From positions 1 through 48,024 of IMG/VR virus record IMGVR_UViG_3300028610_003703: DNA of 48,024 bases. One strand, 5' to 3'. Under the pieces are notes generated by a model, which worked only from the letters and a program-made list of their open reading frames with translations, searched no databases and was not told the DNA's origin. Positions within the stretch are counted from its first letter, which is position 1. Each line of letters opens with the position of its first letter. Shown piece after piece: positions 1 to 48,024 of this stretch. This stretch comes from a virus. Position numbers and translations under genes: made by a program.

Positions 1-71
1 TCTATACCCTTATACTCATCTAGGTATTCAATCGCTTCTTCTTCTACTTCTTCCTTAGTCTGATTCAGCAC
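1..71 (-). CDS. Possible partial gene running off the left edge
   Basis: Reading leftward, a frame from a GTG at 71 stays open to the window edge and encodes about 23 residues rich in glutamate. It overlaps the last codons of the neighbouring leftward gene in another frame, as is usual for this tightly packed phage. There is no clear ribosome site and too little sequence to judge homology. The real start may lie at another codon. Confidence 0.25.
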   Translation of the reverse strand, partial: MLNQTKEEVEEEAIEYLDEYKGI

Positions 72-309
72 TATAGGTTTGCATAATTTTACTAAAGGTC
101 TCAAGTTTAATGATCCTAAGCCCCCTGTCATCAACAAGAAAACCCCCCACTTTCTGCAGACAAACCTCAACATATTCAAGGGCCGATTCTAAAGAATCAA
201 AAGTTTCTTTGGGAAATAAACCCCGAGAAGCAATATGACGCCAGGCAAGAGCATAGTCCCTACCATTTTCTGTAAAATAGATATGATATTCGATTGATTT
301 GACAGACAT
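55..309 (-). CDS. Hypothetical phage protein, 84 aa
   Basis: I do not recognise this small soluble protein. I placed the start at 309 (MSVKSIEY) because AAAGGA precedes it at good spacing; a longer version from 339 would begin inside a perfect hairpin (326-356). It has no membrane segment or cysteine motif. It is the downstream member of a leftward group with the DUF932-like gene at 387-1376, separated from it by that hairpin. Confidence 0.6.
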   Translation of the reverse strand: MSVKSIEYHIYFTENGRDYALAWRHIASRGLFPKETFDSLESALEYVEVCLQKVGGFLVDDRGLRIIKLETFSKIMQTYSAESD

Positions 310-325
310 TTTAGATCCTTTGCGG

Positions 326-356
326 ATACCTGACCTCAAGTATCAAGGTCAGGTAT
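326..356. promoter_or_regulatory. Perfect 11-bp hairpin between two leftward genes
   Basis: ATACCTGACCT (326-336) and AGGTCAGGTAT (346-356) are exact reverse complements around a 9-nt loop. The T run lies on the plus-strand side (356-360), so as an intrinsic terminator it would stop rightward transcription, although the flanking genes run leftward. In the leftward transcript it sits just before the ribosome site of the 55-309 gene. It could be an RNA processing or attenuation structure, or a protein-binding palindrome. Confidence 0.5.
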
Positions 357-386
357 TTTTATAGGGGGAGAGATAAGATTCTAGAT

Positions 387-1376
387 TTAGTTCAATTCAG
401 TCATCAGATCGAAGGTACCCATCATCTGCATAGTAGCAGTGAAGAGAGATTCCTGTTTGGAAACGATTCGAGTAACAGCCCGTCGTTCATCTTCGTCCTT
501 AAGATCTTCTTGTGACAAAGGATTGGTGATAGCATTCAGGACATCGAGTCCTCTAATCCTGCGATTTAAACCATCCGCCATCATTTGCATTTGAATAGCA
601 TACTCCCGCAAATACCAATTGGGAAGCCGATTAAAGGTTGCTGCTGTTTTGGCAAGGAAACCTGGAATTCTAATCAACCCAGGTCCATCAGCATCATCGG
701 GTGTCAAAAAATTTCGATTGATGAAGGTGTGAAGTCTTCCCGCAGCCTCTGGGGAACCAAAATCAGGACCCATAATCCTTGTGTCGTTTTCAGTGAAACC
801 CTGCCAACCATTTACTGAATTGATGACGGAGTTATCATTGAAAGATTTGTGTCCAATCCGAAGACGACCAAAATCCATTACCTTGGCAGTGAGGCCATTA
901 TCACAAATGCTTCGATGAAGTGCATGTGAATAAACCAAGGATTGACGTGGACTAATACCCCCGTCTACAATAAGAGATTCACTCAGATAACGAACTCCGT
1001 CATCATCCCGATCGGTTACTTGGCCCCACCAGATATTATGATCCCATTGAATAGGGTCAGGAATACGAGAACTACCCTCCTGAACCAGAATAGCCCGATA
1101 ATCTCGAGATGAACCATAGAATCTCTGAAGTTTCCAACCATTCTCCAGAACAGGGGCCAAGGCCCGGGCTGGATCAACAGGACGGACCAAACGATTGGAT
1201 GTACCGAGTAGTGTAGGAGGTTCTTCTGAACCATCCTCCAGAAAGGAATAGGAATAATGCTCTTCACCCTCATATTCCTCTACGACAATTTCACCCCATG
1301 GTTGAGAATTGCCTTCCCTGTCAACAGTATTTACTCGCTGAGGTTCACCAATTACCTGAACAGTTCGTTTCGACAT
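387..1376 (-). CDS. DUF932-like phage protein, 329 aa
   Basis: The mid-region carries a segment reading RSICDNGLTAKV and then LRIGHK (about residues 155-178). This resembles the conserved (R)xxCxNGL...(R)xxH signature of the DUF932/TIGR03299 phage-plasmid family, whose function is unknown. The N-terminal 60 residues are acidic. The start has an AAGGAG ribosome site at good spacing and lies about 49 nt from the TCTTGCTATA promoter-like motif at 1425-1434. DUF932 genes often sit among early phage or plasmid genes, which fits the leftward orientation opposite the late operon. The assignment rests on motif resemblance only. Confidence 0.55.
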   Translation of the reverse strand: MSKRTVQVIGEPQRVNTVDREGNSQPWGEIVVEEYEGEEHYSYSFLEDGSEEPPTLLGTSNRLVRPVDPARALAPVLENGWKLQRFYGSSRDYRAILVQEGSSRIPDPIQWDHNIWWGQVTDRDDDGVRYLSESLIVDGGISPRQSLVYSHALHRSICDNGLTAKVMDFGRLRIGHKSFNDNSVINSVNGWQGFTENDTRIMGPDFGSPEAAGRLHTFINRNFLTPDDADGPGLIRIPGFLAKTAATFNRLPNWYLREYAIQMQMMADGLNRRIRGLDVLNAITNPLSQEDLKDEDERRAVTRIVSKQESLFTATMQMMGTFDLMTELN

Positions 1377-1424
1377 TCTGTGTCTCCTTGTGTAATTTAT
1401 CAGGATATAGATGATGTTATAATA

Positions 1425-1434
1425 TATAGCAAGA
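1425..1434 (-). promoter_or_regulatory. TCTTGCTATA promoter-like motif upstream of the DUF932-like gene
   Basis: On the minus strand the sequence reads TTTCTTGCTATATATTATAAC. The core TGCTATA resembles an extended -10 element (TGnTATAAT) and is followed by a second TATAAT-like stretch. The identical 10-mer occurs at 1846-1855, 37820-37829 and (plus strand) 37837-37846, each time just upstream of a gene start. Confidence 0.5.
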
Positions 1435-1477
1435 AATTCTGATTTTTATATTAAATGATATCCATGAATACTTTTAC

Positions 1478-1822
1478 TTACTTCCTTGAAACTTTCACAT
1501 GTTTTCCAGGATGTAATAAAATTGCCAAAGCTTTAACTGTCAGAGTATATCGGTAATGAGGAGAATATTTTTTCCAACCTTCCTCATCAACTATAGGACT
1601 TTTACGAATTAAATCTTCAACTATTAGTCTATCTATGTCTATTTCTCCCCTCCAATCTGTAAAATGTAACCAAACATAGAGAGAATGGATATCCTTATCG
1701 ATAAGATCTGTAAAACCTAATAATTCAGAAAAAAGAGATAAAGAAATTTCTAGGTCAGGATGTTCATTGCTATGTTTATGAGCTATTACATCTACTAATT
1801 CATAAAATTTTGAATTTGTCAT
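1478..1822 (-). CDS. Hypothetical phage protein, 114 aa
   Basis: I do not recognise this small soluble protein. The start at 1822 (MTNSKFYE) follows AAAGGAGG at good spacing, which is better than a possible ATG at 1846 that would lie inside the promoter-like motif. The protein is mostly helical with a basic C-terminal tail (KHVKVSRK), so nucleic acid contact is possible but unproven. It is transcribed away from the terminase operon from a divergent promoter region at 1835-1864. Confidence 0.65.
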   Translation of the reverse strand: MTNSKFYELVDVIAHKHSNEHPDLEISLSLFSELLGFTDLIDKDIHSLYVWLHFTDWRGEIDIDRLIVEDLIRKSPIVDEEGWKKYSPHYRYTLTVKALAILLHPGKHVKVSRK

Positions 1823-1834
1823 TTTAAGTCCTCC

Positions 1835-1864
1835 TTTACAAATCATATAGCAAGATACTATAAT
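1835..1864 (+). promoter_or_regulatory. Divergent promoter region driving the terminase operon and the leftward gene
   Basis: On the plus strand, TTTACA (1835-1840) and TATAAT (1859-1864) are separated by 18 bp, a good sigma70-type promoter for the terminase operon; transcription would start near 1871. On the minus strand the 10-mer TCTTGCTATA (1855-1846) gives an extended -10 shape for the 1478-1822 gene. The two signals overlap, so binding at one probably affects the other. Confidence 0.6.
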
Positions 1865-1899
1865 CTGATCAAGGGCCGTTGTTGCTAAGAGAGAATACT

Positions 1900-2565
1900 A
1901 TGGACTATAGAGAATGGTTAAATCAAAATAGAGATGATCTTCCTGATGAAATAGAAAGAAAAGAAGAAGAAACAGATGATCAATTTCTAGGTTTTAATCA
2001 CTATTTGTTATTAGGAAGAAAGAGAACACTCAGACGTGCTTATTATAATTATAGTATAGATAAAGGAAACATAACCAGAGAAGAAACATCCTATAGCTCA
2101 GATCTTAGAGTAGGAAAGAATTTTAAATCATGGTCATCTAGTTACAAATGGATAGAAAGAGCAAGAGCTTTAGATGATTGGATCAGTGCTAAGAATCTTC
2201 ATCAACTTATAGAAAGACAAGATGTTGTTGAATCTAATTCTTGGGCAGACTATCAAATGCTTAGACAAAGAATCATAGATAGTTTAATAGTACAAGAAGA
2301 GGGAACATTAAGTCCCAGAGAATTAAAAGAATTAGGTATGGCATTGAAATATGCTGATGAAATAGGTAGAAAGACTGCAGGACTTCCCAGTACTATTACT
2401 CAATCTGCTGTAGCTAGAGAAAGAGAACTCAATAGTAGAGCACAAGAAGTATCTGTTGATGAACTAGAAGCTATTCATAGCAAGGCTGAAGGAGAATTAA
2501 ATGAATGGAATAAAGAAAGAAGAGATAGATCTAGAGAAAATTCAGATAGAGTGGAAGAAGTGTAA
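1900..2565 (+). CDS. terS: Terminase small subunit (TerS)
   Basis: This protein should recognise the phage DNA and hand it to the large terminase for packaging. It is 221 residues, charged and helical. A segment around residues 80-100 (SSYKWIERARALDDWI) resembles the DNA-binding helical region of phage small terminases, and a coiled region follows. I chose 1900 because transcription from the -10 at 1859-1864 would start near 1871, leaving an ATG at 1879 almost no leader. The gene overlaps the start of the large terminase by 65 bp, so the two are probably translationally coupled. The family call rests mainly on position and helical pattern. Confidence 0.7.
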   Translation: MDYREWLNQNRDDLPDEIERKEEETDDQFLGFNHYLLLGRKRTLRRAYYNYSIDKGNITREETSYSSDLRVGKNFKSWSSSYKWIERARALDDWISAKNLHQLIERQDVVESNSWADYQMLRQRIIDSLIVQEEGTLSPRELKELGMALKYADEIGRKTAGLPSTITQSAVARERELNSRAQEVSVDELEAIHSKAEGELNEWNKERRDRSRENSDRVEEV

Positions 2566-4072
2566 AGAGAGTTGTTTATATTTCATTATTACCTATGTTA
2601 AAATTTATGATTCTGTTGAAGGAGACTGGATAGATTTTGATCTCTGGCCTGCTCAAGAAGAAGCATTGAATGCTGTACTCAATAATCTCTGGATAGTTAT
2701 TCTGAAAGCTAGACAACTAGGTCTGACATGGTTATGTTTAGCTATTGGTTTATGGTTAGCTCTTTTTCATCCTATCTCTATTATTCTTATCTTTTCTAGA
2801 AGAGATGATGAGGCCAAATATCTGATTTCTGATGAACGTCTAAAAGGTATGTACAAAAGACTACCTTCATGGATGCAAGCTAAAGAGATACTTCGAGATA
2901 GTTCTCATGAATTCAAACTTTCTAATGGTTCTGTTTTTTATGCGTTTCCTACAACGGCTGGAGATAGTTATACAGCATCTTTAGTAATTGTAGATGAAGC
3001 AGATCTTATTCCGGATCTTGGTAGTCTCATGAGGGCAGTTAAACCTACGATTGATGCTGGAAATAGAATTGTTCTTGTATCTAGAGCAGATAAAGATAAT
3101 CCTCAATCTGTTTTTAAAAACATTTATCGTAATGCTAGATTGAAAAAGAATAATTGGTCTCCAGTTTTTCTTCCCTGGTATGTTCGTTTAGATCGGGATC
3201 AACAATGGTATGAAGATCAAAAGATAGATATTTTAACAAGAACAGGTTATATAGACGATCTCCATGAGCAATACCCTAAAACGGAAGCTGAAGCATTAGC
3301 TGGAAGTGTTAGAAATAAAAGAATTCCCCCTCTGTGGCTTGAAGCTTGTTATGAGCCTCAAGATCGTATTCCTTTAACTTTTATTTCAGAGGCTCCTGCT
3401 ATACCTGATCTTTCTATCTTCAAGGTTCCAGAACCAGAATTAAATTATGTAGTAGGGGGAGATCCAGCGGAAGGTAACCCCAACAGTAATGATTCATGCG
3501 CCATTGTTCTTTGCAAAGAAACAGGAGAACAAGTAGCTATTTTTGCAGGTCAACATGAACCCAACATCTTTGCTGATTACATGGACCAATTGGCTCTCTT
3601 CTTCAACAAAGCACCTATTCTGGTAGAGAGAAATCATCATGGCCATACTGTTATTTCATGGTTTGAAAATAATGGCCAATCAGATTTAACTGAAGGTCCA
3701 GATAAAAAATTGGGCTGGTTAAGTACTCGACCCGGTAAAGTCTCTTTGTATGATGATACAGCTGAAGCAGCTAAAAATCAGTGGATGATTATCCATGATG
3801 AAGACACATTCACTCAGCTTAGAAATATAGAGGGAAATACTCTTAAGGCACCTAAACACGATCTTGATGACAAGGCCGATGCCTTTGCTTTAGCAATGAA
3901 AGCTATTCTCATTTCTGGGAGTTTTACGGAAATGCGTCAAGGGCATGTTGCTTGGAACTATCGAGAAATCAATCAGAGTGCACGTGCACTTGGCAGAAAA
4001 GAAAAAGATACGATACATAGGATTGCAACTAAGGCTCCTAGTCGAAGAAGAAGATACAGGAGAATGACATGA
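2501..4072 (+). CDS. terL: Terminase large subunit (TerL)
   Basis: This is the ATP-driven motor and nuclease that fills the prohead with DNA. The ATPase half shows a Walker-A-like KARQLGLTW at residues 69-77 and a Walker B LVIVDEAD at 161-168 (D165, E166). The nuclease half shows an RNase H-like acidic set: D321 in VVGGDPAEG, E376 in ILVERN, and D457/D460 in DLDDKADA. The length of 523 aa is normal for the family. The start at 2501 has a strong AAGGAG ribosome site inside the TerS gene. The stop overlaps the portal start by ATGA, so TerS, TerL and portal form one translated unit. Confidence 0.93.
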   Translation: MNGIKKEEIDLEKIQIEWKKCKESCLYFIITYVKIYDSVEGDWIDFDLWPAQEEALNAVLNNLWIVILKARQLGLTWLCLAIGLWLALFHPISIILIFSRRDDEAKYLISDERLKGMYKRLPSWMQAKEILRDSSHEFKLSNGSVFYAFPTTAGDSYTASLVIVDEADLIPDLGSLMRAVKPTIDAGNRIVLVSRADKDNPQSVFKNIYRNARLKKNNWSPVFLPWYVRLDRDQQWYEDQKIDILTRTGYIDDLHEQYPKTEAEALAGSVRNKRIPPLWLEACYEPQDRIPLTFISEAPAIPDLSIFKVPEPELNYVVGGDPAEGNPNSNDSCAIVLCKETGEQVAIFAGQHEPNIFADYMDQLALFFNKAPILVERNHHGHTVISWFENNGQSDLTEGPDKKLGWLSTRPGKVSLYDDTAEAAKNQWMIIHDEDTFTQLRNIEGNTLKAPKHDLDDKADAFALAMKAILISGSFTEMRQGHVAWNYREINQSARALGRKEKDTIHRIATKAPSRRRRYRRMT

Positions 4073-5556
4073 TAAAATTTATTCGTGAGTTGATTGGTCA
4101 AGGTCAACGAATTGTTAGAAAATTCGAGGTAAGGTTTAGACTCTCTAGCCGGCAAAGTGTTTCCCAGGATATTGGAAATGTTGCCTATGACTATTGGGAC
4201 CGAGCTTATCATGCAAAGGTAGAAGGTCTTGAACTTTCAGGATTGTTGATCAAACCTTTGGTCAATAAAATTGCTGCATGGGCTCTGGGAACTCCTCCTC
4301 GTGTTGAATTGGGTAACCGAGAAAAGAATAAGTTTGTGGCTAGATGGTTAGAGACTAACCTGAATCAATTGATAAAAGGTTATAAATCTAGTCTAAAACT
4401 TGGAGATGGTTACATCTTCATTAACCCAGATCTTACCTTATCCGTTATTTCGCCTCAGAATGTTTTTCCAATTGTTGATCCTAACGATTTTTCATCCATC
4501 ATTGGTTGGACGATTGTTAGAGAATTCAAGAATCCCATAGATCTTAATAGCGTTCAAATGATCAAGGAAGTTCTTACACATGAAAAAGGAAGATACTTCA
4601 GAGTAAGAACAATTACAGATGAAAGGGATAATGAACTCAGTCGAGAAGTCTTTTCTCTTCCTCTTCGCCAAATTCCCCTATTTCATATCTCAAATAATCC
4701 CTCCGAGAATGAGAGATTTGGTAGACCAGAAGCAGAAATGCTAGTTGAATTGCTTCATCGTTATGGTGAAGCTATTGATGCAGCTTTAGATGGAAATCTT
4801 CGTCAAGGCCGTCCAACTCCCGTCTTTTCTGGATTAGGTTCATCTAAAGAATTAGATGCTTTCTGGACACGTCATAGTACTCGTGTCAATCGAGAACTCG
4901 ATGATGGTACAACTGAAACATATGATGTCATTGATTTTGATGCTGACAGGGCAGTGACATTGGGAGGTGATGCAAAATTTAGCTGGGCTTCTCCCGGAAG
5001 TGCCAGTAGTGATACTGAAACCCTTTTGGGTATTCTCTTTTATTTATATGTTCAACACTCAGAAATGCCAGAGTGGGTCTTGGGAAATGCTATCACGGGT
5101 TCTAGAGCATCTGCTGAGGTTCAGGTTGATCCCCTTGTTCGATTCATTACGATGAAGAGATTGGACATTGAGATGTGGTTCAAACCTCTTATTTCAACAC
5201 TCATCGAAATGAAGAGTTTATCTGAATTGAAATTTCAATCTTCTACTAAAGAAGAAGAGAAGATGGATATCATTTGGCCCATATTGACACGGAAAGATGG
5301 CCAACTCACACTTCAAGCTGTTCAATGGAGTTATGCCCAAAGACTCATCGATAGAGAAACAGCCATCAGTCATTTACCATTAGATATCACTGACCCAGAA
5401 GAAGTTCTCGATCAAGCTCTTGACGAAGAAAGACCAGAACTTGCTATACAAAATGATGCTTCACAAGATAAGTCTGGTAAGATAGATAAAGACGATACTT
5501 CTAATAATAAAAATGGAAACAAGAATGGTCCAATCAAACAAAAGACTCGAAGTTGA
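4069..5556 (+). CDS. Portal protein
   Basis: The portal forms the ring at the unique capsid vertex through which DNA enters and to which the tail attaches. At 495 aa, directly after TerL with an ATGA overlap, it fits the SPP1/HK97-type portal size. Family-like features include the N-terminal helical region ending in KIAAWALGTPP, the SPQNVFPIVDP segment and a central helical stem domain (about residues 215-360). The C-terminus is low-complexity, rich in N, K and D, and overlaps the start of the following glycosyltransferase. Confidence 0.88.
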   Translation: MIKFIRELIGQGQRIVRKFEVRFRLSSRQSVSQDIGNVAYDYWDRAYHAKVEGLELSGLLIKPLVNKIAAWALGTPPRVELGNREKNKFVARWLETNLNQLIKGYKSSLKLGDGYIFINPDLTLSVISPQNVFPIVDPNDFSSIIGWTIVREFKNPIDLNSVQMIKEVLTHEKGRYFRVRTITDERDNELSREVFSLPLRQIPLFHISNNPSENERFGRPEAEMLVELLHRYGEAIDAALDGNLRQGRPTPVFSGLGSSKELDAFWTRHSTRVNRELDDGTTETYDVIDFDADRAVTLGGDAKFSWASPGSASSDTETLLGILFYLYVQHSEMPEWVLGNAITGSRASAEVQVDPLVRFITMKRLDIEMWFKPLISTLIEMKSLSELKFQSSTKEEEKMDIIWPILTRKDGQLTLQAVQWSYAQRLIDRETAISHLPLDITDPEEVLDQALDEERPELAIQNDASQDKSGKIDKDDTSNNKNGNKNGPIKQKTRS

Positions 5557-6757
5557 GAAGATTTTGATTTATGCACCAGTAGTAGGCAGAGGAGGTTGTA
5601 CTTTAGTTTCTAAGAAATTAGCTCGAGCATGGTTAGATCTTGGAAAATCAGTAACTTTTCTGGGTTCTGCTTCGAATGAAATAGGACAAAAGATAGAATG
5701 GGATCCACGAGTAAAGATTCTTCAACTAGACCCAGAACCCCACCCCACGGGAGATCGATTATTTTCCTGGTTAAAAACCCATACTCAAATTCATTATGAA
5801 CATCTAGAGAAAATAGCCCCTGGTTATGATGCTATTTGGTTGCCCATGCCCTGGCATACCATGAGATATATACAGGAATGGGATATTAAAATACCAGTAA
5901 TAGCATTTCTTCCTGATTTTGCCTATGATTATCTTTCCAATTTAATTTCGCAGAAAGATGTTTATGGTGCAAGAAGGGAAGCATTTAATTTTTCTCGTTG
6001 GTGTCATAAAATAGTTCTGTCATCAGATTTTCAAAGAGACTGGGCTATTCAAAAGTATGGGATGAAAAATACTGTACTCATTCGTAAACCTGGTTTTGTA
6101 CCTGATAATTTTAAATCGGATGAACTCGAAGAAAGTAAATTCAGGGAACGATATAATCTTAACGAAGATTATATTTTAGCAATGCATGTTTATGGGCATA
6201 AGGATCCTTTCACTCTTTTGAAGGGATATTCCATGGCTAAAATCATTTTCCCCCAACTTCCAAAACTCGTATTAGCTGGACTTCATTCTGAGTCTTTTTC
6301 TCCCAATTATCCAACTCGAGATGTTGCAGCAAGACAAGTACAAAGCCTTATTGTTTCTGCAGATTTAAATTGGGAAGAACATATGCTGTTTTTAGGTTTT
6401 ATTCCAGAAGAGTTGTTGGGGGGTATGTATCATGGAGCCAAATTTGTAATAGCTCCATCTAAAAGTGAAGGAGGGGTCTCAGGTACTATTTGTGAAGCTG
6501 CAGAGTCTAAAACCCCCGTAATTTATTCTAATATACCTGCACATGTTGAAGTTCTTGGGGAAAGCATAGATTCACCTGGTTATCATTTTCAAGTTGGTAA
6601 TCCCGGAGACTTGTCCCTAGCTATTTGTAAAGCTTATATCAATGAGAAACATTTCAAAAAGACAGCAACTAGATTAAAGGAGTTACTTACTGGTGATTGG
6701 TTAGACATTGCCCAACAGTACCTTGATCTCTATCAGTCTAAAGGAGGACAATCATGA
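5513..6757 (+). CDS. Glycosyltransferase, GT4-like (GT-B fold)
   Basis: This 414-residue enzyme probably transfers a nucleotide-activated sugar to a glycan or protein. The N-terminus has the GT-B pattern KILIYAPVVGRGGCTLVSKKLA (about 16-37), shown here only as a landmark. The C-terminal domain carries LGFIPEELLGGMYHGAKF followed by an acidic donor-site motif with E319 and E328 inside APSKSEGGVSGTICEAAE. The glutamates are eight residues apart instead of the usual seven. The gene overlaps the portal end by 44 bp and ends in an ATGA overlap with the acyltransferase. An ATG at 5525 is an equally good start. It is the first gene of a sugar cassette inside the head module. Confidence 0.85.
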   Translation: METRMVQSNKRLEVEKILIYAPVVGRGGCTLVSKKLARAWLDLGKSVTFLGSASNEIGQKIEWDPRVKILQLDPEPHPTGDRLFSWLKTHTQIHYEHLEKIAPGYDAIWLPMPWHTMRYIQEWDIKIPVIAFLPDFAYDYLSNLISQKDVYGARREAFNFSRWCHKIVLSSDFQRDWAIQKYGMKNTVLIRKPGFVPDNFKSDELEESKFRERYNLNEDYILAMHVYGHKDPFTLLKGYSMAKIIFPQLPKLVLAGLHSESFSPNYPTRDVAARQVQSLIVSADLNWEEHMLFLGFIPEELLGGMYHGAKFVIAPSKSEGGVSGTICEAAESKTPVIYSNIPAHVEVLGESIDSPGYHFQVGNPGDLSLAICKAYINEKHFKKTATRLKELLTGDWLDIAQQYLDLYQSKGGQS

Positions 6758-7401
6758 GATCTATAAGAAACAGCTCCATTTCCGTGGCGATATTTGGTGC
6801 GGGTTCAATGGCCCAAGAACTGATTGGATACATGAGAAGTTATACTGAAGCTGGATTCACTCCCATGGGATGTATTACAGAAAGTCATAAAGATAAAGGA
6901 AAGCGAGTCCTTGATGTACAAGTTGTAGGAAACGATGGAGATTTTAGAAGAGTTGGAGTTGTAGGCGTAATTGCTGTAGGAAATCCTACTCTACGAGAAA
7001 AAATCTATAGTGCAAATCCCAATATGATCTGGGCACACGATTTTTCCTTTACAAATTATTCGGGATTTGATACAATACTGGGTGAAGGGTCTGTAGTTGC
7101 TCCAAATACTGTTCTCACAGTAAAAGTAAAAATAGGGATTCACTGTTACCTTCACATTGGTAGTATCATTAATCACAATGTTGAGATTGGTAATTTTTCT
7201 GTCGTGAGTCCAGGTGCTGTTTTATTGGGTGGCGTAAAGATCGGTGAAAGAGTTCTCATCGGTGCTAATGCAACTATTTTACCAGATCTTTTTGTAGGAG
7301 ATGGAGCCATCATTGGAGCTGGTGCTGTCGTAACAAAAAATATCCTTGCTGGCTCTATTGTTATTGGTAATCCTGCAGACGACATCCAGAAGACGGAATA
7401 A
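6754..7401 (+). CDS. PglD/NeuD-family sugar O- or N-acyltransferase
   Basis: Enzymes of this family acetylate amino sugars such as UDP-4-amino sugars, using acetyl-CoA. Residues 9-25 form a Rossmann start (SVAIFGAGSMAQEL), and residues 105-205 form a left-handed beta-helix of hexapeptide repeats (for example VVAPNTVL, VVSPGAVLLGG, IIGAGAVVTKN). H141 in INHNVEIG is placed like the catalytic histidine of PglD (H125). The length of 215 aa is typical. The gene sits between a glycosyltransferase and an aminotransferase that would supply the amino sugar, the same logic as PglE-PglD in bacillosamine synthesis. The sugar itself cannot be named. Confidence 0.88.
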   Translation: MRSIRNSSISVAIFGAGSMAQELIGYMRSYTEAGFTPMGCITESHKDKGKRVLDVQVVGNDGDFRRVGVVGVIAVGNPTLREKIYSANPNMIWAHDFSFTNYSGFDTILGEGSVVAPNTVLTVKVKIGIHCYLHIGSIINHNVEIGNFSVVSPGAVLLGGVKIGERVLIGANATILPDLFVGDGAIIGAGAVVTKNILAGSIVIGNPADDIQKTE

Positions 7402-7403
7402 TC

Positions 7404-8549
7404 ATGAAAATCCCTCTGGCGGATGTTTCTACAACAGAAAGTGAAATAAGCCAAGTTAGAGATGCATTGAATCGAGGCATGATTTCTGGAACAGGTCCTC
7501 ACGTCAAATTATTTGAAGACTTGCTTTCACAAACTGTGGGAAGAAAATATGCCCTAGCAACTAATAGTGGAACAATGGCCCTAGTGGTACTCCTTCAGGC
7601 TTTAGGTATTGGGTCTGGAGATAAAGTGCTAGTGTCCTCCTTTACATTTGTGGCTCCTGCAGCGGCTTGCCGATTAGTGGGAGCCACACCTGTATTGGTG
7701 GATATCGATAAAGAAAGCTGGACGATAGACCCGAAGAAAGCTGAGGAAGTAATCCATCGGTTAGATGGAAAAGTTAAAGCCATTATCTCAGTGGATTTTT
7801 CGGGTCATCCAGCTAATTATGATGCCTTATACAATTTATGTCAGAAGTTCGGGTTATTGTTAGTAGAAGATGCAGCTCAGGCTCATGGATCTAAATTTCG
7901 TAGTAAAGGCAAAGAACTTCTTCAGACAAGCTGTGGGAGTTTTGGACATGGCTCAATCTTTAGTTTCTTTGCCAATAAAACTATTACATGTGGAGAAGGC
8001 GGAGCTATTCTTGTAGATGATGAAGCTCTGGCCAATGAGTGTCGATTAATAATGAATCATGGCATGGACGCCAGAATGCCTTATCACCATACACGCATTG
8101 GAAGGAATGGTAGATTAGGTAATCTTCAGGCAGCTTTTGGTTGTGGTCAGATGTTTCGATGGGCTGAACTAATCACGGGAAAAGTCAATACCATCGCCCA
8201 TTACATCAATAAGCTTTCTGGATTACCAGGTCTTCTCCCCCGTACAACTAGTACGAGTTACGATATCGATATGGTGCCTTGGTTAATGACATTATTCGTA
8301 GATGCTGAAACAGCAGGTATGTCAGCACGACAACTTACATGGAGATTACAAGAAAGAGGAATTGATAGCAGAATGACATTTTCTCCTCTTCATCATCCTC
8401 CTCAGAATCACTTTTACGGGGGTGGCAATTTACATGTTGCAGAACACATCAGTGAAAATACTCTCTGGCTTCCTACCCATCAATTAATGTCAGAAGAAAT
8501 TATCGACCATGTTTGTCAACAAATCCGGGAGATACTCATAAATGGATAA
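7404..8549 (+). CDS. DegT/DnrJ/EryC1/StrS-family sugar aminotransferase
   Basis: This PLP enzyme would convert a nucleotide-linked keto sugar to an amino sugar with glutamate as amino donor. Typical motifs are ATNSGTMAL (51-60), SSFTFVAPAAA (78-88), VEDAAQAHG with D156 (PLP ring contact), and SFFANKTITCGEGG with catalytic K192. At 381 aa it is complete. It lies 2 nt after the acyltransferase and overlaps the protease/scaffold gene by 8 bp, so it is embedded in the late transcript. No sugar dehydratase to make the keto sugar is visible in the window, so the host may supply that substrate. Confidence 0.93.
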   Translation: MKIPLADVSTTESEISQVRDALNRGMISGTGPHVKLFEDLLSQTVGRKYALATNSGTMALVVLLQALGIGSGDKVLVSSFTFVAPAAACRLVGATPVLVDIDKESWTIDPKKAEEVIHRLDGKVKAIISVDFSGHPANYDALYNLCQKFGLLLVEDAAQAHGSKFRSKGKELLQTSCGSFGHGSIFSFFANKTITCGEGGAILVDDEALANECRLIMNHGMDARMPYHHTRIGRNGRLGNLQAAFGCGQMFRWAELITGKVNTIAHYINKLSGLPGLLPRTTSTSYDIDMVPWLMTLFVDAETAGMSARQLTWRLQERGIDSRMTFSPLHHPPQNHFYGGGNLHVAEHISENTLWLPTHQLMSEEIIDHVCQQIREILING

Positions 8550-9699
8550 AGAAAAACACAAGATTATCAAGCAACACAGAGTACTCCCTCTGGCTAGGGA
8601 ATTCTTAGAAGCAATCGATTTTACTCAAGAACCCATAATTCCTTGGCCTGAAGGAGTAAATCGGGATGAATTGAAACGTGCGTTGGATACTACTGAACTC
8701 GTAACCTTCACATTACCCATTGGGCAGATAGATGCTTTGTCTGGTAATGGTTTTACCTACAAAGAATCCTCTGTTTTGGGTTTGGTTAGACAAGTCAACC
8801 AGAAAAAACCTGAAGGTTTCTGGGGTCATCTTCGAGAGGATGAAATTGGTACAAAATACAGTCCAGCGGCTGTTCGTTGGTTGGCTGCTGAACTTGATGA
8901 TGAGGGTGTAGCTTGGGGACTTGGAGTAGCCCTGACTGAAACTGCTGGTAGGCATTTTAAATCAGCAAAGGCACTCCAAGCTAGAACGGGAACATCAATC
9001 TTTGGCTGGAATGTAGTAGTCGGAGAAGAACTTGATGTTTATGGATATGATCTCATTTCAATTGATTTAGCAAGCTCAGAGAGGGTGGGAATACCCATTA
9101 CTTCTGCTGAACCTATAGTAAATACAGAAATACAAGGAGATGAAGAAGTGGACAAAGACAAAGATGTTGTAATTCCGGACCTGAAAAAGAAAACAAAGGA
9201 CGGAAACGAGAGCGGGGCAGATTTTCTACAAGATCAAGTTGATACTCTTCGGCGTCAAGTTAGCGAACTTAGAGCCTATCAAACTGATCTTCAAGTAGCA
9301 AAAGAACTTCTGGCTTTGGGAAGTGATGATGATCTGGCAACAGGGATTCGTCAACTTCAACGTGAACGTTCTACTTATGCCAGTGAAAATCAGACCTTGC
9401 TGGCCAATCACATTACTGCTGAATTGGAACGTGTTATCAAGCTTGAATCAGTTAGGCCTCTCGTTCTTTCTCTGATTATGTCTAAGAAACCTGCAACAAC
9501 AGCAGAAGTTGCTCAGGCTATCGTTGATATCACTGATTCACCTGAAGTAAAGACTCTTCTGGAGGGCCAGCGAGAGACAGAAGGTGGGCCTGAATTAGGT
9601 GAAGATAATAACCACGAAAAGAAAAAGGGCGATGCAAAACATGACATGGGGAAATTCATGAAGGATCGCCCAGTAGTTCAAAATGAAGGGAGTAAATAA
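8542..9699 (+). CDS. Capsid maturation protease fused to scaffold
   Basis: The N-terminal 190 residues resemble phage prohead proteases: a histidine in GFWGHL (H96), a serine in GTSIFGW (S152), and a closing segment SIDLASSERVGIP that resembles the (I/V)DLVxxPxxG end of that fold. Residues 195-345 are highly charged with a predicted coiled coil (230-310), as expected of an internal scaffold. The last 40 residues are acidic and basic low-complexity. Its place directly before the decoration and major capsid genes supports a fused protease-scaffold. Assignment of the catalytic residues is tentative, and a pure scaffold is possible. Confidence 0.65.
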   Translation: MDKEKHKIIKQHRVLPLAREFLEAIDFTQEPIIPWPEGVNRDELKRALDTTELVTFTLPIGQIDALSGNGFTYKESSVLGLVRQVNQKKPEGFWGHLREDEIGTKYSPAAVRWLAAELDDEGVAWGLGVALTETAGRHFKSAKALQARTGTSIFGWNVVVGEELDVYGYDLISIDLASSERVGIPITSAEPIVNTEIQGDEEVDKDKDVVIPDLKKKTKDGNESGADFLQDQVDTLRRQVSELRAYQTDLQVAKELLALGSDDDLATGIRQLQRERSTYASENQTLLANHITAELERVIKLESVRPLVLSLIMSKKPATTAEVAQAIVDITDSPEVKTLLEGQRETEGGPELGEDNNHEKKKGDAKHDMGKFMKDRPVVQNEGSK

Positions 9700-10076
9700 T
9701 GGCCGCTGGTGAGAATAGTTATTTCGAATCAGATGGTAAAGCTCTTCACGTGGCTCTTACGGCTACAGTAGCAAAAAGCCGTGTGGTTGTCGTTGAGAGT
9801 TGGTTGGGTATCGCTGCTAATGATGGTGTTAGTGGAGATACTATCGCGATGACAGTAGATGGCCGGGAATATCAATTTGAAGTCCCAGCTGCTTTGGCTG
9901 TTGCAAAGGGTGCTGTTGTTTATATCGACATCGCTGATCTCACGGGTCACTATCCTGATGATGCAGCTTGGAATACAGATGGCACTGGTACGACCCCTAT
10001 TCGTTTATTCAAGGCAACAATGGCAAAGGATGCAAACGACTTCGTGACCGGTATTATGTTCAAAGACCAGCTCTAG
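9699..10076 (+). CDS. DUF2190-type capsid decoration protein
   Basis: This 125-residue protein has the beta-rich pattern of DUF2190 proteins: an early VVVVESWLGIAAND turn, a GAVVYID strand, and a late PIRLFKATMAKD strand with an acidic D-x-G turn before it. Members of this family lie between protease and major capsid genes and are thought to be lambda gpD-like cement proteins that stabilise the expanded head. The start overlaps the preceding stop as TAATG, and the stop is 10 nt before the capsid gene. Confidence 0.75.
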   Translation: MAAGENSYFESDGKALHVALTATVAKSRVVVVESWLGIAANDGVSGDTIAMTVDGREYQFEVPAALAVAKGAVVYIDIADLTGHYPDDAAWNTDGTGTTPIRLFKATMAKDANDFVTGIMFKDQL

Positions 10077-10086
10077 GAGATTACCC

Positions 10087-11100
10087 ATGCTTAAGATTTT
10101 CGCTAAAGAATCACTCGCAAAAGAAACACCAAAATGGGGCTTCAAGGACGGGTTTGATATCCGCGATGAACTTCAAGTTGTCGAACAAACCAAACAGGGT
10201 ACAGTTGTCGAATTCATTGGTACCGGCGATTTTGCTTCTGCTTGGGTTGAACGCCAACGTTTCGAAGTGGATGCAGGCCGGGACGAAGAGCCTATTCTCT
10301 ATACCCCTCTCTATAATGTAGTCGAAGATTCCTCACTTCCTAGGAACGTTACAGTTTACAGGCTGGGGCCTGGAGCTGTTGTTTTTGAAGAAGTAATGGA
10401 AGGCGGTGAAGTTAAGTTCGTCACCGTGGGTGAGAGTTCATTCTCGGTACCCATTCGTCATTATGCTACGGGGTTAGAATACAGTAAAGATCTCGTTATT
10501 TATAATGAGCTCTGGGGCATTCCTATTGTTGAAAGACAAGCAGGAATCGCATGGAACGCTATTCTCAATAATATTCATCTCTCACCCATTATTGATGCCA
10601 CTTATGCTGCAGCTAATCAAACTGCTGCATCTGCTGCAGGTGCTACTCTGGTTGAGAATTATCTTCGCACGATTGAAGATGCTATTACCAATTCAATCGC
10701 AGATACAACTAATCCCCGCCGTGGACCCTACACATTGCTTGTTTCTACATCCGATCTCTTTTTGATCGAACGAGCTTTGAGACGGGTACCTCAGCAGGGA
10801 TTTGATCTTCAATCATCCGCCCTTTCTCGTATCCGTAATATCATCGCCTATGATGGTTGGACAGGTTCACGAGGAAACTTTACAACAACCTACTCTGGAG
10901 TAACTGCTGGCACTGCCTATCTAGTTGACCAGGCTTTCCGGGATCGTAACTTTGGTTCCTTTGTTAAACAAGGTCTACAACGAGGTGGTGGGAATCCTGA
11001 TGTTAGTCGCTTCATCCTGGAACAAGTAATCTGGGACGCTTATCTCGGTGTTCATGCAGATGTTATCCCGGCAACTGAAGAAATCACCTGGCCGACATAA
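10087..11100 (+). CDS. Major capsid protein
   Basis: This 337-residue protein should build the icosahedral shell. Position after protease and decoration genes, size, and a strong ribosome site (AGGAGAT) all fit a highly expressed HK97-fold capsid protein. A run of beta strands at 60-150 could form the E-loop and P-domain. A helical spine with A- and T-rich helices follows (150-200), and a beta-rich C-terminal A-domain ends in GVHADVIPATEEITWPT. It belongs to a divergent group also annotated as a putative phage major head protein in environmental phages. The stem-loop at 11510-11531 follows the next small gene. Confidence 0.82.
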   Translation: MLKIFAKESLAKETPKWGFKDGFDIRDELQVVEQTKQGTVVEFIGTGDFASAWVERQRFEVDAGRDEEPILYTPLYNVVEDSSLPRNVTVYRLGPGAVVFEEVMEGGEVKFVTVGESSFSVPIRHYATGLEYSKDLVIYNELWGIPIVERQAGIAWNAILNNIHLSPIIDATYAAANQTAASAAGATLVENYLRTIEDAITNSIADTTNPRRGPYTLLVSTSDLFLIERALRRVPQQGFDLQSSALSRIRNIIAYDGWTGSRGNFTTTYSGVTAGTAYLVDQAFRDRNFGSFVKQGLQRGGGNPDVSRFILEQVIWDAYLGVHADVIPATEEITWPT

Positions 11101-11118
11101 AACGCTAGGAGATAATCG

Positions 11119-11508
11119 ATGCTTAGAAACGTCAATGACCCAGTTGTCAGAATATCAACTACGATTGCAGCTGCGGCTGCAGTTAGTGGTTCCATTAGCC
11201 TTCTGGGGCGAGGTCCACGAGGAGTTGCAGTCCAGGTACCTAGTGCTTGGACTGCTGCAGATCTTGCCATGGAAGTAAGTGAAGATGGAACTACTTGGGT
11301 TCATGTTAGAGATGAGATTGGTGCTATTGTCCGTATCATCTCTATTCAAACCAGTGAAGCTGGGATTTATCTGTTTCCTGCTTCTAGTTGGTATACCGGA
11401 GCATTTCCCTTCATGCGTTTAGTTTCACTCAACACAACTTCTGGAACAACTTGGACAATTGTAAATCAAGCCTCTGAAAGATCACTAAAAGTTGTCCTAT
11501 TAGGTTAA
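11119..11508 (+). CDS. Small structural protein after the major capsid gene
   Basis: I do not recognise a family. This 129-residue, beta-rich protein has a short alanine-rich stretch near the N-terminus (IAAAAAVSGSI) and a strong AGGAGAT ribosome site. It lies between the capsid gene and a stem-loop, so it is likely made in quantity with the capsid. A head fibre, decoration protein or virion-surface protein would fit; nothing in the sequence decides among them. Confidence 0.65.
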   Translation: MLRNVNDPVVRISTTIAAAAAVSGSISLLGRGPRGVAVQVPSAWTAADLAMEVSEDGTTWVHVRDEIGAIVRIISIQTSEAGIYLFPASSWYTGAFPFMRLVSLNTTSGTTWTIVNQASERSLKVVLLG

Positions 11509-11509
11509 A

Positions 11510-11531
11510 GCAGGGAGCTAAGGCTCCCTGC
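11510..11531 (+). terminator. Stem-loop after the capsid gene pair
   Basis: GCAGGGAGC (11510-11518) pairs exactly with GCTCCCTGC (11523-11531) around a TAAG loop. Only a weak ACTTTA follows, so termination may be partial. Such partial terminators after capsid genes raise capsid mRNA relative to downstream tail genes. Confidence 0.65.
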
Positions 11532-11548
11532 ACTTTAGGAGAGGGCCG

Positions 11549-13165
11549 ATGACACTACATACACACAGAGGTCTTCAACTTCAGATACCTACAGCACAGG
11601 GCCTGAATCATGAAGACTTCTTGCGTTCTCTATCTCTAACAATTCGTCTGAAACTTCAAGAAATAACGGGTGACATTGCGGTAAATAGTTTATATACGAT
11701 TGCAGAATTTGCTGAACTACTTTCTAATAAAGATTTTAGTGTTTGGACAGATGATGATCCAGATAATTGGTCGGTAGTCGAAGTAGGAGATTCTTCTAGT
11801 AATATTACTCAGGCACCCGATGGGTCGTTGAACATCATCTCAGATGGGACTGCAGCTCATGTCCTTCAAACAGTGCTAACTGTTGGAACAGAGTACACAG
11901 CTATCATCAAAGTAAGTGAAGTACAGAGTGGAACTATCACTCATGGACTATCAGGAATTTCTCCAAAGCAACAAATCATATCAACACCCGGGACGTTTTC
12001 GGTAACATTTGTGGCAGAAAATACTAATTATGTTATTAGTCGCGCATCAGCCTGTGATGTCAAAATAACTGAAGCGAGTGTTCGCAGATCAGGTAATCTA
12101 TTAGAGAATTCTGACTTCAGTGCATGGACTGCTGATGATCCAGACGATTATACCGTTTTCAATGAATCAGGTGGTGTAGCTGAACTTTCAGAAGTAGCTG
12201 CGGGGGAATTCCAGGCTGATGCACCAACACTCGGTGGCAATCATGCTAATTTCTGGACGGCTGATCCCGGTGCAAATCTCTGGATTGAAGAGAATGGCAT
12301 TCTCACCATTGGTGACACTTACCGTGCTGAGGTAGATGTCAATGGGATTAATACCGGTGGCATGATTCGTATTCATAATAGTAATGCAAATCTGGGGCCA
12401 AATCTACTCATTGCGGAAGTGACTGCCCATGATTTTATTGCGGTAGCCACTAATTATGGGTTGAAGCGCCTTGCTGCACCCAATGATGCAACAGTCGCCA
12501 GTACTAGTATTGAGAAGGTTGGAGAACTTGATGCACAAATTTCAAGTTCAGGAGTTACCCTTGGTCAGATAGGACAACAAGGAGATAACGAAGCATTTGA
12601 TTTCACTGGATCAGGAGGTTTCCTAGATATTGTAGATCCAGCCGATCAAATCTCCGAAAAACAAACATTCGAATATATAATCCCTATTAGCCCAGATACT
12701 GCAGGAGAAGGACCTGATTTAGGTCACCTTTTTGAATGGGGTAGTGGTGGAGGTTTTTGGTTACGATTTGATAGTGGATTAACTGCCTTCAGAGGAGAGG
12801 TTCCAGATAGTATTGCTGGGGGCTCTGTAACAATAACTGATGAGGGTGTTACTGCAGGAATCTGGGCTGTCATTTTTGCTTCATTCCAAGCAGATAAAAA
12901 TCTTCATCTTTACAGGGGTGATCCTGATGGAACAGTTACAGAACTTAATACAACAACACAAACACCACTTTCAAATTTGGTTGCTTCACAATCGGGTAAT
13001 ACACTTAGATTTATGAATAATGGAGCAGCAAATAGAGCTGTAGATGGAACAGTAGATGAAGTAATAGTGGGAGATCTTCTTACTGATGGAGAAAGAGAAC
13101 GTTTTACTCGGGGATTTTTTACATCGATTGATGGTGGATATCCCGGTTATGAGGAAGGGTTTTAA
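11549..13165 (+). CDS. Fibre-like protein with duplicated carbohydrate-binding-like modules and a LamG-like C-terminus
   Basis: This 538-residue protein is probably a virion surface or tail-associated fibre. Two copies of the pattern LLxNxDFSxWTxDDPDxx (about residues 57-74 and 188-205) begin two beta-rich modules resembling CBM4/9-type domains. The last 170 residues look like a LamG/concanavalin-type jelly roll (FDFTGSGGFLDIVDP onward, then AGIWAVIFASF and LHLYRGDPDG). The ribosome site AGGAGAGG is strong. The stop overlaps the first spike gene as TAATG, so the fibre and spike are probably made together. The polysaccharide target is unknown. Confidence 0.7.
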   Translation: MTLHTHRGLQLQIPTAQGLNHEDFLRSLSLTIRLKLQEITGDIAVNSLYTIAEFAELLSNKDFSVWTDDDPDNWSVVEVGDSSSNITQAPDGSLNIISDGTAAHVLQTVLTVGTEYTAIIKVSEVQSGTITHGLSGISPKQQIISTPGTFSVTFVAENTNYVISRASACDVKITEASVRRSGNLLENSDFSAWTADDPDDYTVFNESGGVAELSEVAAGEFQADAPTLGGNHANFWTADPGANLWIEENGILTIGDTYRAEVDVNGINTGGMIRIHNSNANLGPNLLIAEVTAHDFIAVATNYGLKRLAAPNDATVASTSIEKVGELDAQISSSGVTLGQIGQQGDNEAFDFTGSGGFLDIVDPADQISEKQTFEYIIPISPDTAGEGPDLGHLFEWGSGGGFWLRFDSGLTAFRGEVPDSIAGGSVTITDEGVTAGIWAVIFASFQADKNLHLYRGDPDGTVTELNTTTQTPLSNLVASQSGNTLRFMNNGAANRAVDGTVDEVIVGDLLTDGERERFTRGFFTSIDGGYPGYEEGF

Positions 13166-14361
13166 TGGTTCTCCCAACTAATAGAAGTATAACAAATACC
13201 AGAGCAGAGCATGTAACTGATCATAACCTAATTGCTACACTTTTTGGAAAGATTTCTGATGTAACATTTTTTGGGGCGATAGGGGATGGTGTGGCTGATG
13301 ATACTGTTGCCATCCAAGCTGCACTGGATGATCTGGCAAATGGAGATAATCTACACTTTCCCCCCGGTACTTATAATGTCTCCAGCCCCTTAACTCTTAC
13401 TAGCATGTCACGAGTTCACATCACGGGCAATGGGGCTACGCTACACGCAACAGCAACGATGAGTAGTATTTTAAGTCTTAACGGGTTTGCCTATTCAGTC
13501 GTTGAGGGTCTCTGGTTTGACAGCGATGGTGATGTTACAGTAACAGACATGCTGTATTATCACTGGGATGGCATAGTCGCCCGCAGCAGCACCCGAAATA
13601 TATTCCGAAACATGCACTGGGAAGGGCGGTTTGTAACTGCATTGCGGATAGGTCAGGCTGCAAGCGGTGTACAAACCGATAACTCATTGTTTGAGAGTCT
13701 GGCCATTGGCGGCGGTTGGACAACCGGCGAAGGTACACTATGGCAAGAAGGCATTCATGTTGGTGATGCTGTAAGTGGTAATAATATGTTGCATAATATA
13801 CGCAACAGCACAATTACCCATTGCGCAGTCGCAGTTTTCATAGACCGGTCACGAATATGTGACCTTGAAAAAATCAGCACCTCATTATGTGGAGTAGATT
13901 ACGATGTGCAATCGCCCGACTCAGTGCGGATCATGGGTTGTCGTTCAGAAAATGCCGAAATGTTCCTTGAGGCAATCGTTGCTGGAACAACCTTCGGGGC
14001 AAAAGTAACTGTCGATAATTGCATCTTCAAACCCGGCAGCAATTTTAATATCGGTGATATCTTTATTGATTTTCGCATCGGCGGCACATTGCATGTAGTT
14101 GATACGGTTGTTGCCAGTCTACCAGTGGCGACAATTCCCCTGATACAGACAAACAACGTAGCATCTAAGGCCCGGCAAACTCGCGTACGAGTGGAAGGGT
14201 ATCGTGTCAGTACCGATACAACAATTACAGGTGGGGATGACCTATTCGATGTTGATGTACGCACCGATATTATCATGCGTGATTTTGAGCGGACAACAGC
14301 AGCTGGTGCACTGGTTGATGCCGATGCCATTCAAAGCTATAGTGTAACAGACGGAGTCTAA
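13165..14361 (+). CDS. Tail spike 1, pectate-lyase-superfamily beta-helix
   Basis: After a 35-residue head-binding segment (NTRAEHVTDHNLIATLFGKI), the sequence FGAIGDGVADDTVAIQAALDD is the classic entry to a phage pectate-lyase-like right-handed beta-helix, which continues through residues 60-395. Such spikes bind and often cut host surface polysaccharide. The N-terminal DNA shares an exact 49-bp block (13217-13265) with the next spike gene, while the rest differs. From about 13540 to 14330 the base composition becomes visibly richer in G and C (CGGCGG, GCGTACGAG) than the anchor, suggesting acquisition of the receptor-binding part from another source. No catalytic residues can be assigned. 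Confidence 0.8.
   Translation: MVLPTNRSITNTRAEHVTDHNLIATLFGKISDVTFFGAIGDGVADDTVAIQAALDDLANGDNLHFPPGTYNVSSPLTLTSMSRVHITGNGATLHATATMSSILSLNGFAYSVVEGLWFDSDGDVTVTDMLYYHWDGIVARSSTRNIFRNMHWEGRFVTALRIGQAASGVQTDNSLFESLAIGGGWTTGEGTLWQEGIHVGDAVSGNNMLHNIRNSTITHCAVAVFIDRSRICDLEKISTSLCGVDYDVQSPDSVRIMGCRSENAEMFLEAIVAGTTFGAKVTVDNCIFKPGSNFNIGDIFIDFRIGGTLHVVDTVVASLPVATIPLIQTNNVASKARQTRVRVEGYRVSTDTTITGGDDLFDVDVRTDIIMRDFERTTAAGALVDADAIQSYSVTDGV
13217..13265 (+). repeat. Exact 49-bp direct repeat, copy 1
   Basis: This stretch is identical to 14468-14516. It encodes DHNLIATLFGKISDV in both spikes. Exact identity at third codon positions, within flanking DNA that has diverged, points to recent conversion or recombination rather than ancient duplication alone. 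Confidence 0.85.
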
Positions 14362-14409
14362 TAACTAGCTAGTGAATTTCAACACGAGATTCCATGGAGA
14401 CATTATCTA

Positions 14410-15390
14410 ATGGCTACATCATTACCTAATAATAGAGCCATAACAAATACTAGAGCTGAACATGTAGCTGATCATAACCTAATTGCTACACTTTTTGGAA
14501 AGATTTCTGATGTAACGTTATTTGGAGCTGTGGGTGACGGGGTCGCAGATGATACATCAGCAATTGATGATGCTATTACCGATGCAGGAGCTGGAGGCAT
14601 CGTCTTCTTCCCCAGTGGTACTTATCTTATAACAAGTACATTAATTATTAAAACTCATGTGATGAGTTCACCAGACGCTATTATTAATTACACCGGTACA
14701 GGAGTTGCCGTTCAGATAGGCGAGGTAGCTTCTGCGATAGATGATGTTGTTGCACAACTACCAAGAATCCAGCGACCAACCAATCGCTGGCATACACCGT
14801 CACTTGCCATTGCTTCGGATACAGGACTTCGAATCATCAATTGCAAAAATTGCATTATAGAATTTATTCGTATTCTCGATTATTCCATCGGTGTAGAATG
14901 TTTTGGAAGTGACAACGGATTTGCAGACAATGTAGTTCGGGGACAACGGATCCTAAATTGTGCTATTGGACTAAAGTTAGATCGCTTTGGTAGCGGCTGG
15001 GTTTCTGAAGCGGTTTATGATATCAAGAAAATCACTGTTGGCGATGGTATCTTATCGGGACGTGTTGTTGGCACACGTGGGGTACAGAAATTGACACCCA
15101 ACAGCAACAACGTATTCCGGAATATCAATTTTGAAGGTAACCGACTGGAATACGCCATTGAGGTACATGGTAATGGTGGCGTATTTAGCAATTGCCGATT
15201 TGAAAGTGCTGATAATGATCTCGATCCCAATAAATTCTTTATTGGTGATGATGCAACAGGTTGGCTTTTTGATAATGGACCTCACCTTGATGATGTAGAG
15301 ATTGATCTTGAAGCAGGTTATACGGGAACTCATAATCAACGACGTTATATTAACACAACGACAGGTGCTACAGTAGAAGATGCTTTTTAA
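14410..15390 (+). CDS. Tail spike 2, pectate-lyase-superfamily beta-helix
   Basis: A paralogue of the preceding spike: the first 60 residues (NNRAITNTRAEH..., FGAVGDGVADDT) are nearly the same, and the remaining 265 residues are a different beta-helix. A GGAGA ribosome site precedes the ATG. Two spikes with one anchor could occupy the same attachment site as mixed or alternative receptor-binding proteins, or one may build on the other. It is shorter (326 aa) than spike 1. No active-site residues can be named. Confidence 0.78.
   Translation: MATSLPNNRAITNTRAEHVADHNLIATLFGKISDVTLFGAVGDGVADDTSAIDDAITDAGAGGIVFFPSGTYLITSTLIIKTHVMSSPDAIINYTGTGVAVQIGEVASAIDDVVAQLPRIQRPTNRWHTPSLAIASDTGLRIINCKNCIIEFIRILDYSIGVECFGSDNGFADNVVRGQRILNCAIGLKLDRFGSGWVSEAVYDIKKITVGDGILSGRVVGTRGVQKLTPNSNNVFRNINFEGNRLEYAIEVHGNGGVFSNCRFESADNDLDPNKFFIGDDATGWLFDNGPHLDDVEIDLEAGYTGTHNQRRYINTTTGATVEDAF
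14468..14516 (+). repeat. Exact 49-bp direct repeat, copy 2
   Basis: Second copy of the block at 13217-13265, encoding the anchor segment of spike 2. The two copies lie 1251 bp apart in the same orientation, so homologous recombination between them would delete most of spike 1 and join its first codons to spike 2. Confidence 0.85.
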
Positions 15391-15417
15391 TGGCAAATGG
15401 ATATAAAGGAAAACAAG

Positions 15418-15621
15418 ATGGCATATCAAGAAATGACGCTAGAAGAACTCAAGTCAGAAGTAAAGAGACTCGAAAATTACAGCAATGAAATATGGCAACG
15501 ACGTTTAGCATTGAAAGAAGAAATGCTAGAAATTCAAAAGCAGATTGATGAAGTAAACAGGTGGGTAGAAACTAAACGACCTCCTGGTGATCCCAATCTT
15601 ACACAAAATGTAGGAACATAG
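15418..15621 (+). CDS. Small coiled-coil protein, 67 aa
   Basis: Almost the whole chain is one charged helix with leucines at heptad spacing (LEELKSEVKRLENYSNEI), so it probably forms a coiled-coil oligomer. I chose 15418 because AAAGGA lies 9 nt upstream; an ATG at 15397 lacks a ribosome site. It sits between the spike genes and small virion proteins and may be a spike chaperone or fibre adaptor, which is inference from position only. Confidence 0.6.
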   Translation: MAYQEMTLEELKSEVKRLENYSNEIWQRRLALKEEMLEIQKQIDEVNRWVETKRPPGDPNLTQNVGT

Positions 15622-15631
15622 GAGAACAATC

Positions 15632-16033
15632 ATGGCTAACGCTTTTTATGCTCTAGGCAGAGGTAATTTCCTAGATGCAAACATTGATTGGTCTGCCAAC
15701 AATATGAAGTTGGTATTGACTGATGCAGCAGATTATATAAAGAATCTGGCAACTGATAACGATTTGGCAGATGTTACTGGAGCAGGTCGAGTTGCAACTA
15801 GTGGTAATCTTGCTTCTAAAACTTCAACAGATGGTACCGCTGATGCAGCAGATGTCGTTCTTTCTACGGTGTCAGGAGACGTCTCTGAGGAAATCGTATT
15901 CTATTATGATTCTGCAGTTGAAGCGACCTCATTGCTTATCGCTAATTTTGATACTGCGACGGGCCTGCCAGTAACACCTAACGGTGGCGACATCAATGTT
16001 AACTTCAATGCTAGCGGGATTTTCACTCTTTAA
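15632..16033 (+). CDS. Small phage structural protein, 133 aa
   Basis: The pattern is recurrent in siphophages: an N-terminal Y-x-x-G-x-x-x-FLxxxIDW, then LVLTDAADY, then a threonine- and alanine-rich strand region, and the ending TGLPVTPNGGDINVNF. Members lie among fibre and head-tail genes and are thought to be virion proteins of unknown exact role. The ribosome site is AGGAGAA at good spacing, and a small helical protein follows. Confidence 0.7.
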   Translation: MANAFYALGRGNFLDANIDWSANNMKLVLTDAADYIKNLATDNDLADVTGAGRVATSGNLASKTSTDGTADAADVVLSTVSGDVSEEIVFYYDSAVEATSLLIANFDTATGLPVTPNGGDINVNFNASGIFTL

Positions 16034-16034
16034 G

Positions 16035-16394
16035 ATGGAAATCTTGAAACCCCGTAAACAAGGGACTATCCGCAGAGAAGGGCATCGACTCATTATTCTT
16101 TTTGATGGTCAAGCTCTTATGGATATGGACTACGAGGGGGCTATTCAATTAGCCCAAGCATTAATCTATCAAGCTAAACGTATCGAAGAAGAAGTAAAAG
16201 CCGAACAGGTAATTGATGACGGGGCATTCGCAGCAAGAACAGGTGCACCTTTTGGATTCACTCAAAATCCAGGAATCATCCAAGAGATCAAAAAGGAAGC
16301 AGCCTGGAATACCAAATTACGACGTCATGTCCCCCAATCTAAATACAGAGGAATCCTCTATCCCCCGGTTGTAAAAAGACAAGGAGACAATTGA
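16035..16394 (+). CDS. Hypothetical virion-region protein, 119 aa
   Basis: I do not recognise a family. The start at 16035 is the first ATG after the previous stop, although the ribosome site is weak and coupling to the gene just upstream is likely. The sequence has two parts: a beta and helix N-terminal half (residues 1-60), and a C-terminal tail with KYRGILYPPVVKRQ. It is one of three consecutive small genes between the spikes and the repeat protein. Confidence 0.6.
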   Translation: MEILKPRKQGTIRREGHRLIILFDGQALMDMDYEGAIQLAQALIYQAKRIEEEVKAEQVIDDGAFAARTGAPFGFTQNPGIIQEIKKEAAWNTKLRRHVPQSKYRGILYPPVVKRQGDN

Positions 16395-16395
16395 T

Positions 16396-16695
16396 ATGGC
16401 AGTTGGACCCACTAAAAAAGTTCAAACAATGATCAATCAAATGGCTCGTGAAATCGAAATCTGTCGTGCTGCCCATGCCAGGATGGTGATAGTTCGAGAT
16501 TTTTATACGACAGTCAACCCAGACCCAACAGGAACAGCTCTTGAAGGTAATGTAGCAGCAGTAAATACTGCAATCAATTCGTTGGGTACAGAGATAGATA
16601 CAGTTCTCTGGGATGGAATGATTAGTGCTAAAAGCCCTTCCCACCGAAGTATGGCCATGGAAGAAGATGGTTATATTCCCCCTGAAAGAGGTTAA
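16396..16695 (+). CDS. Hypothetical virion-region protein, 99 aa
   Basis: A small helical protein with an early run of positive and negative charge (MINQMAREIEICRAAHARM) and a central alanine- and asparagine-rich helix (LEGNVAAVNTAINSL). The AAGGAGA ribosome site and tight spacing on both sides show a genuine operon gene. No family is recognised. Confidence 0.6.
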   Translation: MAVGPTKKVQTMINQMAREIEICRAAHARMVIVRDFYTTVNPDPTGTALEGNVAAVNTAINSLGTEIDTVLWDGMISAKSPSHRSMAMEEDGYIPPERG

Positions 16696-16697
16696 CT

Positions 16698-17180
16698 ATG
16701 GCTACTGGTGATAGTCTATTTGCAGTTATAGGGGGTTCTTTCAATCCCGATTCAACCTGTGATTTTACAGACAGAAATGGTAATCCTCTTGCTGCCTTTG
16801 ATGATACTACATCCGAAGATGCTCGTTATTCTGTTTATATGCCAGAACATTATGATGACGGGGGCTTAACCTTTGAATTAGAGGTTATGGCAGCAACAGC
16901 AATAACGGGGGACAGCGATTGGGAAATTGGCATCGAAAGATCACAGGTAGGTACATTAGATCATGATGCCGATTCTTTTGCTGCAAACAATGTCGTAAAT
17001 GGCACAACTGTACCTGGTACAGCAGGTGTAACCCAACTTATCACGATCACATTCGTAACTGGTGGTGATATGGATGGTTGGGTGGCAGGGGAATGGGCAC
17101 GTATAAATGTAGGTCGTAATACTGCTGATACTGCCAGTGGTGATATGCAACTACTAGGCGTTGCTTGTCGAGAAACCTAA
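16698..17180 (+). CDS. Hypothetical beta-rich virion protein, 160 aa
   Basis: A D-, G- and T-rich, beta-strand pattern with little charge, as is typical of phage fibre or decoration proteins. It contains FTDRNGNPLAAFDD near residue 25 and a V-x-V-GRNTADTASGD turn near the end. It follows the previous gene after 2 nt and precedes the repeat protein by 3 nt, so the two are likely partners. It may belong to the same fibre assembly. Confidence 0.6.
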   Translation: MATGDSLFAVIGGSFNPDSTCDFTDRNGNPLAAFDDTTSEDARYSVYMPEHYDDGGLTFELEVMAATAITGDSDWEIGIERSQVGTLDHDADSFAANNVVNGTTVPGTAGVTQLITITFVTGGDMDGWVAGEWARINVGRNTADTASGDMQLLGVACRET

Positions 17181-17183
17181 ACC

Positions 17184-19412
17184 GTGGCTATTCGTACTAA
17201 TGCAAACACTGAAGGTCTAGAACGCACCTCAGGTGTACTAGACTTTAATAGCCCATACACCTGGATGATTTGGGCCCAACTTGTTGCTGATCAAGATGCG
17301 AATTCTACTATTGTTATCCTCAACAATGGAACAACTAGTGGTACTCCTCTCGATTTTATTGGAACCGATTCTAATGGTACCACTTTCATGTTGGCTGTTC
17401 TATCGGGAGGTTTTGATCCTCAAACGGGATCAGCCCTTACTATAGGCCAATGGTATAATTTCTGTATGCGGCGTAATGCAGCTGCAGACGCCGATGGTAT
17501 GATAGATGGTAGTGTCGATGTAACAAGTACACAAGATACAAGTACACGTGCTGCTGTTGCTAATATGACTGTGGCCAGGATCGCCAATAACGAATTTCCA
17601 GCAGATCTACGTTTTGGTGCCCAAAAAATCTGGGATGTTTCCCTCTCTGATGCTGAAGTCATCCAAGAAATGGAAACATTTCAGCCCATTCGCACTTCTA
17701 ATATTTGGCTTTGGTCTGCCAATACTAGTTCTAATAGACTCAAAGACTTTTCTGATAATGATAGAGATTGGACTGAATCAGGCACAACCACGGATGAAGA
17801 AGACCCACCAGTTGCTTGGCGTCAGAAACTCTTCCTTTTAGGTCCTCCAGGGGGAGCTGGAGCACAGGATATTACATTAAGTTTATTGGGATCTGATGAG
17901 GCCTTCTTTACTCATCAATTGAATCTCAATACAGATTTGCCTCTTCTGGGAAGTAGTGAAGTCTTTCCTACCCATCAGCTAAATCTCAACATCGCTTTAG
18001 GTTTGCTGGGGTCTGATGAGGCCTTCTTCACACACACAATCTCTCCAGGAGCTGCCACTGTTACACTTCCTCTTCTAGGAAGTAGTGAAGCCTTTCCGAC
18101 ACATACAATCACAACTGGTCCTGTAACTGTTACATTACCAGAATTAGGATCTAGTGAGGTATTCCCCACTCATCAGCTTAATCTTAACGTCGATTTACCC
18201 CTTCTAACATCGAGCGAAGCATTCTTCGATTTTTCACTCAATCATGTAATTGATTTGCCTCTTCTGGGAAGTAGTGAAGTCTTTCCTACTCACCAGTTAA
18301 ATCTTAACATCAATCTCTCCCTTCTGACTTCAAATGAAGCATTCTTTACTCATACTGTTACAGTAGGTGCAGCAACTGTTACACTTCCTCTTCTGGGAAG
18401 TAGTGAGGCATTCTTTACTCATACAATTACTACTGGACCTGTCACTGTTACTCTACCCCTTCTAGTTAGTGATGAAGCATTTTTCACTCATACAATTGAA
18501 TATGTTATTGATTTACCTTTACTAGGATCAGATGAAGCATTCTTTACTCATCAATTGAATCTTAATATCGATCTAAGTTTATTGGGATCAAGTGAAGTAT
18601 TTTTCACTCATACAGTTCTCTCTGGTTTAAACATTGAACTGCCTTTACTGGGATCGAGTGAAGCCTTCTTTACTCACACTATTACTACAGGGGTAGTAAC
18701 AGTTACACTTCCTCTGTTAGGTTCTAGTGAAGCATTCTTTGCCCCTTCAGTTGAACATGTTATCGCCCTTCCCTTGTTGGGAAGTAGTGAGGCGTTCTTT
18801 ACTCCATCAGTTGAATATGTTATTGCTCTCCCCTTATTGGGAAGTAGTGAGGCATTTTTCACTCATACAGTAACGCCCGGTACGGTAATAATAACTCTTC
18901 CTTTACTAGGATCAGATGAAGTATTCTTTACTCATGTCATCACAGTAGGGGCTCTCAATCTTACTCTACCTTTACTTGGTAGTGATGAGGAATTTTTTAC
19001 ACATACAGTTACACCAGGTGCAGTAACTGTAACACTAGACCTGCTTCCCTCTAGTGGAGTTTTACACGTACCCCAAGTTAATTTAAACATTAACTTGCCA
19101 TTACTAGCAAGTAGTGAAGCATTTTTTGCTCCTTCTATCGTAGCTATTAGTGTCATAGAGTTACCTCTATTGACAAGTAGTGAAGCATTCTTCAATCATA
19201 CAGTTGTCAGGATGCTTCAGGAAGTTACTCTTCCCCTACTGGGATCAAGTGAAGCATTCTTGCTATTTACAGTTACAGGGGGAGCAGCAGTTATTGCAAT
19301 TGCTACTCCTGAAAGAACTATCATCGTAAAAATTGAAAATCGAATTCTTAATATAGCGGCTGAAAATCGTATCATAATAGTACCACCTGAAGAAAGATTA
19401 GTTGAGGAGTAG
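17184..19412 (+). CDS. LamG-like domain plus 22 tandem beta repeats (head/tail fibre)
   Basis: The 742-residue product starts with a GTG. Residues 1-215 are a LamG/concanavalin-like domain (MIWAQLVADQDAN, IGQWYNFCMRR, LRFGAQKIWDVSLSDAE), a fold that usually binds sugars. From residue 230 to about 705 come 22 imperfect repeats of 19-24 residues with core LPLLGSSEAFFTHT. A tail of three repeats of the kind (E)xRxxxV ends the protein. Related repeats (xxLFxDxDxFYAPTV) and tails are common in siphophage fibre proteins. The next gene encodes a fibre-adaptor-like protein. The chain probably forms an elongated fibre shaft with the LamG domain at the tip, or a surface decoration. Confidence 0.75.
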   Translation: MAIRTNANTEGLERTSGVLDFNSPYTWMIWAQLVADQDANSTIVILNNGTTSGTPLDFIGTDSNGTTFMLAVLSGGFDPQTGSALTIGQWYNFCMRRNAAADADGMIDGSVDVTSTQDTSTRAAVANMTVARIANNEFPADLRFGAQKIWDVSLSDAEVIQEMETFQPIRTSNIWLWSANTSSNRLKDFSDNDRDWTESGTTTDEEDPPVAWRQKLFLLGPPGGAGAQDITLSLLGSDEAFFTHQLNLNTDLPLLGSSEVFPTHQLNLNIALGLLGSDEAFFTHTISPGAATVTLPLLGSSEAFPTHTITTGPVTVTLPELGSSEVFPTHQLNLNVDLPLLTSSEAFFDFSLNHVIDLPLLGSSEVFPTHQLNLNINLSLLTSNEAFFTHTVTVGAATVTLPLLGSSEAFFTHTITTGPVTVTLPLLVSDEAFFTHTIEYVIDLPLLGSDEAFFTHQLNLNIDLSLLGSSEVFFTHTVLSGLNIELPLLGSSEAFFTHTITTGVVTVTLPLLGSSEAFFAPSVEHVIALPLLGSSEAFFTPSVEYVIALPLLGSSEAFFTHTVTPGTVIITLPLLGSDEVFFTHVITVGALNLTLPLLGSDEEFFTHTVTPGAVTVTLDLLPSSGVLHVPQVNLNINLPLLASSEAFFAPSIVAISVIELPLLTSSEAFFNHTVVRMLQEVTLPLLGSSEAFLLFTVTGGAAVIAIATPERTIIVKIENRILNIAAENRIIIVPPEERLVEE
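17871..19296 (+). repeat. 22 tandem protein repeats, core LPLLGSSEAFFTHT
   Basis: Units come in two length classes. Short units (19-20 residues) end in QLNLN or xxxV; long units (22-24) end in a hairpin such as TVTVGAATV. The consensus L-L-G-S-(S/D)-E-(A/V)-F-F-T-H is strictly held in most copies; units 19 and 22 are degenerate. Codons differ between copies, so the repeats are older than a recent slippage expansion and appear to be kept by selection at protein level. Confidence 0.9.
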
Positions 19413-19417
19413 ACTTA

Positions 19418-19708
19418 ATGCCAGTACCCGGAGATATTTTACCTAAAGATCCAGACTCAGATCTGGATTATGTAATGAGTTGGGCTGACTGGCTGCAAAC
19501 TGGTGAAGGTATTGCGATTAGTACATGGCCAAGTCCTCCCGCAGGTGTAACTACACATGATCTGGCTAATGACACTACTACTGGAACTATTTGGGTTTCA
19601 GGCGGAACAGTCGGAGAACTCTATGCTTTCACAAATCGAGTAGTTACAGATTCTTCACCCCCCAGAACAGCAGAGAGAAGTTTTTCTCTATCAATAGTTG
19701 AAAGGTAA
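19418..19708 (+). CDS. Fibre-tail adaptor-like protein, 96 aa
   Basis: The pattern KDPDSDLDYVMSWADWL, then IAISTWPSPPAGV, then TTGTIWVSGGTVGELY and a final RTAERSFSLSI is a well-known signature of small siphophage proteins annotated as fibre-tail adaptors. It follows the repeat-fibre gene after 5 nt with a GAGGAG ribosome site, exactly where such adaptors lie. It likely links the fibre to the virion; the function is inferred from the family. Confidence 0.75.
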   Translation: MPVPGDILPKDPDSDLDYVMSWADWLQTGEGIAISTWPSPPAGVTTHDLANDTTTGTIWVSGGTVGELYAFTNRVVTDSSPPRTAERSFSLSIVER

Positions 19709-19712
19709 TATC

Positions 19713-20147
19713 ATGAAGTATCGTTATTTTATTCTCATCATTGTTCTTATCTGGTCATTGATTTCAATGAGTAATACTTCTGCTGAAACAATTCAGGAGT
19801 GTCTTTTTGAATCTTCTTCACAAATCAATAGGTTGGGAGGCCTTCTTCTTGGAGGAAATTTTATCACAGATACACAAATTTGGTTCAATACAGACTATGT
19901 ATTAATCTCAGATACAACTAGGATTGATCAAATTCTTTCTCGTGATGATTTAAGAATTTCTTGGGCTTATGTCATGACTGATATTGATGTTAGGCCTATT
20001 GTATTTTATGGCTTCCAAAAGAATAATAAGATAATGACTTTCATCGAGATTTTAGGTGATCCAAAGACACCGAATGTTTGGAATCCGCTCACTAGAACTT
20101 GGTCAACTTCATGTTTTTTGGATATTTCTGAGAATGTACCTACTTAA
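19713..20147 (+). CDS. Secreted or periplasmic phage protein, 144 aa
   Basis: The first 24 residues form a clear signal peptide: basic start (MKYR), a hydrophobic core (FILIIVLIWSLI), and a small-residue cleavage site before ETIQEC. The mature part of about 120 residues has two cysteines (early CLF and late TSCFLD) that could form a disulfide outside the cytoplasm. I chose the start at 19713, preceded by AAAGGTAA, over 19698. No family is recognised. A secreted protein within virion genes is unusual and could alter the host envelope, for example in superinfection exclusion, or join the virion. Either role is inference. Confidence 0.65.
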   Translation: MKYRYFILIIVLIWSLISMSNTSAETIQECLFESSSQINRLGGLLLGGNFITDTQIWFNTDYVLISDTTRIDQILSRDDLRISWAYVMTDIDVRPIVFYGFQKNNKIMTFIEILGDPKTPNVWNPLTRTWSTSCFLDISENVPT

Positions 20148-20151
20148 CTTG

Positions 20152-20179
20152 TTTACAAAACAAGAAAATATCTTATAAT
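20152..20179 (+). promoter_or_regulatory. Internal sigma70-like promoter
   Basis: TTTACA (20152-20157) and a perfect TATAAT (20174-20179) are separated by 16 bp in an otherwise gene-free 84-bp gap. It would drive the small gene at 20232 and the glycosyltransferase at 20504 independently of the late operon. No terminator separates them from the genes upstream. Confidence 0.6.
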
Positions 20180-20231
20180 AAGACTGACTCCCTGTAGCAA
20201 ATTAAGCTAGTTAAAAAAGGAAGATGTAATC

Positions 20232-20489
20232 ATGCCAGTAGGTTTAGTAAAATCTATATTTAGACCTCGTAAAAAGGGACAGATAGTTTTTTACGTACTT
20301 CCAGGAGTAAAAACTGTACGACCTGCTATTATCGTAGAAGTAATACATTCAGAATCAGAAGATTTAGTGAATCTCCAAGTTTTTCTAGATGGAGCCAGTG
20401 ATAAATTAGGCATCAACAAAAGTATACTATACGTAGAAAATGTTTCTTTTTCTCATCATTCAGAAGAAAATACCTGGCATAAACTCTAA
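20232..20489 (+). CDS. Hypothetical small basic protein, 85 aa
   Basis: A short beta-rich protein with a basic N-terminus (KSIFRPRKKGQ) and a central strand VRPAIIVEVIHSE. The pattern resembles small SH3-like barrel proteins of phages that are often annotated as hypothetical, but I cannot assign a family. Its ribosome site AAGGAAG follows the internal promoter at 20152-20179, and the glycosyltransferase starts 14 nt after it. Confidence 0.6.
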   Translation: MPVGLVKSIFRPRKKGQIVFYVLPGVKTVRPAIIVEVIHSESEDLVNLQVFLDGASDKLGINKSILYVENVSFSHHSEENTWHKL

Positions 20490-20503
20490 AAGTCTAGGAG
20501 GAC

Positions 20504-21526
20504 ATGGTGAATACGCCAGTGATTAAACCAGTAGTAACTATTTGTACTCCGGATTGGTCTCCAGAAGAATCTTATGGAAGGATCGCAATTCAACTCTCTG
20601 ATCATTTTTCGAAACAGGGTTATCATGTTAATGAAATGGGAGAGTATCATAGAAAGAAAATTTACATTCCTTCTATGGGAGCTATCTTTCTAGCCTATCC
20701 CACCCATTATCGTGATTATGGCCCTCTTCCTTTCATAGGAAAAAAAATAGCTTTAACCATGTTCGAATCAACTCGTTTACCAGAGGGTTGGGTAGATGCA
20801 CTCAATGAGATGGATTGGGTTATCGCCCCTTCAACATTTGTAAATAAAGTCTTCTTAGATGAAGGAGTTAATCCCGAAAAACTTCTCACTCAGAGACTTG
20901 GAATTTCTAAAGCTTTTACAATATATAAAAAACGAAAAGTAACTCACATACATCGTTATTTAGCCTTTATAGATAGAGGTAGAAGAAAAGGTTGGGATAC
21001 AGCATTTCAAGCATTTCAAATGTTATATAAAAAATATCCGAATTGTCATCTAACTTTAAAAGGTAAGAAGGGGGCTTTGCCCTATGCAATCAAATCAGAA
21101 GTTCCAAATACTACTATAGTTGAAACAGATTTTAGTGACAACGAACTGGCTGAGTTCTACGCTCAACATGAAGTCTTGCTGAATCCCAATACGGGTGAAG
21201 GTTTTGGTTTCCTGCCTAGAGAATTTGCAGGAACCGGCGGAATCCCTGTCACTACGGATTTCGGGGGAACGGCTGATGGAATCAAATCTTGGGGAATTCC
21301 CATTGATTACCAATTAGTATCAGCCTGGCCTTTTCATGATGCTCATCCAGGTTTGGGTGAATGGGCTCAGCCAGATATATTTGATCTTAGTAAAAAATTA
21401 GAACATGTACATTTGAATATCCAAGAATATTTGAAAAAAGCTGAGAGTTGGTCTCAACATGTAAAAGATTATTATTCTTGGGAACCACTTTGTCAAATGA
21501 TTCAGGAGCTTTGGGAAACAGCATGA
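20504..21526 (+). CDS. Second glycosyltransferase, GT4-like
   Basis: A 340-residue GT-B enzyme. The N-terminal half carries TICTPDWSPEESYGRIA and TMFESTRLPEGWV, a pattern seen in glycosyltransferases with a short acceptor domain. The donor domain has the canonical E-x7-E motif, E232 and E240, in NTGEGFGFLPRE. It shares little sequence with the glycosyltransferase at 5513. The AGGAGG ribosome site is 2 nt from the ATG at 20504 but 5 nt from a GTG at 20507, so GTG may be the true start. The stop overlaps the head-tail connector gene by ATGA, tying it to the virion operon. Confidence 0.85.
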   Translation: MVNTPVIKPVVTICTPDWSPEESYGRIAIQLSDHFSKQGYHVNEMGEYHRKKIYIPSMGAIFLAYPTHYRDYGPLPFIGKKIALTMFESTRLPEGWVDALNEMDWVIAPSTFVNKVFLDEGVNPEKLLTQRLGISKAFTIYKKRKVTHIHRYLAFIDRGRRKGWDTAFQAFQMLYKKYPNCHLTLKGKKGALPYAIKSEVPNTTIVETDFSDNELAEFYAQHEVLLNPNTGEGFGFLPREFAGTGGIPVTTDFGGTADGIKSWGIPIDYQLVSAWPFHDAHPGLGEWAQPDIFDLSKKLEHVHLNIQEYLKKAESWSQHVKDYYSWEPLCQMIQELWETA

Positions 21527-21924
21527 CTACACCTATCAGAAGATCATATTTTAGAAGAAATGTTGGGGACCCAGGTTCTGGAGATGATAGTGCAGTTGAT
21601 GTTTTTACAAATACAGAAGTTGATGCCTTGTATGGGGAATCTGATATAGATTATGTAAATAATAGTGAAAATGTGAAAAAAATAGCAACTGTAGTTCTGG
21701 GTTATGAAGCTTTAATGGCAGATGCTATTAAACAAGTTACATTCCTTCAAAATGATAGTAGAATTGATGCCAGTGATCTTCCCAAGATGATGCTTCGTTG
21801 GATGAAATTCTGGCAAGCAAAATTAAATACAGAACTTGAGGGAGATCCTTCTACTAGTGGCAGTGTTAGAACAGGGGTTACTAGAAGAATCCCTTCAAGA
21901 CAAAAGGAATTCCCAGATGCCTAG
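21523..21924 (+). CDS. Head-tail connector (adaptor-like) protein
   Basis: The 133-residue, mostly helical protein fits the gp6/gp15-type adaptor that binds under the portal ring. The start at 21523 overlaps the glycosyltransferase stop as ATGA. The order after it (head closure, tail completion, tail terminator, tube) is the standard siphophage connector order, which is the main support. The basic C-terminus (TRRIPSRQKEFP) may contact the portal. Confidence 0.7.
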   Translation: MTTPIRRSYFRRNVGDPGSGDDSAVDVFTNTEVDALYGESDIDYVNNSENVKKIATVVLGYEALMADAIKQVTFLQNDSRIDASDLPKMMLRWMKFWQAKLNTELEGDPSTSGSVRTGVTRRIPSRQKEFPDA

Positions 21925-22300
21925 ATTTGATCGATGGACTGAACTTGATAATCTCAGTAGATATTCTGGTAAACGTGAAGAACACATGGCTTCTATGAAT
22001 TGGAGAAAAATTCAAGAAAAACCCACTTCTATTATTATTTTTAGGAATGGAGTAGCTCTTGCTGCTCAGGATGTAAGAATTGAAGACAGTAACTTCGGTA
22101 ATTTTTCCGAAAATCCTCCTCCTGGTTCTGTGGGTGATCAAGACATGATTGTTCTGGGTCTAAAAGGTCATAGAACAAGGGCCGATTTAAATATTCAAAA
22201 AGGTGATCGATTCATCGTGAATTCTAAAGAATTTGAGGTCAGAGTAACTATTGATACTAACACGGGTTGGATGCAAGCCCATTGTGATGTATTAAGCTGA
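21917..22300 (+). CDS. Head closure (stopper-like) protein
   Basis: This 127-residue protein starts at 21917, overlapping the connector stop by 8 bp. It has a beta-rich region with VLGLKGH, then KGDRFIVNSKEFEV, resembling the small beta barrel of head closure or stopper proteins, which seal the portal after packaging. The identification depends on its position between adaptor and tail-completion genes. Confidence 0.65.
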   Translation: MPRFDRWTELDNLSRYSGKREEHMASMNWRKIQEKPTSIIIFRNGVALAAQDVRIEDSNFGNFSENPPPGSVGDQDMIVLGLKGHRTRADLNIQKGDRFIVNSKEFEVRVTIDTNTGWMQAHCDVLS

Positions 22301-22659
22301 TGCCTTTTACTTGGATATCCAATCCCCAAATTGTTCTTAAAAATTCTTTCAAGGTAATTACGAGAGAATGGAGAAGAAGGATCTTTGTCATTACTGAAGA
22401 GATGGCGATAGAAGTAGAAGAATGGATGAGAACCAATGCTGTTTGGGAAGATAGAACGGGAGCCGCCAGAGCTACTCTCTTTGCTGAAGTAGAAGGTTTA
22501 CTTCTGAGTTCAGCAATAGCTATTGGTCATGGTGTTCCCTATGGCTTCTGGTTGGAATTTGCTAATCAAGGAAGATTCGCAATTATCGGACCGGCCCTGG
22601 ATCATTTTGCACCTCGTTTTTATTCAAGAATTCAAGCTGAGATATCAAGGCCAGCATAA
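22300..22659 (+). CDS. HK97-gp10-like tail completion protein
   Basis: 119 residues with the pattern of gp10-like neck proteins: a helix (ITEEMAIEVEEWMRTNA), then a W-x-D-R-TGAARATL turn, which matches the usual AP-x-DTGxLRxS site, then beta strands including VPYGFWLEFANQGRFAIIGPAL and a final helix (shown here only as landmarks). The start overlaps the previous stop in ATGC/TGATG fashion, and the stop overlaps the next start as TAATG. It is needed to join the tail to the filled head. Confidence 0.75.
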   Translation: MPFTWISNPQIVLKNSFKVITREWRRRIFVITEEMAIEVEEWMRTNAVWEDRTGAARATLFAEVEGLLLSSAIAIGHGVPYGFWLEFANQGRFAIIGPALDHFAPRFYSRIQAEISRPA

Positions 22660-23126
22660 TGCCTGATTTTGGAGATTGGAGTCAAGAAGTTTTTACGATC
22701 TTGAATGATGACGCTACACTGGCAATTACACTTACTGGAGGTGTTTATCTTTTCAGGGATCTACCCGAAGCATTCTCTCGACTTGATTTGCCTGCAGCGT
22801 ATGATCCATCAACAAACTTTTTAAGACCTATAGCTATTGTAAAAGGTGCTGATGCTGTCCCTTTATTTGCTGCTCGTTCACAGGATAGTAGCAATCGTCA
22901 TACGGTTGTTAACCAAACAATGCAGATTTGGATTTATGATGCCGTCCATACGGGTTGGGATAACATTTCAATAGCAGCGAGCAGGATTTATGTACTTCTT
23001 GAACAAGTAAAACTTACTCAAAGCTGGAATACAGAATTTAGTGGTCAAATTAATTCCAGGAGGGAACCTGATCTACGTGATGCTTCATTCATTCTGCAAG
23101 AATACCTAGTCACAGGAAGGTTGTAA
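22659..23126 (+). CDS. Tail terminator-like protein
   Basis: The 155-residue protein has an alpha-beta pattern with VYLFRDLPEAF, IAIVKGADAVPLF, and a helix YVLLEQVKLTQS. This matches minor tail U/terminator proteins, which cap the tube and fix tail length. It lies directly before the tube protein, as expected. Sequence similarity to a specific family cannot be confirmed by eye. Confidence 0.7.
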   Translation: MPDFGDWSQEVFTILNDDATLAITLTGGVYLFRDLPEAFSRLDLPAAYDPSTNFLRPIAIVKGADAVPLFAARSQDSSNRHTVVNQTMQIWIYDAVHTGWDNISIAASRIYVLLEQVKLTQSWNTEFSGQINSRREPDLRDASFILQEYLVTGRL

Positions 23127-23132
23127 AAACCT

Positions 23133-23702
23133 ATGTCAATTTTTGATTTTGGTGCTCTTAGCTATGGTCTAAGAGATTGTAAAGTGGCAATAAACAATCT
23201 AGATGGTACATTTGGAACTGCTGTTGATGTTCCTTCTGTCGCCCTCTATGTTGCCAATCTTCAAACAGTAAATGCACAACTTGAGGGAGACGACTCAATT
23301 ACTGCAACTGCTGCTCGTATCATTTCTGCACAAGTAACATTCAGATTTGGTAGTGCAGATCTAGATCTCCTTGCTATCTTAACTGGACAATCGGTTGATA
23401 ACTCTGGTACTACTCCAAATCGTCGTCGTCAACTCGATATTTCTGCTTTGAGACTTCCCTACTTTGGAATTTCAGGAAAAGCAGATGCAGAAGAGGGAGC
23501 AGGTGATAATCATATCTTTGTTCCCAAAGTTAAAATCACAGAAGGATTCGAGATCAGGCTTGAATACAATACCTTCGCCGCTCCTGAAATCACCGCTGTT
23601 GCTGTAGGAGACATCAATTTCCTGGATAGTGGTTCCCTTGCTTCTATCATCCAGGTTGTCCAATACGAAGCACTTACAGCAGTAGCACTACCACCCACTT
23701 GA
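23133..23702 (+). CDS. Major tail tube protein
   Basis: A 189-residue beta-rich protein with alternating strands, for example ALYVANLQTVNAQLEGDD, then AARIISAQVTFRFGS and KVKITEGFEIRLEYN. It stacks in rings as the tail tube. It lies between the tail terminator and the chaperone pair, and no sheath gene is present, so the tail is non-contractile. A strong ribosome site (AAAGGAGG) precedes the next gene rather than this one, where GGAAGG is used. Confidence 0.8.
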   Translation: MSIFDFGALSYGLRDCKVAINNLDGTFGTAVDVPSVALYVANLQTVNAQLEGDDSITATAARIISAQVTFRFGSADLDLLAILTGQSVDNSGTTPNRRRQLDISALRLPYFGISGKADAEEGAGDNHIFVPKVKITEGFEIRLEYNTFAAPEITAVAVGDINFLDSGSLASIIQVVQYEALTAVALPPT

Positions 23703-23739
23703 TAGTAGTAATCTAATCGTTCCATTAAAGGAGGATGCG

Positions 23740-24207
23740 ATGGTTACACCAGCACAAACATGGAAAAAAGAATACCAAGAAGGTGTCGAAGTCACTCTTG
23801 ATTCTGGTAAAGTTGTCAGGGTCAGACCCGTTGGTTTCGACACCTTCATCACTTATGGGGGGATTCCTGATCAATTAACTCCCCATGTAGAAGCCCTGTT
23901 AAAAGCTCAAAGTACAGGAAAAGCTGCAGAAGAGCTTCTGGGTAATTTGGAAGATTTCCAAGCACAGAATACAATCATCAATCTTTTTTGTATCACCTGT
24001 ATCATAGAACCCAAATTCTCTCTGGCAGAACCAGGTACAGAAGCAGAAGATGAAGTTTCTATTCATCTACTTTCAGATAGTGAGAAAGTTCAGATCTATA
24101 CTTTGCTGGGGAGATCAACAGCACAGATCAAGGAATTTTTTCGTAAACAAGAAAAAAGTGTGGAATCTGTACCTGTCAGCAAAGTTGGCAGGCGTAAGAC
24201 CAAGTGA
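23740..24207 (+). CDS. Tail assembly chaperone, short form (gpG-like)
   Basis: The 155-residue protein lies between tube and tape measure genes, as tail assembly chaperones do. The N-terminal region resembles a beta tail-tube-like start (TLDSGKVVRVRPVGFDTF), and the rest is helical. It ends with a basic tail (VGRRKTK). A second reading frame begins before its end and continues for 260 bases beyond it, so this is the short form of a probable frameshift pair. Confidence 0.8.
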   Translation: MVTPAQTWKKEYQEGVEVTLDSGKVVRVRPVGFDTFITYGGIPDQLTPHVEALLKAQSTGKAAEELLGNLEDFQAQNTIINLFCITCIIEPKFSLAEPGTEAEDEVSIHLLSDSEKVQIYTLLGRSTAQIKEFFRKQEKSVESVPVSKVGRRKTK

Positions 24208-24466
24208 ATTTGTTGGACTTAGAGAATGGGTTCAGCATACATTTGGCTGGGATGATTACTGGGCTTGTCTTCAATTTGATATGGCTGTTACTCATTTTGG
24301 AACCCTCATCGAAAACAAACTCAATGAGGTCGATGGCAAGGGAAAAGCTATCTACAAGATTGAACAGATTCTCTGGGATCCAGAAGAAGACAAACATTCC
24401 AATACCAGTCATCTAATCAACCGGAAAATACAAGGACTAGTAGGGTCATATGTTCGCAGGAGCTAG
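24152..24466 (+). CDS. Tail assembly chaperone frameshift extension (gpGT-like)
   Basis: This frame has no ribosome site but carries a well-formed domain: LREWVQHTFGWDDYWACL, then a D-x-AVTHFGTLIENKL helix, as in gpT-like extensions. It lies in the +1 frame of the short chaperone and stays open back to 24050. The gene is most likely expressed by a +1 or -2 shift within overlapping coding sequence. Candidates are A6 at 24152-24157 and T6 at 24136-24141, where the tRNA can re-pair in the new frame. I started the feature at the A6 run because real coding seems to begin there. It overlaps the tape measure by 17 bp. Confidence 0.65.
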   Translation, partial: KKVWNLYLSAKLAGVRPSEFVGLREWVQHTFGWDDYWACLQFDMAVTHFGTLIENKLNEVDGKGKAIYKIEQILWDPEEDKHSNTSHLINRKIQGLVGSYVRRS

Positions 24467-27398
24467 TGCAGGCAGTCGTTCTATATTGGGTAGACTCACC
24501 ATTGATATGAGTGGTGTAGTCGGTGCTCAACGGGTAAATGCTGCTGCTGCCAATTCCTTTAATAGGTCATGGTCACGAACTGGACGTGTAGTTGATCGTT
24601 CTGCTCAACAGATGGGTCAATCATTTCGAGGCCTAGCTAATCAAATCCGGTTAACTGAAAGAGCAATGAGTTCATTTGCTCAGACGAGAGTAGGTCGTGA
24701 TCTAGCCCTCATTGAAAAAACTACGGGTAATATCGCCAATAATTTTAAGCTCATTAGCCTGGGTGCGGGTTTGGCTGCTGGACGTGGCGCCAAAGAAGCC
24801 TTTGGTCTCTTCAGAGCTAATGAGCTTCTCGTGGCCATGTCAAAAAATCAAGATCAGGTAAATGAAAGACAAGCACAATTTAGAGCATTAGCTGATAGAA
24901 CAGGACAATCATATCTCACGATTCTAGAAGCCTCAGAACGATTGCTTCCTACTATCGGTCGTACAAATATTGATCTATCTCAGACATTACTCTTGGCTCA
25001 ACGTCTTGCTTTAATGGATCCTGCACAGGGTGTTCAGGGTGCTGCAATTGCATTACGTGAAGCATTGGGTGGAGAGGCTCGTTCTCTTGCATTCCGGTTT
25101 GAGATACCCAGATTTGAAGTAAGAAAGGCTATCAACGAAGCCCAGGGTGATCCTCAGGCCATGATTGATGCACTCGATCGGTTAATTGATCGGGTAGGTA
25201 TTTCAAATGAAGCATTTCTAACGATGCAAAAGAATGGCATTAATGTTTTCAACAGGTTAAAGGACACGGTTCGTAATGCCATGGCTGTTGCCTTTACACC
25301 TCTTCTTATGGAGATCTTGATTCCAGGTGCAAAAATGATCTCTGATTTTCTTCAAGCGATTATCGATACTAATCCAGAGCTATTGAATTGGGTTGCCCTC
25401 ATCCTGGTTGGTACAACCGCAATAGCACCTCTACTCTTTGGTCTAAGCAAAGCTATCGGGCTCTTTGTGAGCCTAAAAACTGTTCTTGCAGCTAATGTTT
25501 TACTTCTCAAAGGTTTTGTAGCTACAGCAGCCGGAGCAGGAGTTTTAGCCATTGCAGCAGGAATTGGTATTGGAGGTGGCCTTGCTATTGTAAAGGCCTT
25601 GGCTGATTCAGGTGCTGAGGGTGGAAGCTTTGAAAGAATTCGACAGGGTGAAAGTGTAGGGGATGTCATTGGTAATACCTTTAAACAACTTCTCCTCCTT
25701 GCTATTCAAGCTATTGATGATTTTGGAACAGCCCTAGCCAGAGCTGTTTTTATCATTAGAGCGCTTGGGGATGAAATAGGTACAAGATTGGGTGGAACCT
25801 TTGAAGCATTGAGACTACTCATTTTGCAGGCCGGTAATGATTTAGCGATGGCTCTTACTGAACTTTCTATTGGGATTCTAGATTCATTTCCTTTTCTAGG
25901 AAATGCAGATGAACAAAGAAATAGTCTAGCCATTCAAGCTGCCTTTGGGGAAGAATTACAAACGAGACTAAGGGAAATCGCATCTATGCCATCTCTAGGT
26001 CTTGATAATATTGTAGCTAGAAGTGAAGAAGCATTCCCAAATACGAGAGATCTCACTAGAACTGCAGCAGGGCTTCTCTTCCCTGGATTAATATCTGAAA
26101 CTGAAGATAATCTATCCTCATTGAATAAATTCTTCAATCAACTTCTTGCAGGATTCCAGAATCATGTCATGGTCTTGAATCAAACAATAGAAGCCATAGC
26201 CGAAATCAATGACGAATTCGATAAAGAAATTGAATTACGCAGAAGTAGAAGAGGTCTTGCAGATAAACGAACTGGAGAAAATCTCTCCCTTTCGGAATTT
26301 AGAAGAGATAGAGACGAAGCCCGTAAAAATATCAGAGAAATTAATGAATTCAATCGTAGTCAAATAGAAAAAGTGAAAGAAGCAGAAGCTGAGATAAAGA
26401 AAGCACGAAAAAAAGCAGGGGAAGACAGACTTCAAAAACTTAGGGAATTCCAATTACAGGAAGTACGACGCCTACAGGATCATCAACGTCGTTTAACTCA
26501 AATCAGAGAAGATGCAAGAGTCAGGATACAACGAGCTGCTTCTCAACTTGATGCTGTAGCTGTCTTTGAAGCACGAAATGATAGAAACAGAAGAATAAAT
26601 GAAGAGAAAACCACCTTCGGAATCCAACAACAGAGACGTCAAACGGATTTTGAAACGGAAATGGCTCTTTTCATTCGACAAAGTGAAGCCAGAATTGCCG
26701 CCCTGATTAATGCTGAAGAGAATCGTACGCGGGTTGAAGCGGAACAATTTGCATTACGCAGGGCTTTAGCAATTCAGGATGCAGCATTAAGACGCCAAGA
26801 TACAGAAGAAGACAGAAGAATTGCTAGAGACCGACTTCTAGAAGATCGAGAAATCGAAGATCAACTACTAGAAGAACAACGTAAGAAAAGTCTCAATAAA
26901 CTTCGTGAAGATCTTGAAGATCAAAGTGCATCGATCAGGGCAGTTAATAATTCTGTCATTTCTCTGGCATCAACCGCCTCTACATCAATGTTTAAATTTT
27001 TCAAAAGTGTAGCAGATGGAGCTCAGAATTTTGGAGACCGGATTGGGAATTTCATTAATGATGTAGGAGGAGCCATAGGTGGAATTGGGAACAACGTCAA
27101 AAATACAGTAAATAAATTTTTACCCATTTTTGATTCAGGAGGTACACCCCCTGTGGGAAGTTCATTCCTGTCATTACAACCTGAGCTCATCACTCTTTCA
27201 CAACCTGCAAGAGTTATGTCCCCACAACAAACACGTTCTATGTTGGGAGGTGGGAGTGGAGGAGGTGGAATCAATCTTACCATCGAAAATCTTTCAATTC
27301 CGATTGATGGACTTGGTAATATGAGACCAGAAGATGCAGCAAACGTTGTAAAAGAAGGTCTAGTCCTGGCCCTACAAGATCTTATGGGGAATGGATAA
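24450..27398 (+). CDS. Tape measure protein
   Basis: The 982-residue protein sets tail length. It has a helical N-terminus, several hydrophobic segments (about 315-385) that could cross the host membrane during DNA injection, and a long charged coiled-coil stretch (about 590-830) rich in R, E and Q. It ends with a glycine-rich part (GGGSGGGG) near residue 935. At about 0.15 nm per residue this corresponds to a tail of roughly 145-150 nm, an inference from the general rule. It follows the chaperones, as always in siphophages. Confidence 0.93.
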   Translation: MFAGASAGSRSILGRLTIDMSGVVGAQRVNAAAANSFNRSWSRTGRVVDRSAQQMGQSFRGLANQIRLTERAMSSFAQTRVGRDLALIEKTTGNIANNFKLISLGAGLAAGRGAKEAFGLFRANELLVAMSKNQDQVNERQAQFRALADRTGQSYLTILEASERLLPTIGRTNIDLSQTLLLAQRLALMDPAQGVQGAAIALREALGGEARSLAFRFEIPRFEVRKAINEAQGDPQAMIDALDRLIDRVGISNEAFLTMQKNGINVFNRLKDTVRNAMAVAFTPLLMEILIPGAKMISDFLQAIIDTNPELLNWVALILVGTTAIAPLLFGLSKAIGLFVSLKTVLAANVLLLKGFVATAAGAGVLAIAAGIGIGGGLAIVKALADSGAEGGSFERIRQGESVGDVIGNTFKQLLLLAIQAIDDFGTALARAVFIIRALGDEIGTRLGGTFEALRLLILQAGNDLAMALTELSIGILDSFPFLGNADEQRNSLAIQAAFGEELQTRLREIASMPSLGLDNIVARSEEAFPNTRDLTRTAAGLLFPGLISETEDNLSSLNKFFNQLLAGFQNHVMVLNQTIEAIAEINDEFDKEIELRRSRRGLADKRTGENLSLSEFRRDRDEARKNIREINEFNRSQIEKVKEAEAEIKKARKKAGEDRLQKLREFQLQEVRRLQDHQRRLTQIREDARVRIQRAASQLDAVAVFEARNDRNRRINEEKTTFGIQQQRRQTDFETEMALFIRQSEARIAALINAEENRTRVEAEQFALRRALAIQDAALRRQDTEEDRRIARDRLLEDREIEDQLLEEQRKKSLNKLREDLEDQSASIRAVNNSVISLASTASTSMFKFFKSVADGAQNFGDRIGNFINDVGGAIGGIGNNVKNTVNKFLPIFDSGGTPPVGSSFLSLQPELITLSQPARVMSPQQTRSMLGGGSGGGGINLTIENLSIPIDGLGNMRPEDAANVVKEGLVLALQDLMGNG

Positions 27399-27763
27399 TG
27401 CCCTATCAAATTGTTGCAGGACATGACAATCCCGGAACCCTAGTTGACCTTACCATTCAACCTCGTTCTAATGGAACATTTACTACTATGCCTGATATCG
27501 TATCAGGAGATGGAACAGTTTATGAAGATGGACCTCTCTCGGCCCAATGGATTTACTCGGTTTTGGATGAAACCGAGTATGTAACGATTCTCTCTGAAAC
27601 AGGTCTTACTTCTGTTAAAAGTGCTCTAGTAACAATAAGAACTCAAAATAATGCCAGAGCATTCGCCAATTATAATGCTGTGATAGTTAGGCCTGGAAAA
27701 CTTACCTATCATTTTTTCTGGGACAATGTCATCTTCGAATTAAGAAATCTGGAGGCATTATAG
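27398..27763 (+). CDS. Tail protein downstream of the tape measure, 121 aa
   Basis: A 121-residue beta-rich protein starting as TAATG from the tape measure stop. The pattern of strands ending in IVRPGKLTYHFFWDNV fits a small distal tail or tail-tip component. I cannot assign a named family; Dit-like proteins are usually larger. It is followed immediately by the giant tip protein, with which it likely interacts. Confidence 0.65.
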   Translation: MPYQIVAGHDNPGTLVDLTIQPRSNGTFTTMPDIVSGDGTVYEDGPLSAQWIYSVLDETEYVTILSETGLTSVKSALVTIRTQNNARAFANYNAVIVRPGKLTYHFFWDNVIFELRNLEAL

Positions 27764-30700
27764 ATGTCTAAAGTTACATGGATTGGACATCCACTTCATG
27801 TAAAATCATATGTCTATTTCTGGGAACCTGATGTGGTTTATCAAGCCCAAATAATGGGTTCCTCTTGGGAATTTCCTCTTACAAATATTTTAACAGACTC
27901 TGGTAGCACTCTTCAAGGTAGTATCTTTGATGTAGAAGAGGGCATGACCATCTACATCGGAAGTAGTGCTGGAACTTATGATCTAGGTAGAGTAAGAACT
28001 AGAGACATTACTCCCGATGGAACAACCCTTCCCATTGGCAGAACTTCTCGTGGAGCTCGATTTGGAGAACTCAATCCCGCTGCAGGATCCTATATTACTG
28101 TTGTTAATCATTTCGATGTTTGGAGTAAAACTCCTTTTATTGATGAAGACGGAGTCATAACAAAAGATGAAATCAGCTTTCGGGCATCTATTGCTCAACC
28201 TCCTATTGCACATGCCGGAGAACACAATTGTGGCTTTGTGGATGACGGCACCGCCCTCCTCACAGTTAACTTTGATGCCGTTGATACTACTATCATCCAA
28301 AGCGGGGCAGGAGCCCCCGTCTACGCCTGGGACTTTGGTGCCGGTGCAACCCCCGAGACAGCCACTACAGCAACGGTAAGTGGTGTTACATTTCCAGCTG
28401 GAAAACCTCGATGGATCAAACTTACTGTTAGTCATAATAGCGTTTCCCATACAACACGACGTGTTATCTATCCTGCAGCCAGAACAGGGGCTGATTCACC
28501 AACTACACTAGTAGTAGATAGTTTTACAAGAACACTCAAACCTGAAGGTCAGATAATGAACTTCAGACTAAAATCTGATACGGTCAGTGTACCGGACGGT
28601 GCAATGGTCATCTTCATGCAAGAAGAAGATTTCGGTGGTTCCCCTGGTCCTCTTATTGGAGATAGTATTCTTAAATTCATTGGTTATCATGTTGAGGATC
28701 CTGCAGAAGTTTCAGCTTCTCGACAAGGCACTGTAACAGAAACTACAATCAGAGCTGAAGATTTTTTACAAAGATCTTCAAAACGACCCGGTTTCTCACA
28801 AGTCATTCAAAGGAAAACTTCTCCAAAGAATTGGAATCATTTAAAAGATGCTGATATCGATCGTTACACTCATTACCTTCTCCATTGGCATTCAACACTA
28901 TCTGAAGTTACTGGTGTTAAACTCTCTGGTTTGGGAAGTACCTATCCCGTAACAACCCTGGGAAGTACTGGTAGTTCTCTCTATTCACAATTAGATAAAA
29001 TGGCAAGAGCCATTACCCATAGACTCACTTCTAATCACAGAGGCATGATTCAAGTCGTTCAAGACCCAATGAGACAGGATACGATTGATCGTATCAGTAC
29101 GGTTGTTGTCGATATTGATGAAGCAGACTGGACTGAAGTTCGTTTTATCAAAAGTTATTATCCCAAGGTTCATTGGTTACGATCTTCAGCAATTGTAGCA
29201 GATACAACAAAAGTACCGGTAGTCTTTTCCCAATCCCCGGGAGAATCACCAGGTCAAGGTTTAAGTAGTCAAAATCTTGGTCAATTACTAACAACAGGTC
29301 AAACCCATCTCAATATCATTACAGGTCATGATTATGCCCGTTTAAATGCTGAATTTGGAATCTTTGATATCACTCTCGCCCATGGCGGAGACATCGGTAT
29401 TAATCCCGCCGAAATGACCTGGATAAGATCTACTTTAAGTGCAAGTAATCAAACAGAACGTGGCATTAGTTATACTGATGAAAGATTTCTGCCTCTTGAA
29501 ATAACCTACTCTACCGATACTCTGACGGGTTCACAAAGATGTCGAATTCGGGTAGAACGTGAAGTTGAAGGAACACCCGGCGTTACATATATACCGGATT
29601 CATTCGATTTTCCGGGTTTTAACTTTCCAGAACTGAATCTGGGTCTCCCTGACATAACCCTTCCTGAAATAGATCTGGGAGATTTTGCTCTAGAATCAGG
29701 TCGTGGTGCTTTTGCCGTATTAACTGATTTAGGTGGACTCTACACAACCACTACATGGAATGATGCAACACCTAGTTGGGCTGGACTTGATTTAACTGAG
29801 TATGGTTTTTCAGATACCCCAGTAGATTGGAGTGCCTCACCCCATTCACCATTATATGTAGACAAAGGTGATGAAATTGAAACTCTAATTGCAGGATTGA
29901 GTCATCTCTGGCTTGTTAGAGATACACTGGGTCCAAACCTTTCAGTGGAAAAAGTCTTCTCATTCGATAATCAATCCAATCAACGTATGATTGGTTGGTC
30001 AAGGGGCAGAGCTAATTGGGCCATTATAGCTTCATGGGATGAAATTTCAGGCCAATTTGTAACATCTACTTGGTCCAAAGATTTACTTAATTGGACACAA
30101 TCTGTAGTTACCAGTCAAACTCTTACTGGAAGTCTTAATACTGAAGCTTTTTACCCAGGCCTTTGGCTATCACCTTATGACGCTGGTACGGCTATTACAA
30201 CCGCTTGGTTCAATTCAACAGATAATGATGTAAGCATTGCTGTTTCCTACATCACTCATGATTTTGGTCAAACCTGGAACTTATTCAATCTACCTGATAT
30301 CAATCCAGATGCAGCATTAGCAGAAACATTACAAATCCCATTTGAATTTTCTATTGGTCATGAAGTAGCATTCTATGGAAGACAATACTACGCTAATCCA
30401 AGATATGATTCAAGGCTCTATCGAGCAATTGGATCCCAGATAACAGACATTACTCCTGTCTTTACAGCAGTAGAACATGGACCCTATCATAGTGGAAGAT
30501 CTTTTGCTGTCTCTGACGCTGATTTTAATCAAATCTATCTTATCGGATGGGATAGTACAGGAGATCAACATAGAGGCGTTTTTATTACGGCTAATGCTGG
30601 CTCTGCTACTCCTTCTTGGATTACTCCAGTATCCCCAGTTTCTGCAGTTGCTTGGCATAAAGTTTATGCATCTGCATCCGATAAAGACCTTGCTTTTCTA

Positions 30701-32422
30701 TTGGGAGATAACGGAACCGTCGCATGGATTCCTGATGGAACTAATGACCTTGTAAAGACGGGTGATATGACGCATGGGGACTCGCTAGTGGGTATTATAG
30801 CAGGTGATGGTTATAACCCTCCATTAACTCTCCCCTCGCCCTCTATGCGCTCCGTATCAAGTGTTGCAGTATTGGTCGATGGAAATAATCGGATATCCTA
30901 TAGTGAAGATTTTGAAGCAAGCAATCCTTCTTGGACAGAACTAACAGGGTCATTCTCTGGTAATCCAACTGATGTCGATTTTGATTATAGTAGTACCTAT
31001 GTAACTAATGATGACGGAACGGGTCAACTCGATCTTTGGATGGTAACACGGGATACTGTTACTGTCAGATGTTATAATGTCACGGATGTCTTGGGAACAC
31101 CAGGTTTTACATTAGAATGGACATCAACACTTCTTGACAGTGGTTCTGCTATTGATCCCAGAATACATTCCAACAATATCACGAGCAATGATGTGGTAAC
31201 CATTACATTTGGGGATCAGAATGAAATCAGACACGCTTATTCGGATGATGGAGGAACTACCTGGCAAAATAATAGTAACATCGTTGTAATTGACCCAACT
31301 GGCGATTTCTCTAGTGGGGATATTGCATGTGCATCTCGAGATGATGATATTTTCATCCATTCAAACAAAGCCCCAGTCATTACAGGAGATGGAAGTATCC
31401 CACTCGATGTTAGAAACGGTCAAGTTCCCTTCTTTGATATCAGAATACAAACAGCTAGTAGTGAACGAACTGAATTTTATTCGCCTTTACCCTATACTGC
31501 AGCCAGACTTCTGGGAGGGTCAGCTATTCTTTTAGCTCGACCAGAGATCTCTTCAGCAAGTACTCCTAATCTCTTCTTCGATTATGATACAAATCTCAAT
31601 TATGATATCATCGATGGCTCTCTTTCCACTGGACTCTCTGGTAATGGCATCAAAGATAATGAAGGTTCTTCAAGTGATATAGAAGTCTGGCATTGGTGGT
31701 CTTATCCCGTAAGTCTTACTCGGCAACAAATCAATTGGTTCTTTAATATCGGGCCTCTTGATGATCCCGCAAACATGAGCTTACAATCTCAGCTTTATCT
31801 TCTCAATAATTCTCTCGGGATTGATTTTTATCAGGGTTCAGCTTCATTTGATGATGGGGTACCTCCCGATAATGAATGGCAAACAAAGATTCTAACTGAA
31901 GATTATGGCCCTGCAAATCTTAATCGAATCAATTCTAGCGGGGGTGGAAGTGGAGATGTCGATATATTCATTGATAATCTCACTCATACTATAGAGTCAG
32001 GCATCGATACGCTTACTAATCCTGCACTATTCTTGGTAAGTTCTTATCTTTCTTCTCCAGGAAGTGCCACCTGGTTAAATGTTACTCCCGGTGGAGAAAC
32101 AGGGTTTGTTCCATTTAAGACCCATGGTATTTCTGTCTCACAAGATAATGACGAAGACCATCTTGCTATAATCGGGAAAGACCTATCAGATACATACGCT
32201 CTATCCATATCATCAACCAGAGGCTTGAGTTGGTCACTCATCGGTTTAGCAGATGATACGATTCATGCTTTAACCCATAATCAGAATAAAATCTGTGTCT
32301 GGGGTGAAAGTAAACTTGGAGTTAGTGATAATGGAGGGGCAACTTTCTTCGATAAGGTAGGAAGTTATGCTGCAGACGTAGGGGCATTGGGAACCGTAAA
32401 AAGAGCGATTGTGAGACTCTAA
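27764..32422 (+). CDS. Giant tail tip/baseplate protein with PKD-like and Asp-box (BNR) repeats
   Basis: The 1552-residue product is the largest in the window. Residues 1-140 are a beta-rich N-terminus with YVYFWEPDVVYQAQIMG. A PKD-like segment near 145-240 (PVYAWDFGAGATPE, RWIKLTVSH) follows. Residues 255-620 resemble a tail hub region. From about 640 the chain contains repeated beta-propeller-like blades with Asp-box turns: ITHDFGQTW (about 830), YSDDGGTTW (about 1158), SSTRGLSW (about 1480) and SDNGGATF (about 1520). The Asp-box fold occurs in sialidases and VPS10-type propellers and often binds sugars. Attachment to the host surface is the likely role. Confidence 0.8.
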   Translation: MSKVTWIGHPLHVKSYVYFWEPDVVYQAQIMGSSWEFPLTNILTDSGSTLQGSIFDVEEGMTIYIGSSAGTYDLGRVRTRDITPDGTTLPIGRTSRGARFGELNPAAGSYITVVNHFDVWSKTPFIDEDGVITKDEISFRASIAQPPIAHAGEHNCGFVDDGTALLTVNFDAVDTTIIQSGAGAPVYAWDFGAGATPETATTATVSGVTFPAGKPRWIKLTVSHNSVSHTTRRVIYPAARTGADSPTTLVVDSFTRTLKPEGQIMNFRLKSDTVSVPDGAMVIFMQEEDFGGSPGPLIGDSILKFIGYHVEDPAEVSASRQGTVTETTIRAEDFLQRSSKRPGFSQVIQRKTSPKNWNHLKDADIDRYTHYLLHWHSTLSEVTGVKLSGLGSTYPVTTLGSTGSSLYSQLDKMARAITHRLTSNHRGMIQVVQDPMRQDTIDRISTVVVDIDEADWTEVRFIKSYYPKVHWLRSSAIVADTTKVPVVFSQSPGESPGQGLSSQNLGQLLTTGQTHLNIITGHDYARLNAEFGIFDITLAHGGDIGINPAEMTWIRSTLSASNQTERGISYTDERFLPLEITYSTDTLTGSQRCRIRVEREVEGTPGVTYIPDSFDFPGFNFPELNLGLPDITLPEIDLGDFALESGRGAFAVLTDLGGLYTTTTWNDATPSWAGLDLTEYGFSDTPVDWSASPHSPLYVDKGDEIETLIAGLSHLWLVRDTLGPNLSVEKVFSFDNQSNQRMIGWSRGRANWAIIASWDEISGQFVTSTWSKDLLNWTQSVVTSQTLTGSLNTEAFYPGLWLSPYDAGTAITTAWFNSTDNDVSIAVSYITHDFGQTWNLFNLPDINPDAALAETLQIPFEFSIGHEVAFYGRQYYANPRYDSRLYRAIGSQITDITPVFTAVEHGPYHSGRSFAVSDADFNQIYLIGWDSTGDQHRGVFITANAGSATPSWITPVSPVSAVAWHKVYASASDKDLAFLLGDNGTVAWIPDGTNDLVKTGDMTHGDSLVGIIAGDGYNPPLTLPSPSMRSVSSVAVLVDGNNRISYSEDFEASNPSWTELTGSFSGNPTDVDFDYSSTYVTNDDGTGQLDLWMVTRDTVTVRCYNVTDVLGTPGFTLEWTSTLLDSGSAIDPRIHSNNITSNDVVTITFGDQNEIRHAYSDDGGTTWQNNSNIVVIDPTGDFSSGDIACASRDDDIFIHSNKAPVITGDGSIPLDVRNGQVPFFDIRIQTASSERTEFYSPLPYTAARLLGGSAILLARPEISSASTPNLFFDYDTNLNYDIIDGSLSTGLSGNGIKDNEGSSSDIEVWHWWSYPVSLTRQQINWFFNIGPLDDPANMSLQSQLYLLNNSLGIDFYQGSASFDDGVPPDNEWQTKILTEDYGPANLNRINSSGGGSGDVDIFIDNLTHTIESGIDTLTNPALFLVSSYLSSPGSATWLNVTPGGETGFVPFKTHGISVSQDNDEDHLAIIGKDLSDTYALSISSTRGLSWSLIGLADDTIHALTHNQNKICVWGESKLGVSDNGGATFFDKVGSYAADVGALGTVKRAIVRL

Positions 32423-33633
32423 TGGCTGTTAGTAATGATGAGCTTCGTGATCTGTTTATTCAGTTTTTCAAATTTCTTGAAAATCTGACATTTGTCTTTG
32501 GACAAATAGGTATCATAGAAGATGGAAGGGATGTTATTTATGTACCCAACAAAAGCCGTCAATATGTTCTTGTTAGAGTCTATCGTACAACTGGTGTAAC
32601 AGTTGCAGAAGCAATCAATACCAAAGTTTCACCCGAATTTGATCTTTGGGTAAAAATGAAAGAGAATGACGATGGTATTCTCGAAATAATAGATGCAGCA
32701 GATCTTCAAGCTCTTGCTTCTACTGCGGGAAATGCCCCCAATCTTTCTGTAAGCCCCCATTCACATAAACTTGGGCTTACGGGTTTAGAAGATTTAGTTG
32801 AGGGAAGGAGATTAGAGCCTGGAGGAGTTTACTTCGATGAAGACAGAGGAGGCCTCTGGATTAAAGTCTTCCCTCTTCATCATAGTGGGGGCTATTTCAC
32901 AGGTGGTAGTATTGAGATGACGCCTTATATGCCAGCACTTACTAACAACAAAAATTGGACTAAAATTGGACTTGATAGAAGTACTAATCTTCTTGAAATC
33001 ATTAAAGGCCCTGATGTACCTGTTTCTAGTTTGATGTCTGAATCTACAGTTCAAGCGATGACATTCGTAGGATCGGATGTTTTACCTCTTGCTGCAATTG
33101 TTCTAAGAGGAGAAGAAATCCAATTTTCACGAAATACTCGTGTTGCTGATCTTCGTTACTGGGGAGGAGGACCTGCTGCGGGTGCAAGCTTTACAGGTTT
33201 AGAGCATTTTGAACTCGCGAATGAATTTACTATTCTCGTAACAGGAATAGGTGAAGTCAATTTTGAAGATTTTCTCTTCGAATTCGATACAAATTCTTTT
33301 GATAATGAATCTGACACAGATAGAGCAGTGATTAACACAGCAGGAAGGTATTTTGTCTCTGTTCACTATAGTCTAGAAGATAATAGTGGAGGTTCGGGTT
33401 GGAGTAACGTGGAAGTAGAAGTTACTAAAAATGTAGCTAATACTCCCCTGTTCGCTCATGAAGGAGCTCAGGATTCCTCAGGAACACCTAACATCATGAA
33501 CTTTACTTTTCAAAAAATTGTACAACTTGAAGTAGATGATTATCTTCGAGTAAGAGCACAACGAACCGATGGGGTCGATGATGTTAATGTAGACCTTTTT
33601 TCATTTAGTGGTATATTGATAGCTCCAAGCTAA
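32422..33633 (+). CDS. Tail fibre protein with C1q/TNF-like C-terminal domain
   Basis: A 403-residue protein beginning TAATG from the tip gene stop. The middle contains a short collar-like region. The last 130 residues read like a C1q/TNF-type jelly roll: AGRYFVSVHYSLEDN, then NVEVEVTKN, then KIVQLEVDDYLRVRAQR and a final LFSFSGILIAPS. Such domains trimerise and bind receptors at fibre tips in phages. It is the last structural gene before the sulfotransferase-like gene. Confidence 0.72.
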   Translation: MAVSNDELRDLFIQFFKFLENLTFVFGQIGIIEDGRDVIYVPNKSRQYVLVRVYRTTGVTVAEAINTKVSPEFDLWVKMKENDDGILEIIDAADLQALASTAGNAPNLSVSPHSHKLGLTGLEDLVEGRRLEPGGVYFDEDRGGLWIKVFPLHHSGGYFTGGSIEMTPYMPALTNNKNWTKIGLDRSTNLLEIIKGPDVPVSSLMSESTVQAMTFVGSDVLPLAAIVLRGEEIQFSRNTRVADLRYWGGGPAAGASFTGLEHFELANEFTILVTGIGEVNFEDFLFEFDTNSFDNESDTDRAVINTAGRYFVSVHYSLEDNSGGSGWSNVEVEVTKNVANTPLFAHEGAQDSSGTPNIMNFTFQKIVQLEVDDYLRVRAQRTDGVDDVNVDLFSFSGILIAPS

Positions 33634-33650
33634 AAAAAGGAGATAAAAAA

Positions 33651-34454
33651 ATGAAAGATACATATTTTATGGCAATTCCCAGAACCAGTGGTACACAAGT
33701 AATTGTTGAAGTTGCTACACGTCTTCAAATGGAGGGTTTACAACCTCTGATGCAATTCGATCAATTTGCAGCACTTGATCCTGAAGAAAGAGAATCTTTC
33801 AAGTTTTATGGGGGTCATTTTTATGACATTTTTTCATTATATGTTCCTAAAGAAGTACAGACTTTTACTCTGTTAAGAGAGCCTATTGCAAGAACCTTCT
33901 CTCATTTTAAATATCTAAGTATAACAAATCAGATAGAACATGATAGTTTCTTTGAGTTTTTATCTGATCCAGAATGGAAAGAAATAATGACTAATTTTCA
34001 AACTCGTTCTTTCCTTATTAATCGAGATCCCCGTATTATCGGAGGAAGAATAGAAATAGAACCAGATCCAGAAAATATGGTACTGGTAGAAATCATCACG
34101 AGAAGCAGATTAATGATGGAAGATCTCCCCGAGCAATTACTTTTTGATCAAGCACTAAATCTAGCTAATTCATTTTTTCTTGTGGGAATCACTGAAGAAC
34201 ACCAAAAAACTATGGAAATCCTTTTTAAACTATTGGGATTAACCTTACCCATCCCTGAAGTGGAACATAGAAACGAAATCTCAGATTCACATAATCCTCT
34301 TTGGTTAAAGGATTATGACAAAGCTTTCCAGATTGCTTTAGAAATAACTCTAGTTGATGCAGAATTCTACCAATTCTTTTTAAAGAGGTTATCAAAAATA
34401 GATATAGATAAGGTAGAAAAACAAGAGGAGTTATCCGATGTTGAAGTGGTTTGA
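33651..34454 (+). CDS. Sulfotransferase-like protein (Sulfotransfer_2 type)
   Basis: A 267-residue protein with two hallmarks of PAPS-dependent sulfotransferases. The N-terminal FMAIPRTSGTQV (residues 6-17) matches the 5'-phosphosulfate loop (IPKTxGTS), with R11 in place of the usual lysine. TLLREPIARTFSHFKYL (73-89) matches the 3'-phosphate motif, with R76 and S84. A GGHFYD segment (54-59) is also family-like. If active it would move sulfate from PAPS onto a sugar or protein. A strong ribosome site (AAGGAG) precedes it, and it overlaps the following membrane gene by 17 bp. Being joined to virion and lysis genes suggests a late role. The lysine-to-arginine change leaves activity uncertain. 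Confidence 0.78.
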   Translation: MKDTYFMAIPRTSGTQVIVEVATRLQMEGLQPLMQFDQFAALDPEERESFKFYGGHFYDIFSLYVPKEVQTFTLLREPIARTFSHFKYLSITNQIEHDSFFEFLSDPEWKEIMTNFQTRSFLINRDPRIIGGRIEIEPDPENMVLVEIITRSRLMMEDLPEQLLFDQALNLANSFFLVGITEEHQKTMEILFKLLGLTLPIPEVEHRNEISDSHNPLWLKDYDKAFQIALEITLVDAEFYQFFLKRLSKIDIDKVEKQEELSDVEVV

Positions 34455-34851
34455 ATCTTTTGTCGAAAGAGTCTTTCATAAAACTCCCACTCGGATCATT
34501 ATTGGACTCGTGTCAATGCCATTAGCAATAAGTAATATATTAGATCAGACAAGCGGAGTAGCAAATATCGTGGTCAACGTGATGGGTATATCCTCTTCAT
34601 TGTTTAAGATCACCATGCTTGCTATGTTTATTTCAGGAATTCTTCTAGTATTCTTTCCCTGGAAAGAAAAAAGAGAACCAGAATTTCTTTATACAACCTA
34701 TGCTCTTTATGTAGCCTTTGTAACAATTGGGTCTTTGTGGTTAGCACTTTCTCAACCTTCTCAGAATACAACAGCGCTTTTCTTCAAGACATCCTCCCAG
34801 CAGATTCCTCTGCTTTGGTTCCTATACCGCGAATTAACTTGGCCGGATTAA
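34438..34851 (+). CDS. Membrane protein, three predicted segments, 137 aa
   Basis: Hydrophobic segments lie at about 20-36, 45-73 and 85-105, with a basic loop (WKEKREPEF) between the second and third and an amphipathic N-terminus. A GAGGAG ribosome site precedes the start. Size, topology and position before a glycosidase-like gene fit a class I holin-like protein, but no signature proves it; it could be another inner-membrane protein. Confidence 0.6.
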   Translation: MLKWFESFVERVFHKTPTRIIIGLVSMPLAISNILDQTSGVANIVVNVMGISSSLFKITMLAMFISGILLVFFPWKEKREPEFLYTTYALYVAFVTIGSLWLALSQPSQNTTALFFKTSSQQIPLLWFLYRELTWPD

Positions 34852-34854
34852 CTT

Positions 34855-35433
34855 ATGTTGCCTATACCTGCTGAAACATCAGATACGATTATTTCGATTA
34901 TTGGTATCATAACTGTAATTCTTTTAGGAATCGTAGGTGGCTTCCGTAGATACTATAGACCTATCAATGGCTCAAATGGGGAACGAGTCAACCATAAAGA
35001 AGGTTATTACCAAAAACTTGAAGAAGTATTTAAACTAAAAATAGAACAAGAACACCAAGAAGAAGAAAATAAAGCTCTAAAAAATGCACTAGAGGTTGCC
35101 CAAGACTCTCTTCAAAAAACTAAAACTTCTCTTGAATTAATGAATACAGCAAATACTGCACTAAACGGAAATCACTCTAAAGAAAGAGAAGAATGGGCAG
35201 AACGTTATAGAAAACAGACAGAACAATACACCAAGACAATAACAGAATGTGCTGTAGAAACAACTCGTCTAAATCAAGAAATTTCTAAACTTCAGAAAAC
35301 AGTTTTTGAAGTCAAAAAACAAATTGAATCTTTAACACGAGCAAATGATCTTTTAATAGAAAGAAATAAAGAAATGGAGAAAAAGATGAATGAATTATTG
35401 CAAGAAAAACATGAAAAGAAAAAACCAGAATGA
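34855..35433 (+). CDS. Membrane-anchored coiled-coil protein (i-spanin-like?)
   Basis: 192 residues: one N-terminal membrane segment (about 10-28), then a short basic stretch (FRRYYRP) and a long coiled coil (about 50-185) rich in K, E and Q. An N-in/C-out inner-membrane protein with a periplasmic coil is the shape of an i-spanin. However, it is longer than usual and has no visible o-spanin partner embedded in the same DNA. It overlaps the glycosidase-like gene by ATGA. A structural anchoring role is an alternative. Confidence 0.6.
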   Translation: MLPIPAETSDTIISIIGIITVILLGIVGGFRRYYRPINGSNGERVNHKEGYYQKLEEVFKLKIEQEHQEEENKALKNALEVAQDSLQKTKTSLELMNTANTALNGNHSKEREEWAERYRKQTEQYTKTITECAVETTRLNQEISKLQKTVFEVKKQIESLTRANDLLIERNKEMEKKMNELLQEKHEKKKPE

Positions 35434-36560
35434 GAAACCCTAGTACTGTTTATCTTTCCAATGTAGGTCCACATATAATAGTTGATCGTGGAACAGAAAC
35501 AGAAATTGCTCGTGTACTTGATCATGTAGCTCTTGTTAAACCCAATTTTATAACAGTCATGGGCGGTGCCCGTTTTACACAAGCTGTAGAAATTGGTCAA
35601 GAATTGCTTACAAATGAGAGATTTGATCCCCAACCCCGAATCATCTTAAGAAAATGGCCCGATGATGGCAATTGGAAAAAACCTCAATATAAGGATCCTG
35701 ACAAATGGTTTGAAGAGAACCAACACTTGATTGAACAGGGCTTTCTTCTCAAAGCCTCTAATGAAGACAATGAAATGGACTTAACCAATATGTCTCATTG
35801 GCTCGCCCGTCAAGTTCATTTAGCTGGCAGTATAGGACAAGGGGTTGCAGTAGGAAGTTTTGCTACTGGTAATCCCCATGAGTCCCAATTCTCATTTGAT
35901 CCCAAAACCCGAAAAGGTCAAATGACCCCTCTAGCAGAAGCTCTTCACATTTGGCATGATTATTCAATCTATGCACCTCATGAATATGTAGCTCTCTCCC
36001 ATAACCGTACTGCCGGACATCCCTTCAGATATAAACAATTTTGGAACATGTGTGATGCTCTTGAATTAGAAAGACCAACTACAGTCATTGGTGAGCATGG
36101 TCTTCTTGTCAATATGGATCCATATAAAGGGTGGAAACTTGTTGATTTCGATGGGGGAAGAGAGTATTACGAATTTCTAAAACCCTTTAATAAACAATGG
36201 TATCTACCTCATGGAGTAGATCTTCAAATCTTTTCATATCTGGAATGGGATAAAACACCCTCTATTCATGTTGATGAAGCTTTTATGGTAGCTCTAGAAG
36301 TCGATGCAATGGGGAATCAACTCATCAATAGAAGTCCCCAAATAATTAAACAGAAAAAGGAATTACCTGATTATGTAGAAGAACCCGAACCTGAACCAGA
36401 GCCGAAACCAGAACCCGATCCAGGTCCACAAGAAAGAATAAAAGAACTTGTTATTAACCTTGATTTTCTTAAAGAGGTAAAGTCAGATAGAATACCCGAT
36501 GAAATTCGAATTCAGTTTATCTACAAGGAGGAAAATGATGGAAGTGATAGTTCAACCTGA
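35430..36560 (+). CDS. Glycoside-hydrolase-like TIM-barrel protein with proline-rich linker
   Basis: A 376-residue soluble protein. Residues 1-300 alternate strands and helices like a clan A glycosidase barrel. SNEDNE near residue 110 resembles the acid/base NE(P) motif (E112), and TVIGEHG near 217-223 resembles the nucleophile site (E222), about 110 residues apart, as in clan A enzymes. The segment 320-345 is an E/P-rich repeat linker, and a short C-terminal domain follows. No signal peptide is seen. Position among membrane genes suggests a cell-wall or surface-glycan hydrolase for lysis, but a tail enzyme is possible. The barrel assignment is from pattern only. Confidence 0.6.
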   Translation: MRNPSTVYLSNVGPHIIVDRGTETEIARVLDHVALVKPNFITVMGGARFTQAVEIGQELLTNERFDPQPRIILRKWPDDGNWKKPQYKDPDKWFEENQHLIEQGFLLKASNEDNEMDLTNMSHWLARQVHLAGSIGQGVAVGSFATGNPHESQFSFDPKTRKGQMTPLAEALHIWHDYSIYAPHEYVALSHNRTAGHPFRYKQFWNMCDALELERPTTVIGEHGLLVNMDPYKGWKLVDFDGGREYYEFLKPFNKQWYLPHGVDLQIFSYLEWDKTPSIHVDEAFMVALEVDAMGNQLINRSPQIIKQKKELPDYVEEPEPEPEPKPEPDPGPQERIKELVINLDFLKEVKSDRIPDEIRIQFIYKEENDGSDSST

Positions 36561-36915
36561 AGAAGCATTCGTTATTCTCTGGAATGCTATTATCGCCATT
36601 GGAGCTGGTTATCTTTCAGCACCTATTACAACAGTCCTGACCAACGGGGGGAAACTTATCCCTGGTATCAACAAACTTTCAGCAGTAACATTAAGGGCAG
36701 TTATTGCAGTAGTTCTAACTGTTCTTACTTGGGTTTTTACAGCCCTGGGATTACAGATTCAATTTGAAGGTATTGTTGAGATTCTGGGTGTTGTAGGAAC
36801 TATGTTGTTCCAGACCTTCTTCAATATTCAAGGGTCTGGTAAAGTTCATCAGCAAGGAAGAGCTCTAGGTGATAAACAAATTTTTGGATTTTCCCGCACA
36901 CCCAATGCTCTCTAA
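36535..36915 (+). CDS. Small membrane protein, holin-like, 126 aa
   Basis: Hydrophobic segments at about 11-33, 48-68 and 74-95 with a short basic C-terminus (KVHQQGRAL). The AAGGAGG ribosome site precedes two ATGs at 36535 and 36538; I start at the first. It overlaps the end of the hydrolase-like gene. It is the last gene of the rightward late block, just before the terminator at 36921-36943. A holin role is plausible from topology and place. Confidence 0.6.
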   Translation: MMEVIVQPEEAFVILWNAIIAIGAGYLSAPITTVLTNGGKLIPGINKLSAVTLRAVIAVVLTVLTWVFTALGLQIQFEGIVEILGVVGTMLFQTFFNIQGSGKVHQQGRALGDKQIFGFSRTPNAL

Positions 36916-36920
36916 AAAGA

Positions 36921-36943
36921 TGACCCGTCTAGCTGACGGGTCA
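36921..36943 (-). terminator. Terminator between the late block and the leftward pair
   Basis: TGACCCGTC (36921-36929) and GACGGGTCA (36935-36943) pair exactly around a 5-nt loop. On the minus strand the stem is followed by TCTTTTT, so it is a good intrinsic terminator for the leftward genes. On the plus strand only a C-rich run follows, so rightward termination would be weaker. Confidence 0.75.
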
Positions 36944-36950
36944 CTCCCCC

Positions 36951-37280
36951 CTAAAATTCATAAGGTGGGATAAACTTGATATCCTCGTACATTTCTTCTA
37001 CAGCACTGATAACCAATTCAGCTAGTTCCTGATTATCTTTTATAGCTTTAATTATCGTACAGGATAATACAAAAGCAATTTTTTGTTGATAAACGGGACG
37101 TACTTCTCGATGTAAGCCCTCCCACTCTTTCATCGAAATCCAATTAGCCGGATAACTTATCATGAACCTGAAATCAAAGATCTCAGTAATTTGTGTCTCA
37201 AGAATATCACAATTTCTATCTTCCAAATACGTTTCTATAAAATCTAATTTTTCTCTAAGTTGATTATTATCATTATTCAT
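36951..37280 (-). CDS. Hypothetical protein, 109 aa
   Basis: A small soluble protein, mainly helical, with no recognised family. It has an aromatic-rich middle (MISYPANWISMKEWEGLHREV; shown as a landmark). AAAGGA lies about 11 nt before the ATG, and the start overlaps the upstream gene by 8 bp. It is the second gene of a leftward pair that ends at the terminator at 36921-36943. Confidence 0.6.
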   Translation of the reverse strand: MNNDNNQLREKLDFIETYLEDRNCDILETQITEIFDFRFMISYPANWISMKEWEGLHREVRPVYQQKIAFVLSCTIIKAIKDNQELAELVISAVEEMYEDIKFIPPYEF

Positions 37281-37791
37281 TTTTCAAAATCCTTTCCCAA
37301 TCTACTTCAGATTGATGTAAACTATAACTAGATGATGATGTATTTATCCCCTCTGCAGCATCTCTAGCAGTTACATATGCTAAACGTGAAAATACATTAT
37401 CTTGGTAAGACTGATGAACAAATGTCAAAGATTTAAGAGCTTTAGCATGATCATAAATAACCCCATACAATGAATCATAGGGATAACTTGCCGTATTAAT
37501 AAGAAGATTTTTTCTAGAAAAATAGGATTTTAAAGAGAAAGAATCAGAATACATAACAAGATCAATTTCTTCTTTAAGAAAAGAAAGATGTGAAGAGAAA
37601 TTTAAAGAAGAAACAACACTAGTCAAATCTATTAGGTCTTTACTACTCTGTTTTATTTTTCCAGGAACAATATGCACCCCTCTTACATTTATGATGAGTT
37701 CTTTTTTCCAAGGTCTAACCTCAACAGTTGCTATTCCCCCAAAATTCTTTTCTTCATTAAATTTACTCGCTATAAAAAGAAAAATCTTCAT
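37273..37791 (-). CDS. Possible degenerate RNase H-like fold protein, 172 aa
   Basis: The pattern KIFLFIASKFNEEKNFGGIATVEV resembles the first hairpin of RNase HI (IxxyTDGS...GGyG), LVMYSDSFSLKSYF resembles the middle (v.i.sDS), and FVHQSYQDNVFSRLAYVTARDAA resembles the C-terminal end (HV..N..AD.LA..A). The first catalytic aspartate is not in place, so activity is doubtful. The match is visual only. Its start has an AGAGGAAA ribosome site, and the TCTTGCTATA motif at 37820-37829 lies about 29 nt upstream. A structured non-catalytic role is one option. Confidence 0.6.
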   Translation of the reverse strand: MKIFLFIASKFNEEKNFGGIATVEVRPWKKELIINVRGVHIVPGKIKQSSKDLIDLTSVVSSLNFSSHLSFLKEEIDLVMYSDSFSLKSYFSRKNLLINTASYPYDSLYGVIYDHAKALKSLTFVHQSYQDNVFSRLAYVTARDAAEGINTSSSSYSLHQSEVDWERILKNE

Positions 37792-37810
37792 CTATTTCCT
37801 CTCATTTTAT

Positions 37811-37850
37811 GATATTATATATAGCAAGATAGGAATTCTTGCTATAATAA
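37811..37850. promoter_or_regulatory. Divergent promoter pair with inverted TCTTGCTATA copies
   Basis: TATAGCAAGA (37820-37829) and TCTTGCTATA (37837-37846) are perfect 10-bp inverted repeats 7 bp apart. Each half contains an extended -10 shape: TGCTATAAT on the plus strand is a perfect TGnTATAAT, and the minus strand reads TGCTATATATAAT. The two cores point outward, toward the gene at 37892 and toward the leftward pair. A dimer binding the repeat could control both sides at once. Confidence 0.65.
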
Positions 37851-37891
37851 TTGAAAGACCTATTTCCCATCAATGAAAAGGAGCACAAAAG

Positions 37892-38236
37892 ATGTTTGAT
37901 TCAGTAATTGAGACCATCGTTACCCAACATAATGGAGATACTCTAGAAGACTACGCTAATGATCAATGGAATAACACCCAAGCATTTGAAATGCTGATGG
38001 CTTGGTGTGAAACTCATCAGATTATGATCTATCTGAGAATTGGAACACGTAAAAGTGCCAATAAACGGGTAGAATTACGCCACAAGGGCATGAAGGTAGC
38101 CTCTGTACAAGAATCATTAGTCTTTGCTATTGCTGAAGCAGTAGCATTAGCATGGTTAGGTGATTTCACTGCAGTAGAAGAAGTGAAAGAAGAAGTAGAA
38201 GGCCCTGTTAGCGAAAATGGACAGGAAGACGCGTAG
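37892..38236 (+). CDS. Hypothetical acidic phage protein, 114 aa
   Basis: First gene of a rightward accessory run with a strong AAGGAG ribosome site 46 nt from the promoter motif. The protein is alpha-beta with an acidic tail (VEEVKEEVEGPV) and a stretch FAIAEAVALAWLGD near residue 82 that resembles the conserved end of small phage ABA-sandwich proteins (A..AAL.AL). The family match is weak. Confidence 0.6.
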   Translation: MFDSVIETIVTQHNGDTLEDYANDQWNNTQAFEMLMAWCETHQIMIYLRIGTRKSANKRVELRHKGMKVASVQESLVFAIAEAVALAWLGDFTAVEEVKEEVEGPVSENGQEDA

Positions 38237-38657
38237 AAAAGCTCAAAGGCTAAAAAGGAAACTACTTCAATTTCAGCCCTCGAGACCGACTTCGTGGAAA
38301 ATCAGGAAAAAAATGGGTTCAAACTGCTCTATCTATGGCTTAATGGACCCATTTTCAGGCCAGGTTCACTACGTAGGTCGATCTCTAACCCCAAAAAAAC
38401 GTTATAAAAAACATATGAGGCAGGGGAAAAAACTTTTAGCCTATCTAAAAAGAGGTAATAGACTCATTAGCAAAACAAAAGAAGAATGGATAGCTCATCT
38501 CTTGCTAAAAGGTAAGTCACCCACAATGGTTATCATAGAAATAGTTCCTGTTTCCAAAGCACAAATTGCAGAAGATTATTGGTATGATATTTGTCTAGAA
38601 GAATTCAACATGCCATTAATGAATAAAATTCGAGCAAAAAGAAAGGCAAGGAAATGA
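38217..38657 (+). CDS. GIY-YIG nuclease-domain protein, 146 aa
   Basis: A basic 30-residue N-terminus (RKTRRKAQRLKRK) precedes a GIY-YIG domain: SIYGLMD (38-44), HYVGRS (51-56) with R55, then R62 and H66 in KKRYKKH, and a later E near IAEDYWY. Such domains cut DNA in homing endonucleases and repair enzymes. It is short with no second DNA-binding domain. It overlaps the upstream gene by 20 bp and ends in an ATGA overlap with the next. An internal ATG at 38313 would give the bare domain. Confidence 0.78.
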   Translation: MDRKTRRKAQRLKRKLLQFQPSRPTSWKIRKKMGSNCSIYGLMDPFSGQVHYVGRSLTPKKRYKKHMRQGKKLLAYLKRGNRLISKTKEEWIAHLLLKGKSPTMVIIEIVPVSKAQIAEDYWYDICLEEFNMPLMNKIRAKRKARK

Positions 38658-38884
38658 AATGGGAAATAAGTTTTGATGAAGTAATTAAACTCGTCAATGA
38701 TGTAGAAAAAGCAGAAGAAGAAGGTTGGACCCTCATATTAATAGAAGAAGATCAAGAAATGGGTTCTCCTTTTCATATTGAAATACTGGACAGAGAAAAT
38801 CGACATGTTCATGCAGCCTGGTATACTGAACCTGATAATCTCAGAAAATGTCTGGTTCATATGGCTCTAATGAAGAAAATTTAA
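38654..38884 (+). CDS. Hypothetical protein, 76 aa
   Basis: A small acidic alpha-beta protein with EEEGWTLILIEEDQ near residue 22. Its ATGA overlap with the GIY-YIG gene suggests coupled translation. No family recognised. Confidence 0.55.
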   Translation: MKWEISFDEVIKLVNDVEKAEEEGWTLILIEEDQEMGSPFHIEILDRENRHVHAAWYTEPDNLRKCLVHMALMKKI

Positions 38885-38895
38885 AGGAAAAAAAG

Positions 38896-39582
38896 ATGAG
38901 GAAGATCAATATCAATTGGTTTGAAATTGTTTATCTAGCGATTGCAGTTGCCACATTCCAACATACAACCTGGGCAGCAGCCACGGTTTTCGAAGGAGTT
39001 GCTCCCACAGATCCTACAGCACTCAATTGGTGGTTTGCTAAAGGAAGTCTATTGGCTATTGCAATAGATATTGGTATGTTGGTAGCTGCTAGAGAATTAC
39101 GGAAGAGCTGGAATGTTATGATGTTCTTCACATTTGTTACAGCAGCCATTGCCTCTTTCTACACACAAATTCTTTTCTCTCTAGCACATACTGATATATT
39201 TGTTTTGGCTTCGGGTGTTTCTACTTACTGGACAGATTTCTTAGATCCTATCATTCAAGCACGAATAATCCTGATTCCAGCAATGTTACCTCTCTTTGCA
39301 ATTATCTTTACTGTCACCCCTATTGTTTCAGAAAAGACTGAAGAGAAGAAGAAACAAGTAAGAAATGATAAACCCTTTGAATTTCATGGTGCAAGAAAAA
39401 CATGGAAATTTGCTACAGAAATAGAACGAGATAGACATGCAGAAAAATATGAGAAAAAGAGGAGAAAACAATTAAAGGCACCAGAAGTAATCATTACAAA
39501 ACCTGTTAATGGCAACAAAAGAAAACGATTAACAAATCCGGAAGAAGTAGAAATTAGAGAATGGAAAGGAAAAATCAAATAA
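38896..39582 (+). CDS. Membrane protein, four predicted segments, 228 aa
   Basis: Four hydrophobic segments at about 7-30, 42-66, 72-95 and 120-145, followed by a highly basic cytoplasmic tail of about 80 residues (KKKRRKQLKAPEV, NGNKRKRL). The N-terminal half contains the acidic loop between the first two segments (FEGVAPTDPTALNWW). The start at 38896 has AAAGGA upstream. No transporter or enzyme signature is visible. The long basic tail could bind DNA or host components at the membrane. Function is unknown. Confidence 0.7.
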   Translation: MRKININWFEIVYLAIAVATFQHTTWAAATVFEGVAPTDPTALNWWFAKGSLLAIAIDIGMLVAARELRKSWNVMMFFTFVTAAIASFYTQILFSLAHTDIFVLASGVSTYWTDFLDPIIQARIILIPAMLPLFAIIFTVTPIVSEKTEEKKKQVRNDKPFEFHGARKTWKFATEIERDRHAEKYEKKRRKQLKAPEVIITKPVNGNKRKRLTNPEEVEIREWKGKIK

Positions 39583-40103
39583 TGGAATATTATGATTTTA
39601 TCTGGACTCCAAATATGTTAACACCTGAACCCGATCATGTCTCTCCTTCCTTTAGCATCGATCATCAAGATGGTAAATCTATTTTGGCTTTTAATGATTC
39701 TGTGGAAGAAACAGCTTTTTTTAGTTTTTCAATTAGTGATGAAGTACTTCCCCGTCAATTCAGGAAATTCTTCCATCCACCACCACAGGGGTTATTTCCT
39801 TTACAACTTGTTGGAAAAACTCTTAAATCAACTTTGATTTGGAAACCAGAAATTGCTATGGGGGGGTCTTGTCATTGGGCAGCTATTATCGGTCCAGCGA
39901 ATATCTCAGCTGATGAGTTTCATAAAACTTCCCAAGAAGTTCTTGCGATTGATTTCAATGAAAAGAAATACAATATAGAAACGGAATTACTCATCAAAGT
40001 TATAGAACCAGTCGAGGGTCTTACTCTCATCAGAAAATCTTTAACGGACAATATGATGGGAGATGCTTTATTTCTGGGATTACATCTTTATGGAAATTAT
40101 TAA
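39582..40103 (+). CDS. Hypothetical protein, 173 aa
   Basis: A beta-rich, soluble protein with SFSIDHQDGKSILAF, AMGGSCHWAAIIGPA and a final helical stretch. Its start overlaps the membrane gene stop as TAATG, and AAAGGA lies about 11 nt upstream. I recognise no family. Confidence 0.6.
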   Translation: MEYYDFIWTPNMLTPEPDHVSPSFSIDHQDGKSILAFNDSVEETAFFSFSISDEVLPRQFRKFFHPPPQGLFPLQLVGKTLKSTLIWKPEIAMGGSCHWAAIIGPANISADEFHKTSQEVLAIDFNEKKYNIETELLIKVIEPVEGLTLIRKSLTDNMMGDALFLGLHLYGNY

Positions 40104-40320
40104 ATCATCAGAAGATGTTATCTACGATTTTATCATTGACTATCATATAAGAAATAAAATACCCCCCAGCACTCAACAGATTGTTTCTCTTTCAGGAAAG
40201 AATCGATATATAGTCAGAAAATGGCTCAAAAAACTTGAATCTCGAGGATGGATTTACATTTACAATGAAGGGGGGCATACTCAATTACTCTTAACCCGAA
40301 AAGGACCTTATGATGAATGA
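40090..40320 (+). CDS. Winged-helix DNA-binding protein, 76 aa
   Basis: The chain fits a small winged helix: a helix (SSEDVIYDFIIDYHIRN), then a turn with IPPSTQQIVSLSG, a recognition helix (NRYIVRKWLKKLESRG) and a two-strand wing (WIYIYNEGGHTQLLLTRKG). This is the LexA/MarR-like arrangement of small transcription regulators. Start codons at 40063 and 40090 are both possible; 40090 removes a non-conserved N-terminus. It overlaps the SLOG gene start by 11 bp. Confidence 0.7.
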   Translation: MEIIKSSEDVIYDFIIDYHIRNKIPPSTQQIVSLSGKNRYIVRKWLKKLESRGWIYIYNEGGHTQLLLTRKGPYDE

Positions 40321-40684
40321 AAAACCCCAACGAATAGCTATTGTAGGAACCAGAAAGTGGAACAGAAAGGATGCAGCTATCGTACTTGAAAAACTCTTTG
40401 ATTATATTCATTCTCTTCCTGAGGATGCAGTTATCATTACAGGAGGAGCTCCTGGAATCGATTCAACAGCAGAAATGATCGCAAAAGATTGCTGTCTTGA
40501 AGTTAAAATTTTTCTCCCCGATTGGGATAAACATCCTAGATCAGCAGGTATGATTCGTAATGCTGAAATCCTGAATGATTGTGATAAAGTAATAGCATTC
40601 TGGGATGGAGAAAGTCCGGGAACGAAAGGTATGATTGAATTGGCCCGTCGAAGAAATCTACCTCTTCGAGTAATCTTGTTTTAA
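40310..40684 (+). CDS. SLOG/DUF2493-family protein (YspA-like)
   Basis: A clear 124-residue Rossmann-like protein. IAIVGTRKWN (9-18) is the nucleotide-binding start, VIITGGAPGIDSTAE (41-55) the second conserved loop, LPDWDKH...SAGMIRNAE (69-86) and VIAFWDGESPGTKGMIELA (94-112) the rest. DUF2493 proteins belong to the SLOG superfamily, which binds nucleotides or their derivatives and includes sensors in antiphage and counter-defence systems. In phages its role is not established. A winged-helix gene overlaps its start. Confidence 0.85.
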   Translation: MMNEKPQRIAIVGTRKWNRKDAAIVLEKLFDYIHSLPEDAVIITGGAPGIDSTAEMIAKDCCLEVKIFLPDWDKHPRSAGMIRNAEILNDCDKVIAFWDGESPGTKGMIELARRRNLPLRVILF

Positions 40685-40712
40685 TCGAAAATTTTATATT
40701 CTGGAGATAAAA

Positions 40713-40856
40713 ATGAAATTGAAAAGCCTTCTTAAATCTATATTAATGATATTTCTGTTTCTGGTATTAATAGTAGTCCTTTTATTTGCATTAGCCCCCT
40801 GCTACTCAGCACCATCAGTTGCTGAAGCCCCTGGCTTCTGTCTGATGTTTTCATGA
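40713..40856 (+). CDS. Small membrane or secreted peptide, 47 aa
   Basis: This short gene encodes a basic start (MKLKSLLK) and a long hydrophobic segment (about 11-27) ending in FALAPC, followed by a short tail with a second cysteine. It has a good GGAGAT ribosome site and an ATGA overlap with the next gene, so it is probably real. The LAPC sequence is close to but not a standard lipobox (L-[AS]-[GA]-C). A small membrane or export-targeted peptide is the best description. Confidence 0.6.
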   Translation: MKLKSLLKSILMIFLFLVLIVVLLFALAPCYSAPSVAEAPGFCLMFS

Positions 40857-41119
40857 AAGGCATATGGAGTCATATTGTTATGAAAACAGGTCAGGAAACA
40901 GTATTTTCACAATCAGAATCTCTAGATCATGAAACACTCTTGACGATTGAAAGAACAGGCTGGGGAAAATCAAAATTTAAAATTGTTAGTTTAACTACCC
41001 CAAACATTCATGAAACAGATTATATCTATCGTTCAACCCAAGATGCAATAGATGCAGCCCGGGATTGGTGGGATAATACTGGCGAAGCTCTTTTTTACGG
41101 GGATGATCATGATACCTAA
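40853..41119 (+). CDS. Hypothetical protein, 88 aa
   Basis: A small alpha-beta protein with AIDAARDWWDNTGEALF near the C-terminus. The DAIDAARDWWD helix may be an interaction surface. It follows the small membrane gene with an ATGA overlap. No family recognised. Confidence 0.55.
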   Translation: MKGIWSHIVMKTGQETVFSQSESLDHETLLTIERTGWGKSKFKIVSLTTPNIHETDYIYRSTQDAIDAARDWWDNTGEALFYGDDHDT

Positions 41120-41468
41120 TTTTGATCCAATACAAATTTCATTCAAGGACAAGATTCTAAATTGGTTAGGAAGTGGTTTAGAAGAAGATCTACAACATAT
41201 ATATATCAGAGGACCAAAGAATTGTTTGAGTTTTCTGATTTTAGCCATCAACGAGGCTGGGACACTAAAAAAACGAGATAAATTTTCATGGGGCCCACCT
41301 CCCCCTGGCTCTTCTACTTCTACTGCAAGCAAGACATGGGAAAAACAAAAACTCTCATATTATCGTGCTCAAAATGCTTATTCTATTATAAGGTTCTGGA
41401 TAGAGGAAGATCTTCTTAATTTACAACAACTCAAATCCGTCGACGACATGCTAGAGACATTGGGGTAG
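41109..41468 (+). CDS. Hypothetical protein, 119 aa
   Basis: A helical protein with a central proline- and serine-rich stretch (SWGPPPPGSSTSTASK) that may be a flexible linker between two helical parts. I chose 41109 because GGGG at 41099-41102 is well spaced for it and is too close to the ATG at 41103. It overlaps the previous stop. No family recognised. Confidence 0.55.
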   Translation: MIPNFDPIQISFKDKILNWLGSGLEEDLQHIYIRGPKNCLSFLILAINEAGTLKKRDKFSWGPPPPGSSTSTASKTWEKQKLSYYRAQNAYSIIRFWIEEDLLNLQQLKSVDDMLETLG

Positions 41469-41477
41469 GTAATAGAC

Positions 41478-41741
41478 ATGAGCGAGAAAGATTTTGAGGC
41501 TGGAAAACGTGTTGTTCTAACCCAATTAGTTCTGAGCGCATTAAAGGAATTGGGTTATGAAAAAGTAGAATCACTTGAATCACTCATCATACAACGAGAA
41601 GAAACAGTTCATGTTCTCAGACAGATTTGTACACAATATGGTGATAATGATTGGAACAGCGAACTCCCTCTGGGTCATGTTCTTAAAGAACATCTCTGGA
41701 ATCATTTAATAACTGCTACCGAGGAGAGAGGTGAGGAATGA
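41478..41741 (+). CDS. Hypothetical acidic protein, 87 aa
   Basis: A small helical, acidic protein with LTQLVLSALKELGYEKVESL, as is common in phage accessory modules. Its stop overlaps the next start as ATGA-type. No family recognised. Confidence 0.55.
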   Translation: MSEKDFEAGKRVVLTQLVLSALKELGYEKVESLESLIIQREETVHVLRQICTQYGDNDWNSELPLGHVLKEHLWNHLITATEERGEE

Positions 41742-42157
41742 TGCCACTGATTGAACATTCTACACACCAAATAAGATTTGAGGTTAACCCCGGATTTGCT
41801 GGTAAAAATATCTTTTTTAGAATGGGATCAGCAAGACCTATTCCTATTTTCAATGAACATATTGATGAACTTATCAAATTTTTGGAAGAGAGTTGGATGG
41901 GCAAAGCATTTTTAACTTGTTGGGCAATCGATACTATGGATTTTTATGTTTTTAAAGGGAAGATTTCTATCACGATGGGATCAATCTCTTTCTCTCTTTC
42001 TGAAAAAGGAAAAGTTAAATCCATAGAAATTTTGAAATCTGTTGTAAATAAACCTGACACAAATATTTCATTTGTATCTAATTTTCGATTTGAGGTTACT
42101 CTAAATTGGAACAAGGACGGGGAAGATCTCATGATGAGAGATAGGACAGAAAAATGA
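41738..42157 (+). CDS. Hypothetical protein, 139 aa
   Basis: A beta-rich protein that begins with two adjacent ATGs (41738 and 41741). It shows repeated strand patterns (FEVNPGFAGKNIFFRMGS, FYVFKGKISITMGSISFSL) suggestive of a compact barrel or sandwich. No catalytic motif is visible. ATGA overlaps on both sides place it in the small-gene operon. Confidence 0.55.
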   Translation: MMPLIEHSTHQIRFEVNPGFAGKNIFFRMGSARPIPIFNEHIDELIKFLEESWMGKAFLTCWAIDTMDFYVFKGKISITMGSISFSLSEKGKVKSIEILKSVVNKPDTNISFVSNFRFEVTLNWNKDGEDLMMRDRTEK

Positions 42158-42444
42158 ATCTCTACCAGGTATTTGTTATCGATGCCATGGTTCCTCTTGA
42201 TGTTGGATTAGAAATCAGATACTGGGAACATGAAGATATTTATGAACTAATCTTTGCCGAAACACCCGGAAAGGCAAAATCGTGGTTCATGTCCGAGTAT
42301 CACGAAATTGGTGCATTTGAATTTACAGATATCCGTTGTCGATTGCTCTGGAAGAATATTGATCGGGAATCTGGTCTCGTTAATTGGGATGACCCTGTCT
42401 TTGAGGATCCAGAATATCTGGCACAACTCAAGAAGGAATCATAA
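42154..42444 (+). CDS. Hypothetical protein, 96 aa
   Basis: An acidic, aromatic-rich small protein (EHEDIYELIFAETPGKAK) resembling small phage proteins of the WYL-free, hypothetical class. It overlaps the previous stop as ATGA and the next start as TAATG. Base composition becomes visibly richer in G and C from here rightward. Confidence 0.55.
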   Translation: MNLYQVFVIDAMVPLDVGLEIRYWEHEDIYELIFAETPGKAKSWFMSEYHEIGAFEFTDIRCRLLWKNIDRESGLVNWDDPVFEDPEYLAQLKKES

Positions 42445-42746
42445 TGAAACAGTATAACATGAACAAGGATATCATCATTGAAATGCCGGATAAGAGTCAG
42501 TGGCGATTGAAGGCTTTTTTTGTTGCTCGGGATCGGGCCGAGATACTGGGAAATGGGAACCCAGAACGCATCCACACGACACTTACCCATACGCTGGCCA
42601 GCAATGATCTATTGCTTGAATGGGCAAGTAACCATATGACCTGGCGACAGATTAGACATTATGCACAGCGAGTAGAACCTGCCGAGGAAAATTATGAGGA
42701 TTGGTGGGCAATGGCCCACAAGCTGGTGGGAGATAAAAAATCATGA
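42444..42746 (+). CDS. Hypothetical protein, 100 aa
   Basis: A small charged helical protein with VARDRAEILG near residue 27 and a WRQIRHYAQRVEPAEENYEDWW tail (landmark only). AGAAGGAA lies 7 nt upstream of the start. DNA composition differs from the late genes. No family recognised. Confidence 0.55.
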   Translation: MKQYNMNKDIIIEMPDKSQWRLKAFFVARDRAEILGNGNPERIHTTLTHTLASNDLLLEWASNHMTWRQIRHYAQRVEPAEENYEDWWAMAHKLVGDKKS

Positions 42747-43045
42747 TGAGAAATAAATATACACTCTGGTTGAAAGAACAAATCAGACTCTATACAAAGA
42801 TGGAAAACGTAACTAGAATAGGCGAATACGCGCCTTCCAAATATGTTAATCAGGAACACCCCGATAAATACATCCTTTGGCTGGATGAGCAAATCGAAAC
42901 CTATATAAAATTGGTAAGGGAGGATGCGGCCAAAATTGGCAGACCAGACCAATTAAAATTTGCTAATCAGGTTCTACGTGATACATTGGAAACATATCAG
43001 GAATGCCTAGATAAATACAGGGAGATAAATGATGAAAACGATTGA
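42743..43045 (+). CDS. Hypothetical protein with an internal duplication, 100 aa
   Basis: Residues 5-20 and 42-57 are copies of one pattern, KY-x-LWL-x-EQI-x-x-Y-x-K, 37 residues apart, so the protein arose by duplication of a helical unit. A GGGAGAT ribosome site precedes adjacent ATGs. Its function is unknown. Confidence 0.55.
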   Translation: MMRNKYTLWLKEQIRLYTKMENVTRIGEYAPSKYVNQEHPDKYILWLDEQIETYIKLVREDAAKIGRPDQLKFANQVLRDTLETYQECLDKYREINDEND

Positions 43046-43232
43046 AGACTTGGCACGGGTAGAAATACCTACTGAAGCAGAACTTGACATTGCATTAAAA
43101 CCTTTAGGAGTCCTGATAGGCATCATTATGATCGGTACAGAGAATCAACAACTACTGGATGCTGGGGGTCAGTTTTTTATGAGTTTTGTTGAATTTAAGG
43201 CGGCACTTCGTAATCTTTCGGAAGAGAATTAA
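43029..43232 (+). CDS. Hypothetical protein, 67 aa
   Basis: A short protein with a hydrophobic middle (LGVLIGIIMIG) that may be a single membrane segment. A GGGAGATAA ribosome site precedes ATGATG at 43029-43034. It overlaps the end of the previous gene. No family recognised. Confidence 0.5.
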   Translation: MMKTIEDLARVEIPTEAELDIALKPLGVLIGIIMIGTENQQLLDAGGQFFMSFVEFKAALRNLSEEN

Positions 43233-43252
43233 ATGCAAACAGGAGAAAGCAA

Positions 43253-43471
43253 ATGAGTAAACTTTACAACAAATACCGTATTGTCAAAACAGATAATACA
43301 CCAACCGACCCAGATGCGGTATATTTCGTATTAAGGATTGATACTGATCCAGCAGCACGAGTAGCACTATTGGTATATGCAGATCACTGTGGTGATGATC
43401 GATTGGCATCAGAATTGCGCATACTAATCAATAAGCATAATGAGATTCTGAACAGGCAGGAGAAAGCATGA
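43253..43471 (+). CDS. Small conserved phage protein, 72 aa
   Basis: The pattern VYFVLRIDTDPAARVALLVYADHC resembles small proteins commonly seen in phage accessory regions (VLRxDTDPxAR-x-AL-x-YA), whose function is unknown. AGGAGAAA precedes the start. The stop overlaps the next gene by ATGA. Confidence 0.6.
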   Translation: MSKLYNKYRIVKTDNTPTDPDAVYFVLRIDTDPAARVALLVYADHCGDDRLASELRILINKHNEILNRQEKA

Positions 43472-43656
43472 TGCAATATATTCATCGGTATTTTGAGATC
43501 GACACAGATTATGGCCCAGCTCGTGTCCTGGGTGATCCTGCAATGAGTGAAGAAACCAGGGAGGCACTTCGTCAGATGGCGATATTGGCATTTGAGGCCA
43601 TGTTGAGAGGAGAACTCGGCAAGCGTGCCTGGGACGAGTTTAACCAGGACAATTGA
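43468..43656 (+). CDS. Hypothetical protein, 62 aa
   Basis: A short helical protein with EETREALRQMAILAFEAML. The start overlaps the previous stop. No family recognised. Confidence 0.5.
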   Translation: MMQYIHRYFEIDTDYGPARVLGDPAMSEETREALRQMAILAFEAMLRGELGKRAWDEFNQDN

Positions 43657-43684
43657 TGAATTTTAAGTGAACAGGAGAGACAAG

Positions 43685-43891
43685 ATGAATAAACTTGACG
43701 ACACTGGCATGAGACTGTGCGACCAGACCGATTGCGAACTGATTGCCACGCATACACTGGTCTGGACAGACCACAAATACTACTGCATGATCCATACAAA
43801 CAAGGCAATAGGTATTGCAGATTACATGGGGTTTCCAACGCCACGCAATACGGTGCGTAAGATGACCATTGATGAAATGATGCCCGACTAA
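43685..43891 (+). CDS. Small putative zinc-binding protein, 68 aa
   Basis: The spacing RLCDQTDC (C-x4-C) followed later by YYCMIH (C-x2-H) gives four potential metal ligands, a likely zinc-binding knuckle. I chose 43685, preceded by AGGAGAG, over an upstream GTG at 43667. It is the last rightward gene before the gene-poor area. A DNA- or protein-binding role is possible. Confidence 0.55.
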   Translation: MNKLDDTGMRLCDQTDCELIATHTLVWTDHKYYCMIHTNKAIGIADYMGFPTPRNTVRKMTIDEMMPD

Positions 43892-44122
43892 CGAGGAGGG
43901 ATAGGGGGATTCTGGCCCGTAAACCGGAAAAGGAAAAGGGCCACGAAAAAGTGACCTGAACCTAGAAATTCGGTCAGACCCTTATAAATCATATTATATC
44001 ACAATAGCATTATACCGGGTTATATAGATTAATATATACATGGGTCTAATAATAAACATCGTTCCAAGTATTAACATGGCACAGGACTATATGCTTGTGT
44101 AATAATAGATAGGCAATAAAAA
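43892..44122. other. Gene-free AT-rich spacer
   Basis: Between the rightward run and the leftward genes no ORF with a ribosome site is seen. The area holds TGGCCC/GGGCCA arms (43914-43951, approximate) that could form a weak stem, and a copy of TATACCGGGT (44011-44020) that is repeated exactly in the terminator at 44134-44143. Several AT-rich promoter-like stretches are present, but none is convincing. Confidence 0.5.
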
Positions 44123-44143
44123 ACCCGGTTAACTATACCGGGT
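44123..44143 (-). terminator. Terminator of the 44.2-45.05 kb leftward genes
   Basis: ACCCGGT (44123-44129) pairs exactly with ACCGGGT (44137-44143) around a 7-nt loop. In the minus direction it is followed by TTTTTATTG, an ideal intrinsic terminator for the three leftward genes upstream of it. Confidence 0.78.
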
Positions 44144-44176
44144 CTATATTGTGGTCTATTCGATTGTATTAATTCT

Positions 44177-44323
44177 CTAGCCTTTATACTTCAGGGCAAG
44201 TATCGCACGAATGATTAACCTCCCTTCTGTCACAGTTGATTGATGAACACTGGCCAGCGCTAATTGTTGGGGTATGCCAATCTTGCGTATGCGCCTTGCC
44301 ACAATAACAGGTTTACTGTTCAT
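44177..44323 (-). CDS. Hypothetical basic protein, 48 aa
   Basis: I chose 44323 (MNSKPVIVARRIRKIG) because GGGAG lies upstream at fair spacing and it overlaps the preceding stop by only 11 bp; the longer version from 44398 overlaps the previous gene for 86 bp. The product is short, basic and helical, and possibly binds nucleic acid. Confidence 0.5.
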   Translation of the reverse strand: MNSKPVIVARRIRKIGIPQQLALASVHQSTVTEGRLIIRAILALKYKG

Positions 44324-44525
44324 TGGTGGGCCACTCCCAGCATGAGGGATACATAGTCTGAAACAGGGAGAAGGGCACAACATATGCATCGCCTTCACGT
44401 ATTAACTTAACATAGGCGATTGCTTCAAGCGGTGAATAGAATACATAGCTTGCCTTCTCAAACGTGTTGACAATGAATATTTCATCCTCAAACCGGCTTA
44501 CTACTGGTGTATCCATTGCTGACAT
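44313..44525 (-). CDS. Hypothetical protein, 70 aa
   Basis: A small alpha-beta protein (VNTFEKASYVFYSPLEAIAYV) of unknown function. Its ribosome site AAGGGG lies inside the hairpin at 44530-44568, whose 3' arm, in the leftward transcript, covers the site just before the ATG. Translation may therefore depend on melting that stem. Confidence 0.6.
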   Translation of the reverse strand: MSAMDTPVVSRFEDEIFIVNTFEKASYVFYSPLEAIAYVKLIREGDAYVVPFSLFQTMYPSCWEWPTNEQ

Positions 44526-44529
44526 GATA

Positions 44530-44568
44530 CTTGCCCCTTATAGGTTAATGGTAGAACAAAGGGGCAAG
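44530..44568 (-). promoter_or_regulatory. Hairpin covering the ribosome site of the 44313-44525 gene
   Basis: CTTGCCCCTT (44530-44539) and AAGGGGCAAG (44559-44568) are exact reverse complements with a 19-nt loop. In the leftward RNA the 3' arm is AAGGGGCAAG, followed by TATC and the ATG, so the Shine-Dalgarno sequence would be paired. A third CTTGCCCC (44577-44584) lies next to another inverted repeat, TTAACACT (44571-44578) and AGTGTTAA (44592-44599), giving alternative pairings. Confidence 0.55.
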
Positions 44569-44595
44569 CCTTAACACTTGCCCCGACACTGAGTG

Positions 44596-45054
44596 TTAAT
44601 TCAATTCAAAGGCCGCAATGATGATATGCGCCGCTTCCAGATAGTCCGGGGTTGACTGTTCATCATCACCACTGATGACAGTGAATAAACAGTCCCCGCC
44701 TGAACCATCGTCAATGACGACAGTTAATTCGCTATCGTCATACCGGACAATGCGAGCATAACGCCCTGGCACATCATTGTAGGCATCTGACAGTGTTGAG
44801 CGTGTCAACTTACGTATGGCGCTCATGGTTCGTTTACGGGGTTGATCTGACGACAACATAACAACATTGCCGCTCCCCGAATTGCGACGACCACGCCTGT
44901 TAATGGTCACGCCCTTGCGAGCAAGTGCATTAACAATAAATGCCTTGCTCTCGTTCTGGTCATCGGGTACGTCTTGCCCATATGCAATTTGATACTCCTG
45001 ACGCAATGTTGCCATTGGTTGCCGCATTAATTCGCGTTTTCCTTGCCTTGCCAT
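44596..45054 (-). CDS. Hypothetical protein, 152 aa, possible DNA-binding regulator
   Basis: This protein has a basic helical first half (GKRELMRQ, INRRGRRNSGSGN) and an acidic, beta-rich second half (YDDSELTVVIDDGSGGD). I recognise no family. It lies directly below the phased ACCTTGCA repeats (45119-45193), which flank its likely promoter, so autoregulation or origin binding by this protein is a reasonable guess. Its DNA is richer in G and C than that of the late genes. The ribosome site is AAGGGGC. Confidence 0.55.
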   Translation of the reverse strand: MARQGKRELMRQPMATLRQEYQIAYGQDVPDDQNESKAFIVNALARKGVTINRRGRRNSGSGNVVMLSSDQPRKRTMSAIRKLTRSTLSDAYNDVPGRYARIVRYDDSELTVVIDDGSGGDCLFTVISGDDEQSTPDYLEAAHIIIAAFELN

Positions 45055-45118
45055 GTCATGCCCCTTATTAACTATTGAGGGTTTATCCCCTCTTGCATTA
45101 AATACAGTATCGCATTGT

Positions 45119-45193
45119 AACCTTGCAGAAACCTTGCAAGCCTTTACTGTAACCTTGCAATTCCCTTAATGACCTGTTGTGTACACCTTGCAG
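45119..45193. repeat. Four phased ACCTTGCA repeats
   Basis: Copies start at 45119 (AACCTTGCAG), 45130 (AACCTTGCAA), 45151 (AACCTTGCAA) and 45184 (CACCTTGCAG). The start-to-start distances are 11, 21 and 33 bp, close to one, two and three turns of the double helix, so all copies face the same side. A degenerate fifth copy (CTCTTGCATT, 45090-45099) is about 29 bp further left. Iterons or operator sites for the 44596-45054 gene fit. Confidence 0.7.
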
Positions 45194-45220
45194 AATAATT
45201 AAGGCTTATTTATTATCCTA

Positions 45221-45278
45221 TGTTAAATATTGGACGTATGTCTATTATTTTTATTAGACGTATGTCTCATATTTAACA
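45221..45278. repeat. Inverted repeat enclosing two GACGTATGTCT copies
   Basis: TGTTAAATAT (45221-45230) and ATATTTAACA (45269-45278) are exact reverse complements. Inside them, GACGTATGTCT occurs twice (45233-45243 and 45257-45267), 24 bp apart, and is itself nearly palindromic (AGAC....GTCT). The intervening and following DNA is strongly AT-rich (45270-45320), as in a DNA-unwinding element. Confidence 0.75.
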
Positions 45279-45382
45279 TTTAATTATATTAATTTCTCTC
45301 CTATTATATTTTATAATATTTGAGTTAGTTTCGATGTGAGTGGTCGGCCTCTGCGTGTCAATTTCATGAAAAGCCCCCCGGC

Positions 45383-45501
45383 GCTTGCGCGCCTGTGATG
45401 ATTTTCTTGTCAATGAGATTCACGAGCCAGGAAATGAAAACCCCGCTTGCGCGTGTGCCTTGACCTCTCTCTTTGACCCTCCATTTCACGGACGCGCAAG
45501 C
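45383..45501. repeat. Three GCTTGCGCG copies
   Basis: GCTTGCGCG occurs at 45383-45391 and 45445-45453, and its reverse complement CGCGCAAGC at 45493-45501. The first lies within GGCGC-TTGC-GCGCC, a small hairpin. A perfect palindrome TTTCATGAAA (about 45362-45371) precedes it. GC-rich motifs like this stand out in an AT-rich genome. Confidence 0.6.
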
Positions 45502-45842
45502 CCTCGCCCTCCTCTCAAAATAAAATCTCACCCCCCGTCGAATGTGCCAAATATCGGTGGTGTGCACGTTTTGAATGTGGGTCTTTCGCTGATTACCTGT
45601 TTTAAAGGTCGGGGAGGGGGTTATCATCGTGTGTGTGAATGTCATCATCTCGTGGGCACCTAAGGTGTATCTCTCTGAAATGACAATACTGAATTCTAAG
45701 ACCTGTTATGAGGGTTTTATATGATGATACACCGTATCGGGGTGTAACAGTCCACCATGACGCTTATTTGATCACCTTAGTCTATTGTGGGTATCCCGCA
45801 GAGTACTAAAATGATGGGGGGAGAAATATAGCACCCTATGCC

Positions 45843-45880
45843 ATGCCCATGCCCGTCCTTTGGGCCGGGCCTGTGGGCAT
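45843..45880. other. Strong GC-rich hairpin
   Basis: ATGCCCA (45843-45849) pairs with TGGGCAT (45874-45880), and inside it GCCCG (45851-45855) pairs with CGGGC (45866-45870). The stem has 12 pairs with small internal loops. There is no T-run on either side, so a regulatory RNA or processing structure is more likely than an intrinsic terminator. Confidence 0.6.
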
Positions 45881-45999
45881 TAAACAAAATGTAAGCTGGA
45901 AAGAGCGAGGAAAAGATCAGAAGGTAGTAATAAGTATATAGTAAGAGGTATAGTAGTACTGGACAGTATAGAGGAAAGACTCAGATAGAGAGGAATATG

Positions 46000-46124
46000 A
46001 TCCTTGGCCTCTCACTTGACTTGAGACTGGCCTATCCTAGATAGCTCTCTCACTGAAACTAGCACTCTCGCTGAGACTTTAGCTTTCCTCCTCAGTGAGA
46101 GGGATAATTCCCCATGCCAAGGAT
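46000..46124 (+). promoter_or_regulatory. Long-range RNA structure over a possible leader peptide start
   Basis: ATCCTTGGC (46000-46008) pairs with GCCAAGGAT (46116-46124), and CCTCTCACT (46008-46016) pairs with AGTGAGAGG (46094-46102). An alternative partner for the second segment is CTCTCACTGA (46047-46056), which is exactly complementary to TCAGTGAGAG (46092-46101). So two mutually exclusive pairings exist. The right arms cover the purine-rich GAGAGG and the start codon at 46114 of a 30-codon frame. Confidence 0.45.
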
Positions 46125-46206
46125 TACTGTCAATTTACCCATGCCAGGCTTATGCCAGGATAATGTAGATGTAGAAATAAATGAAGATAATGAGGTAGAG
46201 GAATGA
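46114..46206 (+). CDS. Possible 30-aa leader peptide
   Basis: A short rightward frame from ATG 46114 to TGA 46206 encodes an acidic peptide (start MPRITVNLPMPGL). GAGAGG lies 12 nt upstream, which is somewhat far. Both are within the arms of the foldable RNA at 46000-46124, and a perfect hairpin (46212-46236) lies just after the stop. The size and place fit a leader peptide or a chance frame. Confidence 0.25.
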   Translation: MPRITVNLPMPGLCQDNVDVEINEDNEVEE

Positions 46207-46211
46207 GAACC

Positions 46212-46236
46212 CCAGATAGGCCTAAGGCCTATCTGG
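46212..46236 (+). terminator. Perfect 11-bp hairpin after the possible leader frame
   Basis: CCAGATAGGCC (46212-46222) and GGCCTATCTGG (46226-46236) are exact reverse complements with a TAA loop. It lies 6 nt after the stop of the 30-codon frame. No T-run follows, so if it terminates it would need a factor; a processing or stability structure is possible. Confidence 0.5.
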
Positions 46237-46321
46237 TATGGTCATATAACAGATCAGAGGGATATAAGAGGAAAAGGTTAAAGACAGGGGGGAAAAAAGA
46301 GTATCAGCCCAGGAAGGTCAG

Positions 46322-46353
46322 CATGGCCAGAAAAGGGACATAATCTGGCCATG
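46322..46353 (-). terminator. 10-bp hairpin after the right-end leftward operon
   Basis: CATGGCCAGA (46322-46331) pairs exactly with TCTGGCCATG (46344-46353). It lies 27 nt past the stop of the last leftward gene (46381). No T-run follows in the minus direction, so its role is uncertain, but position suits a 3' end structure. Confidence 0.45.
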
Positions 46354-46380
46354 CCATCAGGGAATATCAGAGGGTGGTTT

Positions 46381-46740
46381 TTAGGCTGTATAAGGTGTAT
46401 GGGTCATTTCCCGTAGCCAGGGACGTAATTTGGGAAGGACCCAGAATTGGACAGCAGCCTTTATATTTGATTCACAGGCAATGGAAAATTGATCCGGTGT
46501 TTTGGATGCCCAGTAAATATCAGGAGGAGAGGTAACCTTCCAGTCATGGATGATATAATCCCACTCGGAGTAATTATCATGGACAAGGAATTCCCGGGTA
46601 GTTTTGTCACCATCGATCAGGGTGGTATCAAAGGCCCTGACAATGCCAACAGGTGACAGCATAATTTTTCCTGCCAGAACAGTGGAAAGATCCTGCCAGG
46701 GTCGTTGTTCAAAACGGGGTGATACTTGTGTTTCCATCAT
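46381..46740 (-). CDS. Hypothetical protein, 119 aa
   Basis: A soluble protein with aromatic residues spread through it (YSEWDYIIHDWKV, AVQFWVLPKLRPWL). AAGGAG lies just before ATGATG; the second ATG (46737) has better spacing, so the true start may be there. Its first codons overlap the stop of the upstream gene. Last gene of the right-end leftward operon. No family recognised. Confidence 0.6.
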   Translation of the reverse strand: MMETQVSPRFEQRPWQDLSTVLAGKIMLSPVGIVRAFDTTLIDGDKTTREFLVHDNYSEWDYIIHDWKVTSPPDIYWASKTPDQFSIACESNIKAAVQFWVLPKLRPWLREMTHTPYTA

Positions 46741-47033
46741 ATCTCCTTGTTTGCCAATACTCTAATCTCGAAAAGTTCAAAAAGAATGACATCCCAGCTA
46801 TTGAGGTTTCCAGAAGGTTTGTTCTTGTTTTCTTCTGCGCCATACCAGAGGGACCAGGAAAGATAATCGTCCCAGGATAATCCTGTTCGTTTGAGGGCTC
46901 TTTCAAAGATTTTCCAGGCATCTTTTGCCAAATATTGCCGGTATCTTGGGAACCTAATAACATAGGTATTATCCCAGTATTCTCTTAAAAGTCTCTGGGC
47001 CAAATGTTTAAGGGTTTTGATTTCTGGTTTCAT
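46737..47033 (-). CDS. Hypothetical protein, 98 aa
   Basis: I chose 47033 (MKPEIKTLKHLAQRLLREYW) because GGGAG-AAGGG lies upstream and the start is next to the preceding stop; a longer frame from 47117 would overlap the previous gene by 82 bp. The protein is basic and helical in its first half, followed by a tryptophan-rich segment (WDDYLSWSLWYG). No family recognised. Confidence 0.6.
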   Translation of the reverse strand: MKPEIKTLKHLAQRLLREYWDNTYVIRFPRYRQYLAKDAWKIFERALKRTGLSWDDYLSWSLWYGAEENKNKPSGNLNSWDVILFELFEIRVLANKEI

Positions 47034-47034
47034 G

Positions 47035-47283
47035 TTACCCTTCTCCCAGTTTGTAATTTCTCCAAAAGAATGACCAGTCCGAGAGTTCCACATAAAGTAA
47101 TTCGATTTTAAATTCACAGGATTCAGAGATGAGGGTCATGAGACGATCCCGGGAAGCCCTCGTCAAATCAGCCAAATGATATTCCTTAAGTGATGCCGGA
47201 TATGTACGTTTCTGTCGCCAGATAGAAATCTTCCAACCTCTGGGAGAATAATGGGCTAGTTTTATTCCTGTTTTGAAATCCAT
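47035..47283 (-). CDS. Hypothetical protein, 82 aa
   Basis: A small basic protein (MDFKTGIKLAHYSPRGWKI). The start at 47283 has GGAGG upstream and overlaps the previous stop as TAATG. The C-terminus (LYVELSDWSFFWRNYK) is rich in aromatic residues, as in its neighbours. No family recognised. Confidence 0.6.
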   Translation of the reverse strand: MDFKTGIKLAHYSPRGWKISIWRQKRTYPASLKEYHLADLTRASRDRLMTLISESCEFKIELLYVELSDWSFFWRNYKLGEG

Positions 47284-47696
47284 TACAGCCTCCATTCAGG
47301 TTCAACAACTTGAAGTATACGAATGAAATCTCCTTCCCATGCAAAGAGGAGGCTCATATCGAGATTATCTCCCATGATGGAATTGAAATTGCCCAGTTGG
47401 GCAACTAGACTTCGAATCAACCAGATGGCCTTGGGGAAGGTATCATTCAGTTCTTCATCAGGAATTCCGCTTCGCAGATTAATGTAATCTAATGCTATGT
47501 TTTGGATAACAAGTTGGCTTCGCCTGATATCCGTATAAAGGTCATCAAGCGTTCCAAAGAAGTAGTAATGATACCATCTCCAGTTGGAATCAGGGTGAAC
47601 TACCTTTGTCATATTGACATTATTGAAATCGGAGATCTTTTTGAGTCCGATGGTATCCCTTCCATGAATAGAAAAGGTGATTGATTCTTGATTCAT
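47283..47696 (-). CDS. Hypothetical protein, 137 aa
   Basis: A soluble alpha-beta protein. It overlaps the upstream gene by 4 bp and the downstream start by 1 bp, giving tight translational coupling across the operon. Landmarks are FGTLDDLYTDIRRSQLV and AIWLIRSLVAQLG. No family recognised. Confidence 0.6.
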   Translation of the reverse strand: MNQESITFSIHGRDTIGLKKISDFNNVNMTKVVHPDSNWRWYHYYFFGTLDDLYTDIRRSQLVIQNIALDYINLRSGIPDEELNDTFPKAIWLIRSLVAQLGNFNSIMGDNLDMSLLFAWEGDFIRILQVVEPEWRL

Positions 47697-48024
47697 TCCT
47701 CAGCCTCCTCCATCTGTTCCTGAACCCAGGTTTTCCAACTCTTGTGGGAGAGAGAGGGATTGGGATCCAGAATCAATCGTCGGGGTTTTCCGTGATCCTC
47801 AGGCCAGACCCAATCATATTTCCAGCCATCCTCTACAAAGTACCCGCAGGTACTGGAGCAAAGAGGTTTTCCTCCCAATGCCTTGATAAAGGCCAGGGCC
47901 TCATCCCAGTCATTGATGGGATCCCCCGTATAAAAGATGAGTTTGCTCTTTTCCCAGGCCGGACCGTTTTTCTTGCTGGGATATACTTCCCAACCCTTGT
48001 AAACTTCGGCGGGATCTTCCCCCA
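47693..48024 (-). CDS. Partial hypothetical protein, cut by the right edge
   Basis: The leftward frame is open from the stop at 47693 to the window end, giving at least 110 residues. The N-terminus lies beyond the window. The visible part has GWEVYPSKKNGPAWE, KLIFYTGDPINDWDEAL and WKYDWVWPEDHGKPRR. The TGDP...D..DALAFIKALGG pattern suggests a Rossmann-like alpha-beta fold, which is a guess. A TTG at 47878 is unlikely to be the true start because the frame extends well beyond it. Confidence 0.65.
   Translation of the reverse strand, partial: GEDPAEVYKGWEVYPSKKNGPAWEKSKLIFYTGDPINDWDEALAFIKALGGKPLCSSTCGYFVEDGWKYDWVWPEDHGKPRRLILDPNPSLSHKSWKTWVQEQMEEAEE

Follow-up and report, generated by a model that had tools for sequence, protein, structure and literature searches.

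To our knowledge, most uncultured phages have no replication origin or control centre assigned. Among the closest described systems are iteron origins, and DnaA boxes are found near the iterons of many of them, not all. In iteron plasmids the iterons are generally phased and placed beside AT-rich DNA (PMC5043065). The PLE satellite origin carries semi-palindromic RepA_N iterons in a long non-coding region and works with a phage PolA-type replisome (PMC7145576). Here we describe a viral locus that shares part of this layout. That the features at positions 45090-45320 constitute a real, compact cis-acting control region is well supported, because they are non-random, clustered in the sole long gap, and placed ahead of a gene that is followed by its own terminator. 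Our preferred, still tentative explanation is that the region is the promoter/operator of the leftward gene 44596, with two tiers of predicted protein-binding sites.

The stretch of DNA that we analysed (hereafter the window) is a linear IMG/VR record of 48,024 bp, probably a fragment of a larger genome, whose genes include a T4-type terminase and portal. Its rightward block, 1879-43891, lies nearly all on one strand, and leftward genes are present at either end. A sister record (L003/G001; 47,837 bp) is 100% identical to the window across the 14 kb compared; it reaches about 17 kb past the left end of the window and is without 43.8-48.0 kb. On the leftward strand of this extension are encoded a UDG-PolA polymerase, a primase, a DnaB-like helicase, a 5'-3' exonuclease and a single-strand binding protein. 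In the sister contig of the same phage (L023, 7225-9615), uracil-DNA-glycosylase, 3'-5' exonuclease and PolA polymerase form a single fusion. The likely plan of the phage has a late block read rightward and an early block read leftward, which diverge at about 1.86 kb and converge at about 44.0 kb, where terminator-like hairpins occur on both strands. The repeat region belongs to the leftward block, close to the convergent end. Elsewhere in the window, 40310-40684 encodes a YspA/SLOG-family protein (Pfam YAcAr, 2.5e-10), and the adjoining 40063-40320 a small winged-helix protein that weakly resembles DnaD-type and O-type replication proteins. The features of the locus are as follows.

44561-44584, minus strand: intrinsic-terminator-like hairpin directly past the stop codon of gene 44596.
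44596-45054, minus strand: orphan gene 44596 (152 aa), whose product may be the protein that binds the repeats.
45041-45051, plus strand: CCTTGC half-motifs across the first codons of gene 44596; may be a coding coincidence.
45055-46380, no strand: largest non-coding gap, 1,326 bp, and the only one in the window above 285 bp, the size of the second largest.
45090-45097, plus strand: CTCTTGCA, degenerate fifth copy with a CTTGCA core at 45092; weak.
45120-45127, plus strand: ACCTTGCA copy 1, within TGTAACCTTGCA; exact match.
45131-45138, plus strand: ACCTTGCA copy 2; exact match.
45152-45159, plus strand: ACCTTGCA copy 3, within TGTAACCTTGCA; exact match.
45185-45192, plus strand: ACCTTGCA copy 4; exact match.
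45206-45325, no strand: AT-rich DNA with 18% GC, the minimum for any 120 bp of the window.
45212-45217, minus strand: possible -10 hexamer GATAAT, 15 bp past an AGACATACGTC site; weak, a match to the consensus only.
45220-45279, no strand: 60-bp imperfect palindrome with perfect outer 11-bp arms (ATGTTAAATAT / ATATTTAACAT).
45233-45243, plus strand: GACGTATGTCT copy 1, near-palindromic AGAC-N4-GTCT.
45257-45267, plus strand: GACGTATGTCT copy 2, near-palindromic AGAC-N4-GTCT.

The array consists of the only four copies of ACCTTGCA found on either strand of the window, all on one strand inside 73 bp. They stand in a single orientation, 66-138 bp upstream of the start codon of gene 44596. The original prediction of four phased copies spaced by about 11, 21 and 33 bp is borne out: the steps are 11, 21 and 33 bp, phased at about 10.5 bp (R 0.90), and none of 100 Markov shuffles contained any four identical 8-mers in 80 bp. 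The probability of such phasing at random is 0.04 for the four sites and 0.013 when the degenerate fifth copy is included. Among viral contigs (L004-L009) the ACCTTGCA pair pattern was met only as two-copy cases in unrelated DNA, and a literature search for GACGTATGTC returned nothing relevant.

Beyond the array lies the palindrome, which holds the only two copies of GACGTATGTCT in the window, 24 bp apart. It had been described as a 58-bp block with two repeat copies in a perfect inverted repeat; the two copies are there, but the block measures 60 bp and only the outer 11-bp arms pair perfectly, overall complementarity being 23/30 (77%). Direct repeat and palindrome are linked, since GACGTATGTCT is itself nearly palindromic. 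When 43.0-46.4 kb was shuffled 2000 times, an 11-mer pair within 30 bp arose in 34 shuffles, and flanking arms of at least 9 bp in none. No 70-nt fold of the window is more extreme after GC correction than the hairpin (z -6.3; runner-up -4.6). Pairs of GACGTATGTCT in bacterial genomes proved to be tandem repeats with no homology to the window; tandem arrays of AGAC-N4-GTCT units, resembling the site described here but with no other homology to the locus, occur in a Treponema and a deltaproteobacterial genome bin (L016, 4320-4560, and L018, 80-200).

The strongly AT-rich DNA predicted to follow the palindrome block is indeed present, 45219-45318 being the least stable 100 bp of the window and 45261-45320 its lowest-GC 60 bp (13%). 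Three extremes of the window thus fall within about 210 bp: its sole four-copy 8-mer cluster, its top palindrome after GC correction and its least stable DNA. Going leftward from 45330, one meets AT-rich DNA, then the palindrome and its two AGACATACGTC sites, the possible GATAAT, four TGCAAGGT sites, the degenerate fifth and, last, gene 44596. Sigma-70 matches for this gene are weak, the best leftward score being 8.5 against a window median of 8.1. Other features share the gap. Its GC-rich part holds three copies of GCTTGCGCG at 45383-45501 (direct at 45383 and 45445, inverted at 45493); 45900-46380 is purine-rich, non-coding and nearly CpG-free (observed/expected 0.09); and a perfect 11-bp-stem hairpin is found at 46212-46236. 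An open reading frame on the minus strand (45364-45648) was ruled out as a gene, having a foreign codon score, no homologue and no ribosome site that we could find.

The product of gene 44596 has no family, DNA-binding domain or relative in the viral contigs, phages, plasmids and roughly 700 bacterial genomes searched; three weak genome matches did not survive inspection, and its predicted model, with a pLDDT of 46, is unusable for judging DNA binding. For the neighbouring proteins 43697-43891 and 44313-44525 no related locus was found. Searches with the 44596 product, these neighbour proteins and the sister contig identified no relative carrying the repeat region. A match of 47283 to L024 proved to be a chance one, within a phage tail-gene cluster.

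Adjacency, phasing and the presence of a gene-with-terminator unit point to an operator/promoter. A phage DNA-binding protein, perhaps the 44596 product itself, would bind the phased TGCAAGGT sites on one helix face, and its binding upstream of the gene would set 44596 transcription. Its two AGAC-N4-GTCT sites may make the palindrome another binding element, recognised by a dimeric protein, and the promoter would lie beside it, in or adjoining the AT-rich DNA. Consistent with this scheme, gene 44596 is a self-contained unit, with the terminator-like hairpin directly after its stop codon, and CCTTGC half-motifs run on to its start codon. A further lead comes from an unrelated phage, seen in three versions (L010, L012 and L013) that count as a single independent case. 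It carries the same 11-bp site, AGACATACGTC, in copies 25 bp apart (24 bp here) and 14 bp ahead of a TATAAT-like hexamer (here GATAAT, 15 bp on), which heads genes read in the same direction. There, however, the repeats lie between terminase and portal, vary in copy number (the final copy is broken in L013) and are without the long palindrome; the two loci are otherwise non-homologous. Since one independent case can be chance, we take this likeness as no more than a lead. An operator alone also does not explain a 1.3-kb gap containing the least stable DNA of the window.

A replication origin is possible but less probable in our estimate. In its favour, iteron-like phased repeats adjoin the least stable DNA of the window in the sole long non-coding gap. 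Binding of an initiator to the phased iterons, the semi-palindromic pair or both would be followed by melting of the AT-rich DNA and by loading of the helicase, primase and PolA-type polymerase of the phage; the adjacent 44596 product, if it were the initiator, could double as the repressor of its gene, in the manner of iteron plasmids. The order of AT-rich DNA, repeats, promoter and gene is that of iteron plasmids (PMC5043065), and a phage satellite provides a precedent for semi-palindromic iterons in a non-coding region combined with a PolA-type phage replisome (PMC7145576). However, a Rep_3 family match is absent from both records, which are both fragments, and no DnaA box within one mismatch is found in 45.0-45.5 kb. 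Skew around 45.2 kb had been proposed as a check for an origin; fourfold-site skew only tracks gene direction, changing sign solely with gene strand. The region also lies close to the convergent end of two transcription blocks, and the replication genes seen, of PolA/primase/helicase type, are on the sister contig, distant on the known map. No RepA_N protein was detected, but the search had no working control and is uninformative. The operator, originally offered as the alternative, is in our view at least as likely as the origin, and the two are compatible and need not exclude each other in one region. The original prediction of a replication origin or control centre is thus sustained for the control centre, by the non-random cluster upstream of 44596; the origin is no more than possible, with no initiator found, no nearby DnaA box, a replisome of PolA type and a skew that follows the genes. 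We consider it unlikely that a working origin of iteron-plasmid layout operates in this otherwise PolA-type phage, with the orphan 152-aa product as autorepressor and initiator of no known family.

Two other explanations were considered. The palindrome could act as a nucleic-acid structure, either as an RNA hairpin when transcribed rightward or as a cruciform that serves recombination or DNA processing, the AT content being secondary; we regard this as improbable. It is the top GC-corrected fold of the window, and as RNA the plus strand folds better than the minus strand (-28.3 vs -18.1 kcal/mol), because the palindrome mismatches turn into G-U pairs. This bias is nevertheless weak evidence, since a single direct repeat of a near-palindrome is enough to produce it. 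Moreover, there is no convincing rightward gene downstream, no Rfam family match and no tyrosine integrase in either record, and the ACCTTGCA array is left unexplained. A protelomerase telomere site was ruled out, the centre of the palindrome being imperfect, unlike that of protelomerase sites. It is also improbable, and if anything slightly more so, that the segment at about 42.4-45.9 kb was acquired as a cassette or joined on by chimeric assembly, in which case the region would come from another element and say little about this phage. The segment is foreign in tetranucleotides, CpG and codons, and such an acquisition or join is therefore possible: the tetranucleotide correlation with the remainder falls to 0.11 over 43.5-45.5 kb, the CpG ratio is 0.82-0.93, compared with about 0.55 elsewhere, foreign codon usage extends from 42.4 to 45.1 kb, and the sister contig does not extend this far. 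Yet the CpG change on the left side is gradual, matches for gene 43253 include a phage family and phage genomes, the genes at 46-48 kb carry on the leftward block, and accessory phage regions are commonly of differing composition. Of the two variants, the chimeric join is the less likely.

With 210 well-delimited base pairs and a named neighbour gene, the candidate is directly testable by cloned fragments. As an operator, the region would be a regulatory site of ordinary type serving an orphan gene; were it an origin, an initiator of no known family would come with it.

How far, then, does the locus follow known origins? It resembles the origin of phage lambda (O-protein iterons and AT-rich DNA) in being a phage locus where four repeats adjoin DNA that melts easily. 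The lambda iterons, however, are longer inverted repeats inside the O gene, whereas those described here are direct repeats in non-coding DNA, and the window has no O homologue beyond the weak winged-helix matches of 40063-40320. Compared with iteron plasmid origins of the RK2, P1 and pSC101 class (PMC5043065), no Rep_3 initiator was found and no DnaA boxes are near, its repeats are just 8-12 bp long and the adjacent gene is a 152-aa orphan; phased direct repeats by AT-rich DNA upstream of a gene, in the same order, are shared. From the PLE origin (PMC7145576) it differs in repeat sequence, in belonging to a phage and not a satellite, and in the RepA_N protein, which our uncontrolled search did not detect; semi-palindromic direct repeats, a long non-coding region and a PolA-type phage replisome are common to both. 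Set beside these systems, the control region is of an ordinary kind, with an orphan as its partner gene; it is most likely an operator and possibly an origin.
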